Shown here piece by piece: positions 1 through 64,000 of a stretch of 64,000 nucleotides of DNA. Positions within the stretch are counted from its first letter, which is position 1. Every line of letters begins with the position of its first letter. The DNA is from Candidatus Baltobacteraceae bacterium (lineage in GTDB: Bacteria; Vulcanimicrobiota; Vulcanimicrobiia; Vulcanimicrobiales; Vulcanimicrobiaceae). The translations under genes were made by a program, and so were the position numbers. The notes below the pieces were generated by a model, which saw only the letters and a list, made by a program, of their open reading frames with translations, was not told the DNA's origin and made no database searches. The stretch is taken from contig DASXEW010000003.1 in NCBI GenBank assembly GCA_036489885.1, positions 930,001 to 994,000 of the forward strand, given 5' to 3'.

Positions 1-172
1 TTCCGTCGATGCGTCCGGCGAAATAGTGTGCGAGCTTGTTTTCGCTCAATTCGTTCGAGAATGCGTTCGCAGGCCACGCCGTCGTAAATGAGACGGATTC
101 GATTTGCAGGACCGCGGGAACGTCTTCCGTGCGCATCGCTTCGATCTGCAGGCGCTGCCCGATGAGTTTCAT
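1..172 (-). CDS. rimI: Ribosomal-protein-alanine N-acetyltransferase RimI, N-terminal part (cut by window edge)
   Basis: Only the first ~57 residues are inside the window. They read as the start of a GNAT acetyltransferase of the RimI type: an N-terminal strand followed by 'MRTEDVPAVLQIE', 'SF', 'WPANAFSNEL' and 'NKLAHYFAG', the usual RimI order (EDLPAVxxIE, SF..PW, F..EL, A.Y). RimI acetylates the N-terminal alanine of ribosomal protein S18. It is the third gene of a tsaE-tsaB-rimI operon, a common bacterial arrangement. The ATG is chosen because it overlaps the stop of the preceding leader ORF as TAATG, which implies translational coupling. Confidence 0.82.
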   Translation of the reverse strand, partial: MKLIGQRLQIEAMRTEDVPAVLQIESVSFTTAWPANAFSNELSENKLAHYFAGRIDG

Positions 173-228
173 TATAACGGCGCTCCGCCCCAGGCTGCGC
201 GCCCCCCATCTTTCGAGCCCATCATCAT
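172..228 (-). CDS. 18-residue leader ORF of the MMMG...AWxGAPL type, coupled to rimI
   Basis: A short ORF opens with three consecutive ATG codons and reads MMMGSKDGGRAAWGGAPL before TAA. The last A of its stop is the A of the rimI ATG (TAATG). The nucleotide block, from a CCCTCGGGG stretch ~25 nt upstream through TCGCAATGATGATGGG to GGAGCGCCGTTA, is repeated at 22193-22270 before the ilvM-like gene on the other strand. There the peptide also begins MMMG and ends AWSGAPL. Differences between the copies fall partly at synonymous third positions. I infer a translated regulatory leader; its function is unknown. Confidence 0.55.
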   Translation of the reverse strand: MMMGSKDGGRAAWGGAPL

Positions 229-269
229 TGCGATAACGTTTACATTCCCCGAGGGAGCTCGTAACAACA

Positions 270-920
270 TTACCGTTGCTTCACCGCGGGGAGCTCACCA
301 TAATCGGGTGCGACCTCATGAACGCTGGTCGCAGGTGGACGCGTGCGTGCGATGCGGGCAAGGGTCGCAGCAGGGAGCTCGGTACCGACCGGGATGAGAT
401 GCACGGACAGACCGCGTTCGAGAGCCGCGCTCTGCACGTCCTCCGTGGCGCCGACGATTGCGATTTCTTCACCTTCGGAGGTGACCCGCGCAAGCGTCGC
501 CGCAATCGGCCCGCACGCGACGCGTGTTCCCTCGTGTGCGGTGCGTCGCATGCACGCGATGCCCGGTCTGCCGTAGATCACGGTCACGCGCGGCAGCCGC
601 GACTCGGCGGCTGCGCTGCCGTCCAATATATCGAAGGAAGAGATGCCCACGAGCGGGAGCTTCGCACCGAAGGCGAGCGATTTCGCAAACGCGATCGTGA
701 TACGCAGACCCGTGAATCCGCCCGGCCCGGTTCCAACTGCGATCCCGCCGAGATCGGCGAGCCGAAGCTTTCCCCCTTCGAGGCGCGCGCGTACCAAGCG
801 CAGGCCTTCCTCGAGTGCCGCTTGCTTCGAAAGCGATTCCGCAAGGATTTCGCCGTCGCGCAAGAGCGCGACCGAAAACGAATCGAGCGCGCCTTCGAGT
901 GCCAAGATCGGTTCACGCAC
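270..920 (-). CDS. tsaB: tRNA threonylcarbamoyladenosine biosynthesis protein TsaB
   Basis: 216 residues, normal TsaB length. It has the actin/ASKHA-like N-terminus 'ILALEGALDSFSVALLRDG', followed by 'AVGTGPGGFTGLRI', which matches the strongly conserved TsaB GPGSFTGLR segment, and 'FAKSLAFGAKLPLVGISSFDIL'. TsaB is the non-catalytic dimerisation partner of TsaD in t6A synthesis on ANN-decoding tRNAs. The frame is open far upstream, but homology begins at a GTG overlapping the tsaE stop by 8 bp, so that GTG is taken as start. The usual LDTS motif is LEGALDS here, a minor deviation. tsaD is not in the window. Confidence 0.88.
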   Translation of the reverse strand: MREPILALEGALDSFSVALLRDGEILAESLSKQAALEEGLRLVRARLEGGKLRLADLGGIAVGTGPGGFTGLRITIAFAKSLAFGAKLPLVGISSFDILDGSAAAESRLPRVTVIYGRPGIACMRRTAHEGTRVACGPIAATLARVTSEGEEIAIVGATEDVQSAALERGLSVHLIPVGTELPAATLARIARTRPPATSVHEVAPDYGELPAVKQR

Positions 921-1347
921 CCGCGCGAATCGTGACCTCGCGTGGGGAATCGCCGCTGCCGCTGATCTGTACGCGCCATTTCGCGGTTCCGACCAAACTC
1001 GGAGCGCGTTCGGGCCATTCGACGATGGTGATCGAGTCAGTTGAGAAGGCTTCTTCGAGTCCAAGCTCGGCCAAGTCGGCTTCCTCCTCGATGCGATAGA
1101 GATCGAGGTGTTCGAGCTTGACCTTGGCGTCGCCGTAGCGATGCCAGAACGTGAAGGTAGGACTCGTGACCGGGTCGCCACCGACGAGCGCGGCCGCAAG
1201 GCCGGCGGCAAAAACCGTCTTTCCGCTGCCCAGCGGGCCCTCGACGGCGATGACGTCACCTCGGCGAACGTGACGCGCGAGCTCCGCAGCCAGCGCGCGC
1301 ATCGCCTCTAGGGAAGAAACCGTAAGACGTGCGGGGAACGCCTCCAA
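913..1347 (-). CDS. tsaE: tRNA threonylcarbamoyladenosine biosynthesis ATPase TsaE
   Basis: Small P-loop ATPase that drives turnover of the TsaB/TsaD complex in t6A synthesis. In order it shows 'GDVIAVEGPLGSGKT' (Walker A near residues 37-44), 'VTSPTFTFWHRY', 'LEHLDLYRIE', 'LGLEEAF' and 'ITIVEWPERA', all TsaE hallmarks. The reading frame is open further upstream but that part has no family resemblance and runs antisense to the next gene. I place the start at TTG 1347; ATG at 1302 would cut into the first helix. First gene of the tsaE-tsaB-rimI operon, with its 5' end abutting a gene on the opposite strand. Confidence 0.88.
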   Translation of the reverse strand: MEAFPARLTVSSLEAMRALAAELARHVRRGDVIAVEGPLGSGKTVFAAGLAAALVGGDPVTSPTFTFWHRYGDAKVKLEHLDLYRIEEEADLAELGLEEAFSTDSITIVEWPERAPSLVGTAKWRVQISGSGDSPREVTIRAGA

Positions 1348-1348
1348 A

Positions 1349-1591
1349 GTGTATTGGCGGCTGGGCGACATCGTAATTGGCATTATCTCCGGTGCGGTGT
1401 GTTCGGTTTTGGCAGCTTTCATCGAAGGCTTCATTGCGACCGTTCGTGTCTTTTCGTTTGGTCGCATCGGAGCATTCGGCGGGGAACTACTCATGGTAGC
1501 TTTAGCGGGCGGCTTGCTCGGCGGAATAATCGGACTCTTCTTCGGTAGAGTGGTAAAACCACACGAAGGACTCAGAACTGAGCGCCGCTAG
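1349..1591 (+). CDS. Small two-helix membrane protein, function unknown
   Basis: 80 residues starting at GTG. Two hydrophobic, glycine-rich segments are visible: 'IVIGIISGAVCSVLAAFIEG' (about 8-27) and 'LLMVALAGGLLGGIIGLFFG' (about 48-67), with a short charged tail ending TERR. Gly-xxx-Gly spacing suggests packed transmembrane helices. The next gene starts 2 nt after its stop, so the two are probably cotranscribed. I do not recognise a family. The start is 2 nt from the proposed tsaE start on the other strand, so one of the two starts may lie further in. Confidence 0.55.
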   Translation: MYWRLGDIVIGIISGAVCSVLAAFIEGFIATVRVFSFGRIGAFGGELLMVALAGGLLGGIIGLFFGRVVKPHEGLRTERR

Positions 1592-1592
1592 C

Positions 1593-1937
1593 ATGAGTAC
1601 TGAGGATCAAGCTGCGCAAGCACTCGCCGACCTTGAAAGCAAGGTGGAAGCGAGCGTCGCTGCAGTTCGCGCGCGAGCGGCCGAAGCCAAATCGAAGCTC
1701 GAACGCGGCGTGCTGAATTTGCAGTCGCATTCCGAGACCTCGGCGGTCGCTGCCGAAGCGGCTGACGGAGCCGAACTGAATTGGGATTTGGAAGAAAGTT
1801 CGGCAGAAGCGCCACCGCTCGAAGAAGCGCCGCCGCCGCTTGATGACTTCTCGCTTGCCGCTCCTGAGCCGCCGCTCTCGTTCAAAGACGAGCTCGACGT
1901 CGCGACCGACGAAGACGGCATCCCACTTGGGGACTAA
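1593..1937 (+). CDS. Acidic, coiled-coil hypothetical protein
   Basis: 114 residues, starting ATG 2 nt after the upstream gene. The first half is an Ala/Lys/Glu-rich amphipathic helix ('ALADLESKVEASVAAVRARA' onward), likely coiled coil. The second half is disordered, acidic and proline-rich ('EEAPPPLDDFSLAAPEPPLS') and ends EDGIPLGD. There is no signal peptide or membrane segment. Coding bias (strong third-position G/C, Ala-rich) supports a real gene. Lies upstream of gyrA with ~57 nt between them. No family recognised. Confidence 0.55.
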   Translation: MSTEDQAAQALADLESKVEASVAAVRARAAEAKSKLERGVLNLQSHSETSAVAAEAADGAELNWDLEESSAEAPPLEEAPPPLDDFSLAAPEPPLSFKDELDVATDEDGIPLGD

Positions 1938-1994
1938 TGGGTTCTATTTTCTGGGAGTAAGTAACAAATAGAGAACGAGCGTATTTCGACCGTC

Positions 1995-4496
1995 ATGGTC
2001 AAAGACGAGATGGAGCGTTCCTACCTCGCCTACGCCATGTCGGTTATCGCCTCGCGTGCGCTTCCGGATGTACGCGACGGCCTCAAACCTGTGCAGCGTC
2101 GCATCCTATTCGCAATGCGCGAGATGGGCTTCACCCCGGACAAGCAGCATCGGAAGTGCGCCGGTATCGTCGGCGAGGTGCTCAAGTCGTACCATCCGCA
2201 CGGCGACTCGTCGGTTTACGACGCGCTCGTGCGCATGGCTCAGGATTTCACGCTGCGCTATCCGCTCGTCGACGGACACGGAAACTTCGGCTCGATCGAC
2301 GGCGACCCGCCGGCCGCATATCGCTACACCGAAGCACGTCTCGCGCGTGCCGCGCTCGATATGCTTGCCGAAATCGATCGCGAGACGGTCGATTTCATTC
2401 CGAACTTCGACAATCAAACGACGGAACCGACCGTTCTGCCGTCGCGCTTACCGAATCTGCTCGTCAACGGTTCGAGCGGCATCGCCGTCGGCATGGCTAC
2501 GAACATCCCGCCGCACAACGTCGGCGAGATCTGCGATGCGATCGCGCTCTTACTCGAGAATCCGCAAGCGACCGACGACGAGCTGGCCGCAATCGTTCAA
2601 GGTCCCGATTTTCCGACCGCCGGCGTGATCATGGGACGCGAAGCGATTCGCGAAGCCTACAAGACCGGGCGCGGTTCGGTCGTCATCCGCGGTAAAGCCG
2701 AGATCGTCGAAGAGCGCGGCAAGTACAAGATCATCATCACCGAGGTGCCGTTCCAAGTTACGAAGTCGCGCATTGTCGAGGCGATAGCCGAAGCGTATTC
2801 CGACAAACGCATCGCCGGTATCACTGCGTGCCACGACGAGAGCAACCGCAAAGGCATGCGCATCGCAGTCGAGCTTGCGCGCAATGCCACGCCGAACGTC
2901 GTCTTGAACCAGCTCTACAAGCACACGCCGCTCCAAACGAGCTTCGGTTTCAATATGCTCGCGCTCGTGCCGGCCCAGACCGAGAGCGGCCAGCTGACGC
3001 TCGAGCCTCAAGTTCTTCCGCTCAAAGAGATGCTCGCGCACTTCATTACGCATCGTCGCGTTGTCGTTCGCCGGCGCACCGAATACGATCTCAAGAAGGC
3101 CGAAGAGCGCGCGCATCTGCTCGAGGGCTTCCGGATCGCGCTCGACCACATCGACGAGGTCATCAAGATCATCCGCGGCAGCCAAACGGTCGACGTCGCA
3201 CGCGCGAGTTTGATGGATCGCTTCAAGCTCACCGAGATCCAAGCCAACGCCATCGTCGACATGCGTCTGCGCACGCTCACCGGCCTCGAGCGTCAGAAGA
3301 TCGAAGACGAGTACAACGAGCTCAAGAAAAAGATCATCGACTACAAAGACATTCTCGCCAAGCCAAAGCGCATCGATGCTATCGTCAAGGCGGAAGGCGA
3401 GGACGTCAAAAAGCGTTTCGCCGACGAGCGCCGCACGCAAATCGTCGCGGCCGAGGGCGAAGTCTCGATCGAAGACATCATTGCCAACGTCCCCGTCGTC
3501 ATCACCGTGACGGCCGGCGGCTACATCAAGCGTGTCTCGGTCGACACATTCCGCCAACAGAATCGTGGCGGTCGTGGCGTGATGGGAATCGGCAACCTCA
3601 AGAGCGAGGACGTCGTTCGCAATTTCTTCATTGCGAACACGCACGAAACGGTCTTGTTCTTCACGAACAAGGGCCGCGTTTTCCGGCTGAAGGCCTACGA
3701 AGTTCCGGAAACATCACGCCAAGCTCGCGGCACCAATCTCGTCAACTTGCTCACGCTTCCGCCGGGCGAGGTTGCTACGGCCGTGCTGCCGGTTCGCGCG
3801 TTCGATGACGACAAGTATCTCGTCATGGTGACGCGTCACGGCGTCATCAAGAAGACGCGGCTCGAAGATTTTGCAAATGTTCGCCGCAGTGGCTTGATCG
3901 CCATCAACCTCGACGAGGACGACGAGCTGCTCGCAGTCGATCTATCCGACGGGAAACGCGACATCATTCTTGCCTCGAGCGGCGGTATGGCGGTGCACTT
4001 CAATGAAACCGACGTGCGCGCAATGGGCCGGCCGGCGCGCGGCGTCAAGGCAATGACGCTCGGTCCGGGCGATGAGATCATGGCTATGGACGTGGTCGAG
4101 GACGACCGGCGCGAAGTTCTGATCGTCACCTCGCACGGCTTCGGCAAACGAACGCCGATCGACGAATACCGTCATACGTCGCGCGGCGGCAAAGGCGTCA
4201 AAGCATTTGCCCGTGAGCGCGCGATCGGCAACGTCGTCGATCAGATTCTCGTGCGCGAGAGCGACGAGCTGCTCATCATCACGAGCGCGAACAACGTCAC
4301 GCGCATTCCGGTCAAGCAGATCCGGCGCGCCGGCCGCTCGACCAAGGGCGTACGGCTCGTGCGGCTCGCAGAAGGCGACGAAGTGCTCGCGGTTGCGAAT
4401 CTCACGCAGCAAAGCAAAGAGATCGCCGAGATCACGGGCGAGCCGGCGCCCGTCCTCGCGCAACAAGCGGCAGACCTGCCGGCGGACGAAGACTAG
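1995..4496 (+). CDS. gyrA: DNA gyrase subunit A
   Basis: 833 residues, full length. The breakage-reunion domain carries the catalytic tyrosine in '[10 protein letters not shown]' (Tyr111). The quinolone-determining region is '[17 protein letters not shown]', with the Ser and Asp equivalent to E. coli Ser83/Asp87 retained (Ser72, Asp76), so no classical resistance substitution. The C-terminal pinwheel has the gyrase-specific GyrA box 'QQNRGGRGV' plus further blades ([23 protein letters not shown]), which separates it from ParC. The ATG is the first start after an in-frame stop at 1962-1964. gyrB is not adjacent. It converges on the histidine-kinase gene, with the two stop codons overlapping. 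Confidence 0.97.
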
Positions 4497-5965
4497 ACCA
4501 GCGCTTCTTCCCGGATTTGCGGCGCCGCCGGTAGCTTGATCTCGAAAACGGTCCGGCCCGGACGGCTTTCGAGCAATCGCAACGTGCCGTGTGCGCGGCT
4601 TACTGCGTGCACGGCAATTGCCAGGCCCAGCCCCGAGCCTTCGATCTCGCCGCGCGCCGCGCCGCGGAAAAAGCGATCGAAGATGTGTGACTGTTCGTCG
4701 TCCGGGATACCAGGGCCGGCGTCGACGACTCGTGCGATAACGAACGAGCCTTCGCGCTTCACCTGAAGCTCGATCGGCGCGCCGGCGCCATACTTGCGCG
4801 CGTTGTCCAAAAGATTGGCCAGCGCTTCGTGCAGCTCGGATTCTTCCGCGAGCACGTGCGCACCGTCGTCGAGCACGAGCGCGACCGGCGGATGTCCCGG
4901 AACGTCGCGTACCGCCTCTGCAAGATTGCGCGCGACTGCGGCGACGTCGACGCGCGCGAGCTGCGAGGGTTGGGGCCGTTCGAGCCGTGCCAGAACCACC
5001 AGCTTGTCGATCAGCGCGCGCATCCGCGCGCTTTCCGTATCGAGCGTCGCAAAGGCACGATCGCGCTTAATCGGATCGGCGAGCGCGCCGCGCTTGAGGA
5101 CGTCGAGATATCCGCGAATGACGGTCAGCGGCGTGCGCAGCTCGTGACTCGCGTCCGCCACGAATTGACGAATGTATTCCTCAACGCGGCGGCGCTCGTC
5201 GAACGCGGCGGAAACTTGCGAAGCGGCGCCGTTGAATGCACTCGCCAGCTCGCCGACTTCGGTACGGTCCTGGGTGTCGATGCGTTGCGGCGTGAAATCA
5301 CCGTCCGCAAAACGCTGCAGCGCGCCGGTCACCGCGATCATCGGCGCTAGGGCTTGATCGGCAAGATAGCGTCCGATCAGAAATCCGATCAAGCCGCACA
5401 CGATCAGGCCGCCGAACGCGATCATCGCGTACGACGTCAGCAACGAACGGAAGACGTCGGGATCGGGGCTGACAAAGAATGTCGCAATCTTCGTGTCGAT
5501 GCGCTCCGGATGAATCCCGATCAGATTCGAGATCGAGAAAAGCGTTCGATTGCCGGGATTGCGATCGCCGTCAGGGGGAGGTGGTCCACCCGGTGGCGAT
5601 CCCGGTGGTGCCGGGCGCAGTCGGGGCTGCTGCGAAATCGGGACGTACACGGCGCGCCTGTGCGTTCCGAAGTGTAGCGGGGGACGGCCGACGGTCACGC
5701 CTTCGGGATGCTCGAATCCGATGATGTGCAAGCCTGGCCGCTCGACCATCTGATGCACGTTGCCGGCCAGCGACGTGAAGCCGGCGTTCGGGTTCTGCGC
5801 GACGATCTGGCGAATTTGGTTCGCGGCCGCCGCTATCGCATCGTTCGTCGCACGTGAATAGAACATCACTGCTTCGCGCGCGAGAACCGCGGCGACAAAC
5901 AGAAACAGAATCATCACGAATGCCGTGTACGAAAACGTGATGCGACCACGAAGGGTCCGGAGCAT
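4493..5965 (-). CDS. Membrane sensor histidine kinase (HAMP-HisKA-HATPase)
   Basis: 490 residues. TM1 about 11-30, a ~145-residue extracytoplasmic sensor region with a proline/glycine-rich stretch (118-135), TM2 about 179-198, HAMP, HisKA with phospho-acceptor His274 in '[19 protein letters not shown]', then HATPase with N box 'LLDNARKYG', G1 '[10 protein letters not shown]' and G2 'GSGLGLAI'. It autophosphorylates and passes phosphate to the OmpR-type regulator encoded immediately upstream, whose TAA overlaps this ATG (TAATG). The signal is unknown; the sensor domain does not match a family I recognise. Confidence 0.93.
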
Positions 5966-6648
5966 TACTCCTCGCGCAAGACGTAGCCGACGCCGCGGAC
6001 CGTGTGAATCAACTTCTTACGCGGCGGCGTGTCGATTTTCGCCCGAAGGTACGAGATGTACGTCTCAACAGTTCCGGTGCCGACTTCGCGGTCGCTGCCC
6101 CAAACCATGTCGAGGAGCTGCTCGCGCGTAAACACGCGGTTGGGTGAACGAATCAATGCGACGAGCAGGTCATACTCGCGCATCGAAAGATCGATTCGGC
6201 GGTTGTCCCGCATCACGCGGCGCGCGTCGAGATCGACAGTGAGGTCGGCGAAACGAAGCGTGTGAGGCTTTGCGAGCCGCGGCCGCCGCAGCGCCGTTTC
6301 CAGGCGCGCGAGCAGCTCGGCGAATTCGAAGGGTTTGGCCAGATAGTCATCAGCGCCGCTGCGCAGGCCCTCGATACGATCTGCGACTTCGCCTTTGGCG
6401 CTCAGCATGATGACGGGGACTTCCGTCAACTTGCGCACCATCGGCAAAAGTGCAATGCCGTCGACCTTGGGCATCATCACGTCCAGCACAATAATGTCGG
6501 GCGGCCATTCACGAATAAGCGCGAGGGCTTGTTGCCCATCGGCTGCAGTGCGAACAGCGTACCCTTCTTGCGTGAGACCGACTTCCAGCAGTTCCCGGAC
6601 GTTGCGCTCGTCGTCAACGACCGCAATCCGGGCTGACTCCGGGTCCAT
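5965..6648 (-). CDS. OmpR-family response regulator
   Basis: 227 residues. Receiver domain with acidic pocket 'VVDDE' (11-14), phospho-acceptor Asp56 in 'IIVLDVMMPK', Thr/Ser switch 'MLSAKG' and Lys105 in 'YLAKPFE'. C-terminal winged helix of the OmpR/PhoB type: 'LTVDLDARRVMRD', 'LSMREYDLLVALIRSPNRVFTREQLLDMVW', 'TVETYISYLRAKI', 'HTVRGVGYVLREE'. DNA-binding partner of the kinase encoded directly downstream; the two form one minus-strand operon. A 139-nt divergent intergenic region separates it from the STAS-like gene. Confidence 0.95.
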   Translation of the reverse strand: MDPESARIAVVDDERNVRELLEVGLTQEGYAVRTAADGQQALALIREWPPDIIVLDVMMPKVDGIALLPMVRKLTEVPVIMLSAKGEVADRIEGLRSGADDYLAKPFEFAELLARLETALRRPRLAKPHTLRFADLTVDLDARRVMRDNRRIDLSMREYDLLVALIRSPNRVFTREQLLDMVWGSDREVGTGTVETYISYLRAKIDTPPRKKLIHTVRGVGYVLREE

Positions 6649-6787
6649 GGACCGAGTATTGCGCGTCGACCTGGGAGGTTTCTGGGACAGGCTGCTTTGG
6701 GGCGGTTGCTCGGCGGCCTTTCCTTCTCAGGCAATTCGGAGAGACGAGGCGTAAGGTGGTTTCGTTACTGTCGGTGCGGAGGTTTTT

Positions 6788-7147
6788 GTGAAAGCGAATG
6801 CACGACGCGAGATCGTCCTTATCGATCTCGTCGGCGAACTCGATTCGACGATGAGTAAGATGCTCGATCGCAGCATTCGAACGCTGGATCAAACGATCTG
6901 CGCGACGATCGTCGTGCGATTGGAGCGTCTCGAGTCGACGCAGTGGTCGGGTTTGTGCGATCTCGGATCGATGATTGCAACGCACCGCCGCAACGGTCTC
7001 GACGTGCGCGCGGCTTCGCGTTTGCAACGCGTGCGTGCGGTGCTCGACGAGTTTGCGATTCCAACGGACGTCCCGCGCGACGATGCGCCCTTCATGCGCC
7101 GCCGGATGATCATCGCACGTACGCCCGCGCACGCCGTCGTCGCCTAG
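6788..7147 (+). CDS. STAS-domain-like protein (anti-sigma-factor-antagonist fold)
   Basis: 119 residues from a GTG start preceded by GGAGG. The pattern 'REIVLIDLVGELDSTMSKML' followed by 'ATIVVRLERLESTQWSGLCDLGSMIATHRRNGLDVR' resembles a STAS domain: first strand with GELD, then a central strand and a Ser/Thr-X-Gly-type turn. The usual phosphorylatable DSS/DSTG motif is replaced by ESTQWSG, so classical SpoIIAA switching is uncertain. No partner anti-sigma kinase lies nearby. The family assignment is an inference from pattern only. Confidence 0.5.
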   Translation: MKANARREIVLIDLVGELDSTMSKMLDRSIRTLDQTICATIVVRLERLESTQWSGLCDLGSMIATHRRNGLDVRAASRLQRVRAVLDEFAIPTDVPRDDAPFMRRRMIIARTPAHAVVA

Positions 7148-7173
7148 GGAGGCTGCTGCCAGGCCGCAACCGG

Positions 7174-7196
7174 GCACCCCCCGGAGGGGTTGGTGC
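7174..7196 (+). promoter_or_regulatory. GC-rich hairpin in the thioredoxin leader
   Basis: Arms GCACCCCCC and GGGG-TT-GGTGC form a nine-pair stem with a three-base loop, 22 nt upstream of the thioredoxin ATG and just before a GGAGG. No U-run follows, so it does not look like a terminator. It could be a structured 5' leader or a processing site; function unknown. Confidence 0.35.
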
Positions 7197-7218
7197 TGAC
7201 GGAGGTTTTCTGCCAACG

Positions 7219-7548
7219 ATGAGTGCGCTTTCCGACGTAACACAGAGCACGTTTCAAGCTGAGGTGCTCGATTCCGACAAGCCCGTCTTAGTCGACTTTT
7301 GGGCGCCGTGGTGTGGGCCGTGTCGAATGCTGAGCCCGATCGTCGAGAAGGTCGCAGCGAAGACCGAATCGGTGAAGTTCGTCAAAATGAACACTGACGA
7401 GAATCCGTCAATCGCGGGCCAGTATCACGTCTCCGGCATTCCGTGCCTCATCCTCTTCAAGGGTGGCCAAGCGGTTGACCGGATCGTCGGTTACGTCCCC
7501 GAAAACGCGATCACATCGATGATCGCGAAGCACGCCGTCGCCGCGTAA
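7219..7548 (+). CDS. trxA: Thioredoxin
   Basis: 109 residues, standard thioredoxin length and fold order: 'KPVLVDFWAPWCGPCRMLSPIVEKVA' with active-site Cys32/Cys35 (WCGPC), 'KFVKMNTDENPSIAGQYHVSGIPCLILFKGG' with the cis-proline, and a C-terminal helix. Cytoplasmic disulfide reductase, with no signal peptide. The residue after the cis-proline is Cys, where most thioredoxins have Thr, adding a third cysteine near the active site. It lies 91 nt upstream of selA, so redox and selenium genes may be cotranscribed. Confidence 0.93.
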   Translation: MSALSDVTQSTFQAEVLDSDKPVLVDFWAPWCGPCRMLSPIVEKVAAKTESVKFVKMNTDENPSIAGQYHVSGIPCLILFKGGQAVDRIVGYVPENAITSMIAKHAVAA

Positions 7549-7639
7549 CTCGACGGCAGCACGTGCGCTGCCGGCCGTCCACCGCCTAACCGCGGATCCG
7601 CTTCTGGCGCGATATGCCGCGTCGCTCGGCGCGGGAACG

Positions 7640-8911
7640 GTGAAGCGTGCGATCGAGCGCGAGCTCGATTCGAGCCGGACGCTCGCTTTGCGCGAAGATC
7701 AAGCTCCGTCCTACGATGCAATTCGTGACGCTGTGGCGCGGATGCTCGCGCACCAGGCTTTGGAGGGACTCGTCCCCGTTCTCAACGGAACGGGGATCGT
7801 TCTTCATACGAACCTCGGACGTGCACCGCTTGCGCCCGAAGCGCTCGACGCGATCGCGCAGATCGCCGGCGGCTACAGCAATCTCGAATTCGACCTGGAG
7901 AGCGGACACCGTGGTTCGCGATACGCGCGTTCGCGGGATCTGATTCGCGAAACGACGGGCGCCGAAGACGGACTCGTCGTCAATAATTGTGCCGCTGCGA
8001 TGCTGCTGATCTTGCAAACGCTGGCCTGCGGACGCGAAGTGATCGTGGCGCGCAATGGGCTCGTCGAGATCGGCGGCGGATTCAGGTTGCCTGAAGTTCT
8101 GGAACGCAGCGGCGCAACGCTGGTCGAAGTCGGGACCACGAACCGCGTGCGGCTTTCGGACTACGAGCATGCGGTCTCCCCGCGAACGGCGATGTTCTTG
8201 CGCTCACACGCTTCGAACTTTCGCATCGAAGGCTTCGTCGAAGACGTCGCGGTTAACGAGCTCGCGAATCTTGGGCGCCGCGTCGGCGTTCCGGTCGTTG
8301 AAGATCTTGGCAGCGGCGCGCTCGTTGATTTGCGCGGATTCGGCCTCGCGCACGAGCGGACCGTCCCCGAAGCGATTGCGGACGGCTGCGCCCTCGTAGC
8401 GTTTTCAGGCGACAAGCTGTTGGGTGGACCGCAAGCCGGAATCATCGTCGGCCGGAGCGCGATGCTCGCGCGCCTGCGCGCCGATCCGTTGATGCGCGCG
8501 CTGCGCGTCGATAAAGGGACGCTGGCGGCTCTGGGCGCGACGCTGCGACTGTACCTCTCGCCGCAAACCGTAACCCGCGTGCCGATCTACGGCATGCTTG
8601 CGGCCACACTCGATGAGCTGCGTACGCGCGCTTCGGCCCTTGCGAAGCGCATTGATTCGTCCCTCAAACCTCGGGTCGTCGACTCGGAAGCCTACGCCGG
8701 CGGCGGCTCGTTGCCGGGAGAGACGATTCCGTCGGTCGCGCTCGAGCTTGCGCCCGCGGATCTCGACGGGTTTGCACGGCGTGCGCGTACTGGGACGCCG
8801 TCGCTGGTTGCGCGTACTGAAGCTGCGCGCTACTTGATCGATCTGCGTACGATCCCCGCGAGCGGCGACGAAGACGTGCTTGCGGCAGTGGAGCGCAGCC
8901 GAGCGTCGTAA
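7640..8911 (+). CDS. selA: L-seryl-tRNA(Sec) selenium transferase
   Basis: PLP enzyme converting Ser-tRNA(Sec) to Sec-tRNA(Sec) with selenophosphate. The body shows 'VLNGTGIVLHTNLGRAPL', 'YSNLEFDLESGHRGSRY', 'NNCAAAMLL', 'EDLGSGALVDL' and the PLP lysine in 'FSGDKLLGGPQAGIIVGR' (Lys259 from this start). The GTG used here is the first standard start, but family-like sequence continues upstream in frame ('ALPAVHRLTADPLLARYAA', about 7562-7621), exactly where SelA proteins carry their LPSVDRLL N-terminus. No ATG/GTG/TTG exists between the in-frame stop at 7520 and this GTG; a CTG at 7568 is a possible true start. selB follows after 12 nt. Confidence 0.93.
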   Translation: MKRAIERELDSSRTLALREDQAPSYDAIRDAVARMLAHQALEGLVPVLNGTGIVLHTNLGRAPLAPEALDAIAQIAGGYSNLEFDLESGHRGSRYARSRDLIRETTGAEDGLVVNNCAAAMLLILQTLACGREVIVARNGLVEIGGGFRLPEVLERSGATLVEVGTTNRVRLSDYEHAVSPRTAMFLRSHASNFRIEGFVEDVAVNELANLGRRVGVPVVEDLGSGALVDLRGFGLAHERTVPEAIADGCALVAFSGDKLLGGPQAGIIVGRSAMLARLRADPLMRALRVDKGTLAALGATLRLYLSPQTVTRVPIYGMLAATLDELRTRASALAKRIDSSLKPRVVDSEAYAGGGSLPGETIPSVALELAPADLDGFARRARTGTPSLVARTEAARYLIDLRTIPASGDEDVLAAVERSRAS

Positions 8912-8923
8912 CCCAAGCGAACC

Positions 8924-10783
8924 ATGCACATTCTCGGGACGGCGGGTCACGTCGACCACGGAAAATCTGCGCTCGTCCGCGCGCTGACGGGAACCGATCC
9001 CGACCGCTGGCGCGAGGAACAGCTGCGTGGTATGACGCTCGATCTCGGATTTGCGCATCTTCGTTACGATGACGGCGTCGAAGCCGGAATCGTCGACGTC
9101 CCGGGCCACGAACGCTTTCTGCACAACATGCTTGCGGGTGCCGCGGGCATGGAGATTCTTTTGCTCGTCGTTGCAGCGAACGAGGGCCCGCGTCCGCAAA
9201 CGCTCGAGCACCTCGCCATTCTCACGTATCTCAACGTGCGCAAAACGCTGCTCGTGCTCACCAAGCGCGATCTCGTCGATGCCGACGAGCTTGGGTTTGC
9301 GGAAGAGCTGACGCGCGAAGCGCTGCGCGGTACGGTCGCCGAGGGTGCAGAAGCGTATGCTGTCTCGACGCTCACCGGCGAGGGCATGAACGAGCTGCGA
9401 GCGGCGATTCACGCGGCGCTCGTCGCGTTGCCCGCACGCAAACCCGATGCGCCGGCGTTCTTGCCGATCGATCGCGTCTTCGCGCTTCCCGGTCACGGTA
9501 CGATCGTAACCGGAACGCTGATGCAAGGGACGCTCGGCGCCGGCGACACGTTGCGATTGCAGCCGAGCGGGCGCGACGTTCGCATTCGAAGTTTGCATGT
9601 CTTCGGTCAGAAACAGCAAGAAGTCCGCGGCGGCTCGCGTGTCGCTGCCAATTTGCCGCAGGTCGACGTTGCGGAAATCGAGCGCGGGGAGGTACTTGCC
9701 AGCTCAGAGTTCAGCGTGCAGCGCCAGTTTGAGGTTACGTTCACGCCGCTCGAGGGCGCGCTGCCGCTGCTGCGCCGAAGAAATCAGGTGCGCGCATATC
9801 TCGGCTCGGCAGAAATTCTCGGCACGCTTTCGTTCGAGGAGACGCCGCGCGAAGCGACGCCAACATCCGGGCTGCTTTCGTTGCGCCGTGCGGCAGCTAC
9901 GTATCCCGGCGAAGCTTTTGTCGTGCGGCGGCTCTCACCAAAGGACTTGCTCGGCGGCGGAACCGTCGGCGCCGGCGTCATCGCGGCGCAAGCCGATGAA
10001 GACGGTGCGCTCGATCCCGAAGAGCAGAATGTTCTTGCCGTACTCGCGTCGCTCGGGATCGCATCCGGGATCGCGACGACGATTGCGGCGCGCGCAAATC
10101 TGCGCGAGGAACGGACGCTCGTGATCCTCAATAGTCTCGTCGAGCGCGGCGTCGCACGCAAGCTCGCCAAACCCGTGGCATTCGTTGAAGGCCCTGCATC
10201 GGACGATTTGTACGCACGCGCGCTTTCGCTGCTCAACGTCTCGCATCGCGAACTGCCGTGGAAGATGGGTTTGACGTCGATCGCGCTTGCGAAAGCGCTC
10301 AGCGCGCAAGAAACGATCGTGGTTCGCGTTCTTGCGACCTATGTGGATGAAGGCCGGCTCGAATATCGCAACGGTTATTACGCCGCTCCTGGATTCACAC
10401 CGGAGCTTACGTCCGAACAGCGCCAATTCTTCGACGTGACGGTTCAGCTCGATTCTCAAAATCCGCTCGTCCCAATTGCGTTTGACGATTTGACCTCGGC
10501 GCTGCGAACGACCAAGATTCGCGGTGCGCAAGAAGCATATGAGACGCTCCTTGCAACCGGTGCGCTCGTAAAAGTGCACGATGCCGTCTATCGCGGCACG
10601 CAAGTTGCCGACGTCCGCGCGCGCGTCGAGGGGATGCTGCGCAAGGAAGGCTCGATGACGATGGCCCGCTTCCGCGATCTCATCGGAACATCTCGCAAGT
10701 ATGCGGTTCCGTTACTCGAGTGGTTCGACGCGGCCGGGATCACGATTCGCAACGGCGACGTGCGCACGTTACGCGCCGGTTGA
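8924..10783 (+). CDS. selB: Selenocysteine-specific elongation factor SelB
   Basis: 619 residues. GTPase domain with G1 'GHVDHGKS' (8-15), switch region '[13 protein letters not shown]', G3 '[12 protein letters not shown]' and G4 'TKRD', then EF-Tu-like barrels ('[23 protein letters not shown]') and C-terminal winged helices that bind the SECIS hairpin (final one near '[39 protein letters not shown]'). It delivers Sec-tRNA(Sec) to UGA codons. Together with selA and the tRNA-Sec at 33.84 kb it shows the organism decodes UGA as selenocysteine. Its stop overlaps the next start (TGATG). Confidence 0.95.
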
Positions 10784-12648
10784 TGAAAGCGCTTTTTGCG
10801 GCGCTGCTGTTGATCGTTGTCTGTGCGCCGGCATCCGCGGACCCCTCCCCTTCACCCTCGCCGAGTCCGCGTGGATTCGCGATTAGCGTTGATGCGCACA
10901 CGACATTTATTACGGACGGGACGCGGGGTCCGGGAGTCTCGCCGCCGGAAGGCCTCGGATTTGCTGCGGGCGCACCGCTCTCGCCACTGACGCCCTACGA
11001 TGTGTTTTCGAGCGCGCCTCTGACGCCCGGCAACGCCTCGGAATCCGCCGCATATTTTCGTCCGTCGTTTACGACGCCGGGACTCGTCTTCTCCGCGACG
11101 CTCGGGGCGGGCTATGTTACCGGCAGTACGACGGCGGCTGCATATTGGGGCGAACCGCTTTTTGATACGCTCAATCCGCATTTGGGTTTTCAGCAGCTCG
11201 GCTTTCGTATCGCGTTCCCAACGCACGCCGGTCAAGATGACGGTACCGGCTTCGCTGTATCAGTTCTTTCGGGTTCTGTCGCAACGACTGACGGACGCAT
11301 GCTGTTGCGCGGCGGCTGGTTCGATTTGCAGCAGAGCGATGGTTTTGTGTTCACGCAACCGGCAGTCACGAACTTTGCTCCGGCGATCGCGTTTGCGACG
11401 CCGGAAACGCTCGGCAACGGTTTACCGAATCTCGATTGGTGGCAAGCTTCCGACGGCGTTCTGCCCCTGCACGGCGTCGACGGCCTTTTCAAGGAAGGCT
11501 TGGGAACGCTCGAGCTGACCGACGCGGCGTTACCGTCACTGCCGGGAACCGGCGCACAACTGGAAATGGCGTCGTTCGTGATCGATCACGGAGAGGGAAC
11601 GCGCTACTCCGCGGATGTGCTGCACGTTTCGACGGGCGGGACCTTGGTTGCGACAACCGTCCTCTACGGTAGCAATGCTACGCTCGCGTTTACGCCGCAA
11701 GGTGCATTGCCGTCGAGCCTGATCGGCGGTCAGGAGCAAACGATCTTCGGTGTGCGCGCCGCGTTTCACGCGACGAAATCAATCGACGGTGTTGCGGAAT
11801 ATGGTCATTCGACATACGCGGCAACCAATGTCGCGGAACCCGGTACCGGACAGCCCGGCAATTACTATCACGTCGGCTTCACGCAAAACCTTGCGCACGC
11901 GAACTTCGGGATCGACGCCTATCGTAACGAGCCGTACTATGCGCAGGCGCTCTTGCCATACGGCACGCCGGAAAACGTGTGGAGCGTCGCGTGGTCGTGG
12001 CCCGGCCAATGGCTCAAGTCGAACTATCAGCTGATCAACGATTTTCCGGTGAACATCAATCGCGAAGGCTATCGTGCGCACGCTGCGATGACGGGTGGAC
12101 CGGTCGAAGTAAAGGTTGTCTACGGGAATTTTGGACAGATCACGCCGATCACGACAGCCAACGCGCTGCAGACCGGGTTCGTCGACGGCTTCTTCTTGCC
12201 GCAGAGCAATTTGTTCCCGACGCTCGGACGTCAGCATCAATATGGTCTTTGGAGCGCGTGGCATTCGAGCGCCGGCGATCTAACACTCGATTACGACGAA
12301 GACACGATGCGGCGGCTGGCAGGCCCGTTCAACGGGATCGACTCGGTCTCGTACGACGCGCCCTCGTACGTGCTGGGCTTCACGCACCATTTCAATCATC
12401 GATTGCTCGGATCGATCTCGTACGGACGCTACGCCATGCGTGGCAGCTTCGGCCAGGCGATCACCAACCTCGACTACGCCCAGCGCGTCGGGATGTCGGG
12501 CTTGGAATATGAGGAAGGCCCGACGACCGGAACTCTGATCTCGGTGCGCTGGTCGGGGCTGAACGGCATCCCCTCGGTCCCACCCACTGGCCCATCCCCC
12601 GCCTTCAGCGGTACGATGTTCGTCCTGGAGCAACGTTTGAAGATCTAG
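10783..12648 (+). CDS. Exported beta-strand-rich protein, probable outer-membrane barrel
   Basis: 621 residues. The start ATG overlaps the selB stop. Signal peptide '[19 protein letters not shown]' followed by a Pro-Ser repeat linker. The body alternates hydrophobic and polar residues with many aromatics and glycines ('FSATLGAGYVTGSTTAAAYW', 'LGSISYGRYAMRGSFGQA'), and ends in a strand-like segment 'GTMFVLEQRLKI', all typical of a transmembrane barrel. It lacks a TonB plug or OmpA domain and I do not recognise a family. Coupling to selB may be positional only. Confidence 0.6.
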   Translation: MKALFAALLLIVVCAPASADPSPSPSPSPRGFAISVDAHTTFITDGTRGPGVSPPEGLGFAAGAPLSPLTPYDVFSSAPLTPGNASESAAYFRPSFTTPGLVFSATLGAGYVTGSTTAAAYWGEPLFDTLNPHLGFQQLGFRIAFPTHAGQDDGTGFAVSVLSGSVATTDGRMLLRGGWFDLQQSDGFVFTQPAVTNFAPAIAFATPETLGNGLPNLDWWQASDGVLPLHGVDGLFKEGLGTLELTDAALPSLPGTGAQLEMASFVIDHGEGTRYSADVLHVSTGGTLVATTVLYGSNATLAFTPQGALPSSLIGGQEQTIFGVRAAFHATKSIDGVAEYGHSTYAATNVAEPGTGQPGNYYHVGFTQNLAHANFGIDAYRNEPYYAQALLPYGTPENVWSVAWSWPGQWLKSNYQLINDFPVNINREGYRAHAAMTGGPVEVKVVYGNFGQITPITTANALQTGFVDGFFLPQSNLFPTLGRQHQYGLWSAWHSSAGDLTLDYDEDTMRRLAGPFNGIDSVSYDAPSYVLGFTHHFNHRLLGSISYGRYAMRGSFGQAITNLDYAQRVGMSGLEYEEGPTTGTLISVRWSGLNGIPSVPPTGPSPAFSGTMFVLEQRLKI

Positions 12649-12664
12649 GCCGCTGAAGATCTAG
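12638..12664 (+). repeat. Tandem TGAAGATCTAG repeat at a gene end
   Basis: The 11-mer TGAAGATCTAG occurs at 12638-12648, where it supplies the stop codon of the barrel-like gene, and again at 12654-12664. The core AGATCT is a palindrome. This may be a chance local duplication. Confidence 0.4.
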
Positions 12665-12701
12665 CTGGCGCCTGCTTGCGTCGCTAGCGCAACTCAGCGC
12701 G

Positions 12702-12728
12702 TTAGCACTCGGTCATGGAGAGTGATAA
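12702..12728 (+). promoter_or_regulatory. CIRCE operator (HrcA-binding inverted repeat) of clpB
   Basis: TTAGCACTC, nine-base spacer, GAGTGATAA. This matches the CIRCE consensus TTAGCACTC-N9-GAGTGCTAA with one mismatch. It ends 1 nt before the clpB ATG, and the GGAG ribosome-binding site (12717-12720) lies in the spacer and second arm. HrcA repression of heat-shock genes through CIRCE is well established; control of clpB here follows from position. Confidence 0.88.
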
Positions 12729-12729
12729 C

Positions 12730-15356
<2,627 letters not shown>

Positions 15357-15360
<4 letters not shown>

Positions 15361-16493
15361 AGCTTCGCGCTGACCTCGAGCGTTCGGTAATGCGCCAGCG
15401 CGTCGAAATCCGGTTCGAGCGATAGTCCGGGACGGTCGTCGAGAACGGCAGTTCCGTCGACGATTGTATCGAGCGGTCCGGAGAAGATCGTTCGAAGCGG
15501 ATTAGGATTCGCATCGATTTCGAGCCGGCCGTCGCCACCAACCGCTGCAAGGAAATGCGCAGACGCGGCGAGTCCGATTGCTCCGCCGAGAAAGTGCGGG
15601 CAAAAGCGCTTGCCCGCGCGCCGCGCTTGGATTGCAATCGGTAGGCATGCGGAGAGGCCTCCCCACTTGCTGACATCGGGTTGAATCACCGCCGCGCTAG
15701 TGCCGCCGATGGCTTCATCAAACGCGGAACGGGAAGTTAGATTCTCGCCGAGCGCGAGTGGAGTTTCGGTACGCTGCGCAAGAGTTTCCCATTCCTGGCG
15801 TGGTGCATCGGCGCGCAGCGGCTCCTCGAGCCATTCGAGCTCGAACTCCGCGAGTGCTCGGACGGCATCCGACGCCTCAGCCAGATTCCAACCTTGATTC
15901 GCATCCGCCATCAAAGCGCACGAACTTCCGACGGTGGTCCGAATCGCGCGAAGGTTCGCTGAGTCTCGCTCGAGGCCGAAGGCTACCTTGAGCTTGAACG
16001 CGCGGTAGCCGGCGTCAAACATCTTCCGGGCCAACACCTCGGGCTTATCGGGATTGAGACCGCTTGCATAGACGCGAATTGCCGGCTCAGCACCACCGAG
16101 GAGTTTATAGAGCGGTTTGCGTTCTTTGCGCGCCTTGAGATCCCAAAGCGCGACGTCGATCCCCGAGATGCATTGCGCGATCGGTCCCGCTTCACCCGAT
16201 TGAATGGCGAGCACGCGCGTGCGCGCGGTGAGCATCTCGAAGAGCGCGGCCGGATCTCCGGCGTCTGCGCCGTTCAGCAGCCCGGAAAAGACCGAATCGA
16301 GGAGACGTGCGCGATGCTCGGCGCCGACCGAGGGAAAATTGCACCAGATTTCACCCCAGCCCATAACTCCGTCGATGTCTTTGAGACGTACGACGAGCAT
16401 CGGACGATCATTCATCACGCCGAACGACGTGCGAACCGGAGCTTCTATCGGCGCTCGAAGGACGAGCGCACGTAACTCACGCAGCTTCGCCAT
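15357..16493 (-). CDS. Enolase-superfamily enzyme, mandelate racemase/acid-sugar dehydratase type
   Basis: 378 residues with the capping domain and TIM barrel of the superfamily. Visible sites: KxK in 'FKLKVAFG', metal ligands in 'MADANQGWN' (Asp), 'EWLEEPL' (Glu) and 'LALGEN' (Glu), then '[10 protein letters not shown]' and 'CPHFLGG', giving an Asp-His pair as in the mandelate racemase group rather than the Lys of muconate cycloisomerases. Substrate unknown; an acid sugar or aromatic hydroxyacid is plausible. It is divergent from the importer and dioxygenase operon with only 5 nt between start codons. Confidence 0.8.
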
Positions 16494-16498
16494 AAGCT

Positions 16499-17254
16499 AT
16501 GTCGCGCTTTGGTGTTTGGCTGCTCCCCTGGGTAGGCTTGATCGTTCTTTGGTACGCCCTGCGAATGTCGGGAGTCGTGCGTCCCGGCCTGATTCCCGCG
16601 CCCGACGAAGTCGCAACGACGCTCATTACGCTCTTTGCCACCAAGGGCTTGTGGTTCGACGTGCTGATTTCGTCGGCACGCGTGCTGGCAGGTCTGGTCC
16701 TCGGCATCATCCTCGCGGTTCCTGTCGGCTTCTTGCTGGGTTGGTATCACCCCGTCGGCCGTCTTTTCGATCCCGTCATCAATTTCTTCCGTGCACTTCC
16801 ACCGATCGCGCTGATTCCGCTTGTCATCGTTTATTTTGGAATCGGCGAGCCGGCGAAGGTAATCATCCTTTTCTATGCGGCGTTCTTCTCGGGCGTTATC
16901 GTAATGTACGAAGGGATCGCGCAGCTCAATCCGCTTTTCGTCCGAGTATCGCGCACGCTGGGCGCTCGTGACGCGGAAATATTTCGCTACGTCATCATCC
17001 CGCTTTCGATACCGCATGTGCTAACTGCACTACGTGTCGCTCTGGGTGTCACCTGGGCGACGCTCGTCGCTTCCGAGCTCGTTGCTGCTCAACGCGGGCT
17101 TGGCGCGGTGATTCAGAACGCATCCAACTACTTTCAGATCAAAGTGATCTATGCCGGCATCATTTGCATCGGCCTCGTCGCGCTCCTGATGGATGCCGCC
17201 TTGCGTGCGATCTCGCGCCGCCTTCTCGCATGGCAAGAGCGCATCGCCACATGA
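16499..17254 (+). CDS. ABC transporter permease, SsuC/TauC family
   Basis: 251 residues with six predicted membrane helices and the EAA-type cytoplasmic loop 'GARDAEIFRYVIIPLSIPHVLTALRVALGVTWATLVASEL'. Typical of permeases for nitrate, sulfonate, taurine or aromatic carboxylates. First gene of an importer operon; its stop overlaps the ATPase start (ATGA). The cognate ATPase and binding protein follow directly, and dioxygenase genes come next, so an aromatic substrate is plausible. Confidence 0.9.
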   Translation: MSRFGVWLLPWVGLIVLWYALRMSGVVRPGLIPAPDEVATTLITLFATKGLWFDVLISSARVLAGLVLGIILAVPVGFLLGWYHPVGRLFDPVINFFRALPPIALIPLVIVYFGIGEPAKVIILFYAAFFSGVIVMYEGIAQLNPLFVRVSRTLGARDAEIFRYVIIPLSIPHVLTALRVALGVTWATLVASELVAAQRGLGAVIQNASNYFQIKVIYAGIICIGLVALLMDAALRAISRRLLAWQERIAT

Positions 17255-18066
17255 CCGTCCGCTTGATTCTCGAGCATGTCTCGAAAACGTTCGATGAGGG
17301 TCCACGTCATGTCGCGGCCGTCGATGACGTCGATCTGCAGATCGCCGACGGGGAGTTCATCTCGATCGTGGGACCCTCGGGCTGTGGAAAGACGACGCTT
17401 CTCAACATGATAGGCGGCTTCGTGATGCCGACGACGGGCCGCGTGCTTTTGGATGGCGCACCGATCGCCGGGCCCGGCTCCGACCGGGGCTTCGTCTTTC
17501 AAGACTATGGCGTCTTCCCGTGGCTAAGCGTCCGCGACAACATCGTTTTCGGACTCAAGCTGGGCGCGAATTTTGTCGCGCCGGGCGAACGCGCTGCGAT
17601 CGCAGACCGTTATCTCGACGTGATGGGCCTGCGCGATTTTCGCGACGCATATCCCAAGGCGTTGTCGGGTGGGATGAAGCAGCGCGTCGCATTGGCGCGT
17701 AGCTACGCCGTTCGACCGCAGTTTCTGCTCATGGACGAACCCTTCGGAGCGCTCGATGCGCAAACGCGGTACGCCATGCAAGATCTGCTTCTCGACCTAC
17801 AAGCACGCGAAGGGAAGACGATTCTCTTCGTCACGCACTCTGTTGAGGAAGCGCTTTACCTATCGTCACGCGTAATCGCCGTGACTGCGCGTCCAACGCG
17901 CATCCGCCGCGTTCTCGAGGTCCCGTTCGCATATCCTCGAAACGACACGCTTCGGCACGCTACTGAATTTCAAGCTCTGGTTGCCGAGCTGGAATCGGTC
18001 GTGATGAGCGAGTATGCGGCGCAACAACGCCAAACCGCAACATTAGCCAAAGAGGGGAATACATGA
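17251..18066 (+). CDS. ABC transporter ATP-binding protein, SsuB/TauB family
   Basis: 271 residues. Walker A 'GPSGCGKTT', Q loop 'VFQDYGVFPWLSV', signature 'LSGGMKQRVALARSYAV', Walker B 'FLLMDEPFGALDA' and switch His in 'FVTHSVEEALYLSSRV'. The PWLSV and SVEEA features are typical of the nitrate/sulfonate/taurine importer ATPases. Overlaps the permease before it and the binding protein after it by 4 bp each, so the three are one translationally coupled unit. Confidence 0.93.
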   Translation: MTVRLILEHVSKTFDEGPRHVAAVDDVDLQIADGEFISIVGPSGCGKTTLLNMIGGFVMPTTGRVLLDGAPIAGPGSDRGFVFQDYGVFPWLSVRDNIVFGLKLGANFVAPGERAAIADRYLDVMGLRDFRDAYPKALSGGMKQRVALARSYAVRPQFLLMDEPFGALDAQTRYAMQDLLLDLQAREGKTILFVTHSVEEALYLSSRVIAVTARPTRIRRVLEVPFAYPRNDTLRHATEFQALVAELESVVMSEYAAQQRQTATLAKEGNT

Positions 18067-19055
18067 AGAAACTTGCCCGTCGTTCGGCGCTGAGCTTGCT
18101 CGCCGCAGGCTCTGCCTCGGTGTATTTTTCGGTACCGGCCCGCGCCGCAACATCGGTTCGAGTCGGCTACTTGCACACGCTCGCCGTTGATGGCCAGATG
18201 TGGCTCGCGCAGTCGCTCGGCTCGTGGCAACGTGAAGGCATCGATCTGCAGCTCACACGCTTCGATACAGGCATCGGGTTATTTCAAGCGCTTGTCGGCG
18301 GCAGCATCGACGTGCTTTCGACCGGTGCCGTGATCTCGAACTTTCCCGCACGGGGCCAGGGCAAGGTCTTCTTGATCAATGACGTCGAGTGGGCGACGGC
18401 GCAGTTGTGGGCGCGTCCGGACAGCGGCATCAAATCGTTCGCGGACTTGAAAGGCAAGAAGATCGCGACGACCGCGGGTACCACCGCCAACGTCTTTCTC
18501 TACGAGGCGTTGCGTGCAAACGGTCTCGATATCGCAAAAGACGTGGAAGTCGTCAACCAGCCGATGCCGCAAGCCGTCACTGCCTTCATCGCAGGTGCCG
18601 TGCCGGCCGTCGCGCTGTGGGTTCCCTTTAATCTCCAAGTCGAGCAGCAGGTGCCCGGCGCGAAGATGCTGGTCGATGCGTCAAAATATTATCCGCAGGC
18701 GGCGATCGTCGACGGGTGGGCAACCCGCGACGACTATTATGGCGCGAACAAAGATTTGCTGCGCCGCTTCGTTCACGGCTGGATCGTTGCCAACGATACG
18801 CTGATCAAAGATCCGGAACGCTCGCTCGCGACGATCGGCAAGCAGTACGACGGCATACCAAGCGCGCAGCTTGAGACGATGTATAAGGCCGAGAAGGTGT
18901 TCGCGGCCAAAGACTGGGCCGCACGCTACAAAGACGGAACCGTAACGAAGTGGCTGCAGCATGTCACCGATGTCTACGTCGCGCTCGGCGCAATGCAGAA
19001 TCCGACACCGGCGGCACAGTACTTCGATCCGAGTCTGTTTCTTTCAAGTACCTGA
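18063..19055 (+). CDS. Periplasmic substrate-binding protein, SsuA/NMT1 type
   Basis: 330 residues. N-terminal 'MKKLARRSALSLLAAGSASV' with RR and an AxA cleavage site (PARAA) suggests export, possibly by TAT. The mature part follows the SsuA/NitT pattern: 'VRVGYLHTLAVDGQMWLAQ', 'FDTGIGLFQALVGGSIDVLSTGAV', 'IKSFADLKGKKIATTAGTTANVFLYEALRANGL'. It captures substrate for the permease/ATPase encoded just upstream. The ligand is not deducible from sequence; the pcaHG genes that overlap its stop hint at an aromatic acid. Confidence 0.88.
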   Translation: MKKLARRSALSLLAAGSASVYFSVPARAATSVRVGYLHTLAVDGQMWLAQSLGSWQREGIDLQLTRFDTGIGLFQALVGGSIDVLSTGAVISNFPARGQGKVFLINDVEWATAQLWARPDSGIKSFADLKGKKIATTAGTTANVFLYEALRANGLDIAKDVEVVNQPMPQAVTAFIAGAVPAVALWVPFNLQVEQQVPGAKMLVDASKYYPQAAIVDGWATRDDYYGANKDLLRRFVHGWIVANDTLIKDPERSLATIGKQYDGIPSAQLETMYKAEKVFAAKDWAARYKDGTVTKWLQHVTDVYVALGAMQNPTPAAQYFDPSLFLSST

Positions 19056-19723
19056 TGCAGCCGCCCTACGATCATCCGGGCTACCGCAGCACGGAAAAGC
19101 GCGCGCCTAAACAGCCGCTCTTAAAATTTCCGCATACCGCATCGGAAATCACAGGTCCCGGGTTCGATGAGAAATCGATCGGCCGGCCGCTGACCGATCT
19201 CACGCAGGCGCTCGGTGGTGAAGCGCAAGGCGAACGCATCATCGTTGCGGGACGTGTGCTCGACGATCGTGGCGCGCCGCTGCGGCGGACGCTAGTCGAA
19301 GTCTGGCAAGCGAATGCGGCCGGGCGCTACCGGCACGATGCGGATCAACATGCGGCTCCGCTCGATCCGCACTTCATCGGCAAGGGCTACGCGCTCACCG
19401 ACGATGCCGGCGCGTTCCGTTTCATCACGATCAAGCCGGGACCGTATCCCTGGCAGAATCATCCGAATGCATGGCGTCCTTCACACGTGCACTTTTCGGT
19501 TTTCGGCCCGGGTTTCGGCTCGCGGATCATCACGCAAATGTACTTTCCCGGCGACCCGCTCATCCCGATCGATCCGGTGCTCAACAGCATTCCGGACCTG
19601 GGCGCGCGCGAACGGCTGGTCGCACGGTTCGACCACGACGCGCTCAGTGAAGAAGGTTTTGCGCTCGGCTATCGCTTTGACATCGTGCTCAACGGGCGCG
19701 ATGCGACACCCCGCGATAACTGA
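19055..19723 (+). CDS. pcaH: Protocatechuate 3,4-dioxygenase beta subunit
   Basis: 222 residues. Intradiol dioxygenase with the four non-haem Fe(III) ligands recognisable: Tyr in 'ANAAGRYRH', Tyr in 'IKPGPYPWQNHP', and the two His in 'RPSHVHFSVFG'. The N-terminus 'PPYDHPGYRSTEKRAPKQPL' matches PcaH and not catechol 1,2-dioxygenase. It opens protocatechuate to 3-carboxy-cis,cis-muconate with the alpha subunit encoded next. Start ATG overlaps the binding-protein stop (TGATG). The later beta-ketoadipate genes pcaB, pcaC and pcaD are not in the window. Confidence 0.92.
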   Translation: MQPPYDHPGYRSTEKRAPKQPLLKFPHTASEITGPGFDEKSIGRPLTDLTQALGGEAQGERIIVAGRVLDDRGAPLRRTLVEVWQANAAGRYRHDADQHAAPLDPHFIGKGYALTDDAGAFRFITIKPGPYPWQNHPNAWRPSHVHFSVFGPGFGSRIITQMYFPGDPLIPIDPVLNSIPDLGARERLVARFDHDALSEEGFALGYRFDIVLNGRDATPRDN

Positions 19724-19724
19724 C

Positions 19725-20255
19725 GTGCCCGAGTTCATTCCGACCGCGTCGCAGACTGCCGGACCGTTCTTTCGCGGTGCGCTCCATCGCCCGGATTGGG
19801 AAGATCTCACCGCGCACTTAAAAGGGAAGCCGGTCCAGATCTCGGGTCGCGTTCTCGATCGTGACGGTGCCGGCGTGTTTGACGCCATGCTCGAGCTATG
19901 GCAAGCCGATTCGAATGGACGATATGCCGACGGCGAGGTCAGCGGCTTCGGTCGCGTGTGCACCGCCGAAAACGGAGATTTTACATTCACGACCGTCGTG
20001 CCGGGCGCGGTTGACGGACAAGCGCCGCATATCAACGTGAGCGTGTTCGCGCGCGGCTTGCTCAAACGGCTGGTTACGCGCATCTATTTTGCCGATCGCG
20101 CAGGCGAAAATGCGAAGGATGCGATCCTTGCGGCCGTCCCCGAGGGGCGCCGCTCGACGATGCTCGCCAAGGCCGATGGGGACGGGCGGTATCGCTTCGA
20201 TATCAAGCTGCAGGGAGAGGGCGAAACGGTGTTCTTCGAGCCCCCGACGGGTTGA
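19725..20255 (+). CDS. pcaG: Protocatechuate 3,4-dioxygenase alpha subunit
   Basis: 176 residues. Reads 'VPEFIPTASQTAGPFFRGAL', matching the PcaG start (xPxxxPETPSQTAGPY), then 'ISGRVLDRDGAGVFDAMLELWQADSNGRY', 'APHINVSVFARGLLKRLVTRIYF' and a C-terminal 'GDGRYRFDIKLQGEGETVFFE'. The alpha subunit is structurally like PcaH but has lost the iron site, as here. GTG at 19725, 1 nt after the pcaH stop, fits the family N-terminus; an in-frame ATG at 19701 is an alternative. The stop codon sits inside the TTGACA of the following promoter. Confidence 0.92.
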   Translation: MPEFIPTASQTAGPFFRGALHRPDWEDLTAHLKGKPVQISGRVLDRDGAGVFDAMLELWQADSNGRYADGEVSGFGRVCTAENGDFTFTTVVPGAVDGQAPHINVSVFARGLLKRLVTRIYFADRAGENAKDAILAAVPEGRRSTMLAKADGDGRYRFDIKLQGEGETVFFEPPTG

Positions 20256-20281
20256 CAGGGGCGCAGGCAGCCTGTTAAGGT
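20252..20281 (+). promoter_or_regulatory. Sigma-70-like promoter of the ilv leader operon
   Basis: TTGACA (20252-20257), 18-nt spacer, TAAGGT (20276-20281), a perfect -35 and a moderate -10. Transcription would begin a few bases before the leader peptide ATG at 20293. Confidence 0.6.
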
Positions 20282-20292
20282 CGGAAGACCTT

Positions 20293-20355
20293 ATGATTTC
20301 GGCCCAGTCCCTTATTCTCGTCGTCCTTATTAGCCGTCCCGTCGGGATCGGTTGA
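20293..20355 (+). CDS. Branched-chain amino-acid leader peptide
   Basis: A 20-codon ORF, MISAQSLILVVLISRPVGIG, with ten Leu/Ile/Val codons, seven of them in the run LILVVLI, preceded by GGAAG. It is followed by a terminator-like hairpin and then ilvB. This is the classical layout of transcription attenuation: ribosomes stalling at Ile/Val/Leu codons under starvation would favour an antiterminator. The position and codon content are direct observations; regulation is inferred from known ilv leaders. Confidence 0.82.
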   Translation: MISAQSLILVVLISRPVGIG

Positions 20356-20396
20356 GGTTGGCGCGTGTAAGGTAGCTGGTAGCCCAAAACACACAA

Positions 20397-20433
20397 GCCC
20401 CTAGCCGGTCCCGGCGGGGGTTTTTGATTTTTT
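20397..20433 (+). terminator. Attenuator terminator upstream of ilvB
   Basis: GCCCC-TA-GCCG pairs with CGGC-GGGG around a short loop, followed by TTTTTGATTTTTT. It lies 41 nt after the leader peptide stop and before the ilvB ribosome-binding site, so it would end transcription when the leader peptide is translated freely. Confidence 0.8.
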
Positions 20434-20447
20434 CTCTGGGGAGTTTT

Positions 20448-22151
20448 ATGTCCGCCGCAGCCACGGAAAGAACCGGATCGCAACTCGTACTGGACGCTCT
20501 CGCCGACGAAGGCGTTGACGTCGTCTTCGGATATCCCGGCGGTACGATCATGCCGGTCTACGACGCGCTCTTCTCTGAGCGTCGCATGCGGCACATCCTC
20601 GTACGTCACGAACAAGGCGCGGCATTTGCAGCCGGCGGGTATGCACGCTCGTCGGGCCGCGTCGGTGTGGCGATCGCGACGTCCGGACCGGGCGCAACCA
20701 ATCTCCTCACCGGGTTGCTGGACGCGAACATGGATTCCGTTCCGGTCGTCGCGATCACGGGACAAGTCCGCAGTCAGCTGATGGGCAGCGACGGATTTCA
20801 GGAAGCTGACGTCACCTCGATGGCGCAGCCGGCAACGAAGCGTGCGTTCCTCGTGCGCAACGTCGACGACATCTATCAAACGGTTCGCGACGCTTTCGCG
20901 CTTGCGCGCGGACCGCGACCGGGCGCCGTGCTCGTCGACATTCCGACTGATGTTCTCAAAACCAAGACGCGCGTGCAGCCGGTGTGGGTGCCGGTTGCAG
21001 ACGCCACTCCACTACCGGCGTTTGACGAAAGAGCGATCGAGGCTGCCGCGCAACTGCTCGCATCTGCGCGCCGCCCGCTCGTCATCGCCGGTGGTGGAGT
21101 AAAATTTGGTGGCGCGACCGGTGCATTTCGCGAGCTGCTGCGTTTGCTCGGCGCACCGCACACCGCGACCATCAATGCGCTCGGCTGTGCCGAGCCCAGC
21201 GATCCGAAGTTCCTCGGGATGCTCGGCATGCACGGAACCAAACGCGCCAACCGCGCCGTCAATGCGTGCGACGTCGTGCTTTCGCTCGGTATGCGATTCG
21301 ACGATCGCGTCACGGGGCGCGTTGATAAGTTTGCGCAGCAAGCCGAGATCATTCATTTCGACATCGACGGCAGCGAGTTCGGAAAAGTCGTCGATCCGAC
21401 GGTCGGCGTTCGCGGCTGTCTGGGTGCAACACTGCCTGCGCTCGTAAACGCAATGCGCCGCTCGCCACCGCGCTCGTACGCGAAGTGGCTTGGCGAGCTC
21501 GAAACATTCTCGAGTCCGTTGCCGGTCGATCGCGCGGAAGACGGTCATCTTTCGGCGACGAGCGTCCTCGACATGTTCTTCGCGAAGACTCCACGCAATA
21601 CGATCGTTACGACCGACGTCGGCCAACATCAAATGTGGGCGGCTCAACGCGCCAACTCGGACGGACCAACGCGCTTCGTCACGTCGGCCGGGCTCGGGGC
21701 GATGGGTTTCGGTTTGCCCTCGGCGATCGGCGCGAAGATGGCAAATCCGGATGCGACGGTCGTTGCGATCGTCGGCGACGGTGGATTTCAGATGACGATG
21801 AACGAGCTCACGACGATCAATCGCGCCGGCGCACCGATCAAGATATTGTTGATCGACAACCAGCGCCTCGGTATGGTGCGTCAGTGGCAGCATCTGTTCT
21901 ACGACAAACGCTACAGCGCGACCGACCTGTCCGATAATCCGGATTTTGTGATGATTGCAAAGGCCTGCGGAGTACCGGGTCGCATCGTCGAGCGGCTGGA
22001 AGATCTCGATGGCGCGCTCGACGAGCTCTTCGCGAGCGAAGGCCCGATGCTGTTGCACGCCGCGTGCTATCCGCATGAGAACGTCTGGCCGATGATCCCG
22101 GCAGGTGCGGCACTCGACGAGCTCATCGAAGCGGAGCCCCTCAAAGCATGA
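20448..22151 (+). CDS. ilvB: Acetolactate synthase large subunit
   Basis: 567 residues. ThDP enzyme of Ile/Val/Leu synthesis. 'VVFGYPGGTIMPVYDAL', catalytic Glu55 in 'VRHEQGAAFAAGGYARSSG', 'GFQEADVTSMAQPATKRAF', 'GMLGMHGTKRANRAVNACD' and 'MRFDDRVTG', and the ThDP/Mg motif 'IVGDGGFQMTMNELTTINRAGAPIKILLIDN'. The ATG follows CTGGGGAG and the attenuator. The regulatory subunit is encoded 115 nt downstream behind the second copy of the MMMG leader element. Confidence 0.95.
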   Translation: MSAAATERTGSQLVLDALADEGVDVVFGYPGGTIMPVYDALFSERRMRHILVRHEQGAAFAAGGYARSSGRVGVAIATSGPGATNLLTGLLDANMDSVPVVAITGQVRSQLMGSDGFQEADVTSMAQPATKRAFLVRNVDDIYQTVRDAFALARGPRPGAVLVDIPTDVLKTKTRVQPVWVPVADATPLPAFDERAIEAAAQLLASARRPLVIAGGGVKFGGATGAFRELLRLLGAPHTATINALGCAEPSDPKFLGMLGMHGTKRANRAVNACDVVLSLGMRFDDRVTGRVDKFAQQAEIIHFDIDGSEFGKVVDPTVGVRGCLGATLPALVNAMRRSPPRSYAKWLGELETFSSPLPVDRAEDGHLSATSVLDMFFAKTPRNTIVTTDVGQHQMWAAQRANSDGPTRFVTSAGLGAMGFGLPSAIGAKMANPDATVVAIVGDGGFQMTMNELTTINRAGAPIKILLIDNQRLGMVRQWQHLFYDKRYSATDLSDNPDFVMIAKACGVPGRIVERLEDLDGALDELFASEGPMLLHAACYPHENVWPMIPAGAALDELIEAEPLKA

Positions 22152-22192
22152 TGTTGTTAAGGGCCCCCTCGGGGCATGATTACATTTTCGCA

Positions 22193-22270
22193 ATGATGAT
22201 GGGTCCTGAAGCTTGGTGGCCCCATGCAATGCATGGGGGGTGCGTAGCTTGGAGCGGAGCACCGTTATGA
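22193..22270 (+). CDS. 25-residue leader ORF of the MMMG...AWxGAPL type, coupled to the ilvM-like gene
   Basis: Three consecutive ATG codons start a 25-residue ORF: MMMGPEAWWP at the N-terminus and GGCVAWSGAPL at the C-terminus, then TGA. The stop overlaps the next ATG (TTATGA). The block from CCCTCGGGG (about 22165) through TCGCAATGATGATGGG to GGAGC-CCGTTA is shared with the element before rimI (172-228, minus strand). The middle here is 21 nt longer and contains a GCATGCAATGCATGG-like palindromic stretch. Probable translated leader or small conserved peptide; function unknown. Confidence 0.55.
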   Translation: MMMGPEAWWPHAMHGGCVAWSGAPL

Positions 22271-22494
22271 CTGTAGAGATCGAAGCCGATGATGGGCGCG
22301 TGCTTGCGCGCGTGATCAATCTCGCAGCGCGCATCGGTTGCACGGTCGAGCGTTGCGAGATGGCGCAGGATGAGGGCGGCGCGCGCATCACCGCGTCGTT
22401 TTCGGGCGATGACCAACAGCTGCGGCGCCTGAGCGGACAGCTTTCGCGGATGCTGAGCGACGAACGCGCTCAGGCGAGGTTTTGCACGGTTTAG
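22267..22494 (+). CDS. ACT-domain small subunit, IlvM-like
   Basis: 75 residues, close to the size of E. coli IlvM. A single ACT-like pattern: 'MTVEIEADDGRVLARVINLAARIGCTVERCEM' (strand, helix, strand) then 'GARITASFSGDDQQLRRLSGQLSRM' (strand, helix). It lies downstream of ilvB and would stabilise and regulate acetolactate synthase, though it is much shorter than the usual IlvN/IlvH (~160 aa). Start is coupled to the leader ORF by an ATGA overlap and carries GGAGCGGAG upstream. Confidence 0.72.
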   Translation: MTVEIEADDGRVLARVINLAARIGCTVERCEMAQDEGGARITASFSGDDQQLRRLSGQLSRMLSDERAQARFCTV

Positions 22495-22543
22495 CGCAAA
22501 GTCGGACCTTCTTGGGCGTTTAAGAAGAAGGGGTTCCGAAAGC

Positions 22544-23551
22544 ATGAAATCCGTCTCGCGTCGTCAATTTTCCGCGGGCGCAGCGGCTGCCGCGACATTC
22601 AGCAGCATTGCGATCATCAAATCGCCGGCTGCCGCGAGGTTCAATTACAAATACGGTAACGACCAAACCGACATCTCGCCGGTCACACGCCGCGCGGAAG
22701 AGATGTGGCAGGCCGTCGAACGCGAGACGAACGGTGCTTTGCACGTCGACACGTTCCCGAACAGCGTGCTTGGCGGCGACTCACAAATGATTACGCAACT
22801 GCGCAGCGGCGCGCTGCAATTCCTTACCGAGCCCGGCGCGCTTTTGCAAGGCGTCGTACCCGAAGCCGCAATCGATGGAGTCGCGTTCGCATTCAAAGAT
22901 ACCGCGACGGCCTTCCGCGCGATGGACGGCAAGCTCGGTGAGTTCGTCATGGACTCAATCGCTGCCAAGGGCATGGTGTGTTTGCCCAAACCGTTCGATA
23001 ACGGAATGCGGCACATTACCGCCAACAAGCCGATTCACACCGCCGCCGACGTCGACGGCTTGAAGATTCGCGTGCCTGCAAGTGCGATCTTCGTCGACAT
23101 GTGGAAGACGCTGGGTGCATCGCCGACGCCGATCAACGTCAGCGAGCTGTACAGCGCGCTGCAGACGCACATCGTCGAAGCTGAAGAAAATGCACTGATC
23201 AACATCGAGCAAAGCAAACTGTACGAAGTGCAGAAGACGCTGAACTTCTCGGGGCACGCTTGGTCGTGCTGGTGGATGATCGGGAACAAAGATGCGTGGG
23301 ACGCGCTCGGCAAAGATATTCAGGGCGTCGTGACGCGCAACATGGCAAAGTATGCGACGCTGCAGCGTCAGGATTTTGCCGCCTTGGACCTTTCGCTTCG
23401 GGGCAAACTCAAAACACAAGGTATGCAAGAATTTCAGTGCGACGATGCGACGTTCAAAGCAAAGCTGGGACCGTACTACGCCACATGGAAGGCGAAATTC
23501 GGTCCTACTGCTTGGGACGCGTTGGAGAAATATACCGGAACCCTCGCGTAG
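22544..23551 (+). CDS. TRAP transporter substrate-binding protein, DctP family
   Basis: 335 residues. TAT-like signal 'MKSVSRRQFSAGAAAAATF'. Mature part with the DctP pattern: 'RRAEEMWQAVERETNGALHVDTFPNSVLGGDSQMITQLRSGALQFL', the conserved arginine segment 'ADVDGLKIRVPASAIFVDMWKTLGASPTPINVSELYSALQT' and 'VEAEENALINIEQSKLYEVQK'. It binds organic acids for a DctQ/DctM membrane pair, but neither membrane gene is adjacent; a DHA2 exporter follows. An orphan receptor or a distant partner is implied. A small CCTTCTT/AAGAAGG stem precedes the ribosome-binding site. Confidence 0.88.
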   Translation: MKSVSRRQFSAGAAAAATFSSIAIIKSPAAARFNYKYGNDQTDISPVTRRAEEMWQAVERETNGALHVDTFPNSVLGGDSQMITQLRSGALQFLTEPGALLQGVVPEAAIDGVAFAFKDTATAFRAMDGKLGEFVMDSIAAKGMVCLPKPFDNGMRHITANKPIHTAADVDGLKIRVPASAIFVDMWKTLGASPTPINVSELYSALQTHIVEAEENALINIEQSKLYEVQKTLNFSGHAWSCWWMIGNKDAWDALGKDIQGVVTRNMAKYATLQRQDFAALDLSLRGKLKTQGMQEFQCDDATFKAKLGPYYATWKAKFGPTAWDALEKYTGTLA

Positions 23552-23558
23552 TCGCGCT

Positions 23559-23588
23559 TGTCACCCCGAGCGAAGTCGAGGGGCAGCG
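23559..23588. repeat. Imperfect palindromic intergenic repeat (CCCCGAGCGAAGTCGAGGGG)
   Basis: TGTCACCCCGAGCGAAGTC followed by GAGGGGCAGCG forms a short stem with CCCC/GGGG arms. Close variants of this string are familiar as dispersed palindromic repeats in intergenic DNA of several unrelated phyla. It lies between the dctP-like and exporter genes; I saw no second copy in the window. Confidence 0.5.
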
Positions 23589-23614
23589 AGCATCGTTAGG
23601 GTAAATAACTCCAG

Positions 23615-25204
23615 GTGGCTTCAGGACTAGGTACACTCGGCCGGGGGTTCGGCGGCGCAAGCGATCGGTTTCGCGCGCTGCTCAACGTCGAAAACCCGCC
23701 GGTTGTCCTCGTCACCATCACGGTCATGCTCGGCATGATCATGGCGATCATCGATCTTACGATCGTCAACGTCGCGTTGCAGACGATGGCCGGAAATCTG
23801 GGAGCGACGACCGACGAAATCGCGTGGGTCGTCACCGCCTACATTTTGGCGGCCGTCGTCATCATGCCGCTCAACGGTTGGCTGACCGCGATGTTTGGGC
23901 GCCAGAAGTTTTACGCGTTCTGTGTAGCGGCGTTCACGATCTCGTCCTTTCTCTGCGGGATCGCGGGGAGTTTGTGGATGCTGATCGTCTTCCGCATTCT
24001 TCAGGGCATCGGCGGCGGCGCGTTGCAGCCGACGGCGCAATCGATTCTTTTCGAATCATACCCGCCCGAGAAGCGCGGTAACGCAATGGCGATTTTCGGT
24101 TTGGGTGCAATGGTCGGCCCTGCGATCGGTCCGGTGCTCGGCGGCTATATCGTCGACAATTGGAATTGGCCGATGATCTTTTTCATTAACGTTCCAATCG
24201 GCATCGTCGCATTCGTGATGACGTTTTTGTTCGTTCGCGATCCGCACTATATTGAAAAGCCGAAGGGCGGCATCGATTGGACGGGCCTCGTCTGCATGAC
24301 GTACGGTTTGGCCGCGATCCAGTACGTACTCGAGCGTGGTCAACGCGAAGATTGGTTCAGCTCTGCGACGATTGTGATCTTGTCGGCGACGTCCATTCTC
24401 GCACTCGTGTACTTCGTCGTGCGACAGCTGCGCATCAGCAACCCCGTCGTCGATCTTTCCGTCTTTCGTTTCATCAACTTCAGCGCCGGTAACGTCATCG
24501 GCGTCGTGAGCGGCTTCGGTCTTTTCGGTTTGAACTTGGTCTTGCCACTGTTCTTTCAGAGTGTGCTCGGGTTTAGCGCCTTGCAAGCCGGACTTGCGCT
24601 GCTCCCCGGCGCGCTGGCAACGGCGATTTCCATGCCGATTGCAGGGAGACTGGTTTCGAAATTCGATCCGCGTCCGATCATCGGCGGCGGTATCCTCGTT
24701 TTCGGTCTGGCGTCCTGGTGGATGGGCGGTCTGGATCAGTACGCCGGATATTGGGATATCTTCTGGCCCCGTGCGTTTCAAGGGTTTGCACTCGGGTTTC
24801 TGTTCGTGCCGCTCACGACGCTCACGCTTTCCGGACTGCCGCGTCACGAGATTCCGAACGCCAGCGGCCTCTTCACGCTCATCCGTCAGATCGGAGGCAG
24901 CCTCGGGATCGCGATTCTTGCGACGCTCCTCGAGCGTCAAACCGACATGGCGCAGAGTGTACTCGCGTCAGGCGTGACGCTGGCTTCACCGATGGTCCGC
25001 GATTACTTGAGTAATCCGGCGACGCATCATCAGGCGCTCCAGCAGCTCAATGGGATGGTGCAATTAAACGCGACCGTGATCGCGTATGATTTCTTGTTCC
25101 GCTTCTCAGCGATTCTGTTCTTCCTCTCGCTGCCGACGCTGTTTCTCTTGCGTCCGCCTCCGAGGGGTGCCGCCAGCGCTCCCGCACCGACGGCAGCCGA
25201 CTAG
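23615..25204 (+). CDS. DHA2-family MFS drug exporter, EmrB-like
   Basis: 529 residues with about 14 membrane helices. Motif-A-like 'GWLTAMFGRQKFY', 'IDLTIVNVALQTMAGNLGATTDEIAWVVTAYILA' (classical DHA2 helix 1-2 signature), motif C 'GLGAMVGPAIGPVLGG'. Proton-driven efflux of hydrophobic compounds in the inner membrane is the family role. No EmrA-type periplasmic adaptor lies next to it. Starts at GTG after CCAGG. Its stop directly abuts the bipA stop on the other strand. Confidence 0.9.
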   Translation: MASGLGTLGRGFGGASDRFRALLNVENPPVVLVTITVMLGMIMAIIDLTIVNVALQTMAGNLGATTDEIAWVVTAYILAAVVIMPLNGWLTAMFGRQKFYAFCVAAFTISSFLCGIAGSLWMLIVFRILQGIGGGALQPTAQSILFESYPPEKRGNAMAIFGLGAMVGPAIGPVLGGYIVDNWNWPMIFFINVPIGIVAFVMTFLFVRDPHYIEKPKGGIDWTGLVCMTYGLAAIQYVLERGQREDWFSSATIVILSATSILALVYFVVRQLRISNPVVDLSVFRFINFSAGNVIGVVSGFGLFGLNLVLPLFFQSVLGFSALQAGLALLPGALATAISMPIAGRLVSKFDPRPIIGGGILVFGLASWWMGGLDQYAGYWDIFWPRAFQGFALGFLFVPLTTLTLSGLPRHEIPNASGLFTLIRQIGGSLGIAILATLLERQTDMAQSVLASGVTLASPMVRDYLSNPATHHQALQQLNGMVQLNATVIAYDFLFRFSAILFFLSLPTLFLLRPPPRGAASAPAPTAAD

Positions 25205-27031
25205 CTAAACTGCTTTTTGTTCGCGCTTCCGCGCGCGGAGGCGATCGGTTTCGTCGAGCATGCGCTTGCGCAAGCGAATCGATTTCGGCGTAACCTCGAC
25301 GAGCTCGTCGTCTTCGATGAACTCGATCGCGCGCTCGAGGGTCAACTCATCCGGCGGCGCCAGCTTGACGTTTTCATCCGAGCCGGCTGCCCGCATGTTC
25401 GTGAGCTTCTTTGCGCGCACGACATTGATCGCGACGTCGTGTTCGTCGGTTGCGCGCCCGACGATCATGCCTTCGTAGATTGCTTCGCCTGGGCCGATGA
25501 AGAAGCGGCCGCGTTGCTCGAGCCCCATGAGCGCATAGCCGGTTGCGGTTCCGGTCTCGCTTGCGACCAGCACGCCGGTGCTGCGTCCGGGGATCTCGCC
25601 GCCGATAGGTTGATGCTCGTAGTAGGTGTGCGACATGACTGCCGTGCCGCGCGAGAGCGTGAGCAATTCGCCGCGCAACCCGAAGATTGCGCGCGTCGGC
25701 ATGACGTATTCGAGCCGCCGCACATCACCCAGCACCAGCATGTTTTTCATCTCGGCGCGACGTTTGCCGAGGGCTTCGATGACAGGGCCCGCGTGTTCGT
25801 CGGCGACATCGATGACCACCCACTCGACGGGCTCCATCTGCACGCCGTGCCGCTCGCTAAGAATGACGGTTGGCTTGCTGACCGCAAGCTCGTAACCTTC
25901 GCGGCGCATCGTCTCGATCAAAATCGACAGATGCAGCTCGCCGCGTCCGCGCACTTCAAAGGTGTCGGCGGATTCGGTCTCGCTTACCCGCAATGCGACA
26001 TTGCTTTCGAGCTCGCGCATCAGCCGCTCGCGAATCTGACGCGAGGTGAGATAACGGCCCTCTTTACCGACGAACGGCGAAGCGTTGACGGAGAAGAACA
26101 TCGCGACGGTCGGTTCGTCGACCGCGACCGCGTCGATCGCCTCGGGGTTCTCGGCGTCGGCGAGCGTGTCGCCGATGTTGATGCCTTCGATGCCGCTGAC
26201 GGCGACGATGTCGCCGGCCTCCGCAGCGGGAATCTCAATGCGTTCGAGTCCCGCAAAGGCCAGCAGCTTCGTAAGACGATGGCCGCCCTCGACGGTTCCA
26301 TCCCGATCGACTTTCGCAACCGGTGCGTTCACCGACGCGGATCCGCGGAACACGCGGCCTACACCGATGCGTCCGACGTAAGGATTGTGGTCGATCGCCG
26401 AGACGAGCATTTGGAACGGGCCCTCGTCGGCGGGCGGCGTCGGGATCGCTTTGACGATCGTCTCGAAGAGCGGGGCGAGAGTGGTGCTGTCGTCCTCGAG
26501 TTTCCGACGCGCGACACCGGACTTGGCGTTGGTGTAGATCACCGGAAATTCAGCTTGCTCGTCGGTCGCACCAAGTCCGATGAACAGATCGAAGACTTCG
26601 TTGACCACTTCTTGCGCGCGCGCGTCTTTGCGATCGATCTTGTTGATGACCACGATCGCGCGCAGATCCAACTCGAGCGCTTTGCGCAGCACGAAGCGGG
26701 TCTGCGGCATGACGCCCTCGGCCGCATCGACGAGCAGCAAGACGCCTTGCACCATCTGCAAAACGCGCTCCACCTCGCCGCCAAAATCGGCATGGCCCGG
26801 CGTATCGACCAAGTTGAGCTTGACGTCGCCGAAATGGATTGCGGTATTTTTTGCGAGGATGGTGATTCCGCGCTCGCGTTCGAGCGGATTGGAATCCATC
26901 ACGCGCGTCTCGACGCGTTGACCTTCCCGGAAAACACCGCTTTGTTTGAGCATTGCGTCGACAAGCGTCGTTTTGCCGTGGTCCACGTGCGCGATGATCG
27001 CGACGTTGCGTATATCGGCTCTAGTGGGCAC
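25205..27031 (-). CDS. typA: Ribosome-associated GTPase BipA/TypA
   Basis: 608 residues, normal BipA length. G1 'AHVDHGKTT' (14-22), '[18 protein letters not shown]' with the switch-1 Thr, G3 '[16 protein letters not shown]', G4 'NKIDR', then EF-G-like domains and the BipA-specific C-terminus. Translational GTPase that helps 50S assembly and stress or low-temperature growth. The start ATG lies inside the end of the upstream glycosylase gene on the same strand (11-bp overlap), suggesting cotranscription. Confidence 0.96.
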
Positions 27032-27596
27032 CGGTTCTGGGACTACTTTTTCGGCTCGAAGGTTGCGCTTTCTTGGTTCTCGGGCCGCCTACGTCGCGGC
27101 CCTCGTTGGCCGCGACCAGCTCGCGCATGCGTGGGTGCGCCTCTCCCGTCTGCTCGGACCACTGCTCGAAGCTCGGGAAATCCGGCGTCCTCGCACCGCT
27201 TATGTAAAGAAAGTAATACGCGCCGAACGTCTTGCTTAGGTACTTGAAGCGCTTGCTGACGTCGCGCGTCGCCTCGACGTAGGTCTTGAACGATTCGAGC
27301 CAAGCGCGAATCGTTCCGAACTCGCGCTCGATCGCAACGAGCGCCTTCGCGTTCTCGACGGTCGCGGCCATCTTCTTGCGGCTCGCATACAGCCTGGGGT
27401 CGGCGGTTAAGCGGTCGATCGCCGCATCGTCGTACGCAGCGATTCTTGTGGGATTGAAGCCTTCGAAGGCGGCCTCGAATCCGTCCCACTTACCGTCGAC
27501 GAACGCCCAGGACAAACCGGCCGAAAAAACAGCGCGCGAAATGATATTCAGATATTCTGCCGGCACATTTGGATGGAGCATCCGCGGCGACGGCAT
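27021..27596 (-). CDS. Tag-like DNA-3-methyladenine glycosylase I family protein
   Basis: 191 residues. The HhH glycosylase core reads 'YLNIISRAVFSAGLSWAFVDGKWDGFEAAFEGFNPTRIAAYDDAAIDRLTADPRLYASRKKMAATVENAKALV', which follows Tag (helix with GLSW, FxxAFxxFDP, DxxRLxxDxxIxRxxxKIxAxxxNA). The zinc-binding Cys/His residues of classical Tag are not evident, so this is the zinc-less related family; activity on alkylated bases is inferred. The C-terminal tail is basic and likely disordered. Upstream of, and overlapping, bipA. Confidence 0.68.
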   Translation of the reverse strand: MPSPRMLHPNVPAEYLNIISRAVFSAGLSWAFVDGKWDGFEAAFEGFNPTRIAAYDDAAIDRLTADPRLYASRKKMAATVENAKALVAIEREFGTIRAWLESFKTYVEATRDVSKRFKYLSKTFGAYYFLYISGARTPDFPSFEQWSEQTGEAHPRMRELVAANEGRDVGGPRTKKAQPSSRKSSPRTGAH

Positions 27597-27611
27597 CGAG
27601 CTATCGAATCG

Positions 27612-28364
27612 CTAGGGCCGTCTGTGCACCGAGTTGATCGTCGGCGGTCCCGTCAGCGTACACACGAGTGGCGTCGTGTAGTCTGGGAAGTCGAGCTCAA
27701 CAGGTCCGACCGCGAGTTGCGTCTTGGTGTCGATCTCACCATAGAGCGATACGATCGGGCTGGAGTTAACCGACTTGAATTCGACAACGCTGCTATACGT
27801 GTTGCCGCCCGTCGTAATCGGAGCGATCGCGCCTTCGAACGTTGTCGTGAAGTTGCCGACGCCCGGAGCCAAGTACGTGCTCATTTGTCCGACCGTCTCG
27901 TTCGTGCCGAATTCAAGACCCGGCGTCGTCAGCGTCGTCGTGGTGGGACCGAACACCCACTGATAGACGGACGTGTTGCCGAGGCCGTCATTGGCTTCAT
28001 CGGCAGTTAGCGTGTAGGTGGCCGGCGGCCCCGGATCGGTCACGGTCAACGTATCTGCAAGCGTTTGTACGCCCTGCAAAATCGGACCGGTCGTAACGTT
28101 CTTCGCCGCGGTGACTGAAGCGTTGCACGCGTAATTCCACACATCGTTATTTGCCAGCGGCTGATATGACGTCGGCGTCGGGGACGGTGTCGGAGTCGGA
28201 CCGCCCGGAGTCGCCGTTGGAATCGCCGTGCATCCCGCACAGGTCGGAACCGGGCTCGGCGTCGCCGCCGCAATCGTCGAATTGTTGTGGCAGCCGGTCA
28301 TGACCGCGCCGGCAATTGCGGCTGCGACGAATAGTGCTGGTAAAACGGTCCGATTGAGCGTCAT
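27612..28364 (-). CDS. Lipoprotein with Pro-Thr-Ser linker, function unknown
   Basis: 250 residues. Signal 'LFVAAAIAGAVMTGC' with a lipobox (MTGC), then a linker of TPSPVPT/PTPTPSPTPT repeats carrying a CAGC pair, then a beta-rich domain ('NDVWNYACNAS', 'VTDPGPPATYTLTADEANDGL'). The linker style matches other surface lipoproteins of this window. It is predicted to be membrane-anchored in the periplasm or at the outer membrane. No domain recognised. A strong dyad lies just upstream of the start. Confidence 0.6.
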   Translation of the reverse strand: MTLNRTVLPALFVAAAIAGAVMTGCHNNSTIAAATPSPVPTCAGCTAIPTATPGGPTPTPSPTPTSYQPLANNDVWNYACNASVTAAKNVTTGPILQGVQTLADTLTVTDPGPPATYTLTADEANDGLGNTSVYQWVFGPTTTTLTTPGLEFGTNETVGQMSTYLAPGVGNFTTTFEGAIAPITTGGNTYSSVVEFKSVNSSPIVSLYGEIDTKTQLAVGPVELDFPDYTTPLVCTLTGPPTINSVHRRP

Positions 28365-28371
28365 TCAAACC

Positions 28372-28403
28372 GCAGGTTATGGCATGCCATAGTGCCCACC
28401 TGC
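28372..28403. promoter_or_regulatory. Nested dyad upstream of the lipoprotein gene
   Basis: A perfect 14-bp palindrome TATGGCATGCCATA (28378-28391) lies between outer arms GCAGGT and ACCTGC. It sits 8 nt upstream of the minus-strand start at 28364. It could be an operator or a hairpin in the leader; no regulator is adjacent. Confidence 0.45.
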
Positions 28404-28449
28404 AAAGCGAGCGAGCCTAAAAGCGCTCTTCGATTACATGACGATGAGA

Positions 28450-28483
28450 AACGAAAAGAGGGCAGACGTTTCCGTCTGCCCTC
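28450..28483 (-). terminator. Rho-independent terminator of the NHL-like lipoprotein gene
   Basis: Perfect 11-bp arms GAGGGCAGACG and CGTCTGCCCTC with a four-base loop, followed on the minus strand by TTTTCG. Located 22 nt after the stop of the 28505-30382 gene. Confidence 0.88.
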
Positions 28484-28504
28484 GGTGTTTGGACTCCGCG
28501 AGGT

Positions 28505-30382
28505 TTAGAAGGGGTGTGATCGATGTGTCATCTTGAGGAATTTCGCCATCGACACAGCTCCCCCGCGCGCCGCACGTGCGGCGGCACTAAATGAAGTGTG
28601 GCGTCTCAGTGATGTTGCGGATTCCTGATAACCGTTGTAGAGCACGATCGCCGTCTCCGCTTGCGACGTTATCTGCGTTGCAGTTGTCGCTCCCGGAGCG
28701 ACGACGAACGTGGCATTCGCACCGGTTGCCGGCGTGACTGGGAAACTCGAGACGAAGAGCGTTCCATCCGGGTCCGCGACTAGGGCGACGGGATTCGAGA
28801 CGCTGATTCGCCGCAAGACGGAAGTTCCGCCTGGAGCGAACACTTCGATTTCATTCAACGTGTCTGAGAGCGGGTTGTAGCTGTTGTTCGAGTCATAGCC
28901 GGCGTTATCGACGGCTACGTAGATGTTTCCGACTGCGTCGATATCGACGCCGTCCGCGCCACATCCATTCGTGCTGTCGAGCGCAACGAACTTTTCCGGT
29001 CCGTTTGGCGGATAGATGTAGAGACCGCAAAGTGGGTCAGGCTGGATTAGATTGTACTCGGTGACGTACATCGTTCCGTCGGGACCGACTGTCATGTAGT
29101 TCGGACTGAAGCCAATCTGATTGCCGATAGGGACGACCGTCTCGGAGACAGTTCGTGTAGGTGTTGAGCTGCCGGGCGCATACACGAGATACGACGCCAC
29201 ACCAAGTGTGTTCTGCGAGAGATAGATCGTACCGTCGTGCTGAACGTCAAACGTGAAGTTTCCGGACTGATCGGCCGCAAGCGTGTAGGCTGGCGTTCCA
29301 CCGGTCGAACCGGATTTCCAAACGTCGAGCGCTATGCCGAAGCCGCCGTTACCTTGATCCGTCCCGTTCAGGGCATTCGTGTAATAAACACCGGCCATCT
29401 CACCCGCGCCGCTCGTCGAGAGGAAGCAGGTCGCTACGCCACAGCCGTTTGGAGAGACATTCGGATTGGTCGGGGCGCTCTCGGTAAAGGTGGCGCTTGC
29501 CGTCGTAGAGCCCGCAGGGAACTTCTGAATTACCGACGGCGGGATCGTTGTACTTGGTCCCGGAGAAGGCGGTACATAGTTGTTGTACATGTTGCCGCTG
29601 TCATCCAAACCCACGTCGGACGAATTGATGTTGATCGTTTGCTGCAGCGTTCCGCCTGTGGTGTAGACGAGAATGCCGGCCGTACCTTGCGAGAGGTAAG
29701 CCACCGTTTGGTTCGTCGATGGAGGTGGCGTTGAGGATCCACTCACCGAGAACACACAGAAGCCGTATGCTTCGCCTTGCTGCAACGTGAATGAACCCAC
29801 TGTCCCGCTGAACGTGAGGCTCGCGCCGTCACTCGTCGTCACGGGACCGGATATCGTCTGCCATGCCGGCGACGCTTGCGTGCTGTCATAGAAGGCGAGG
29901 TAGTAGTTGGTTCCCGTCGAGAGCGTGCCGGTCGGGAACGATTGCGTAAAACTCACCGTGCCCGCGACCGTGATCGACGCGCTGGGGCTGATGACGTCGT
30001 AGTAAATCGGGTTGTTCTGACCGGAGACCATGGGTCGCACCTTGCCCATCGTCTGCACGGTGCCGCCGCCGGATTTTGTGGCGAAGCCGAGGGCCGGAAC
30101 GCCCGTCGGATTCGAGTTGCCTTCCTTAATTGAAACGGTTGTGTTGGCGGCGGCTGTGACGAGCGCCGCTGCGAAGCTTTGAGAGTACCCCGCCGGTGCG
30201 GGGACTGAAGTGGCAACGGGCTGCTGAGCCAGCGCCGTCGCTGCTAGCGGCGCGCTCGTTTCCAGCGAAACCGATGCCGGCGTAACCTTTAGTGTGCTCG
30301 TGGTCCCGCCGCCACATGCGGCCAGAACTCCGAGTCCGAGGGCAACGCCAAAAAGCGATGCGATAAAACGATGCGTCCGCAT
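28505..30382 (-). CDS. NHL/beta-propeller-like lipoprotein
   Basis: 625 residues. The ATG at 30382 has GGAGAG 4 nt upstream; signal 'MRTHRFIASLFGVALGLGVL' and lipobox LAAC followed by GGG. The N-terminal half is a beta-sandwich-like region. The C-terminal half has NHL/SMP30-style repeats such as 'GPDGTMYVTEYNLIQ', 'VDIDAVGNIYVAVDNAG' and 'VADPDGTLFVSSFPV', which fit a propeller. The function of such surface propellers is generally unknown. It has its own terminator. An in-frame ATG 18 nt upstream is less likely because it lacks a ribosome-binding site. Confidence 0.68.
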   Translation of the reverse strand: MRTHRFIASLFGVALGLGVLAACGGGTTSTLKVTPASVSLETSAPLAATALAQQPVATSVPAPAGYSQSFAAALVTAAANTTVSIKEGNSNPTGVPALGFATKSGGGTVQTMGKVRPMVSGQNNPIYYDVISPSASITVAGTVSFTQSFPTGTLSTGTNYYLAFYDSTQASPAWQTISGPVTTSDGASLTFSGTVGSFTLQQGEAYGFCVFSVSGSSTPPPSTNQTVAYLSQGTAGILVYTTGGTLQQTININSSDVGLDDSGNMYNNYVPPSPGPSTTIPPSVIQKFPAGSTTASATFTESAPTNPNVSPNGCGVATCFLSTSGAGEMAGVYYTNALNGTDQGNGGFGIALDVWKSGSTGGTPAYTLAADQSGNFTFDVQHDGTIYLSQNTLGVASYLVYAPGSSTPTRTVSETVVPIGNQIGFSPNYMTVGPDGTMYVTEYNLIQPDPLCGLYIYPPNGPEKFVALDSTNGCGADGVDIDAVGNIYVAVDNAGYDSNNSYNPLSDTLNEIEVFAPGGTSVLRRISVSNPVALVADPDGTLFVSSFPVTPATGANATFVVAPGATTATQITSQAETAIVLYNGYQESATSLRRHTSFSAAARAARGGAVSMAKFLKMTHRSHPF

Positions 30383-30634
30383 GAACTCTCCTGAAAGCAA
30401 GTATCTAGGCGCCTATTGCGCCTAGTAAATTTCGGACCCTTGCTGATTATTGTCTGAGTTCAGTCAAGCCGCTCAAGAGCAGAGCAGTCCAAGAATACGG
30501 GCGCAAGGAAACCTTCCCAGCAAAATAAGCTCCCGAAATTGTTGCGTTCGATCACTCCTCGACCCGCAGGCGCGTGTGCCTCAGGGGAAACAAGCGGCCT
30601 ACCGCCGCAAAATAGGTGTTCGGAGGACGGCCGT
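30383..30634. other. Divergent intergenic region and cyclase leader
   Basis: No convincing gene. Holds the leaders of two divergent genes. Close to the plus-strand gene there is AGGGGAAACAAGCGGC, a small GCGG-CCTA-CCGC hairpin, CGCAAAATAGG and then GGAGG. The GGAAAC...CGCAAA arrangement is loosely reminiscent of a GEMM riboswitch but lacks its conserved core. Confidence 0.4.
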
Positions 30635-31963
30635 TTGCCCCAAGACCGGATTCTGAGGGTCGGTGGTCAGGAAGCTGACAACCGTACCCTGGAAGCTTTG
30701 CTCAAAGCTGCTGGGATGGCTGACGTAAAATTCGTTACGCCGGGCGAAGCTTTGTCGCTGATCACCGGGCATCACTGCGACATTATGGTCCTCGACTTGA
30801 TGCAGTCGAGCGGCGAGGTCCTCAAACTGCTTCGCGCAGCATCTCCGACCGACGACACGGCCAACCGCGTTCCCGTCGTCGTCACTGCACCGTCCACAGC
30901 GACCGATCGTATTCAATCGTGCTTGCAGTACGGCGCCGAAGATTTCATTCTCACGCCTGTCGATCCGAAGACGCCGCTCATGGTGACGCGGCGCATCGCG
31001 CTTGCATTACAACGCCGGCGTATGGCTGATTTCAAAGTCAGCATCCACTCATCGGCTCAACAAGTCGATGAGACGGCTGTGCTCAAACTCGCGGATGATG
31101 CGTTCTTGCGATTCGTCCCGCGCGAGTTTCTCGATAACCTCGATAAGAAATCGCTCTCGGAAGTTAGGCTCGGCGATCATGTCCAGCGTGAGATGACCGT
31201 GTTCTTTTCGGATATCCGTGATTTCACATCGCTCTCCGAGCAGCTCACGCCGCAAGAGAACTTCAAATTTCTCAACTCGTATCTCCGAAACGTCAATCCG
31301 ATCATTCGCTTGCACAAGGGCTTCATCGACAAGTACATCGGCGATGCGATCATGGCGCTTTTCCCGAACGATCCGGACGACGCGCTTCAAGCCGGCGTCG
31401 ATTTACAAAAGGCAGTCTTCAAATACAATCAAGGCCGTCGTATGGCCGGATACGTTCCGATTCAAATCGGAATCGGCATCCACCGCGGCGAGTTGATTCT
31501 CGGCACGATCGGTGAAGACGAGCGGATGCAAACGACGGTCATTGCTGACGCCGTCAACGTCGCTTCGCGCCTCGAGGGACTCACGAAAACGTACCGCGTT
31601 GGCCTGCTCGTTAGCGGCGCGGTCGTCGAATGCTTGCAGCCGACGCATCCGTTTAAGCTGCGCCATCTCGGCGGCGTGAAGGCCAAGGGCAAAACGCAGA
31701 GCGTCGAGATCTATGAGTGCTACAACAACGATCCGGCCGAGCTTATCGAGCACAAAGACAAAACGCAAGATGCCTTTGACGGCGCGATGGCCGAATTCCG
31801 CAAAGGCACCTTTCTTACCGCGGGCCGGATCTTCGGACGTATTGCAGAGCTCCATCCCGACGATGCGCCGGCTGCATTCTTCCGCGACCGTTGCTCGCTT
31901 ACGGTCGTGCACGAACGTGGTCCGGGCGCTTGGGACGGCGCCGAGAAAATCGAAGTTAAGTAA
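30635..31963 (+). CDS. Receiver-domain class III adenylate cyclase
   Basis: 442 residues. TTG start chosen for GGAGG 8 nt upstream; the frame is open further upstream without homology. N-terminal receiver-like domain ('DIMVLDLMQSSGEVLKLLR', 'CLQYGAEDFILTPVDPKTPL'), then a class III cyclase domain with both metal aspartates in 'FFSDIRDFTSLSEQL', 'GFIDKYIGDAIMALFP' (Lys and Asp) and the Asp/Asn/Arg set in 'VIADAVNVASRLEG'. All catalytic positions look intact, so cAMP synthesis is likely. A TPR-like C-terminal tail follows. The receiver phospho-acceptor region is atypical (DLMQS). Confidence 0.88.
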   Translation: MPQDRILRVGGQEADNRTLEALLKAAGMADVKFVTPGEALSLITGHHCDIMVLDLMQSSGEVLKLLRAASPTDDTANRVPVVVTAPSTATDRIQSCLQYGAEDFILTPVDPKTPLMVTRRIALALQRRRMADFKVSIHSSAQQVDETAVLKLADDAFLRFVPREFLDNLDKKSLSEVRLGDHVQREMTVFFSDIRDFTSLSEQLTPQENFKFLNSYLRNVNPIIRLHKGFIDKYIGDAIMALFPNDPDDALQAGVDLQKAVFKYNQGRRMAGYVPIQIGIGIHRGELILGTIGEDERMQTTVIADAVNVASRLEGLTKTYRVGLLVSGAVVECLQPTHPFKLRHLGGVKAKGKTQSVEIYECYNNDPAELIEHKDKTQDAFDGAMAEFRKGTFLTAGRIFGRIAELHPDDAPAAFFRDRCSLTVVHERGPGAWDGAEKIEVK

Positions 31964-32684
31964 ACAGCGCCGCGACGCCGACGCAGGTCACGACCGCACC
32001 GCTCAAAACCTCGCCGTAGCGCTCGAATTTCCCGAGCGAAAGCCGCTCGAATCCGCCCAGTGCGGCAGTCGAGAGGACGACGTACGTCCCGATCGTCGAG
32101 ATCGAGAAGACGACCGCCATTGCGCCTAAGAGCGGCGCTCCCTGCGATGACGCCGCAAAGAATGCGGGCAAACCTTCAATCATCGGCGACGAGCCGAGAA
32201 TAAGCAGAAGTGCAGCGCGGCCGGTGACGCTATGCGCATGTTCGTGTAGCACGATCCCACCGCCATTTGTAGCGTGCCAGGTGAGGTCATCGTGGTGGTG
32301 CCGGTGCACGTGTTCCGTTCCATCGGGGTGACGATGGGCGTGCGCGTGCGCATGCTGCCGGTCATCGCTTGCACTCGTGACCTCGTGCCACCCGGCGTAA
32401 GCGATCCAAAGACCGAACGCGATGAGCGCGATCGCTGAAATGCGATTGACGAGGTAGGCGTAGTGTGCGGCCGCGATCGTCCCGATCGCCCACGCAGCAA
32501 ATCCGAGCAAGAGCGTGGAGGTGACGTGGCCGAAGCCCGCCAGAGCCGCGGCACGAGCCGTCCGCCCGCGCGACCAGCCTTGACCGCGCGCGAGCACGGC
32601 GATCGGTGCCCAGTGATCCGGGACCATCGTGTGCAGCACGCCGACCGCCGCTACGGTCGCTATCAACAAGGTAGCGGACGTCAT
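31956..32684 (-). CDS. NicO/RcnA-like nickel-cobalt transport family membrane protein
   Basis: 242 residues, about six membrane helices. An N-terminal metal motif 'VGVLHTMVPDHWAPIAVLARG' and a cytoplasmic or periplasmic loop very rich in histidine ('QHAHAHAHRHPDGTEHVHRH') are hallmarks of nickel/cobalt permease or exporter families; 'GSSPMIEGLPAFFAA' is the third conserved segment. Import versus efflux cannot be decided. Its 3' end overlaps the cyclase gene by 8 bp. Confidence 0.78.
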   Translation of the reverse strand: MTSATLLIATVAAVGVLHTMVPDHWAPIAVLARGQGWSRGRTARAAALAGFGHVTSTLLLGFAAWAIGTIAAAHYAYLVNRISAIALIAFGLWIAYAGWHEVTSASDDRQHAHAHAHRHPDGTEHVHRHHHDDLTWHATNGGGIVLHEHAHSVTGRAALLLILGSSPMIEGLPAFFAASSQGAPLLGAMAVVFSISTIGTYVVLSTAALGGFERLSLGKFERYGEVLSGAVVTCVGVAALFT

Positions 32685-32703
32685 TCCGGTAGACTTCCCC
32701 AGA

Positions 32704-33546
32704 GTGGCAAACGATCAACGCGAGTATTGGAACAACGAAGGCGGCGCACGCTGGACGAAATTCGCGGCGAGCACGACGACCCTTTTCATTCCGCTGACCG
32801 ACGCGCTGTTGAACTCTGCCGACGCTGAGCCGGGCGAGCACGTCCTCGACATCGGGTGCGGAACCGCACGCACGACGGTCGAGCTTGCCAAGCGCGTACG
32901 CCCAGGCCCGGTGGTCGGCCTCGATATCTCGGGCGTGATCCTGGATGCAGCGCGAGAGAACGTGGCGCGCTCCGGCGTGGGCAACGTCGAGTTGATCTTA
33001 GCCGATGCAGCGACGCACCCGTTTGCCGAACCCTTCGATCTCGTGTTTTCACAATTCGGCGTGATGTTTTTCGAAGATCCCGTCGCGGCGTTTGCGAATT
33101 TGCGTCGCGCGCTCAAACCGCACGGCCGCCTTGCGTTCGCATGTTGGCGTACGCTGGAAGAGAATCCATGGTTCGCGGTCCCCTTAGCGGAAGCCAAGCG
33201 CTTCGCGCCGCCACCGCAACCAACGCCGCCTGATGCGCCCGGACCGCTTGCGTTCGCCGATGCAAAGCGCGTCGAGCGTATTCTCACGGACGCCGGCTTT
33301 TCAGATATCGTGATGGCGCCACACGACGAACACCTGTTGATCGGCAATCTCGATCAGTTGGCTGATGCGAAGTTCATGTTGTCACGCATCGGTCCGGCCG
33401 GCCGGCTACTTGATGCGGTTGACGAAAATGTCCGACGAGCGGCGGAAGACGCGATCGGCATCGCACTGCAAAAGCGCGCGTCGGATTCGGGGATGCATCT
33501 CGGTTCAGCAATTTGGCTCGTGAAAGCGCGAAACGGTAACGGCTAG
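32704..33546 (+). CDS. SAM-dependent methyltransferase, UbiE/type 11 fold
   Basis: 280 residues from a GTG. Reads 'YWNNEGGARWTKFAASTTTLF', motif I 'HVLDIGCGTARTTVELAKRV', 'VVGLDISGVILDAAREN', 'VELILADAATHPF' and 'FDLVFSQFGVMFFEDPVAAFANLRRALKPHGRLAFACWR', a complete Rossmann methyltransferase core. Many proteins of this subtype methylate small molecules; the substrate is unknown. It is divergent from the nickel-type transporter and is the last gene before the tRNA-Sec. Confidence 0.85.
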   Translation: MANDQREYWNNEGGARWTKFAASTTTLFIPLTDALLNSADAEPGEHVLDIGCGTARTTVELAKRVRPGPVVGLDISGVILDAARENVARSGVGNVELILADAATHPFAEPFDLVFSQFGVMFFEDPVAAFANLRRALKPHGRLAFACWRTLEENPWFAVPLAEAKRFAPPPQPTPPDAPGPLAFADAKRVERILTDAGFSDIVMAPHDEHLLIGNLDQLADAKFMLSRIGPAGRLLDAVDENVRRAAEDAIGIALQKRASDSGMHLGSAIWLVKARNGNG

Positions 33547-33840
33547 CGCTTGTATGTCCGGTGGGTTCCATCGCGCCGAGCGGGTTCCACGAGAGAACAC
33601 TGTTCAGATCCAGCGCGACGTAGTAAAGATTGCCGTGTTGGTTCCGTAGCTGGCCGTGCCGTGCGTTGAAGTATTGCTCGATCCAGCACCTGACGTACCG
33701 GAATTTGATCCAGAAGAAGGCGCTGAGCCTCCGCCGCCGCAACCGCGCCGGCTATAAATCGCTGCTGCACACGCTACACTGAGTCCCCGCTCACAGGATT
33801 GCAAAAAGGGCGGTTATAACGGGTTGCGTTACTGGCGCAT
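33547..33840. other. Region upstream of tRNA-Sec without a confident gene
   Basis: Minus-strand reading gives a low-complexity piece 'CGGGGSAPSSGSNSGTSGAG' in one frame and 'GNLYYVALDLNSVLSWNPLG' in another. This looks like the two halves of a small decayed secreted protein separated by a frameshift, but neither half has a clear start. The promoter of the tRNA gene must also lie here; I could not assign it. Confidence 0.3.
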
Positions 33841-33934
33841 GGGAGCGTACGGGTCTGGTGGCTCGCACGGTCTTCAAAACCGTTGAGGCCGTCGCAAGGC
33901 GGCTGGTAGGTTCGATTCCTACACGTTCCCGCCA
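33841..33934 (+). tRNA. selC: tRNA-Sec (anticodon UCA)
   Basis: 94 nt including an encoded CCA. Acceptor stem of 8 bp (GGGAGCGT with ACGTTCCC, one G-T), T stem of 5 bp (GTAGG/CCTAC, loop TTCGATT), so the 8/5 geometry of bacterial tRNA-Sec. The D stem is GGGTC/GGCTC with a tight TGGT loop, the anticodon stem ACGGT/ACCGT with loop CTTCAAA, and the long variable arm is GCCGTC-GCAA-GGCGGC. It is charged with serine by SerRS and converted by SelA; SelB carries it to UGA. It lies 23 kb from selAB. Its 3' end is duplicated at 36175-36198. Confidence 0.96.
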
Positions 33935-33935
33935 A
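33917..33935 (+). repeat. Left copy of the tRNA-Sec 3'-end direct repeat (attL-like)
   Basis: TCCTACACGTTCCCGCCAA, the T-stem, acceptor strand, discriminator and CCA of the tRNA, is identical over 19 bp to 36180-36198. A tRNA 3' end is the usual attachment site of integrases. Confidence 0.75.
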
Positions 33936-34054
33936 AGAGCTTTCTTTTTGGTCTGTTCGAGCGCCCACACCGCGCGGAAAAGCGCGTAAGATCGACGTTT
34001 AATGGACCGTGGCGGGAGCGTGAAAGTCTCTCAAGGTTCATAGTGCGACATCAG

Positions 34055-34085
34055 AGACTCTACGAAACCACGAGTCGTAGAGTCT
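34055..34085. repeat. 11-bp inverted repeat inside the selC insert
   Basis: AGACTCTACGA and TCGTAGAGTCT are perfect reverse complements separated by nine bases. There is no T-run on either side, so a recombination or protein-binding site is as likely as a terminator. Confidence 0.5.
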
Positions 34086-34164
34086 GGTTCTGGCGCTTAA
34101 TGGCAGGATAGTGGCAGCCTCGGGCCGCGGGTCAATGGCGAGTCTGAACGTTCACACCCGCACG

Positions 34165-35658
34165 TCAGTTGGTCAGCGCGTCGCGCAGCGGCCCGAGGTG
34201 CGCCGCAAATCGCCGGCTCCGTCCAACTGCACTGCGATAGAGCGGCCGGCGCACTTGAACTTTGCTCGCTGTAAACACCGAGCCACGCACCTCGTGAAAA
34301 GCAAGCGTACGCGCATCCCAGGGCAGGCCGCAAAACGCGACGAGACGCCGGGCTTCGGCTTCGAAATCATTGATCAGGGACTCGTAGTCGACCTCGATGA
34401 AGCGATCTGCGGGGAGGAGCGCTCGCCAGTTTGCCATCAGCCCTTCGTACGCTCGATAATAGCGCGCGAGCTCGCCGAGATCGTAAGCGTACGGGAGCGC
34501 TTGACCTGCGAAGAGCGTTGCGAAACAGGATAGACACGTATCGAGACGATCGCGCTTGACGTGAATCATTCGCGCATTCGGGAGCGCGAGATGGATCAGT
34601 GGGGCGAGAGAAAAGTTATGCGGTTGCTTGTCGGTCAAGCGTGGGGCATTCCCCGCGATCACGTCAGTGGCGCTCAGGTAGCGGTCGCCGATTGCGCGAA
34701 TTTGGCGGCGTATCATGCTCACCGGTATCTCGCCAAATCCGGCGTCCGTCGCCGGCCATAGCTCGCTTCGTCGTTCGTGCAATGCGATCTCGAGAACCGG
34801 AAGTTCGCCCGCCGCGATGACGGTCGGATGGGCGCTAAGAAGCTGTTCAACCAGCGTCGTTCCTGATCGTGGCATGCCAAACACGAAGATGGGCCGCGGC
34901 GAAGGATTGCCGCATTCACGCAGCGTGCTGCAAGATAATAGCTGGGTGAAAACCTCTTTGAGTGCCGCCAGCAGCTGATGGGTAGCCGTTTCGTCGTAAC
35001 GGATCGCGTCGCGCTTGAGGAGATTCCCGGCGCGCAGTTGTTCGAATGCGTCATCGTAACGTGCCACGGCTTCGTAGGCGCTGGCTAATGCGAAGTGAAG
35101 TTCGACTCGCTCTGTTCGTGGGAGCGTGTCGATTTCGTCGCGGAGTCGCTCCATGTCTGCGAGCTTCTGTTGGTCAATCGAGCCGGAGCGGCTGAATACG
35201 AGGTACCAATGGAAGCGGACGTTGCGCGGTTCAAGCGCGAGCGCGCGCTCGAAGCATTCGATCGCGGCATCGATGTCGCCGGTATCGAGCAGCACTTTGC
35301 CGAGGCTGCACGCGGCGTCGGCGAACTCGGGATTCAGCGCGAGTGCGCTACGGAATGCGCCTGCTGCTTCGTTACTACGGCCAAGCCGGTCCAAGACTGT
35401 GCCGAGCCCGTTGTGCGCTCGCTCATTCTTCGGCGCCAACCGAATCGATTCTTCGAAAGCAACCTGCGCGCTCGCGTATCGTTGCTGCGCCAAGAGCGCG
35501 TTGCCGAGTTGAGTGTGAATCTCCGCGTTTGCGGGCTCGGCGACAGCGGCTCGCTTGTGCAGCGCGATTGCTTCGCCGTCCCGCAGGCGCGCCAAGATTA
35601 GGCCGACGTTGCTGAGTGCTGCCGTGCGCGTGTCTCCGGAAGCCAAAGCCTTCGCCAC
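34165..35658 (-). CDS. TPR-repeat sulfotransferase
   Basis: 497 residues from GTG. N-terminal half: tetratricopeptide repeats ('AEIHTQLGNALLAQQRYASAQVAFEESIRLAP', 'ADAACSLGKVLLDTGDIDAAIECFERALALEP'). C-terminal half: sulfotransferase with the PAPS 5'-phosphosulfate loop 'FVFGMPRSGTTLVEQLLSAHP', the 3'-phosphate segment 'MIHVKRDRLDTCLSCF' and 'FIEVDYESLINDFEAEARRLVAFCGLPWD'. This fusion is widespread in bacteria and probably modifies surface glycans, lipids or proteins. It is the only intact gene between the two tRNA-Sec 3'-end repeats, so it may be island cargo. An in-frame TGA lies ~30 nt upstream of the start. Confidence 0.88.
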   Translation of the reverse strand: MAKALASGDTRTAALSNVGLILARLRDGEAIALHKRAAVAEPANAEIHTQLGNALLAQQRYASAQVAFEESIRLAPKNERAHNGLGTVLDRLGRSNEAAGAFRSALALNPEFADAACSLGKVLLDTGDIDAAIECFERALALEPRNVRFHWYLVFSRSGSIDQQKLADMERLRDEIDTLPRTERVELHFALASAYEAVARYDDAFEQLRAGNLLKRDAIRYDETATHQLLAALKEVFTQLLSCSTLRECGNPSPRPIFVFGMPRSGTTLVEQLLSAHPTVIAAGELPVLEIALHERRSELWPATDAGFGEIPVSMIRRQIRAIGDRYLSATDVIAGNAPRLTDKQPHNFSLAPLIHLALPNARMIHVKRDRLDTCLSCFATLFAGQALPYAYDLGELARYYRAYEGLMANWRALLPADRFIEVDYESLINDFEAEARRLVAFCGLPWDARTLAFHEVRGSVFTASKVQVRRPLYRSAVGRSRRFAAHLGPLRDALTN

Positions 35659-36174
35659 GACGACTACGTCGCGATCAATTCGTCAGCGCACGCCGGGTGC
35701 AAGCAACCGGACGTCGTGGCGCTATCCTGGTCGAGCTGGTTTTGCTGACGCCGGGCATCCTTGGCCGTCCCTTTTGAACCGTGGGAAGCGCTTCTGCGAT
35801 AAACGCCTGGCGTTTAGCCTAGTGCCTGCGGCGGCAGTCGTCTATCAGGAACTCCTTACCTGAAGGCGCGAACCCGCCCCAGATCGACATCCGCTTCGTT
35901 GGGCACCTTGCGGATCGGGCGCAGCGGCAGACGGCCGCAGTGCACCTCTTGCTGGGCAGCTGATTATGCCGAGTTTTCTGAACTCGTAAAGCGCGCGCGT
36001 GCGCGCGTGGCGTTTTTCAAACGGGCTAGGTGCAAAGGTGGGTAACGACGGTTGCAAAACGGTTGCAGTCCGAGGCACCGGTGCCTAACCGTGGATGACC
36101 GTCATGGTCAAAAGAACCAGTATTTTCTGACTTCCGTGACCGATGCTAACCCACGGTGCCCTGCGGCGCGCTTA
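35659..36174. other. Non-coding remainder of the selC insert
   Basis: About 515 nt with no credible gene. It holds a perfect 15-bp palindrome AAACGCC-T-GGCGTTT (35801-35815), an alternating GCGCGCGCGTGCGCGCG tract near 35993, and two ACGGTTGCA copies (36048-36056, 36059-36067), which look like arm-type or protein-binding repeats. No integrase frame is recognisable. Confidence 0.5.
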
Positions 36175-36198
36175 TTCGATCCTACACGTTCCCGCCAA
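36175..36198 (+). repeat. Right copy of the tRNA-Sec 3' end (attR-like)
   Basis: TTCGAT followed by CCTACACGTTCCCGCCA repeats the T-loop to CCA end of the tRNA at 33911-33934 with one base missing in the T loop. It lies 11 nt beyond the stop of the SDR gene. Confidence 0.75.
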
Positions 36199-36209
36199 TA
36201 AAAACCGTA

Positions 36210-36983
36210 TCAGTGACGGATCGCGAGTCCGCCGTCGACTGAAAGTACTTCGCCGCACACGCCCGACGCGCGGTCCGATGCAAGAAAGACGACGACGTCA
36301 GCGATCTCTTTTGGCTCGAGCATACGCTGGGCCGGAAGATTTTTCGTCAGCTCGCGCCAGCGTTCGGCGTCGCCAAACGCGGTCTCGGCGCGGCGGCGCA
36401 TCAATCCCGTTGCGCGTTCGGTCGCGACGTAGCCGGGATTCACACCGAGCACGCGTACGCCGCAATCGAGACTGTAGCTGCCAACCGCGCGAGTGAGCGC
36501 CACGAGTCCGGCGTTTCCGGCCGAGCCGGCAGCATAACTGTAGTCAAGCCGTTCGGCCGCGACGCCAATGATATTGATGATGACGCCGCGGCCGCGCTCT
36601 TTCATCGCCGCATAGTATCGGCGCGTTAGATCGATGTAGCCGAAAACTTTCGATTCCCATCCCGCACGCCATTGCTCATCCGACAGCGATAGCAGATCAC
36701 CGCCTGGAATGCCGCCTGCATTATTGATGACGATATCGGGAGCCGGACACGCTTTGAAGAGCGCTTCCGTTACATTTGGCTGTGCGAGATCGAGCGCGTG
36801 CGTCGACGCATCGACACCATGATCGCGTGCGATCTCTTTCTTCGCTTCTTGCAAGCCCTCGAGTCCACGCGCGACCAGGTGTAGAGCGGCGCCTTCGGCT
36901 GCAAAAGCGTCCGCAGTGGCTCGGCCTATGCCTCGCGAAGCACCGGTGATGAGAACCGTGCGACCCTTTAGTCTAAGATCCAT
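36210..36983 (-). CDS. Short-chain dehydrogenase/reductase of the lysine-less Y-xxx-S type
   Basis: 257 residues with a Rossmann start 'VLITGASRGIGRATADAFAAEG', 'IVINNAGGIPGG' and C-terminal 'VVVFLASDRASGVCGEVLSVDGGLAIRH'. The catalytic region is atypical: 'NIIGVAAERLDYSYAAGSAGNAGL' keeps a Tyr (150), but the Lys four residues on is Ser (154) and the usual catalytic Ser is missing. Other bacterial SDRs share this YxAGSAGN pattern, so it is a subfamily and not a mutation. The reaction is unknown and might not be a simple alcohol oxidation. Its 5' end overlaps the divergent binding-protein gene. Confidence 0.8.
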   Translation of the reverse strand: MDLRLKGRTVLITGASRGIGRATADAFAAEGAALHLVARGLEGLQEAKKEIARDHGVDASTHALDLAQPNVTEALFKACPAPDIVINNAGGIPGGDLLSLSDEQWRAGWESKVFGYIDLTRRYYAAMKERGRGVIINIIGVAAERLDYSYAAGSAGNAGLVALTRAVGSYSLDCGVRVLGVNPGYVATERATGLMRRRAETAFGDAERWRELTKNLPAQRMLEPKEIADVVVFLASDRASGVCGEVLSVDGGLAIRH

Positions 36984-37926
36984 ATTCTCGGGTCTTTTGG
37001 CGCTCGCGATGTGTACGTCATCCTCGGCACAGACAACCGATCAAATCCAGGTCGCGATCGAATACGGTCTTGGCTACGCGCCGCTCTACGTCGTCGCGAA
37101 GAAGCCGGAGTTCATTCACAAGTATCTGCCGGGTGCCGAGATCAGCATTCAACATCTTGCCGGTGGACCCGCGGTACGCGACGCGTTGCTCGCCGGCACC
37201 GTCGATATCGGAGGACTCGGCGTCGCGCCGGTGATCCAGGCCGCCGACAAAGGCGTCGATCTGAAGATTGCCGTCGGTATGGCGTTCGTTCCGACCGCGC
37301 TTATCACGTATCGCGATGACATCAAGTCAGTGCGCGACCTTAAGGCATCCGACAAAGTGAATGTCGTGTCGAGCAGCTCGCTTCAAGCCATGGAAATGAA
37401 GATGGCCGCCGACGCGTATTTCAACAATCCCAGTGCGCTCGACGGAAACATGGCGACGATCTCGCATCCCGCCGCCGTCACCGCCGTGGAAAAACACGAG
37501 ATGACCGGCGAATTCGCAACGCCGCCATTCATTCGAGCGCTCCTGCGCGAGCCGGGGATGCATGTGATCCTCAGCAATCACGATTTCGCAGCCGCCGATT
37601 GCATGCCGATTCTTGCCGCCGCGTCCGGACATTTTCACGATAGAACGAAAGAATACGATGCCGTCGTCCACGCGATCGGAGACGCGATTGCGTGGATGAA
37701 TGCGAATCCGAAAGCCGCAGCAGACTTTCTCGCGGCCGACCAGGGCGGAACGATGACTGCCGCCGATTGGCTGGCCGAGATCCAACAACCCGGAGTCAAA
37801 TTCTCGACAGTCCCGAAAGGCGAAGCTGCGCTCGCCGCATTCATGCAGAAGATCGGGATCGTGAGCAAGGCCGCATCGTACGATGATTTGACATGGCCCA
37901 ACCTGCACGGTCTCGGAGGGACCTAA
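36949..37926 (+). CDS. NMT1/SsuA-type periplasmic binding protein
   Basis: 325 residues. Signal peptide 'LRSIFSGLLALAMCTSSSAQ', then 'IQVAIEYGLGYAPLYVVAKKPEFIHKYLPGAEISIQHLAGGPAVRDALLAGTVDIGGLGVAPVIQA', the usual NitT/TauT-type receptor pattern. No permease or ATPase is adjacent. It is followed 3 nt later by the hut genes, so a histidine-related or imidazole ligand is a reasonable guess. The ATG overlaps the SDR 5' end on the other strand by 35 bp; GTG 36958 is an alternative. Confidence 0.78.
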   Translation: MRTVRPFSLRSIFSGLLALAMCTSSSAQTTDQIQVAIEYGLGYAPLYVVAKKPEFIHKYLPGAEISIQHLAGGPAVRDALLAGTVDIGGLGVAPVIQAADKGVDLKIAVGMAFVPTALITYRDDIKSVRDLKASDKVNVVSSSSLQAMEMKMAADAYFNNPSALDGNMATISHPAAVTAVEKHEMTGEFATPPFIRALLREPGMHVILSNHDFAAADCMPILAAASGHFHDRTKEYDAVVHAIGDAIAWMNANPKAAADFLAADQGGTMTAADWLAEIQQPGVKFSTVPKGEAALAAFMQKIGIVSKAASYDDLTWPNLHGLGGT

Positions 37927-37929
37927 GCG

Positions 37930-39456
37930 GTGCTCCTCGCGATTGACGGCAGACACTTGCCGCTCGAGTCGATCGAAGACGTTGCGCTGCACAATGTTCC
38001 GGTCGAAGTAACGGGTGCGGCGCGAAACAATATCGTGCGCGCGCGCGAATCGGTCGAGCGCCAGTACGCGCTTGGCGCGGCAATCTATGGCGTGACGACG
38101 GGCTTCGGGCGAATGGCAAATGTCCTCATCGCGCCGAACGAAACCGAGAAACTTCAAGAGAATCTCGTTCGAAGCCACGCGGCCGGAACGGGGCCGCCGC
38201 TCAGCATTCCGCAAGTGCGCGCAGCCGGAGTCTTGCGCATCAACACGCTGGCTGCCGGACATTCCGGTGTGCGGGCTTCAACGGTCGATCTCTTGACGGC
38301 GATGCTCAATCACGACGTCACGCCCTACGTGCCGTCGCAGGGCTCGGTCGGCGCCAGCGGCGATCTCGCTCCGCTTGCGCACATGACGCTGACACTGATC
38401 GGCGAGGGCAAAGCCTACTACGAAGGCCAGCTCTTCCCAAGCGAAGTCGCGCTGCGCAAGGCCGGGCTCGAGCCGATACGCCTCGGCGCAAAGGAGGGGC
38501 TCTCGCTCGTTAACGGCACGGAAGTGATGACCGCGATCGCAACGCTCGCGCTCTTGCGCGCGGAACGATTGATCAAAGCGGCCGACGTCATCGGCGCGAT
38601 GTCGCTCGAAGCATTTCTCGGAACCGACCGCGTGTTCGACGAACGCATCAATGCGCTGCGGCCGCATCCCGGTCAATCTCAAGTCGCGACGAACCTGCGC
38701 GCGCTCCTAGCCGAGTCGGTCATCATGCTCTCGCATCGCGATTGCGGACGCGTTCAGGATCCGTACTCGTTCCGGTGCATCCCCGTCGTCCACGGTTCGG
38801 TGCGCGACGCAGCACGCTACGCGCGCAGCGTTATCGAGATCGAAGCCACGTCGGTCACCGACAACCCGCTCGTTTTCGCGGAGCACGACGAGTTCCTCAC
38901 CGGCGGAAACTTCCACGGTCAGCCTATTGCGACGGCCAGCGACACGCTCAAGGCAAGTCTCGTAACGCTTGCGAGCATCAGCGAACGCCGATCGTATCTC
39001 TTGCTGAACGGTGAAGAACGCGGACTGCCGCTCTTCTTGGCGCAAAACCCCGGTTTGCAATCAGGATTGATGCTCGTGCAGTATACGGCCGCGTCGCTCG
39101 TGAGCGAAAGCAAGGGGCTCGCGTTTCCCTCGGGCGTCGATTCGATTCCGACGTCGGCAGGGCAAGAAGATCACGTCAGCATGGGAACGATCGCGGCGCG
39201 CACGCTCGATGCAATCGTCGACAATCTCGAAGGCGTCCTGGCGTGCGAGCTGCTGGCGGCGCTTGCGGCGACGGATTTTCGGCGGCCGCGCGAATCGGGC
39301 GCCGGCACCGGAGCGGCATACGAATGTGCGCGGGAAACGATTGCCCCGCTGCGTGACGATCGCGTCCTCGCCGATGACATTGACGCCGCACGCGAGATTC
39401 TGCGCTCTGCGGCTCTGATAAATGCAGTAGAAAATGCAATCGGAGGTCCACTATGA
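37930..39456 (+). CDS. hutH: Histidine ammonia-lyase
   Basis: 508 residues. Removes ammonia from histidine to give urocanate using the autocatalytic MIO cofactor formed from Ala-Ser-Gly in 'PYVPSQGSVGASGDLAPLAH'. Other HAL hallmarks: 'YGVTTGFGRMANVLI', 'RSHAAGTGPPLS', 'QDPYSFRCIPVVHGS', 'TSVTDNPLVF', 'GGNFHGQPIA' and 'PTSAGQEDHVSMG'. GTG start 3 nt after the binding-protein stop. Leads a tightly packed operon with an aminotransferase, hutI, hutU and hutF. Confidence 0.97.
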   Translation: MLLAIDGRHLPLESIEDVALHNVPVEVTGAARNNIVRARESVERQYALGAAIYGVTTGFGRMANVLIAPNETEKLQENLVRSHAAGTGPPLSIPQVRAAGVLRINTLAAGHSGVRASTVDLLTAMLNHDVTPYVPSQGSVGASGDLAPLAHMTLTLIGEGKAYYEGQLFPSEVALRKAGLEPIRLGAKEGLSLVNGTEVMTAIATLALLRAERLIKAADVIGAMSLEAFLGTDRVFDERINALRPHPGQSQVATNLRALLAESVIMLSHRDCGRVQDPYSFRCIPVVHGSVRDAARYARSVIEIEATSVTDNPLVFAEHDEFLTGGNFHGQPIATASDTLKASLVTLASISERRSYLLLNGEERGLPLFLAQNPGLQSGLMLVQYTAASLVSESKGLAFPSGVDSIPTSAGQEDHVSMGTIAARTLDAIVDNLEGVLACELLAALAATDFRRPRESGAGTGAAYECARETIAPLRDDRVLADDIDAAREILRSAALINAVENAIGGPL

Positions 39457-40631
39457 GCACGTACCCCGACGCGTCCTCACGCTCGGCGAAATTGTTCGAG
39501 CGCGCGAAGCGGGTTTTTCCCGACGGGAGCACGCGCCGCACCGTTACGTTCGACCCGTATCCGCTGTATGCGATCTCGGGACGCGGCTGCATGGTGACCG
39601 ACGCCGACGGCGTCGAGCGCATCGACTTCATCAACAACTATTCCTCGATGATTCACGGGCATTCGCATCCGAAGATCGTTGCCGCGCTCGCGGAGCAAGC
39701 CGGAAAGCTGATTGCGGTCGGCATGCCGACCGAATCGGATATCGAGCTTGCGGAACTTCTGGTCGCGCGCCTTCCGACCGTCGAGCATCTGCAATTTTGC
39801 AATTCAGGAACGGAAGCGGTGATGCTCGCCGTCAAAGCTGCGCGCGCATACACGGATCGTCCCAAGGTCGCGCGCGTCGAAGGCGCCTATCACGGCGCCT
39901 ATGATTTCGACGCCGTCATGCTTCCGTGCAATGACGTCGACCGCGCGTTACAGCTTCTGGAAGGCAACAAAGCCGAGCTGGCCGGCGCGATTTTCGATCC
40001 GATCATCGGACGCCTCGGATTTGCCGAGCTTACGCCGGAGTACATTCGCGCGTTACGCGACTGGACGCGTAAGAACAACAAGCTGCTCATCATGGACGAA
40101 GTCTTTTCGTTTCGCATCGATTATCACGGCGCGCAGGCCCGCTATAAAGTAGAAGCCGACCTCACGGCGCTTGGAAAGATCATCGGCGGCGGCATCCCGA
40201 TCGGTGCGCTTGGCGGTAGTAAAGAAGTGATGTCGGTATTCGGTGACGGCAGCGCGCATCCGAAACTGCACCACCATGGCACGTACAATGCCAATCCGCT
40301 CGCGATGCGAGCCGGCAAGGTGTCGATGGAGCTGCTGAGCGCGGACGAAATTGCACGTATCAATGCACTCGGCGACCGTCTCGTGCGCGGCATCGATCGA
40401 ATCTTGAAGGACGCAGACGCGCCGGCTAAGGCGCAAGGCGCCGGCTCGATGGTTGCTATTTCGCCGATCAACACATCGTTCACGGATCGCGTTCACCGCG
40501 AGATGCTCAACCGTGGCGTGCTGATGATGGCGCGCGGTGCGTTCGTCATCTCGACGCCGATGCGCGAAGCCGAGATCGATCGGACGATCGCCGCACTCGC
40601 GGAGTCGTTGCAAGCCGTCCCGGTTCGCTAA
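39453..40631 (+). CDS. Class III aminotransferase / glutamate-1-semialdehyde aminomutase-like enzyme
   Basis: 392 residues. PLP enzyme resembling HemL: 'RVFPDGSTRRTVTFDPYPLY', 'DFINNYSSMIHGHSHPKIV', 'FCNSGTEAVMLAVKAARAYT', 'EGAYHGAYD', 'LLIMDEVFSFR' and the PLP lysine in 'ALGKIIGGGIPIGALGG'. It sits inside the hut operon, overlapping hutH by 4 bp, although standard histidine degradation has no aminotransferase step. The haem role is unlikely here; it may act on a histidine-derived or related amino compound. Substrate unknown. Confidence 0.85.
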   Translation: MSTYPDASSRSAKLFERAKRVFPDGSTRRTVTFDPYPLYAISGRGCMVTDADGVERIDFINNYSSMIHGHSHPKIVAALAEQAGKLIAVGMPTESDIELAELLVARLPTVEHLQFCNSGTEAVMLAVKAARAYTDRPKVARVEGAYHGAYDFDAVMLPCNDVDRALQLLEGNKAELAGAIFDPIIGRLGFAELTPEYIRALRDWTRKNNKLLIMDEVFSFRIDYHGAQARYKVEADLTALGKIIGGGIPIGALGGSKEVMSVFGDGSAHPKLHHHGTYNANPLAMRAGKVSMELLSADEIARINALGDRLVRGIDRILKDADAPAKAQGAGSMVAISPINTSFTDRVHREMLNRGVLMMARGAFVISTPMREAEIDRTIAALAESLQAVPVR

Positions 40632-40636
40632 AGACT

Positions 40637-41866
40637 GTGTCGCAATGGGACACGCTCTGGGTCGGCGGCGCGATCGCGACCATGGTCGGCGATCAATACG
40701 GCCTGATCGAGGATGGTGCAATTGCGGCAGACGGCGAGCATATTGCCTGGGTAGGGTCGCGCTCGGAGCTTCCTGATGCTCCGGAGCGGATCGCGCGCGA
40801 GGTCGTCGATCTCGGCGGGAAGCTCCTTACACCCGGACTGATCGACTGCCATACGCACCTGATCTACGGCGGCAGTCGGGCTTCGGAATTCGAGCTGCGC
40901 CTCGGCGGAGCGACGTATGCCCAGATCGCAAAGGCGGGCGGCGGGATTCAGAATACGGTCGCAAACACGCGCGCCGCATCGTTTGAGGATCTTTTCGATG
41001 CAGCCGCGCAACGCGTAACGATGATGCGTGCCGGCGGCGTTTCGACGATCGAGATCAAATCGGGCTACGGACTCGATCGAGAAACCGAGCTGCGCATGCT
41101 GCGCGTAGCGCGTGCGCTCGGCGAACGCTTTCCGGTGACGGTGAAGACGACGTATCTGGGCGCGCATACCATACCGCGTGAGTTCGCATCGGATCGCGAT
41201 GGTTACATTGGGCTCGTGTGTGAGGTACTACGCGAAGGCGCGCGCGAGGGCTTGATCGACGCCGTCGACGCGTTTTGCGAGAATATCGCCTTTTCACCGG
41301 AAGAGGTGCAGAGTATTTTCCGCGAGGCGAAACAGCTCGGCATTCCCGTAAAGCTCCACGCCGGTCAACTGACCTACAACGGCGGACCCGAACTCGCGGC
41401 GGAGTTCCACGCGCTCTCGGCCGATCATTGCGAGCATTTGACGCCTTCAGATATTCAAGCATTTGCGCGTAGCGGCGTCGTGGCCGTCCTCTTGCCGACC
41501 GCATCGTACTTCATCGGCGAGAAGGAGTTGCCACCGGTCGAGAGCCTGCGCATCGCGGGTGTGCCGATGGCGATCGCGACCGATTGCAATCCCGGTACGT
41601 CGCCCAATCCGTCGCTACTCATCGCGCTCAACATGGCGTGCGTTCGGTTCGGCTTGCAGACGACCGAAGCGATGCGCGCAGTAACTTTGCATGCAGCCCG
41701 TGCGCTCGGAATCGGGGAGCGCGCCGGTTCGCTGGAGAAGGGCAAAGACGCCGATTTTGCGGTGTGGGATGCGAAGCATCCGTCCGAGTTGCCGTACAGC
41801 TTCGGACAAACGCAGTGCATCGGCGTCGTCAAACGCGGACGCTATTTCGCAGGGAAAACACTATGA
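40637..41866 (+). CDS. hutI: Imidazolonepropionase
   Basis: 409 residues from GTG. Amidohydrolase with metal motif '[37 protein letters not shown]', '[16 protein letters not shown]', '[11 protein letters not shown]', '[12 protein letters not shown]', 'SADHCEHL' and '[15 protein letters not shown]', all HutI signatures. Hydrolyses 4-imidazolone-5-propionate to N-formimino-L-glutamate, the third step of histidine degradation. Its stop overlaps the hutU start (ATGA). Confidence 0.96.
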
Positions 41867-43524
41867 CCGCAGTTGCATCGCATCGCGTCGTTCGTGCTCC
41901 GCGCGGCACGACGCTCACCGCAAAGAGCTGGCTGACCGAAGCGCCGCTTCGCATGATCATGAATAACCTCGATCCCGAGGTTGCCGAGAATCCCTCGGAG
42001 CTGATCGTTTATGGTGGTATCGGAAAAGCCGCGCGCAACTGGGCGTGTTTTGATGCGATCGTCGACGTTCTCAAACGCTTGGGAGCCGATGAGACGCTGC
42101 TCATTCAATCCGGCAAGCCGGTCGGCGTTTTCAAGACGCACGCCGACGCGCCGCGCGTATTGATCGCGAATTCGAATCTGGTCCCGCACTGGGCGACGTG
42201 GGAAACATTTAACGAGCTCGATCGCAAGGGGCTGATGATGTTCGGCCAGATGACGGCCGGCTCGTGGATTTACATCGGCTCTCAAGGAATCGTGCAAGGG
42301 ACTTACGAGACGTTTGCTGAGGTTGGCCGCAACCACTATAACGGAAGTCTCGCCGGGAAATGGATTCTCACGGCTGGTCTTGGCGGAATGGGCGGCGCGC
42401 AGCCGCTCGCCGCGACGATGGCCGGTGCATCGATGCTCGTCATCGAGTGCGATCCGACCCGAATCCAGCGGCGTCTCGATTCGAAGTATCTCGATGTTCG
42501 TGCCCGCGACCTGAACGATGCGCTCGAGCGAATTACGGAAGCGTCGCGAACGAACCGGCCAACGTCGATCGCGGTCCTTGGAAATGCCGCTGAGATTTTT
42601 CCCGAGCTCGTGCGCCGCGGCGTTCGTCCCGATGCGGTCACCGATCAAACCAGCGCGCACGATCCGATCAACGGCTATCTTCCCGCGGGTTGGGATCTCG
42701 AACGCGCAGCGAAGCTGCGTAAGTCGGCCCCGCGCGAAGTCGAGGTCGCGGCGCGCCGCTCGATGCGCGTGCATGTCGAGGCAATGCTCGCCTATCACCG
42801 GATGGGCGTTCCGACATTCGATTACGGCAACAACATCCGGCAGGTCGCGTTAGAGGAAGGCTTGCAAGACTCGTTCGCTTATCAGGGCTTCGTGCCGGCG
42901 TACATACGGCCGCTGTTTTGCCGCGGCATCGGACCGTTTCGCTGGGTTGCGCTCTCCGGTGATCCCGACGACATCTACAAGACCGACGCAAAAGTCAAAG
43001 AAGTCGTTCGCGACGACAAGAAATTGCATCAGTGGCTTGACATGGCGCGCGAGCGAATTGCGTTTCAAGGATTGCCGGCACGCATTTGCTGGCTCGGACT
43101 CGGCGATCGCGCGCGCGTCGGCCTTGCATTCAACGAGATGGTCGCTCGCGGTGAGCTGAAGGCACCGATCGTCATCGGACGCGATCACCTCGATTCCGGC
43201 TCGGTGGCGAGCCCGAATCGTGAAACCGAAGGCATGCGCGACGGATCGGATGCCGTGTCGGATTGGCCGATGCTCAACGCGCTCTTGAACTGCGCGAGCG
43301 GCGCGACGTGGGTGAGCTTGCACCACGGCGGCGGGGTCGGCATGGGTTTCTCGCAGCATGCGGGTGTCGTCATCGTCTGTGACGGTACCGAAGCTGCAGC
43401 ACACCGCATCGAGCGCGTGCTCACGAACGACCCGGGGACGGGTGTAATGCGCCATGCGGATGCCGGATACCAAGAAGCGATCGACTGCGCTCGCGAGCAC
43501 GATCTCGATCTACCGATGCGTTAG
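41863..43524 (+). CDS. hutU: Urocanate hydratase
   Basis: 553 residues. NAD-dependent hydratase of urocanate, second step of the pathway. '[31 protein letters not shown]', '[26 protein letters not shown]', '[19 protein letters not shown]', '[14 protein letters not shown]' and '[18 protein letters not shown]' are diagnostic. The reading frame is open well upstream within hutI, but homology begins at this ATG, which overlaps the hutI stop. Confidence 0.97.
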
Positions 43525-43527
43525 CTG

Positions 43528-44859
43528 ATGCCGGCTTACGTCGCTGATCTTGCGCTGTTGCCGTCGGGTTGGGCGCGCGACGTTCGCATTGACGTCGATG
43601 CCCGCGGATCGATCGAACGCATCGAACCGAGCGCGAAGGGCGACGGCGCGGCGAGACTCGCGGGCGCTGTCGTTCCCGGAATGCCCAACGTGCACTCGCA
43701 CGCGTTTCAGCGCGCGCTCGCCGGCCGTCTCGAGCGTCCGGCGACGGGACGCGACAATTTTTGGACGTGGCGTGAAGGCATGTACGATTTGGCGTCGCGC
43801 GTCGAGCCCGACGACGTTCAAAGCATTGCGGAATATCTATACGTGCAAATGCTCGAAGCCGGCTACACGTCCGTCGGTGAATTCCATTATCTTCACAACG
43901 ATCCCAGCGGCGCGCCGTACGCGAACCGCACGGAGATGTCGGATCGCATCGTTCAGGCCGCACAGAGTGCGGGGATCGACCTCACGCTACTCCTCGTGCT
44001 CTATCGCCATGCAGGTTTTGGCAGCGAACCCGTGCTTCCGTCGCAGCGCCGCTTTGTTACGACCGTCGACGATCTGGTTGCGATGTTCGAATCGTTGCGC
44101 AGCCGCACGCGCGCCGGCATTGCACCGCATTCGTTGCGCGCAGTCACGCAGCACGAGCTGCGCGACTTCCTCAGCGCGATCGGAAAACACCAGGGTACGC
44201 CGATTCACATCCATATCGCCGAACAACGGCGCGAAGTCGATGAGTGCGTGCGGCGTTACGGCAGCAATCCGATCGCGTGGCTTCTCGCAAATGCCGCGGT
44301 GAGCAGCTCGTGGACGCTGGTGCACGCGACGCACGTCGAGCCGAACGAGATACGCAAGCTCGCGCAAACCGGCGCTGTGGCCGGAGTCTGCCCAACGACG
44401 GAAGCAAATCTCGGCGACGGCATTTTCCCGGCCGAGGAGTTCTTGCGCGCGGGCGGCACGATCGCAATCGGTTCCGATAGTCACGTGACGGTCGATCCGG
44501 CCGAAGAGCTGCGGCTACTCGAATACGGTCAGCGCTTAGTTCATCAAAGCCGGACGCTGCTCGAGCAACACTACACGCGGGCTGCACGCGGCGGCGCGCA
44601 GTCGCTTGCGATCGAAGCCGGAACGCTCGAGACGGGAAAACGCGCCGATCTGGTCGGACTCGATCTCGAGAACGTTGCGCTTGCAGCGACCCCGCCGGAG
44701 ATGATCCTCGATGCGTGGCTCTTCGGCGGCGAGCGCAATCTCGTCAAAGACGTCGTCGTGGGCGGAACCCATCTCGTTCGTGACGGCCGCCACGTGCGCG
44801 GCGAAGAATCGCGCGCACGCTACACCAAGACGATGCGTCGCTTGTTCTCTCGCCCTTAG
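43528..44859 (+). CDS. hutF: Formimidoylglutamate deiminase
   Basis: 443 residues. Amidohydrolase with 'GAVVPGMPNVHSHAFQRALAGRLE', 'FWTWREGMYDLA', 'YTSVGEFHYLHNDPSG', 'IHIAEQRREVDEC' and 'AIGSDSHVTVDPAEELRLLEYGQRL', typical of HutF. It converts formiminoglutamate to N-formylglutamate, so the organism uses the five-step route and needs an N-formylglutamate deformylase (hutG) not found here. The gene closes the hut operon and overlaps by 4 bp the end of a convergent lipoprotein gene. Confidence 0.94.
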   Translation: MPAYVADLALLPSGWARDVRIDVDARGSIERIEPSAKGDGAARLAGAVVPGMPNVHSHAFQRALAGRLERPATGRDNFWTWREGMYDLASRVEPDDVQSIAEYLYVQMLEAGYTSVGEFHYLHNDPSGAPYANRTEMSDRIVQAAQSAGIDLTLLLVLYRHAGFGSEPVLPSQRRFVTTVDDLVAMFESLRSRTRAGIAPHSLRAVTQHELRDFLSAIGKHQGTPIHIHIAEQRREVDECVRRYGSNPIAWLLANAAVSSSWTLVHATHVEPNEIRKLAQTGAVAGVCPTTEANLGDGIFPAEEFLRAGGTIAIGSDSHVTVDPAEELRLLEYGQRLVHQSRTLLEQHYTRAARGGAQSLAIEAGTLETGKRADLVGLDLENVALAATPPEMILDAWLFGGERNLVKDVVVGGTHLVRDGRHVRGEESRARYTKTMRRLFSRP

Positions 44860-46499
44860 CGCCAGTGCACCGGCGTGTGAATGGTGTTCGGTTGGAGACG
44901 ATGGGTCGAGCTCGACGATCCACCGCAACCGCTGCCGCTTTGCAGCAGCAGCATGTAGCCGTCGGGTGGGCCCAGCGCCATCGATCCGCTGAACGTTCCG
45001 CGTCCCTCGATGTCCGAATAGCTGTTGCCGGCCGGCAGCGTCACGGATTGTTGGGTGTAGCTTGCGTTGACGATCGCAAGACCGTTCTGAAATTGCCGCA
45101 TGTAGACGTTGCCGTTCTGCGTCGCGGCACCGCACGGTGCTCCGTATGTTGCCGCATATTCCGGCCGCCAGCTGTAATTATCGATGTTCGCCGGTGAGAT
45201 GTAGACGTCGGCTCCGCCGTTATTCGCGATCGCATAGGTTGAGAGTGCCCAATCAACTTGCGCTGAGGATAGGGTTGACGGATCGTACGAACAGGCTGCC
45301 CCCGGATCGCCGTTCGCATCGGTCGGGACGTGGCCGTCCTCGCAGTAGTAATCGGTGATGAAGACGGCCTTGTTACTTGCTTGTGCGTACTGCATCCAGC
45401 TCAGCGTCTGGGTGAAGAGTCCCGGCAATCCCGCATACATGTAGAGGCCATACTTCGTGAAGCCGTTCTCGACCACGATGCCGTCGACGTATTGCAACAT
45501 CTGCGATTCGAGACTGTTCGGTGAGCTGTCGAAGACGGGATGATTGACGAGCAGCTTGAGACCGGCTGCAGCCAGCGCGGTGTGCGCAGTGGAGAGCCAG
45601 TTCAGAACATCGTTGTTGAATGCCGTATCGTTCGTGTTGTTGCGATCGCTTTCGCCCGGTCCGCCGTAGCGGTAGACGAAGGAACCGTTCGCGCCGCTAT
45701 AGCTACCGCACGCGTACCAGGTCGAGCACTTGCTGGGATCCGACGTCGGGCAGCTTTCGTTGAACTCCGGATTTGGCGCCAGCAAGAAGTTCTCGAATGT
45801 CACTTGGTCGACGGCAAGTGCGTTGTACCCGTTGGCTTGCATGTACGCGACCAGCTGATTGACCTGATAGTTGACCACGTTCTGATTGTGGATGTCGAGC
45901 GGGACGTCGTTCGCGAAGCCGCTGCCAGTCCACGGAAGATCTTGAGTCGGATTCCCATTGCCATCGCAGGCGTACAGGATCCAATCGGGATGTTGCGCCT
46001 GCCAGCACGAGAGATTGCAACCTGAGACTAGATACTCGTCCTCGAACGGAATCTCATAGCGCGAAAGTATTTGGCCGGGCTCGCGATTCGGCGCCCCGAT
46101 CCAAGTCGACGGTTCGAACGCGCCCCACACGGCGTCGTAGTGCGCCGATTCGGTTTGAATGTTCGATGCGGACATAGGGCCGAGAGGTTGACCGCTGTCG
46201 TTGTTGCCGTAATTGTCGGTCAACTGAATCATTCCGAATCGCCCGGTCGTATTCGGGAGAATCGTCGGACCTTGCGGCGCAGTCGATGCGGTCACCGTGG
46301 GAGCCGGCGTCGGCGTGGGAGTCTGCGTAACTCCCGGTCCCGGAGTCGTCGATGGCGTACTTGAGACGATCGGCGCGCCGGGATTTTGCGGAGCCGTTCC
46401 GGGAGTTGACGAACCGCCGCCGCCTCCGCATGCCGTTAGTAGCGCGATAACGATCAATGTTGCGAGCACGCCCGCTCGCCGTAACCCCGAATTTTCCAA
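44856..46499 (-). CDS. Lipoprotein with a putative glycoside-hydrolase TIM barrel
   Basis: About 547 residues from TTG 46499, chosen because AAGGGG lies 7 nt upstream and the signal 'AGVLATLIVIALLTAC' with lipobox then sits correctly; the frame is open to 46565. After a CGGGGGSS and TP-rich linker comes a barrel-like region: 'YDAVWGAFEPSTWIG', 'HPDWILYACDGNGNP', 'NGYNALAVDQVTFENF' and 'YVDGIVVENGFTKYG', resembling uncharacterised glycosyl-hydrolase-like families with paired acidic residues. A small beta domain ends the protein. Likely surface-anchored; glycan target unknown. Confidence 0.62.
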   Translation of the reverse strand: MENSGLRRAGVLATLIVIALLTACGGGGGSSTPGTAPQNPGAPIVSSTPSTTPGPGVTQTPTPTPAPTVTASTAPQGPTILPNTTGRFGMIQLTDNYGNNDSGQPLGPMSASNIQTESAHYDAVWGAFEPSTWIGAPNREPGQILSRYEIPFEDEYLVSGCNLSCWQAQHPDWILYACDGNGNPTQDLPWTGSGFANDVPLDIHNQNVVNYQVNQLVAYMQANGYNALAVDQVTFENFLLAPNPEFNESCPTSDPSKCSTWYACGSYSGANGSFVYRYGGPGESDRNNTNDTAFNNDVLNWLSTAHTALAAAGLKLLVNHPVFDSSPNSLESQMLQYVDGIVVENGFTKYGLYMYAGLPGLFTQTLSWMQYAQASNKAVFITDYYCEDGHVPTDANGDPGAACSYDPSTLSSAQVDWALSTYAIANNGGADVYISPANIDNYSWRPEYAATYGAPCGAATQNGNVYMRQFQNGLAIVNASYTQQSVTLPAGNSYSDIEGRGTFSGSMALGPPDGYMLLLQSGSGCGGSSSSTHRLQPNTIHTPVHWR

Positions 46500-46554
46500 C
46501 GTCTGGCCCCTTGTGTAGCCAGCATACGGTGCGCCGCCGTTCGCGAAGAACAGA

Positions 46555-46568
46555 CGTTTGGGCAAACG
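46555..46568. promoter_or_regulatory. Perfect dyad CGTTTG-GG-CAAACG in a divergent promoter region
   Basis: A 6+6 bp inverted repeat between the divergent lipoprotein (start 46499) and small secreted protein (start 46619). A GTTC-GCGAA-GAAC dyad is next to it at about 46539. Possible operator; no regulator known. Confidence 0.35.
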
Positions 46569-46618
46569 CCGTAGGACTTTGGCCGGGGCGTTAGGTACGG
46601 TCGGCGAACGGCGGCCGT

Positions 46619-46978
46619 ATGAGGTACCTATTTATTCTCGCTTGCAGCATTGCGCTTGTAGCAGAGAGCCCGTCGCCGCTGCCGTCACCGCCGCTACTGG
46701 CGCCGCGGCACGTCATCATCGACAACCCGCGACCGCAAACGCCCGCCGCTGCGTATTTTCCGACCGGGCAAATCACCGGCGTATGGCAAGGTTGCGGCCC
46801 GTCGCAGAGCATGGGTACGATCGAGGATTTTAACTCCGATCATCCTCGCGCGCGGATCGTACAAGTCTTCATCGACGCGAGCGTTCCGTGCAAGACGCCG
46901 ACCGCTCACACATTTGTGATCGTCTATCAAGAACCCGCGCCGGTCATCCGCCGCGCAATTCGTAAACCGATGAAGTAG
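46619..46978 (+). CDS. Small secreted protein, function unknown
   Basis: 119 residues. Signal peptide 'MRYLFILACSIALVAESPS', then a short Pro-Ser linker and a compact domain with two cysteines ('VWQGCGPSQSMG', 'DASVPCKTPTAHTFVIVYQE') that may form a disulfide. Ends in a basic tail. No family recognised. It converges on the GNAT gene with 1 nt between stops. Confidence 0.55.
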   Translation: MRYLFILACSIALVAESPSPLPSPPLLAPRHVIIDNPRPQTPAAAYFPTGQITGVWQGCGPSQSMGTIEDFNSDHPRARIVQVFIDASVPCKTPTAHTFVIVYQEPAPVIRRAIRKPMK

Positions 46979-46979
46979 T

Positions 46980-47804
46980 TTAGGGGTCGTTAAACAGATA
47001 CGTCGTGAATTCGCCGACGCGCTCGAATCCGACGCGTTCGTACAGCTCGATCGCCTTTGTATTGAAATCGTTCACGTAGAGTGAAAGGGTCGGCACATCG
47101 TTGAGCAAGCGACGGCAAATCGCGCGCATCGCGCGCGTCGCATATCCTTTCCCGCGTTGAGAAGGCGGCGTCCAGACGCCTTGCACTTGCGCCGTGCGTG
47201 CCGTGCGCGAACCGATGTTGCACTGGAACAGCAACTCGCCGTCCTCGATCCACACCCACCACCAGCCACGGTCGATCAAGCGTGAGACTCCGTGCATGAA
47301 ATTGCTCCGGTGCTCGCGCGGATCGTAACCCAGCTCGCCGATCATCATCTCGGCCGAGTTCGCCGCGACCATCTCGAGGTCGCTGGCACGCGCTTGTCTG
47401 ATTGGTATGTCGTCACCGCCGGCCGGCATGTGTTCGATCGCGTAGAGGGGCTGCGATGCGCGGATGAGCGAGGGCTCGCGATACCAGGACTTGATTCGAG
47501 CCCAAAGGTGGTTGGTGATATGACGCGGTCCGACGATCATGCGCGCCCGCGGCCGTTCCCGTGCTTCGATCGCAAAGCCGTCGATCGCCGCGACGTCGTC
47601 GACAGCTACCGCGATCTGCGGGCCGAAGAACGCGACGCCGCCGACGAGACGATCGTAGGAACGCCACACCGCGATCGAGTCGTACGCAGTCGCCATACCG
47701 AGACCACCCTCGACGATCCACTGCGTGAAGGCGTTCTCGTAGGGACGGCGCGACAAGTACGAGATGACTTCCGTGCGCGCTACGCGGCTGAGGGATTCGA
47801 TCAT
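46980..47804 (-). CDS. GNAT-family acetyltransferase with N-terminal DUF4081-like domain
   Basis: 274 residues. The N-terminal half ('NAFTQWIVEGG', 'AVWRSYDRLVGGVAFFGPQIAVAV') resembles the domain that precedes GNAT in some actinobacterial-type acetyltransferases. The C-terminal GNAT core shows motif A 'VQGVWTPPSQRGKGYATRAMRAICRRLL' (Q/RxxGxG/A) and motif B 'LYVNDFNTKAIELYERVGFERVGEF'. It transfers acetyl from CoA to an amine; acceptor unknown. It lies next to, and divergent from, a sirtuin gene, which hints at a protein acylation pair, but that is speculative. Confidence 0.8.
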   Translation of the reverse strand: MIESLSRVARTEVISYLSRRPYENAFTQWIVEGGLGMATAYDSIAVWRSYDRLVGGVAFFGPQIAVAVDDVAAIDGFAIEARERPRARMIVGPRHITNHLWARIKSWYREPSLIRASQPLYAIEHMPAGGDDIPIRQARASDLEMVAANSAEMMIGELGYDPREHRSNFMHGVSRLIDRGWWWVWIEDGELLFQCNIGSRTARTAQVQGVWTPPSQRGKGYATRAMRAICRRLLNDVPTLSLYVNDFNTKAIELYERVGFERVGEFTTYLFNDP

Positions 47805-47852
47805 TAGCTAACATCGCGAGGTTCGTCATGCGTAGGCGCGAACCCGGCGCAG

Positions 47853-48572
47853 ATGATCGACGAGATCGCTCGCCGGCTGCAACTCGCAAAATCGGTTTTC
47901 GTGCTGACCGGCTCGGGCATCTCGGCCGAAAGCGGGCTTCCTACGTTCCGCGGAGTCGGTGGGCTCTGGCGCACGCATCGTGTCGAAGAGCTTGCTTCTC
48001 CCGAGGGCTTCGCGCGCGATCCGCATCTCGTCTGGAGCTGGTACAACGAGCGGCGTGCGGCACATAAGCGCGCGGAACCTAGTCCCGCGCACCTCGCGCT
48101 TGCGCGTCTGGAAGCGCGCTTCGAAGAATTCACACTCGCGACGCAAAACGTCGACTCGTTACATCTCCGTGCGGGATCGCAAAATGTGCTCGAGCTGCAC
48201 GGCAATCTACGGGAAGCGTACTGTAACCTCTGCGCCCAGACGCTTTCGATCGAAGACGGGTTGCCCGTCGAGCGGATCGAGCACGCTTGCGGTGGTCTCT
48301 TCCGTCCGCGTATCGTTTGGTTCGGCGAGTCGCTTCCGCAGCGTGAGTGGATCCTTGCTGCCGAAGCGGCTTCGCGCGCGGACGTCAAACTCATCATCGG
48401 AACGTCGGCAATCGTTCAACCCGCCGCGTCGCTCGCGTTCGGCGGCGATGCCTGGATCGTGGAGATAAATCCGGAAGCGACCGCGATCTCAGATCACGTC
48501 GATGCTTCGCTCCGGGCGCGCGCATCCGACGCGCTGACGGAAATCGAGTCGCGCCTTACGGTGGAAGCTTGA
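47853..48572 (+). CDS. cobB: NAD-dependent protein deacylase, sirtuin (SIRT5-like)
   Basis: 239 residues. NAD pocket 'FVLTGSGISAESGLPTFRG', 'TQNVDSLHLRAGSQNVLELHG' with the catalytic His, 'GTSAIVQPAASLA' and 'VEINPEATAIS'. The pocket has Tyr and Arg in 'WSWYNERRAA', the YxxR signature of desuccinylase/demalonylase sirtuins. The zinc site has CNLC, but the second pair is reduced: 'IEHACGG' has Glu where the first Cys of the second pair would be. Removes acyl groups from lysines in the cytoplasm. Confidence 0.88.
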   Translation: MIDEIARRLQLAKSVFVLTGSGISAESGLPTFRGVGGLWRTHRVEELASPEGFARDPHLVWSWYNERRAAHKRAEPSPAHLALARLEARFEEFTLATQNVDSLHLRAGSQNVLELHGNLREAYCNLCAQTLSIEDGLPVERIEHACGGLFRPRIVWFGESLPQREWILAAEAASRADVKLIIGTSAIVQPAASLAFGGDAWIVEINPEATAISDHVDASLRARASDALTEIESRLTVEA

Positions 48573-49782
48573 GCGGCGGACGGCCGCTGTCGTCCTCGTA
48601 ATAACCTTCGGCAGCGATCGGGTCCGGTAGCGCCGGCGAATTGTCATATGCGCCGAATCCAGCCGTCTCCGGAATATCGAGTCTCTTTTTTGCGGGCGGC
48701 GGAGGCGGTGTGCGGCGCTTCTGCGGGGGCGGTGGCGGTGGCGTCTTGGGAAGTGGCGTGCGCGGCTGCGGTTCGCTAAACTCGCGCGGTGCATTCGGAT
48801 CGCGTTCGGGTAAACCGGCGATGCGCTTGTCGAACGTCGCTTGTCCTTCGATCGGATCGTCGATGCGCGTGCGCGGAAAGGCCTGCGGCGGCGGCAAGAG
48901 GAGATTGTCTTTCTCTTCCGGTTTTGCCAAGCCGCGAATGACATAGCACTTCTCGTTGCGCTTCATTCCACGTAGCGGGACGGTGCCGGCCGAGACGTTG
49001 ATGAACATCGTGCGCACGGGTTCGAGCGTCGATTCGGTCACGATAATGTACGCGCTCATCGGCTCCGTGCGTTCCTGGACGCGCGTGGCGACGATCGCCG
49101 GCAAACCGACCACGGTGTACTCGCGGCGTTGCGGATAGCCAACCTCGCCTGCGACGACATTTCCGCTGTTGATGCCGATCCCGACACGCATCGGCTTGCG
49201 GCCCTCGCGAGCCCAGCGCTGATTCATGCCGTCGACGAGACGGATGATGTCGATCGCAGCGCGGATCGCGTGCTCTTCCTGTAATGGGTCCTCGAGGGGG
49301 AACCCGAACGCGCCGCTGATCCCGTCGCCGAGGAATTTGTCGACCATCCCCCGGTGTTTTTGAATCGAGCGCCCGGCGACGGTGTAGAAGTCATTGAGAT
49401 ACCGCAGCGTCTCTTCGTGTTCCAGTTGCTCCGCAAACAGCGCGAAGTTCCAGATGCGGCAGACGAGCACCGTCGCGTAGCCGGTTTTCGCCGTGAACGC
49501 GCGCGCATCGCGCCGCTCCAAGAGCTCGTCGAGAATAATCGGCGAGACGTACCGCGAGAAGATATTCCGTACCCGGACCGTCTCGCGCTGGGCCGCGAGG
49601 ACTCGCTGGGCCTGCACATATGCGACCACGACTGCAGCGACGGCCGCACAAAGCGCGAGGAGCGCGATTCCCATTACCTCCCACTTATCGGGTGCCGGGG
49701 TATACTTCCCGCCACGAGGCCCGAACTTGACGCTTTTTTTCCAGGGCAGGCGTGCGTCGCGGGCGAAGCGGCGCAGCCTCAT
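48556..49782 (-). CDS. Membrane-anchored class III cyclase homologue, probably catalytically inactive
   Basis: About 408 residues. One membrane helix ('MGIALLALCAAVAAVVVAYV'), a signalling linker 'RNIFSRYVSPIILDELLER' as in cyclases, then a cyclase fold. The metal motif is 'VLVCRIWNFALFAEQL': both catalytic aspartates (FxDIxxFT) are replaced by Arg and Asn, and the Asn/Arg motif is 'YTVVGLPAIVATRVQ'. 'VDKFLGDGISGAFGFP' remains. The C-terminal ~100 residues are proline-rich and disordered. It may act as a regulatory partner. The start could be ATG 49803, 49782 or 49674; 49782 shares a CATG with the divergent gene. Confidence 0.75.
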   Translation of the reverse strand: MRLRRFARDARLPWKKSVKFGPRGGKYTPAPDKWEVMGIALLALCAAVAAVVVAYVQAQRVLAAQRETVRVRNIFSRYVSPIILDELLERRDARAFTAKTGYATVLVCRIWNFALFAEQLEHEETLRYLNDFYTVAGRSIQKHRGMVDKFLGDGISGAFGFPLEDPLQEEHAIRAAIDIIRLVDGMNQRWAREGRKPMRVGIGINSGNVVAGEVGYPQRREYTVVGLPAIVATRVQERTEPMSAYIIVTESTLEPVRTMFINVSAGTVPLRGMKRNEKCYVIRGLAKPEEKDNLLLPPPQAFPRTRIDDPIEGQATFDKRIAGLPERDPNAPREFSEPQPRTPLPKTPPPPPPQKRRTPPPPPAKKRLDIPETAGFGAYDNSPALPDPIAAEGYYEDDSGRPPLKLPP

Positions 49783-50188
49783 GGACGGCTTGAGCTTTCT
49801 CAAAGAGCGTATTCCAGCATATGCCGATTACGGCGATGAGGACGCGCGCCATCTCGTCGACAAGCAGGTTCGCGCCTACGTTGGAGAGGCGCTAAGCACC
49901 ATTCGCGAGCGGCTCGCCGCGGATCTCGTGGAGACCGTCTCGGAGCAACTCGAGAAGACACTGCTGATGTGCGAATTCTCGAATCAACAGTTGATTCATA
50001 TCCTCGATCATGCGCATCTCTCGAACACCGAAATCGAAGAGCTGCACGAGGTCGATCACGAGCTGATTCAGACCGCGGATCGCGCCAACGGCGTCGACTC
50101 CTCCAAGCTCGACGGGTACCTTTCGGAGCTGACGCAGTTGTTCGCACGCCGCGCACAAGCGGTCTTCTGGTCGGAGGACCGCCGCTAA
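49781..50188 (+). CDS. Helical hypothetical protein
   Basis: 135 residues, predicted almost entirely helical, no signal or membrane segment ('LVDKQVRAYVGEALSTIRERLAADLVETVSEQLEKTLL', 'NTEIEELHEVDHELIQTADRAN'). Its ATG overlaps the start codon of the divergent cyclase homologue, and its stop overlaps the likely start of the next gene (TAACG), suggesting cotranscription with the YkgJ-QueC fusion. No family recognised. Confidence 0.6.
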   Translation: MDGLSFLKERIPAYADYGDEDARHLVDKQVRAYVGEALSTIRERLAADLVETVSEQLEKTLLMCEFSNQQLIHILDHAHLSNTEIEELHEVDHELIQTADRANGVDSSKLDGYLSELTQLFARRAQAVFWSEDRR

Positions 50189-51123
50189 CGGACCTGCCCA
50201 ATTACATCGATCTGATCGACAGTCTTCTCGGGCCCGACGACGATCCAAAATCTGCATTCCACGATCTGAAAAAGATCGAAGGATTGCACTTCGACGGAAG
50301 CAAGTGCGCGACGTGTCCGAGGAACTGCTGCATCGTCCACGATCCCGACGAGCAGTACATCGCGATCCGCGAAGACGAACTCGAAACGATCTACGCGGCC
50401 TATCCCGACGCCGCGAAAGTTCGCGCGACCCGAAAAGGCAAGGACGGCCGGCGCTACTACACCGTTTCGAAGAAGGGTACGCGCTGCGGCTTTCTCGGCG
50501 ACGATCTCAAGTGCACGGTCTATTCGGCGCGGCCTCGCTACTGCCGCGAGAATCCCGGCAATGCATATCAGATACACGGTTGGGAAGGCGTTCGGTACGA
50601 TTTGAAACGCTGTCCGGGAACGACGTATGACAAGCCGGTGCTCTGCTTGAGCTCGGGCGGGATCGATAGCTTGGTCTTACAGGCGCATCTCAAAGCGCAA
50701 GGCTTCACGCCGTACTCGCTGTTCATCGACTACGGACAACCTGCGCGCGAACGCGAGCGCGCGTCTGCCGAAAAGATCGCCGAATACTACGACGGAAAGT
50801 TCTACATGGAGCATATGAGGCTCGATGTCTGGGACGAGCTTCCGGTCCAATCCGCGCCGGTCCGCAATGCTGTTCTCTTTTCGATTGCAGCGGCGTATTG
50901 CGATACGCTCAATATTCCGCGGATCGGACTCGCGTGGGAGCAAAAGCGCAAAGGACTCAAGATTATCGCGCCGCTGCTGGGAAAGACGAAGCTGAGCATC
51001 GTCCGTATGGGCAAAAAGTACGGAGCGCCGTTCGAGCTGTCGTGGTCGTGCCAAGAAAGCGCCGGCGCGCCGTGTGGCGCCTGCGCGAAGTGCAAGAAAC
51101 GAAACGCGGTGCTCGGAGGCTGA
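50188..51123 (+). CDS. Fusion of a YkgJ-type Cys-rich metal domain with a QueC-like PP-loop domain
   Basis: About 311 residues. N-terminal YkgJ-like (CxxCxxxCC) domain: 'GSKCATCPRNCCIVHDPDEQYIAI', 'RCGFLGDDLKCTVYSARPRYCRENP'. C-terminal PP-loop ATPase related to 7-cyano-7-deazaguanine synthase: 'VLCLSSGGIDSLVLQAHLKAQGF' (SGGxDS), 'SLFIDYGQPARERERASAEKIA', 'PLLGKTKLSIVRMGKKYGAPFELSWSC' and a four-Cys zinc site ending 'CGACAKCKKRN'. The QueC substrate loop between 'IGLAWEQ' and 'KGLKIIAPLL' is shortened, so preQ0 synthesis is not assured. No ATG/GTG/TTG fits; ACG 50188 lies in TAACG 10 nt after GGAGG, CTG 50194 is the alternative. Confidence 0.82.
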   Translation, partial: TDLPNYIDLIDSLLGPDDDPKSAFHDLKKIEGLHFDGSKCATCPRNCCIVHDPDEQYIAIREDELETIYAAYPDAAKVRATRKGKDGRRYYTVSKKGTRCGFLGDDLKCTVYSARPRYCRENPGNAYQIHGWEGVRYDLKRCPGTTYDKPVLCLSSGGIDSLVLQAHLKAQGFTPYSLFIDYGQPARERERASAEKIAEYYDGKFYMEHMRLDVWDELPVQSAPVRNAVLFSIAAAYCDTLNIPRIGLAWEQKRKGLKIIAPLLGKTKLSIVRMGKKYGAPFELSWSCQESAGAPCGACAKCKKRNAVLGG

Positions 51124-51124
51124 G

Positions 51125-53542
51125 CTAGGGGAAGTGAAGTTTTGGGATCGAGGGCAGCTGGTTCAAGAGCTGATTCTTGAGCTGATCCCAATTGGTCGGA
51201 ACGCCCAGCTCGCTGCTGAATTGGTCGACGGCGGCTTGCGTGAGCTTATTGACCGCAAGTTGCACGACGCCGTTGACGATCTTCGCCGTCAGTGATTGTC
51301 CGGCATTGACGACCTGAACTTTTCCGCCTGCGAACGTCACCGCGACCGGCTGGCTTGCGGAATAGACGTTGACCGTCAGCGAATCGCCATCGACGCCGAT
51401 GTCACCCTCGGTTCCACGCACGGCGATCGACGAAGTTGGGGTGACGAACGTGTAGTTGGCTTTGGCGCCGTTCGGATGCTCGACTTTGAAACGCGTCTTT
51501 CCTTGATAGACGACGAATTGCGCGCTTGCAACTTCGGCTTGCGTGAAGAACGCGAGCTGCACGCGCGTTTGCGAACCGAGTGTTACAACCGAGGAGTCGG
51601 GTAGCTGCAGCTTGCCGAGCGACGCATCGCCAGTGATGGCGGTGTCTTTGTCGGAGAGCGCGATCGATCCATTCGGCGCGACCTGCGTCGTCTTTCCGGA
51701 ATCTTCGTATGAGACGCTGCCCTTCACGTTCGAGAGTATTTGGTCGCTCGCGGCTCGGACGCTCTGCGGAAAGAAGATCAGCGCGAGGACGAGCGCGGCA
51801 GTCGCAACCGCGCGTGTAGGGATGGGCTGCGCGCGACGCTCGACGTCACGCAAGATCACGATGAAACATGCAGCCGCAAAGACCAGACATCCGATACCCA
51901 CGCCGACCTCCCCAAGACAAAGCTTTCCGATTCCAAAGAGCATGCCGTAGACGAGGCCGCACCCCGCGACCCAATCGCGCAAACCAATTCCGAGATTCTC
52001 GTCGCCGGGACGAACGCGCGCATAAAAACGCTCGAGCGTTTCCGCGCTTTCGGGTTGTGTCAGGAACGTCACCGAAAGCCACACGACGGTCGCGACCGCA
52101 ACGGTTACCAGCAGGCTGAGCGCAACCTGATTGGGTCCGGCGAATACATCGAGCAGCTTGAGCGCCGTCGCCGTGAAACCGGATGAGATGAGCGCGGCGA
52201 TCTCGCTCCAGGCGTTGATGCGCGGCCAGTACCAGCGCAGAATCATCACCGGACCGACGCCGGCCGTAAATGTGATCAAGTACGTCCACGCGCCGCTGAC
52301 CGAATCCATGAAACCGGTGACGACGGCCGCCAGAATCATCGCCACGATCGTGAGCGCGCGCGAGATCCAGACATAGTGTTCTTCAGATGCGTCCGGGCGC
52401 AAGAAGCGACGGTAGAGGTCGTTCGTCATATACGAGGCACCGAGATTGAGGTGCGTTCCGATCGTCGACATGTACGCCGCAAGGAATCCGGCCATCATCA
52501 GGCCGCGTAATGCAATCGGAAGATGATCGATCATCGTCTGCACGTACAGCAGCTCCGGATCTACCACGCCGGCCGCGTTTTTCACGCCGGCCGGATAGAG
52601 AACGAGCGCACTCAGCGCGACGAGGATCCAAGGCCATGGACGCAGCGCGTAGTGCGCGACGTTGAAGAACAGCGTCGCAAGGATCGAGTTCTTCTCATCT
52701 TTGGATGCAAAAATGCGCTGCGCGACGTAACTGCCGCCGCCCGGCTCGGCCCCCGGATACGACGACGCCCACCATGAGACCGCGATAAAAACGAGAAACG
52801 ATTCGAGCGGCATCCAGGCTGCGCCGTGCAGCGGCGGAAAGAATGCGAGCAGCCCGCCTTGCGCGATATGATGTGCGGCGTCGAGCGCGCCGATCTTTTC
52901 GCGCAGCGCAGCGACTCCACCGACTGCAGCAACGGCCGCAACCGCGAGAACGACCGTCATCGTCATCTTCACGACGAATTGCAAAACGTCGGTGACGAGG
53001 ACGCTCCACATCCCACCGATCGAGACATACATCGCGGTGAGCACGAGGCAAATGCCGATCGCTTCCCACTTCGGAATCCCGAGCGTCAGTCCGAGAATCT
53101 TTGCGATCGCAAGATTCACCCAGCCCATGATGATCGTGTTGATGATCACGCCCTGGTAGAAGCCGCGCGTCGCGCGCAGCACCGCTGCGGGTTTTCCGCT
53201 ATAGCGTAGCTCGGTAAATTCCACGTCGGTGAGAACGCCCGAACGCCGCCAGAGGGCGGCAAAAAAGAACGTGGTGAGAATTCCGCTCATCACCATGTTC
53301 CACCACACCCAATTTCCGGCAACGCCATTCTTTGCGACGAAGCCCGTCACCGCCAGCGGCGTGTCGGCCGCAAACGTCGTCGCGACCATCGACGTCCCGG
53401 CCAGCCACCACGGCACGTTGCGTCCGGAAAGAAAATATTCCGACATGCTCTTGCCGCCGCGGCGTGCGAAAAAAGCACCGATTCCGAGGTTGATCGCAAA
53501 AAACGCTGCGATTACGCCCCAATCAAGCGGACGAAGCTGCAT
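51125..53542 (-). CDS. Sodium:solute symporter fused to a C-terminal FecR-like domain
   Basis: 805 residues. Residues ~1-580: SSS family transporter with about 13-14 helices ('FFAINLGIGAFFARRGGKSMSEYFLSGRNVPWWLAGTSMVATTFAADTPLAVTG', 'STIGTHLNLGASYMTNDLY'). Residues ~600-805: 'ATAALVLALIFFPQSVRAAS', which reads like a signal peptide with an AxA site, followed by a FecR domain ('ILSNVKGSVSYEDSGKTTQV', 'LQLPDSSVVTLGSQTRVQL', 'VKTP'-like 'FVTPTSSIAVRGTEGDIGV'). No start codon separates the parts, so they are one polypeptide as read. The start overlaps the GGDEF gene by 20 bp. Substrate unknown. Confidence 0.85.
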   Translation of the reverse strand: MQLRPLDWGVIAAFFAINLGIGAFFARRGGKSMSEYFLSGRNVPWWLAGTSMVATTFAADTPLAVTGFVAKNGVAGNWVWWNMVMSGILTTFFFAALWRRSGVLTDVEFTELRYSGKPAAVLRATRGFYQGVIINTIIMGWVNLAIAKILGLTLGIPKWEAIGICLVLTAMYVSIGGMWSVLVTDVLQFVVKMTMTVVLAVAAVAAVGGVAALREKIGALDAAHHIAQGGLLAFFPPLHGAAWMPLESFLVFIAVSWWASSYPGAEPGGGSYVAQRIFASKDEKNSILATLFFNVAHYALRPWPWILVALSALVLYPAGVKNAAGVVDPELLYVQTMIDHLPIALRGLMMAGFLAAYMSTIGTHLNLGASYMTNDLYRRFLRPDASEEHYVWISRALTIVAMILAAVVTGFMDSVSGAWTYLITFTAGVGPVMILRWYWPRINAWSEIAALISSGFTATALKLLDVFAGPNQVALSLLVTVAVATVVWLSVTFLTQPESAETLERFYARVRPGDENLGIGLRDWVAGCGLVYGMLFGIGKLCLGEVGVGIGCLVFAAACFIVILRDVERRAQPIPTRAVATAALVLALIFFPQSVRAASDQILSNVKGSVSYEDSGKTTQVAPNGSIALSDKDTAITGDASLGKLQLPDSSVVTLGSQTRVQLAFFTQAEVASAQFVVYQGKTRFKVEHPNGAKANYTFVTPTSSIAVRGTEGDIGVDGDSLTVNVYSASQPVAVTFAGGKVQVVNAGQSLTAKIVNGVVQLAVNKLTQAAVDQFSSELGVPTNWDQLKNQLLNQLPSIPKLHFP

Positions 53543-54065
53543 TGTCCTGAGCGAATACGACGCCTCCGCGTGCCTGGGCCTTTGCGCGCAGGAGCGCTCG
53601 CTCGGCCGCCGCGAGCAACGACGGCCCTGTTTCCCCATCTAAAGGAAAGAGCGCGATACCGATTGAGACGCCGACCTGGTAGCTATCGCTTCCCGCGATG
53701 ACCGGAGCGTACAAGGCGCGCCGCAGGCGGTCGGCCATGTCTCGCGCGTCCTCTTCATCTTCGAGCTCGGGTTGCAGCGCGACGAATTCGTCCCAACCGA
53801 AACGCGCAACCGTGTCGCTTTCGCGAAGCGCAGCCACGAAGCGCTCGGCGATCAACTTAAGCGCAGCCTCGGTGCCGGCGTTGCCGGCGCGCTGCGCGAC
53901 CGCCTGAAATCCGTCGAGATCGCATATGTGAATCGCGAAGCGCCGGCCGGAGCGATTCGATAAAGCAATGACCTGAGTCAAACGGTCATCGAACAGCGCG
54001 CGGTTCGGCAATCCCGTAAGCACGTCAAAAGCGGCCGAGTTGAAGGAGACCGCGGGCTCGTCCAT
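53523..54065 (-). CDS. Stand-alone GGDEF protein with degenerate active site
   Basis: 180 residues, no sensor domain. The GGDEF fold is clear: 'DVLTGLPNRALFDDRL', 'FAIHICDLDGFQAVAQRAGNAGTEAALKLIAERF', 'ARFGWDEFVALQPE', 'VGVSIGIALFPLDGET' and 'LLAAAERALLRAKAQARGGVV'. The signature is GWDEF (90-94), and the guanine- and metal-associated residues after 'DLDGF' differ from active cyclases (Ala in place of Asn, Thr in place of Asp). c-di-GMP synthesis is doubtful; GTP binding or a structural role is possible. ATG 54065 begins at the homology; the ORF is open to 54101. Confidence 0.8.
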   Translation of the reverse strand: MDEPAVSFNSAAFDVLTGLPNRALFDDRLTQVIALSNRSGRRFAIHICDLDGFQAVAQRAGNAGTEAALKLIAERFVAALRESDTVARFGWDEFVALQPELEDEEDARDMADRLRRALYAPVIAGSDSYQVGVSIGIALFPLDGETGPSLLAAAERALLRAKAQARGGVVFAQDNAASSA

Positions 54066-54082
54066 AGGAATCACTCTACGTC

Positions 54083-56047
54083 GTGCGCCACTTGCTCGCA
54101 ACCGCCACGTTCCTTTTCAGTTTGTCGTGGGGCCAGGCGGCGGCCGCGTTTGACCCGCCTGTGCTCGTCCCGCAGCCGCAAAGGGTGTCGCCGCTCACAT
54201 GTGAGTCGCAGCGCCTTATGCGACCGCTGCGAGTCGACTCAACATTCGATGCCGGCGCGCGCGAGCTCATCGACGAACGTTGGCGTGCCCTCGGCATCCC
54301 GGCGTTGCAAGTCGCAACACCCGCCGATGTCTCGGTACGTGTGCGGCCGAGCAGCCAGCGCGAGCGCTATCGCCTGACGATTTCGAGCGGCGGCGTTGCG
54401 ATCGTCGCGTCGGATGCGGAAGGCGCATTCGATGCGGCGATGACGCTCGCGCAGCTCGCGCGACGCGTTCCGGCTGGGTTCACGCTGCCGTGCGTGCAGA
54501 TCGACGATAGACCGGCGTTGCGCTGGCGGATCATTTCCGACGACGTCTCGCGCGGTCCGCTTCCCACGATGCGCTACTTCAAAGAGCGCATTCGCGGCCT
54601 CGCCGCGCTGAAGATCAACGGTTACTCGATCTACATGGAGCACGTATTCGCGGACGCAGCCCATCCGCTCGTTGCGCCGGCCGATCCGATCACTCCGGCG
54701 CAGCTGCGCGAGCTCCGCGATTATGCAGCGCGCTTTCACGTCGCATTGATCCCAGAGCAACAAACGCTGGCCCACATGCACAACACGCTGCGTTGGGAAC
54801 AGTTCGGTGCGCTCTCGACGCCGCCGCACGGCTGGCTTCTGTCACCGGCAAATGAAGGAACGTACGCCTATCTCACGCCGCTCTTGCGTGCGATCGGTGC
54901 GGCCGCAGGCAATGTCCCGTTCTTCCATCTCGGCTCCGACGAACCGCTCGAGCTGCACGGACCCGACGCCGCGAAGGTGTTCGCTGCGCACGTCACAGGC
55001 GTCGAATCGATCGTACGCCGTTTTGGGGCGCGCCCGATGATTTGGGACGACGCAATTCAGGCGAATCCGTCGATCCTCGGGATGATTCCCAAGGATACGG
55101 TCATCGTCGACTTTCACTACGGGCGCGAAAAATCGTTTGGCGGCTACATCTCGCGCGTCGCCTCAGCCGGCTTCGATCAAATGGTCGGTCCCGGCGCGAA
55201 CAATTGGAACGAGATCTTTCCACGTCTCGATCTCGCGTTCGACAACATCGCTCGCTTCGTCGCGGACGGCCGCAGAGCGCACGTTCTCGGAATGTTCATG
55301 ACCGTCTGGCATGATGATGGCGAATCGCTGTATGAAGCCACATGGTATCCGCTTGCGTTTGCGGCGGCGAGTGCGTGGCAAACGCAGGACGTCGATCGCA
55401 GCCGGTTTCCGGCAGCATTCGCGGCCGAATTCTTCGGCAGCCGGGATCCACGCTACGCGCAGTCGCTGGAACGCTTGCGTTCGATCGACGTGTATCTCGG
55501 CGCCGACGACGATCCGAGCAACTATCTCTTTTGGGTGGATCCCTTCGATACGCAGGTCGGTGAGCGTGTTCGCAGCTCCGTCGATCTCACCAAGCTTCGG
55601 CTCGACGCCGAGACGATTCTGCGTGACCTCGGAGAGGCGACGCCGCCCCTGCACGCCAACGCCGCGCGCGTGATGACGCTCGCAGCGCGGCGCTACGACG
55701 CACTCGGGCGCCGGTTTGAGATCGGCGCCGAAGCCAAGCGCTATTATGACGATGCGCGCAGCCACATCGGCGAGACGCCGGACAGTCCCGTCTATCGAGG
55801 ACTCAATCTCGCAAAGTATCTGTGCTGGGAGCTGCGTGACGATCTGCTCGCGATCGAACCGCTGTATCGCACAGAATGGACTTATGAAAGCCGGCCCGGG
55901 GCGCTCGGCGCGGTGCTGACACGCTTCCATCTCGGTGAAGAAGAAGCGACGCTCGATGCCGACCGCTTGAACGAAGCACAGCGCGAAGACTACGAGCGGC
56001 ACAAGACGCTTCCGGAATTCGAGAAGGCCTTACGCCGCAGGCAATAG
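54083..56047 (+). CDS. Exported GH20 beta-N-acetylhexosaminidase
   Basis: 654 residues from GTG. Signal peptide 'RHLLATATFLFSLSWGQAAA'. GH20b-like N-terminal domain, then the barrel: 'WRIISDDVSRGPLPTMRYFKERI', 'LKINGYSIYMEHVF', 'HVALIPEQQTLAHMHNTL' and the catalytic Asp286-Glu287 pair in 'FFHLGSDEPLEL', followed by 'ARPMIWDDAI'. Substrate-assisted hydrolysis of terminal GlcNAc/GalNAc, here presumably from peptidoglycan, chitin or glycans in the periplasm or outside. Overlaps the PDZ-domain gene (TAGTG). A BadF/NagK-type kinase starts at the window end. Confidence 0.88.
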   Translation: MRHLLATATFLFSLSWGQAAAAFDPPVLVPQPQRVSPLTCESQRLMRPLRVDSTFDAGARELIDERWRALGIPALQVATPADVSVRVRPSSQRERYRLTISSGGVAIVASDAEGAFDAAMTLAQLARRVPAGFTLPCVQIDDRPALRWRIISDDVSRGPLPTMRYFKERIRGLAALKINGYSIYMEHVFADAAHPLVAPADPITPAQLRELRDYAARFHVALIPEQQTLAHMHNTLRWEQFGALSTPPHGWLLSPANEGTYAYLTPLLRAIGAAAGNVPFFHLGSDEPLELHGPDAAKVFAAHVTGVESIVRRFGARPMIWDDAIQANPSILGMIPKDTVIVDFHYGREKSFGGYISRVASAGFDQMVGPGANNWNEIFPRLDLAFDNIARFVADGRRAHVLGMFMTVWHDDGESLYEATWYPLAFAAASAWQTQDVDRSRFPAAFAAEFFGSRDPRYAQSLERLRSIDVYLGADDDPSNYLFWVDPFDTQVGERVRSSVDLTKLRLDAETILRDLGEATPPLHANAARVMTLAARRYDALGRRFEIGAEAKRYYDDARSHIGETPDSPVYRGLNLAKYLCWELRDDLLAIEPLYRTEWTYESRPGALGAVLTRFHLGEEEATLDADRLNEAQREDYERHKTLPEFEKALRRRQ

Positions 56048-56772
56048 TGGTCGCTCTCATCTCGGCATTGGCGTTCCCCGGTCTGCTCGCGCCGTCGCCG
56101 GCGCGCGGCGTGATCGGCGTCCAGCCGCTTGACGCTTTGGCGCGGCCTGCGGCAACGGTATTGATACGGCAAGTGCAAGCCTCTCAAACGCTACGCGCAA
56201 TCCGGATCGATACCGATCCGTCTGCAAGCGATTGCACGAACAAGCCTTACGTCGCGGCAGCGCGGCTTGCGTCGACGGTCATTCATGGCGACGTCGGCTG
56301 GACGGTCGACATGGGACTCGTGCTCGTCGATTGCGCCGGTTGGAATGTCGATGAATTTCACGAGAACGAAGTGCTCGCGCATTCACCAACGGATGTTGAT
56401 GCGGAGAAGCTCGGGATGAGCCTGTCGTTGCGCTTCACGACTTGGCGACACATGGAACCCGCGTTTTCAAGCGCGCTGCTGGCGAGCGGACTCGCGTACG
56501 ATCCGGCGACGAAGAAGCCGACCTACTTCTACAGGCTGTTCAAGACCGACGACGGCAACATGCGAGCCTTTGTGCGTCCGGGCGGTCCCGCGTACGTTGC
56601 CGGCCTGCGCACGAACGACGTCGTTCAGAAGCTCGACGGAAAGTACTGGTGGGAGTACGGGACCTATCAGACCGAGCAGCGCGCCTACGACGGGAAGCCC
56701 CACAGCTTCGAGGTGACCCGGGGAAAGCAGAGCGTCCGCATTCAGCTCGGCGAGCCCTATAAGCCGGGGTAG
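56047..56772 (+). CDS. Exported protein with C-terminal PDZ domain
   Basis: 241 residues from GTG. Short hydrophobic N-terminus, a middle domain with two cysteines ('DPSASDCTN', 'VLVDCAGWN') and a PDZ-like C-terminus: 'GNMRAFVRPGGPAYVAGLRTNDVVQKLDGKYWW' and 'YDGKPHSFEVTRGKQSVRIQL'. No protease active site is seen, so it is a binding rather than cleaving protein as far as visible. Its start overlaps the hexosaminidase stop, so it likely works with it. Family of the middle domain unknown. Confidence 0.65.
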   Translation: MVALISALAFPGLLAPSPARGVIGVQPLDALARPAATVLIRQVQASQTLRAIRIDTDPSASDCTNKPYVAAARLASTVIHGDVGWTVDMGLVLVDCAGWNVDEFHENEVLAHSPTDVDAEKLGMSLSLRFTTWRHMEPAFSSALLASGLAYDPATKKPTYFYRLFKTDDGNMRAFVRPGGPAYVAGLRTNDVVQKLDGKYWWEYGTYQTEQRAYDGKPHSFEVTRGKQSVRIQLGEPYKPG

Positions 56773-56783
56773 CGCAAAGGGTA

Positions 56784-56812
56784 TTGACAGCCCCATACTA
56801 ATGAGTTATTGT
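56784..56812 (+). promoter_or_regulatory. Sigma-70 promoter of the GntR-ABC operon
   Basis: TTGACA (56784-56789), 17-nt spacer, TATTGT (56807-56812). Consensus -35 and spacing; the -10 lies inside the operator palindrome, so repressor binding would block polymerase. Confidence 0.78.
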
Positions 56813-56834
56813 ACTAGTGTACTAGCACAATAAC
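56805..56834. promoter_or_regulatory. Operator palindrome for the YtrA-type GntR repressor
   Basis: Arms GTTATTGTACTAG and CTAGCACAATAAC are reverse complements except for one base, around a TGTA spacer. It covers the -10 box and likely transcription start of the operon whose second gene encodes a YtrA-type GntR regulator. Autoregulation is the usual scheme for this family. Confidence 0.8.
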
Positions 56835-56850
56835 ACGTTAGGAGAAAATC

Positions 56851-56955
56851 ATGCTGGTCCGCCGCCCCGACCGCCCCCAATCAGGACTGAACCGCCCCTC
56901 GATGATCCCCTCGCCCCGTAATCCGGCATTCGAAGGCTGGGGTCCGAAGCTCTAA
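56851..56955 (+). CDS. 34-residue basic, proline-rich peptide, first gene of the GntR-ABC operon
   Basis: ATG preceded by a strong TTAGGAGAAAATC. The peptide begins MLVRRPDRPQSGLNRPSMIP and ends FEGWGPKL; six of its first 34 residues are Arg and seven Pro, with no membrane segment. It lies between the operator and the regulator gene, whose TTG start is 4 nt after its stop. It could be a leader coupling regulator translation or a small effector. Family unknown. Confidence 0.6.
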   Translation: MLVRRPDRPQSGLNRPSMIPSPRNPAFEGWGPKL

Positions 56956-56958
56956 CCC

Positions 56959-57354
56959 TTGGCTACAATCTTCACCGTCGACCCGCGCTCCGGAGTTCCG
57001 ATCTACCTCCAGTTGATCGAACAAGTGAAGCGCGGCGTCGCTTTGGGGACCCTCGCCTCAGGCGAGCAGCTCCCCACCGTCAAGGCGCTCGCGCTCGAGC
57101 TCACGGTTAACCCGAACACCGTGGCCCGGGCTTACCGGGACCTTGAACGCGATGGCGTCATCGAGACGAGCCCCGGCCGCGGATCGTTCGTCCGCAACAA
57201 CGGTCCGGCATCGTCCGAGATACGCACCGATGTCGCCGAACCCGCGGTCGACAACGCCATCCGAACTGCAAAAGGCCTTGGTCTCGATAGCAACGAGGTC
57301 CGCCGTCTCTTCGAACGCGCTCTTTCACGTTGGTACCCCGGAGAGGAACGATGA
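56959..57354 (+). CDS. GntR-family transcriptional repressor, YtrA subfamily
   Basis: 131 residues from TTG. Winged helix 'IYLQLIEQVKRGVALGTLASGEQLPTVKALALELTVNPNTVARAYRDLERDGVIETSPGRGSFV' matches GntR/YtrA, with only a short C-terminal helical dimerisation tail instead of a ligand domain. Such regulators repress adjacent ABC operons and are often relieved by cell-envelope-active compounds. The stop overlaps the ATPase start (ATGA). A 13+13 bp operator lies upstream of the operon. Confidence 0.92.
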   Translation: MATIFTVDPRSGVPIYLQLIEQVKRGVALGTLASGEQLPTVKALALELTVNPNTVARAYRDLERDGVIETSPGRGSFVRNNGPASSEIRTDVAEPAVDNAIRTAKGLGLDSNEVRRLFERALSRWYPGEER

Positions 57355-58241
57355 ACCCAGCACCGCCCGTCATCGCATTCGATAATCTCACGAAGCGATA
57401 TCGCAATTTTGAAGCGGTCCACGATCTGACGCTGCACATTGAAGCCGGCTCGATCTGTGGTTTGCTCGGCCCCAACGGCGCCGGCAAAACGACCGCAATG
57501 AAAACTCTGCTCGGTTTCTTGCGGCCGACGTCCGGAAGAGTCACCATCAACGGCGCGCCCGTGAATCCGCAGACGTTCGAGTCTCTCTCGTACGTGCCGG
57601 AGACCGACGCACTGTTCGGCGAGCTGACCGTCGCGCAACACGTCGAGCTCAACCGCCGCTCCCAACCCTGTCACGATCAGCAGCGTGCAAATGAGCTGCT
57701 CGGCGTATTCGGCCTCGATCGCCGCAAGCGTGTCCGAAAGCTTTCCAAAGGACAGAAGACTGCGCTCGCACTCGTTCTCGCACTTGCAAGTAGGCCACGC
57801 GTGCTCGTTCTCGACGAGCCATCGAGCGGGCTCGATCCCGTTTTTCAGCGCGTCGTCCTCGATCTGATGATCGACGCAGCAAGCGACGGTGGGACCGTGC
57901 TCTTCTCGTCGCATCAAGTCGGTCAAGTCGAGCGCGCCGCCGATCACGTGGCGATCATGCGCGGCGGACGCCTGCTCGTGTACAACGACGTCGACTCGCT
58001 CAAGGGACAAGAGAAGATCATCGAGGCGACCTTCCCCGGCGCGATTCCGGATCTCAACGGCGCAATTGCCGGCGAAGCCGTGCGACGGGTCGAGCGGGCC
58101 GGCAACATGGTGCGCATCAGCGTCAAACGCGATGATGGTGAGATTCCCCAGCGGCTCGCCCCGTACAACCCGACGAGCATCCGCATCGTCGACCGGAATC
58201 TGGAAGACATCTTCCTGGACGTGGTTTCGGAGAAGAGCTGA
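57351..58241 (+). CDS. ABC transporter ATP-binding protein (CcmA/YtrB type)
   Basis: 296 residues. Walker A 'GLLGPNGAGKTT', Q-loop region 'SYVPETDALFGELTV', signature 'LSKGQKTALALVLALASRP', Walker B 'VLVLDEPSSGLDP' and switch His 'LFSSHQVGQVERAADHV'. The C-terminal extension matches exporter ATPases of the bacitracin/YtrB class ('IRIVDRNLEDIFLDVV'). Works with the two permeases that follow; its stop overlaps the first permease start (TGATG). Confidence 0.92.
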   Translation: MNPAPPVIAFDNLTKRYRNFEAVHDLTLHIEAGSICGLLGPNGAGKTTAMKTLLGFLRPTSGRVTINGAPVNPQTFESLSYVPETDALFGELTVAQHVELNRRSQPCHDQQRANELLGVFGLDRRKRVRKLSKGQKTALALVLALASRPRVLVLDEPSSGLDPVFQRVVLDLMIDAASDGGTVLFSSHQVGQVERAADHVAIMRGGRLLVYNDVDSLKGQEKIIEATFPGAIPDLNGAIAGEAVRRVERAGNMVRISVKRDDGEIPQRLAPYNPTSIRIVDRNLEDIFLDVVSEKS

Positions 58242-58996
58242 TGTACTATGCCGAAGTTTTGTACGCGCGCAGCCGGTTGTTTTGGTTCACGCTGATCGCG
58301 CTGCTGGTCGCCGCAGTTTTCACCTATTTCGTGACGTTTCCACCACCGCACGCGCATATCAGGAACAACGGCCAAGACGTTCCGATAGATATCGTATTAA
58401 CCTTCGCGGGCTTTTTCGCGACGATAATGGCCAGCATGGTTGCGGCCACGATGAACCGCGACGGCACGCACCTGCCGTACATGTGGACGAAGCCGGTTAC
58501 ACGCGCGCGGATAGCTCTCAGTTACATCGCAATTGACGTCCTTGCGATTCTTGCAGCCTATGCGGTCGTGGTCGTCGTGTGCGTCCTCGTACTCAGCATT
58601 CCGCCGCGCAATCCCATACTGTTTGACGCTCTGACGATTCCAATGCTGGCGCGAACGCTGGCGGTCCCGTTCATGCTCTATGGCGTTATCGAAATAGCGA
58701 CATCCTGGTCGCCGACGCGTCTTGGCGCCGCGGGTGGCCTCGTGTGGCCGATCGGATTCGCTGTCCTCTTCCTCGGCGAGCTCAATCTCCCGTTTCCTTT
58801 GACGCCGATATTCTACGTGCTCAACGTCTTCAACCCGATGGCCTATTTCCCGGAGACTCACTTCCACGGTCATTTGGACATCTCCGGATCGACTGCTCTG
58901 CCCTTCGACTTCACGGGTCAAACGATCGTCGCGTTCTGCATCTTCGTCGTTAGCTGCGCTATCGCAACCTACAACTGGAAACGGATGCAAGCCTGA
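58241..58996 (+). CDS. ABC-2-type permease, first paralogue
   Basis: 251 residues, six membrane helices. Starts 'MYYAEVLYARSRLFWFTLIALLVAAVF', has 'FFATIMASMVAATMNRDGTHLPYMWTKPVTRARIALSYIAIDVLAI' (typical ABC-2 loop and helix) and ends 'IATYNWKRMQA'. Shares length, layout and the start and end patterns with the next gene, so the two are tandem duplicates forming a heterodimeric channel. Substrate of the exporter unknown. Confidence 0.82.
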   Translation: MYYAEVLYARSRLFWFTLIALLVAAVFTYFVTFPPPHAHIRNNGQDVPIDIVLTFAGFFATIMASMVAATMNRDGTHLPYMWTKPVTRARIALSYIAIDVLAILAAYAVVVVVCVLVLSIPPRNPILFDALTIPMLARTLAVPFMLYGVIEIATSWSPTRLGAAGGLVWPIGFAVLFLGELNLPFPLTPIFYVLNVFNPMAYFPETHFHGHLDISGSTALPFDFTGQTIVAFCIFVVSCAIATYNWKRMQA

Positions 58997-59757
58997 TGTA
59001 CTACATCGAGATTCTTACGGCGCGAAACCGTCTGGCATGGTTTTCAGCCGTAGTCGTTCTCATCGGCGTGATCGCGGTAACGACCGTGCGCCTCGTGCCG
59101 CAACCGGACTTCGACCAACCGGGCGTCGCCGTTCCGTTCAATATCATATTGCTGGGCTCGTCGTGGTTTGGGTGTGTGTTCGCCACCCTCGTGGCCGGTA
59201 CGCTCAGTCGCGACTACAGCCACATTTCGTATTTGTGGACGCGTCCAGCCGCGCGCGAGCGCATCGCGCTCGGATATATCGGCGTCGACGTTGTCGCAAT
59301 CTTGATCGCGTTTATTCTTTTGATCGGCGTATCGGTCGCGACGCTTTCGGCGATCCCGCGTCTGCACGTCGTCACGGATGCCTCGACATGGGAAGTTCTC
59401 GCGCGTTCGGTCGCCGTACCACTGATGTGGTACGGACTGGTCGAGGTTGCGACGTCGTGGAACGGTTCCCGCGCTCGCGCGATGGTCGGCGTATCGTGGG
59501 CAGTCTTCTGGGTGCTCGCAATTCTCGAAGCCTTGAGCTTCCCCGGACCTCTGGGCAAACTCTTCGTCGTGCTCAACGTCTTCAATCCGATGGCATATCT
59601 TCCGCAATCGCATGCACCGAACGTTGATTTTCAGGTCGGTGTGCTCGGCATCTCACCGGTCCCGCTGCCATACAACGAACAAACCATGCTCGCTTATGCC
59701 ATCTTCGCGGTTAGCTGCATCGTCGCAATTTATGCTTGGAAACGGATGGAAGCCTAA
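58996..59757 (+). CDS. ABC-2-type permease, second paralogue
   Basis: 253 residues, six membrane helices: 'MYYIEILTARNRLAWFSAVVVLIGVIAVT', 'FGCVFATLVAGTLSRDYSHISYLWTRPAARERIALGYIGVDVVAI', ending 'VAIYAWKRMEA'. Clear paralogue of the preceding gene and overlapping it (TGATG). Completes the regulator-ATPase-permease-permease operon. Confidence 0.82.
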   Translation: MYYIEILTARNRLAWFSAVVVLIGVIAVTTVRLVPQPDFDQPGVAVPFNIILLGSSWFGCVFATLVAGTLSRDYSHISYLWTRPAARERIALGYIGVDVVAILIAFILLIGVSVATLSAIPRLHVVTDASTWEVLARSVAVPLMWYGLVEVATSWNGSRARAMVGVSWAVFWVLAILEALSFPGPLGKLFVVLNVFNPMAYLPQSHAPNVDFQVGVLGISPVPLPYNEQTMLAYAIFAVSCIVAIYAWKRMEA

Positions 59758-59936
59758 TGCGTTACCTTGGTAGCAACTTTGGTCTAACAATCGCGGGCTT
59801 GCGCCTGCGTGTCCGAATCGATCTCGACGACGTCGAGATGGAACCCCAGGACGTTCGTCGCGACGAAGGAACACCGGAGCATGTCGACGTCAAGCGCAAA
59901 GTCGTCCCTCATCACTTACGTTCGCGGCGAACGTGA
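59757..59936 (+). CDS. Possible small soluble protein overlapping the dipeptidase start
   Basis: 59 residues starting at an ATG coupled to the permease stop (TAATG): 'MRYLGSNFGLTIAGLRLRVR' then an acidic-basic stretch. It overlaps the dipeptidase start by 56 nt in another frame, which lowers confidence. It could simply be the leader of the dipeptidase gene. Confidence 0.28.
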   Translation: MRYLGSNFGLTIAGLRLRVRIDLDDVEMEPQDVRRDEGTPEHVDVKRKVVPHHLRSRRT

Positions 59937-61290
59937 ACGGTATGTCGAGGAGCTAAAAAAGCTCGTCGCGATCCCGTCGATCTCCGCCGATCCCGCTTAT
60001 CGCGATGACGTCCGCCGCTGCGCACAAACGCTCGTCGAGCGGATGCGCGAAGCCGGAATGCAGCGCGGCGACGTTTTGGAAACGAAGGGCAATCCCGTTG
60101 CGTACGGCGAGTGGCTCGGAGCACCGGGAAAACCGACGGTCCTCATCTACGGCCACTACGATGTGCAGCCGGTCGATCCGCTCGAACTTTGGAAGAGCCC
60201 GCCGTTCGAAGCCGAGATACGCGATGGCAACATGTACGGACGCGGCACCGTCGACGACAAGGGCCAGGTGATGATGCACGTCGCTGCGATCGAAGCGCAT
60301 CTGCGCGAACACGGACGCTTGCCGGTCAACGTCAAGGTCGTCATCGAGGGAGAAGAAGAGATCGGTTCGCCCAACTTCGAGGCGTTTCTCGCTGACCACC
60401 GCGATTTGCTGGCGTGCGATCTTGCAATCATTTCCGACACCGCGGTGTTTGCGGAAGACGTTCCGTCGCTGACTATTTCGCTGCGTGGACTCGTCCGTTG
60501 GGAGATTCTGGTGCAGGGTCCCAATGGCGACATGCACTCAGGACTTTTTGGCGGTATCATCAAGAATCCGATCGAGGCGCTCGTGCAGATGTTGGCACTG
60601 CTCAAAGATGAACGCGGCCGCGTCGTCGTCCCCGGATTTTACGACGGCGTTCCCGAGCTTTCCGCAGACGCCAAACGCGATGTCGAATCACTTCCGTACG
60701 ACGAAGCCGCGGAAGCACGAACCTTCGGCGTTCCGGCGCTGAGCGGCGGCGAGGCCGATCGGAAACCACTCGAACGCGCGTGGTACCGGCCGACGCTTGA
60801 GATCAACGGCATTTGGGGCGGCTATCAAGGCAAAGGTACGAAAACGATCATCCCCTCGTGTGCGCGCGCGAAGATTACGGCCCGGCTCGTCGGGAGCCAA
60901 GATCCGGAGCACGTGCGCCGCGTCGTGCGCGACTATTTGAATTCGATCGTGCCTAGCGGCGTGCGTGTCGAGATCGAAGATGACGGCGACACGAGCGCGG
61001 TCGTCACCTCACGCGACCATCCGGCCGTTGCGGCGGCCGCGCGCGCAATGGAGAAGGGTTTCGGAAAGAAACCGGTTTTCATCGGGTCGGGCGGCACGAT
61101 CGGTCCGGTGTCATCCTTCGATCGCGTTCTGCACATGCCGCAAGTGTTGATCGGCGTCGGTCTTCCCGACGACGCGACTCACGCACCGAACGAGAAGTTC
61201 ACGCTCAGTCAGTTTTTTGGTGGGATCGAAACGCTCGTCTATCTTTACGACGAGCTTTCGGAATCCATGAACTCGCGCCGTACGGCCTGA
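59881..61290 (+). CDS. M20-family metallopeptidase / dipeptidase
   Basis: 469 residues. Zinc-site motifs in order: 'VLIYGHYDVQPVD' (His, Asp), 'MYGRGTVDDKGQVMMHV' (bridging Asp), 'VIEGEEEIGSPNF' (general-base Glu and ligand Glu), 'AIISDT' and a late His in 'DDATHAPNEKF'. The dimerisation lid domain is present ('GDMHSGLFGGIIKNPIEALVQML'). A cytoplasmic dipeptidase of the CNDP/DapE-related group is the best fit. The ATG at 59881 is where homology starts; the frame is open to 59809. 3' end overlaps the HD-GYP gene by 46 bp. Confidence 0.9.
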   Translation: MSTSSAKSSLITYVRGERERYVEELKKLVAIPSISADPAYRDDVRRCAQTLVERMREAGMQRGDVLETKGNPVAYGEWLGAPGKPTVLIYGHYDVQPVDPLELWKSPPFEAEIRDGNMYGRGTVDDKGQVMMHVAAIEAHLREHGRLPVNVKVVIEGEEEIGSPNFEAFLADHRDLLACDLAIISDTAVFAEDVPSLTISLRGLVRWEILVQGPNGDMHSGLFGGIIKNPIEALVQMLALLKDERGRVVVPGFYDGVPELSADAKRDVESLPYDEAAEARTFGVPALSGGEADRKPLERAWYRPTLEINGIWGGYQGKGTKTIIPSCARAKITARLVGSQDPEHVRRVVRDYLNSIVPSGVRVEIEDDGDTSAVVTSRDHPAVAAAARAMEKGFGKKPVFIGSGGTIGPVSSFDRVLHMPQVLIGVGLPDDATHAPNEKFTLSQFFGGIETLVYLYDELSESMNSRRTA

Positions 61291-62294
61291 AGCGTCGGCA
61301 TCACCTCGAGGAATTTGTCGATCAAAACGGGATCGAAGTGATTGCCCTTGCCGCGCTTGAGCGTCTCGATCGTATCCGGGAGAGACCATGCCGGCTTGTA
61401 CGGACGCACGGATAGCAGCGCATCGAACACGTCGCCGATCGCGCAGATGCGACCTGAGATGGGGATTGCGTTGCCCGCGAGGCCGCTGGGATAGCCACTG
61501 CCATCGTACTTTTCGTGGTGCGAGAGTGCGATCTCCGCACCGAGATGAATTAGCTTTGAGTCCGTATCCTTGAGAATCTCGTAACCCAAGCGCGCGTGGG
61601 TCTTCATAATCTCCCACTCGTCGGGCGTGAGTTTACCCTCTTTGAGCAGAATGCGATCCGGGATCGCGACCTTGCCGACGTCGTGCATCGGCGCGGCCAT
61701 CAAGATCAGCTCTTGGTAGTCCAACGGCATTCCGAGCGCGTGAGCGAGAACTCGCGCGTAGTGCCCCATTCGAACGATATGGTTCTTGGTTTCCTTGTCG
61801 CGATGTTCGGTCGCGCGAGTAAGCATGAAAATCGTCTCTTGCTCGCGCTTTACGATATCGGCGGTTGCGCGTTTGACTTCGCTCGAGAGCCACTCCATGC
61901 GATCGGCAAGCTGTAGCCCCTGCTCGCGCATCTTGAGAAGGTTGCGCGAGCGCGTGAGAAAGGCGACTGGATCTGCGGGCTTTTCCAAGAAATCGTCAAC
62001 GCCGAGCTCGAGGGCCTTGTGCCGAATCTCTTTTTCCTTGGACGACGTGATCATGACGATCGGCACGCCCTTGCTCGTCGGCTGCGAGCGAAATTGCTCG
62101 ATAAGCTGCAAACCGTCCAACTCGGGCATCCGGAAGTCGGTGATGACGAGATCCGGCTTATTGTCGAGAAGCCAGGTCATTGCGAGCTTCGATGACGTAA
62201 ATCCCACGATCTTCGAGTCTTCGACTTTCGCAAGAATGCGCTCGTAGACTTCGACGTTGATGCGTGCGTCATCGACGACAAGTATGGTTTGCAT
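61245..62294 (-). CDS. Response regulator with HD-GYP c-di-GMP phosphodiesterase domain
   Basis: 349 residues. Receiver with 'ILVVDD' and phospho-acceptor Asp53 in 'LVITDFRMPELDG', Lys in 'DFLEKPADP', a coiled linker, then HD-GYP: 'ATEHRDKETKNHIVRMGHYARVLAHAL', HD pair in 'MAAPMHDVGKVAIPD', 'HHEKYDGSGYPSGLAGNAIP' with the GYP motif and 'GDVFDALLSVRPYKPAW'. All metal residues look present, so degradation of c-di-GMP is expected when the receiver is phosphorylated. No kinase adjacent. Confidence 0.95.
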   Translation of the reverse strand: MQTILVVDDARINVEVYERILAKVEDSKIVGFTSSKLAMTWLLDNKPDLVITDFRMPELDGLQLIEQFRSQPTSKGVPIVMITSSKEKEIRHKALELGVDDFLEKPADPVAFLTRSRNLLKMREQGLQLADRMEWLSSEVKRATADIVKREQETIFMLTRATEHRDKETKNHIVRMGHYARVLAHALGMPLDYQELILMAAPMHDVGKVAIPDRILLKEGKLTPDEWEIMKTHARLGYEILKDTDSKLIHLGAEIALSHHEKYDGSGYPSGLAGNAIPISGRICAIGDVFDALLSVRPYKPAWSLPDTIETLKRGKGNHFDPVLIDKFLEVMPTLQAVRREFMDSESSS

Positions 62295-62357
62295 GCCGCC
62301 TCCCTTAGGCTACGAGACTTAGGCTAGGACAAGGCGAGAAGCCTTCGAGGCAACGAA

Positions 62358-63719
62358 GTGAGCCCGCCGATGGAACAATGCGACGTCCTCGTCGTGGGCG
62401 GCGGTAATGCGGGCTGCGCCGCGGCGCTGGCAGCGGCGCGTAGCGGCAGCCGCGTACTCTTGGCCGAGCGGTACGGTTTTCTGGGCGGCACGGCGACCGC
62501 CTCGATGGTCGGGCCGTGGATGACATTCCATTCCGGACCCGATCGGATTGTCGGCGGCATCGCGCAAGAGATCGTCGAGCGTCTGGTCGCGCTCGGTGCG
62601 TCGCCCGGGCACATTCCCGATTCGAGCGACTACGTCGATTCGATCACGCCGTTCGATCCCGAAGTGCACAAGGCGTTGCTCTTTGAGATGATGCGCGAAG
62701 CCGGCGTCCGGTTGTTGCTGCACGTTTACTTTCTCGAAGCCGTGCGCGACGAACACGGCCGTGTTCGGGGCGCGCGATTTGCAACAGTCGGAGGGGTACG
62801 CGAGATTTTAGCCGGTCGTACGATCGATGCGACGGCGGATGCATTCGTTGCTGCTTCGGCCGGCGTACGAATGCAGGAAACTGCGCTGCGCGGTAACGTT
62901 CAACCCGCGACAATGATGTTTCGCTTGAGTCACGTTGACATGGAGGAGCTCTCCATGTACGTGCGCCGTCATCCCGAAGAGATGCGCACGTCGCTCAAAA
63001 CGCACGAACGCACGCCGGAACGCATGACGGCGATCGCGGGACTCTATCGAATTTGGCAAGACGCCATAGAAAGCGGCGAGGTAACCGTCAAGCGCGAGCT
63101 GGTCTCGCTGTTTGCAACTCCGTATCCGGATGAATTGACGGTCAACATGTCACGCGTCGTCGACATCGATCCGCTCGATCCGGACGATCTAACGCGGGCC
63201 GAGATCGAATCGCGCGCGCAAGTTATGGAGCTGTTGCGTTTCTTTCGCGCGCGCGTGCCGGGTTTCAAGAATGCTCGGCTGGCCGCAACCGCAACGCAGA
63301 TCGGGATCCGCGAGTCGCGTCGCATCGTCGGTGAGTACACGCTGACTGCAAACGATGTTCTCGAAGCACGGCAATTTCCGGATGCGATTGCGCGCAGTGC
63401 GTACCCGATCGACATCCACAATCCCAAAGGCTCGGGGACGACCACGGTCCGGTTGCCCAAAGGCAAGGCGTACGAGATTCCTTACCGGTGTCTCGTCCCG
63501 CTCGACGTCGACGATTTGATCGTTGCTGGACGTTGCATCTCGACCTCACATGAAGCGCACGCGACGACGCGTTTGACACCGACAGTCATGACGCTCGGAC
63601 AAGGCGCTGGGACGGCGGCGGCAATTTCCGTGAAAAGCCACGTGCCGTTCCGGCACGTCGACACGAAGATGTTGCGCGACCAGCTTATCGCCTCAGGCGT
63701 TGACTTGCGGCGTTCGTGA
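62358..63719 (+). CDS. FAD-dependent oxidoreductase of the FAD_oxidored family
   Basis: 453 residues. Dinucleotide fold 'DVLVVGGGNAGCAAALAAARSGSRVLLAERYGFLGGTATASMVGPW', which is the family signature, 'AGRTIDATADAFVAASAGV', and a C-terminal FAD contact 'LIVAGRCISTSHEAHATTRLTPTVMTLGQGAGTAAAI'. Members are poorly characterised flavoenzymes, several in sugar or xenobiotic clusters. GTG 62358 or ATG 62370 may be the start. Its stop overlaps the following kinase-like start (GTGA). Confidence 0.85.
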   Translation: MSPPMEQCDVLVVGGGNAGCAAALAAARSGSRVLLAERYGFLGGTATASMVGPWMTFHSGPDRIVGGIAQEIVERLVALGASPGHIPDSSDYVDSITPFDPEVHKALLFEMMREAGVRLLLHVYFLEAVRDEHGRVRGARFATVGGVREILAGRTIDATADAFVAASAGVRMQETALRGNVQPATMMFRLSHVDMEELSMYVRRHPEEMRTSLKTHERTPERMTAIAGLYRIWQDAIESGEVTVKRELVSLFATPYPDELTVNMSRVVDIDPLDPDDLTRAEIESRAQVMELLRFFRARVPGFKNARLAATATQIGIRESRRIVGEYTLTANDVLEARQFPDAIARSAYPIDIHNPKGSGTTTVRLPKGKAYEIPYRCLVPLDVDDLIVAGRCISTSHEAHATTRLTPTVMTLGQGAGTAAAISVKSHVPFRHVDTKMLRDQLIASGVDLRRS

Positions 63720-64000
63720 AGCTCTTTGCCGGAGTCGACGGCGGGCAAAGCTCGACGGTCGCGCTCGTCGCCGACGAAAACAAACAGATCCTCGGCCGCG
63801 GTGTGGCCGGACCGTGCGATCACATCGGTCAAGCGGCGGATTCACCGCGTTTCGCACGCGCCTTGGAAGGAGCCGTCGCTGCGGCGTTGCGGGACGCAAA
63901 GGTCGAACCCGATTCGAGATTCGAAGCAGTTGTCGCCGGCATCAGCGGATACGAAGGAACGATTCACGGCCTCAAGCCGAAGCTGAATGCACGCCGCGTC
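63716..64000 (+). CDS. BadF/BadG/N-acetylglucosamine-kinase-type ATPase, N-terminal part (cut by window edge)
   Basis: 95 residues visible. 'LFAGVDGGQSSTVALVADENKQILGRGVAGPCDH' is the phosphate-1 loop of the BadF/BcrAD/N-acetylglucosamine kinase family (xGxDGGxTxTxxxxxD...GxxxAGPxN), followed by 'FARALEGAVAAALRDAKVEP' and 'AVVAGISGYEG'. A sugar kinase is the likelier role, and GlcNAc released by the GH20 enzyme at 54-56 kb would be a natural substrate, but this is inference. Coupled to the FAD oxidoreductase gene. Confidence 0.8.
   Translation, partial: MKLFAGVDGGQSSTVALVADENKQILGRGVAGPCDHIGQAADSPRFARALEGAVAAALRDAKVEPDSRFEAVVAGISGYEGTIHGLKPKLNARRV

Follow-up and report, generated by a model that had tools for sequence, protein, structure and literature searches.

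A gene fusing a YkgJ domain to a QueC-type PP-loop domain in Vulcanimicrobiaceae: a possible ligase with a remodelled pocket

QueC-type domains have recently been shown to act as protein-modifying ligases in CBASS, and they probably do so in the qatABCD defence system. In Cap9, a tyrosine stacks on the deazaguanine and an aspartate reads its Watson-Crick edge; QatC has Thr/Thr at these positions (PMC13279940). In E. coli QueC, alanine mutants of His39 (within YxQxHxxE), Tyr131 (within YPDC), or Tyr189 (after the first zinc cysteine) are inactive (PMC13329287). A cysteine motif related to that of YkgJ binds a [4Fe-4S] cluster in FliB (PMC8598068). The gene considered here, found in a window of 64,000 nucleotides (the whole stretch of DNA analysed), joins a YkgJ domain to a QueC-type domain, and a literature search found no paper naming YkgJ together with QueC.

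The gene (50188..51123, + strand) runs for about 311 codons to a TGA stop. A single open frame ending at 51123 holds CATCPRNCC (CxxCxxxCC), CGFLGDDLKCTVYSARPRYC, LSSGGIDS, and SWSCQESAGAPCGACAKC, that is, all four motifs noticed in an earlier, sequence-only reading: the CxxCxxxCC, a second cysteine motif, SGGxDS, and the zinc site of QueC. That reading saw in the gene a YkgJ metal-binding domain fused to a QueC-like PP-loop enzyme, and Pfam agrees. PF03692 (CxxCxxCC/YkgJ) matches residues 37-123 (50302..50562, +) with 30.5 bits (cut-off 23, E 5.9e-7), and PF06508 (QueC) matches with 79.6 bits (cut-off 22, E 3.1e-22), both far beyond chance. In three fusion relatives, PF03692 scores 33.5, 36.6, and 36.1 bits against the same gathering score of 23. 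The PP-loop domain, placed at 50629..51108 (+) by Pfam and structure comparison, belongs to the superfamily by its passing of the 22-bit gathering score, its SGGxDS, and its CxxCxxC zinc site; by the NCBIfam model for QueC itself (TIGR00364), both the window protein (60.9 bits) and that of the relative G129 (83.2 bits) fall below the cut-off of 150.3. The GC fraction by codon position, 0.58/0.45/0.72, is coding-like in both halves. The N-terminal half carries eight cysteines (codons 50305 to 50613), invariant across the four family members. The built-in metal centre envisaged earlier is supported to this extent: judged by its cysteines, the YkgJ module is probably such a centre, an Fe-S or Zn site.

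The beginning of the gene is peculiar. No ATG, GTG, or TTG was found in the window sequence near the expected N-terminus of the fusion. The codon at 50188, where the frame had been said to start, is ACG. It remains a plausible beginning: it overlaps the upstream stop as TAACG, one base away from the classical stop-start overlap TAATG, and a GGAGGA that may serve as a Shine-Dalgarno sequence (50173..50178, +) lies 9 nt before it. The N-termini of the fusion relatives read MKGPRSLPEFVDLL or MERLDLDLIDGLF, and the window copy reads T-DLPNYIDLIDSLLG with the ACG at 50188. A sequencing error, a rare ACG start, and a damaged start would all look like this.

For the active site, the fusions were aligned with QueC domains of the canonical, Cap9, GAT-QueC, and PfkB-associated types. 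The relatives G129 and G130 retain SGGLDS, YGQ(x)5E, PMRN, [YF]GD (at the position of QueC YPD), and the four zinc cysteines. The window copy keeps the ATP pyrophosphate loop SGGIDS (50653..50670, +), the YGQ of YxQ(x)5E (50731..50739, +) without the histidine of the canonical YxQxHxxE (motif definitions from PMC13329287), the RN of (V)PxRN (50863..50868, +) in the form PVRN, and the four cysteines of the zinc site, C(x)7CxxCxxC (51049..51093, +). Missing from it are [YF]GD and the stretch preceding RN. Relative to G129 and G130, about 13 residues are deleted just before RN and about 36 at 50953..50958 (+), the latter including the QueC YPDC-type motif and with it the deazaguanine-reading [YF]xD pair. 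The QueC substrate loop is indeed shortened, as had been remarked from the sequence. The residue after the first zinc cysteine is Gln in the window copy, Tyr in QueC, and Glu in Cap9 and in G129/G130. Measured against the canonical QueC motifs, then, the window copy has its His and Tyr189 equivalents replaced and YPDC deleted, and only YxQ...E and PxRN remain. Since the equivalents of His39, Tyr131, and Tyr189, the residues reported essential in QueC, are all absent, formation of a nitrile (preQ0), one of the activities proposed earlier, is unlikely for the window copy.

The ATP and zinc sites are another matter. Their positions are conserved in 14 of 14 cases, in a domain otherwise 44% identical to that of G129 (P~1e-5). 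The P value assumes that all positions are independent and, by default, conserved to the same degree, and is only a guide: living relatives always share their catalytic positions more closely than the rest, and these would also persist in a gene damaged only recently. That the nucleobase reader was deleted while the ATP and zinc sites were kept suggests that the protein is probably a remodelled ligase rather than an enzyme of queuosine synthesis.

The family is small. A profile search found the fusion encoded in 4 of 149 genomes of the phylum Eremiobacterota, namely the window genome (G000; 3.48 Mb, 96% complete), G036, G129, and G130; over these 149 genomes, the E-value drops from 1e-144 for the fusions to 1e-22 for QueC proteins without YkgJ. 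The relatives are the Candidatus Eremiobacterota MAGs palsa_1498 and Mitchell_Peninsula_25 and the MAG UBA5184. A scan of 84,980 species by a few peptide patterns found only three fusion MAGs, all among the same four, and a similar scan of viral contigs found no further fusion; since both relied on few peptides, the family may exist elsewhere. There was no match to the fusion in a plasmid collection, and the matches in a phage collection were confined to QueC-type proteins, aligned over the QueC half, none of them a fusion. Many YkgJ proteins of the phylum stand alone, and none of those fetched and compared was closer than E 0.017 to the N-terminal half. The sequence-only reading had named two findings that would tell against it, relatives encoding the two domains separately and a canonical queC nearby. 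Neither turned up: the 149 genomes showed no close relative of either domain encoded on its own, and there is no canonical queC anywhere in the window genome. The gene is a rare domain fusion, a further variant of the QueC superfamily.

Purifying selection acts on both domains of the full-length pair G129 and G130 (dN 0.13 and dS 1.15 in the YkgJ half, dN/dS ~0.11; dN 0.19 and dS 0.81 in the QueC half, dN/dS ~0.23). Beyond this pair the ratios are rough, since synonymous sites are near saturation, and dN alone is given. The window copy is similarly constrained in both halves, differing from G129 by a dN of 0.505 in one and 0.506 in the other. The G036 homologue (L026:5986-6873) evolves differently: its QueC half (dN 0.72-0.81) is faster than its YkgJ half (dN 0.54-0.63) and looks relaxed. 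It has NDGDAAS in place of SGGxDS, no RN, and no zinc site, its frame stopping short of that point. With 3 of 14 ATP/zinc core positions and 8 of 8 YkgJ cysteines, its QueC half looks catalytically dead. The family thus offers a natural series, from a full pocket (G129/G130) through an excised one (the window copy) to a dead ligase with an intact YkgJ domain (G036).

AlphaFold2, run with four sequences, gave a fairly confident prediction of the PP-loop core of the window copy, with pLDDT of about 70-90 over most of residues 148-285 in spite of the shortened chain; its YkgJ half (pLDDT under 50) and the model of the full-length relative G129 were too poor for use. The predicted core is tied between two closest structures, QueC 3BL5 (Z 15.7, rmsd 2.7, 140 residues) and Cap9 9NTO (Z 15.4, rmsd 2.9, 143 residues). 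Membership in Cap9 was suggested by a search of the PDB with the family profile, where 9NTO was the only sequence match below E 0.1 (7.8e-12), and by motif variants. A best match of this kind depends on which family members have structures, and it does not establish membership, since the tree gave no support. In a tree of 24 sequences, the three alignable fusions formed a clade of their own (100/100), its branch long and no sister group supported; separate clades held authentic Cap9 (L131, adjoining a CBASS oligonucleotide cyclase gene), the PfkB-associated QueC-like proteins, and GAT-QueC. By BLAST, the fusion is closer to phage GAT-QueC and some canonical QueC than to Cap9. The survey also turned up other members of the superfamily. 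A stand-alone Cap9-like protein of G124 (L099, ORF 4674-5507), with YGQ(x)5E, H(x)4YADC, and an SC-E zinc motif, groups with the CBASS Cap9 of the Pseudanabaena plasmid ABRG53a. Two QueC-like proteins (L097:5128-5745 and L098:5776-6393; HxDG, SC-H), each encoded after a gene of about 415 aa, group with plasmid QueC-like proteins whose genes lie beside PfkB-kinase genes.

The surroundings of the gene say little about its function. Upstream lies an ORF for a helical protein (P0002; 49781..50188, +), with which the fusion had been supposed to be cotranscribed. The two do adjoin, but as a functional pair they do not survive comparison: the helical gene is conserved in the class independently of the fusion, being present in 74 of 149 genomes, almost none of which carry the fusion. 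In G076 (same genus), G129, G036, G130, and G118, the helical gene adjoins a gene for an SSF transporter with no fusion between; in G076 the two converge and about 4 bp separate them. The window has the same two genes on either side of the fusion, whose 936 bp exactly fill the space between. Synteny therefore rejects an operon, the fusion being an extra gene in the helical-transporter junction, and the helical protein is left out of the proposed system. The G129 fusion is found at another place, with an EamA-type transporter gene on one side and a glyoxalase-like gene on the other; in G130 it likewise precedes a glyoxalase-like gene; in G036 it stands beside a different gene set. No neighbourhood was conserved across the four loci. 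With different loci, and the junction undisturbed in relatives, no partner gene is conserved beside the fusion, and the window copy is most likely a newcomer at its present junction, having arrived or moved there. A search around it for transposon ends or target duplications found nothing convincing.

Its neighbours in the window are genes for SIR2, an adenylate/guanylate cyclase, the SSF transporter, and GGDEF, with no CD-NTase among them. The only PADLOC match at the locus is that of the adenylate/guanylate cyclase-domain protein (48556-49803, -) to Pycsar cyclases, and this is probably not a defence gene, since a homologue stands at the same place in G076. The transporter (51125-53638, -) combines a sodium:solute symporter and, at its C-terminus, a FecR domain in a single chain; its counterparts in G129, G130, and G118 are shorter, at about 590-605 aa. 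Farther off, ARAGORN predicts a tRNA-Sec (33841-33934, +), and the ORFs tested on both sides of it are not selA/selB-like.

Might the fusion be the organism's QueC? A check for queD, queE, and queF had been proposed, and the first two are present, the third absent. The window genome encodes QueD and QueE, the makers of 7-carboxy-7-deazaguanine (CDG), side by side (L090:6791-7734; G000 C1 about 342790-343733); QueD scores 98.4 bits, over its cut-off, and the best families for QueE are all QueE, at scores below their cut-offs. It also has tgt and queA, but neither canonical queC nor queF was found in this 96% complete genome. Most of the approximately 116 genomes of the class likewise have queE and tgt but lack canonical queC and queF (for queA and queD the check covered the window genome only, and queE matches are weaker in one family of the class). 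G076 is an example, with queE and tgt and with neither canonical queC nor the fusion. Because the same hole exists in most relatives lacking the fusion, the latter is probably not the missing QueC, and, present in only four genomes, it is not a general solution. Among the genes recurring near queD-queE, judged from their sequences, no candidate replacement for QueC or QueF stood out. Two possibilities are left: preQ1 is made from CDG by unknown enzymes, or it is taken up from outside and CDG serves another purpose. A literature search found no paper naming Eremiobacterota with queuosine.

What, then, might the protein do? With modest confidence, the most likely reading is an enzyme that activates and ligates its substrate with ATP, its pocket remodelled and a YkgJ metal module attached; early decay is the main rival. 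The window copy would belong to a small family of Eremiobacterota enzymes that combine, in one chain, a YkgJ module with eight invariant cysteines and a QueC-type PP-loop domain. Its C-terminal half would bind ATP at SGGIDS, make the acyl-adenylate of a carboxylate, and pass it to an amine, as the superfamily generally does. CDG is a plausible substrate for G129 and G130, since they have the Tyr/Phe-x-Asp nucleobase reader. In the window copy, with the reader excised, the pocket may be more open, much as QatC replaces the same two residues, and the protein may act on a probably larger donor or acceptor; a role in modifying tRNA or DNA, another of the earlier proposals, is conceivable. The YkgJ module, with its putative metal, could be a partner-binding or redox-sensing element. 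What the data show is the fusion, the motifs kept and lost, the predicted fold of the core and the constraint on it, and the lack of conserved neighbours and of queC and queF; the chemistry, the metal, the open pocket, and the substrate are inferred. That the window copy is a YkgJ-equipped PP-loop ligase remodelled away from deazaguanine is tentatively preferred, at somewhat less than even chances. The broader proposal is unlikely as it stands: a family of Fe-S-equipped, QueC-derived ligases outside known defence systems, whose substrate would be a macromolecule or something else that is not a deazaguanine, in a class with tgt and with queD and queE for making CDG, but from which queC and queF have been lost.

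Early decay would explain the missing ATG and the lost pocket just as well, and in G036 the QueC active site has already gone. The QueC half of the window copy may no longer be active, or the whole gene may be a recent pseudogene inserted without a start codon, with only YkgJ mattering, as in G036. The gene's position as an extra in a junction that G076 closes to about 4 bp fits this, as do the reader and pre-RN deletions and the faster dN of the dead QueC half in G036; the 14 of 14 retained positions, the equal dN of the two halves against G129, and coding-like GC3 throughout, with no stop codon or frameshift, speak for function, and decay is possible but unlikely. A divergent QueC filling the step from CDG to preQ0 is quite improbable. 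It would account for the only QueC-family protein found in a nearly complete genome with queD, queE, tgt, and queA, but against it stand the missing catalytic residues (PMC13329287), the absence of QueF, the next enzyme, the low TIGR00364 score, and the presence of queE and tgt, with neither canonical queC nor fusion, in nearly all other genomes of the class; it was set aside. Very improbable is a Cap9-like defence ligase attaching a deazaguanine to a protein N-terminus. The 9NTO match, YxQ(x)5E, and the Cys-Glu of the G129/G130 zinc site recall Cap9; the separate clade, the BLAST results, the lack of an adjacent CD-NTase or defence system, and the absence of the H(x)4YxDCxxxF reader from the window copy speak against it.

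If the tentatively preferred remodelled ligase is real, a further QueC lineage, with an N-terminal metal module and the reader deleted, would widen the known uses of the fold. The class still appears to make CDG without the enzymes that normally consume it, which points to another use of CDG.

The fusion resembles several known systems and is the same as none. With QueC (3BL5, 2PG3) it shares the PP-loop fold, SGGxDS, RN, and the CxxCxxC zinc site; it differs in its N-terminal YkgJ domain, the lack of His in YxQxHxxE and of Tyr after the first zinc cysteine, its own clade, its score below the TIGR00364 cut-off, and, in the window copy, the deleted YPDC loop. Cap9 of type IV CBASS (9NTO) is alike in YxQ(x)5E, RN, a short core, and nearly the same Z score, and G129/G130 have its SC-E zinc motif, but Cap9 has no YkgJ domain, the fusion has no CD-NTase neighbour, and the Cap9 motif H(x)4YxDCxxxF is deleted in the window copy and reads [YF]GDH in G129/G130. 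Against the NCBIfam model for QatC (NF041925, cut-off 280), the G129 protein scores 16.5 and the window protein has no match at E<=1. QatC of qatABCD likewise has a QueC core with an N-terminal extension and does not conserve the Tyr/Asp of the reader, but there the pair is replaced by Thr/Thr, and the motif set and operon are QatC's own. The GAT-QueC proteins of phages (Nonagvirus and others), the best BLAST matches of the G129 QueC half in the compared set (~1e-20), also carry the QueC domain behind an extra N-terminal domain, but they are annotated as glutamine amidotransferase-QueC and lie in queuosine-type clusters with queD, queE, and folE. Finally, the N-terminal half shares with the PF03692 YkgJ family the CxxCxxxCC plus four further cysteines, FliB having a related motif, and its similarity to the compared stand-alone YkgJ proteins of the phylum is remote (E above 0.01).
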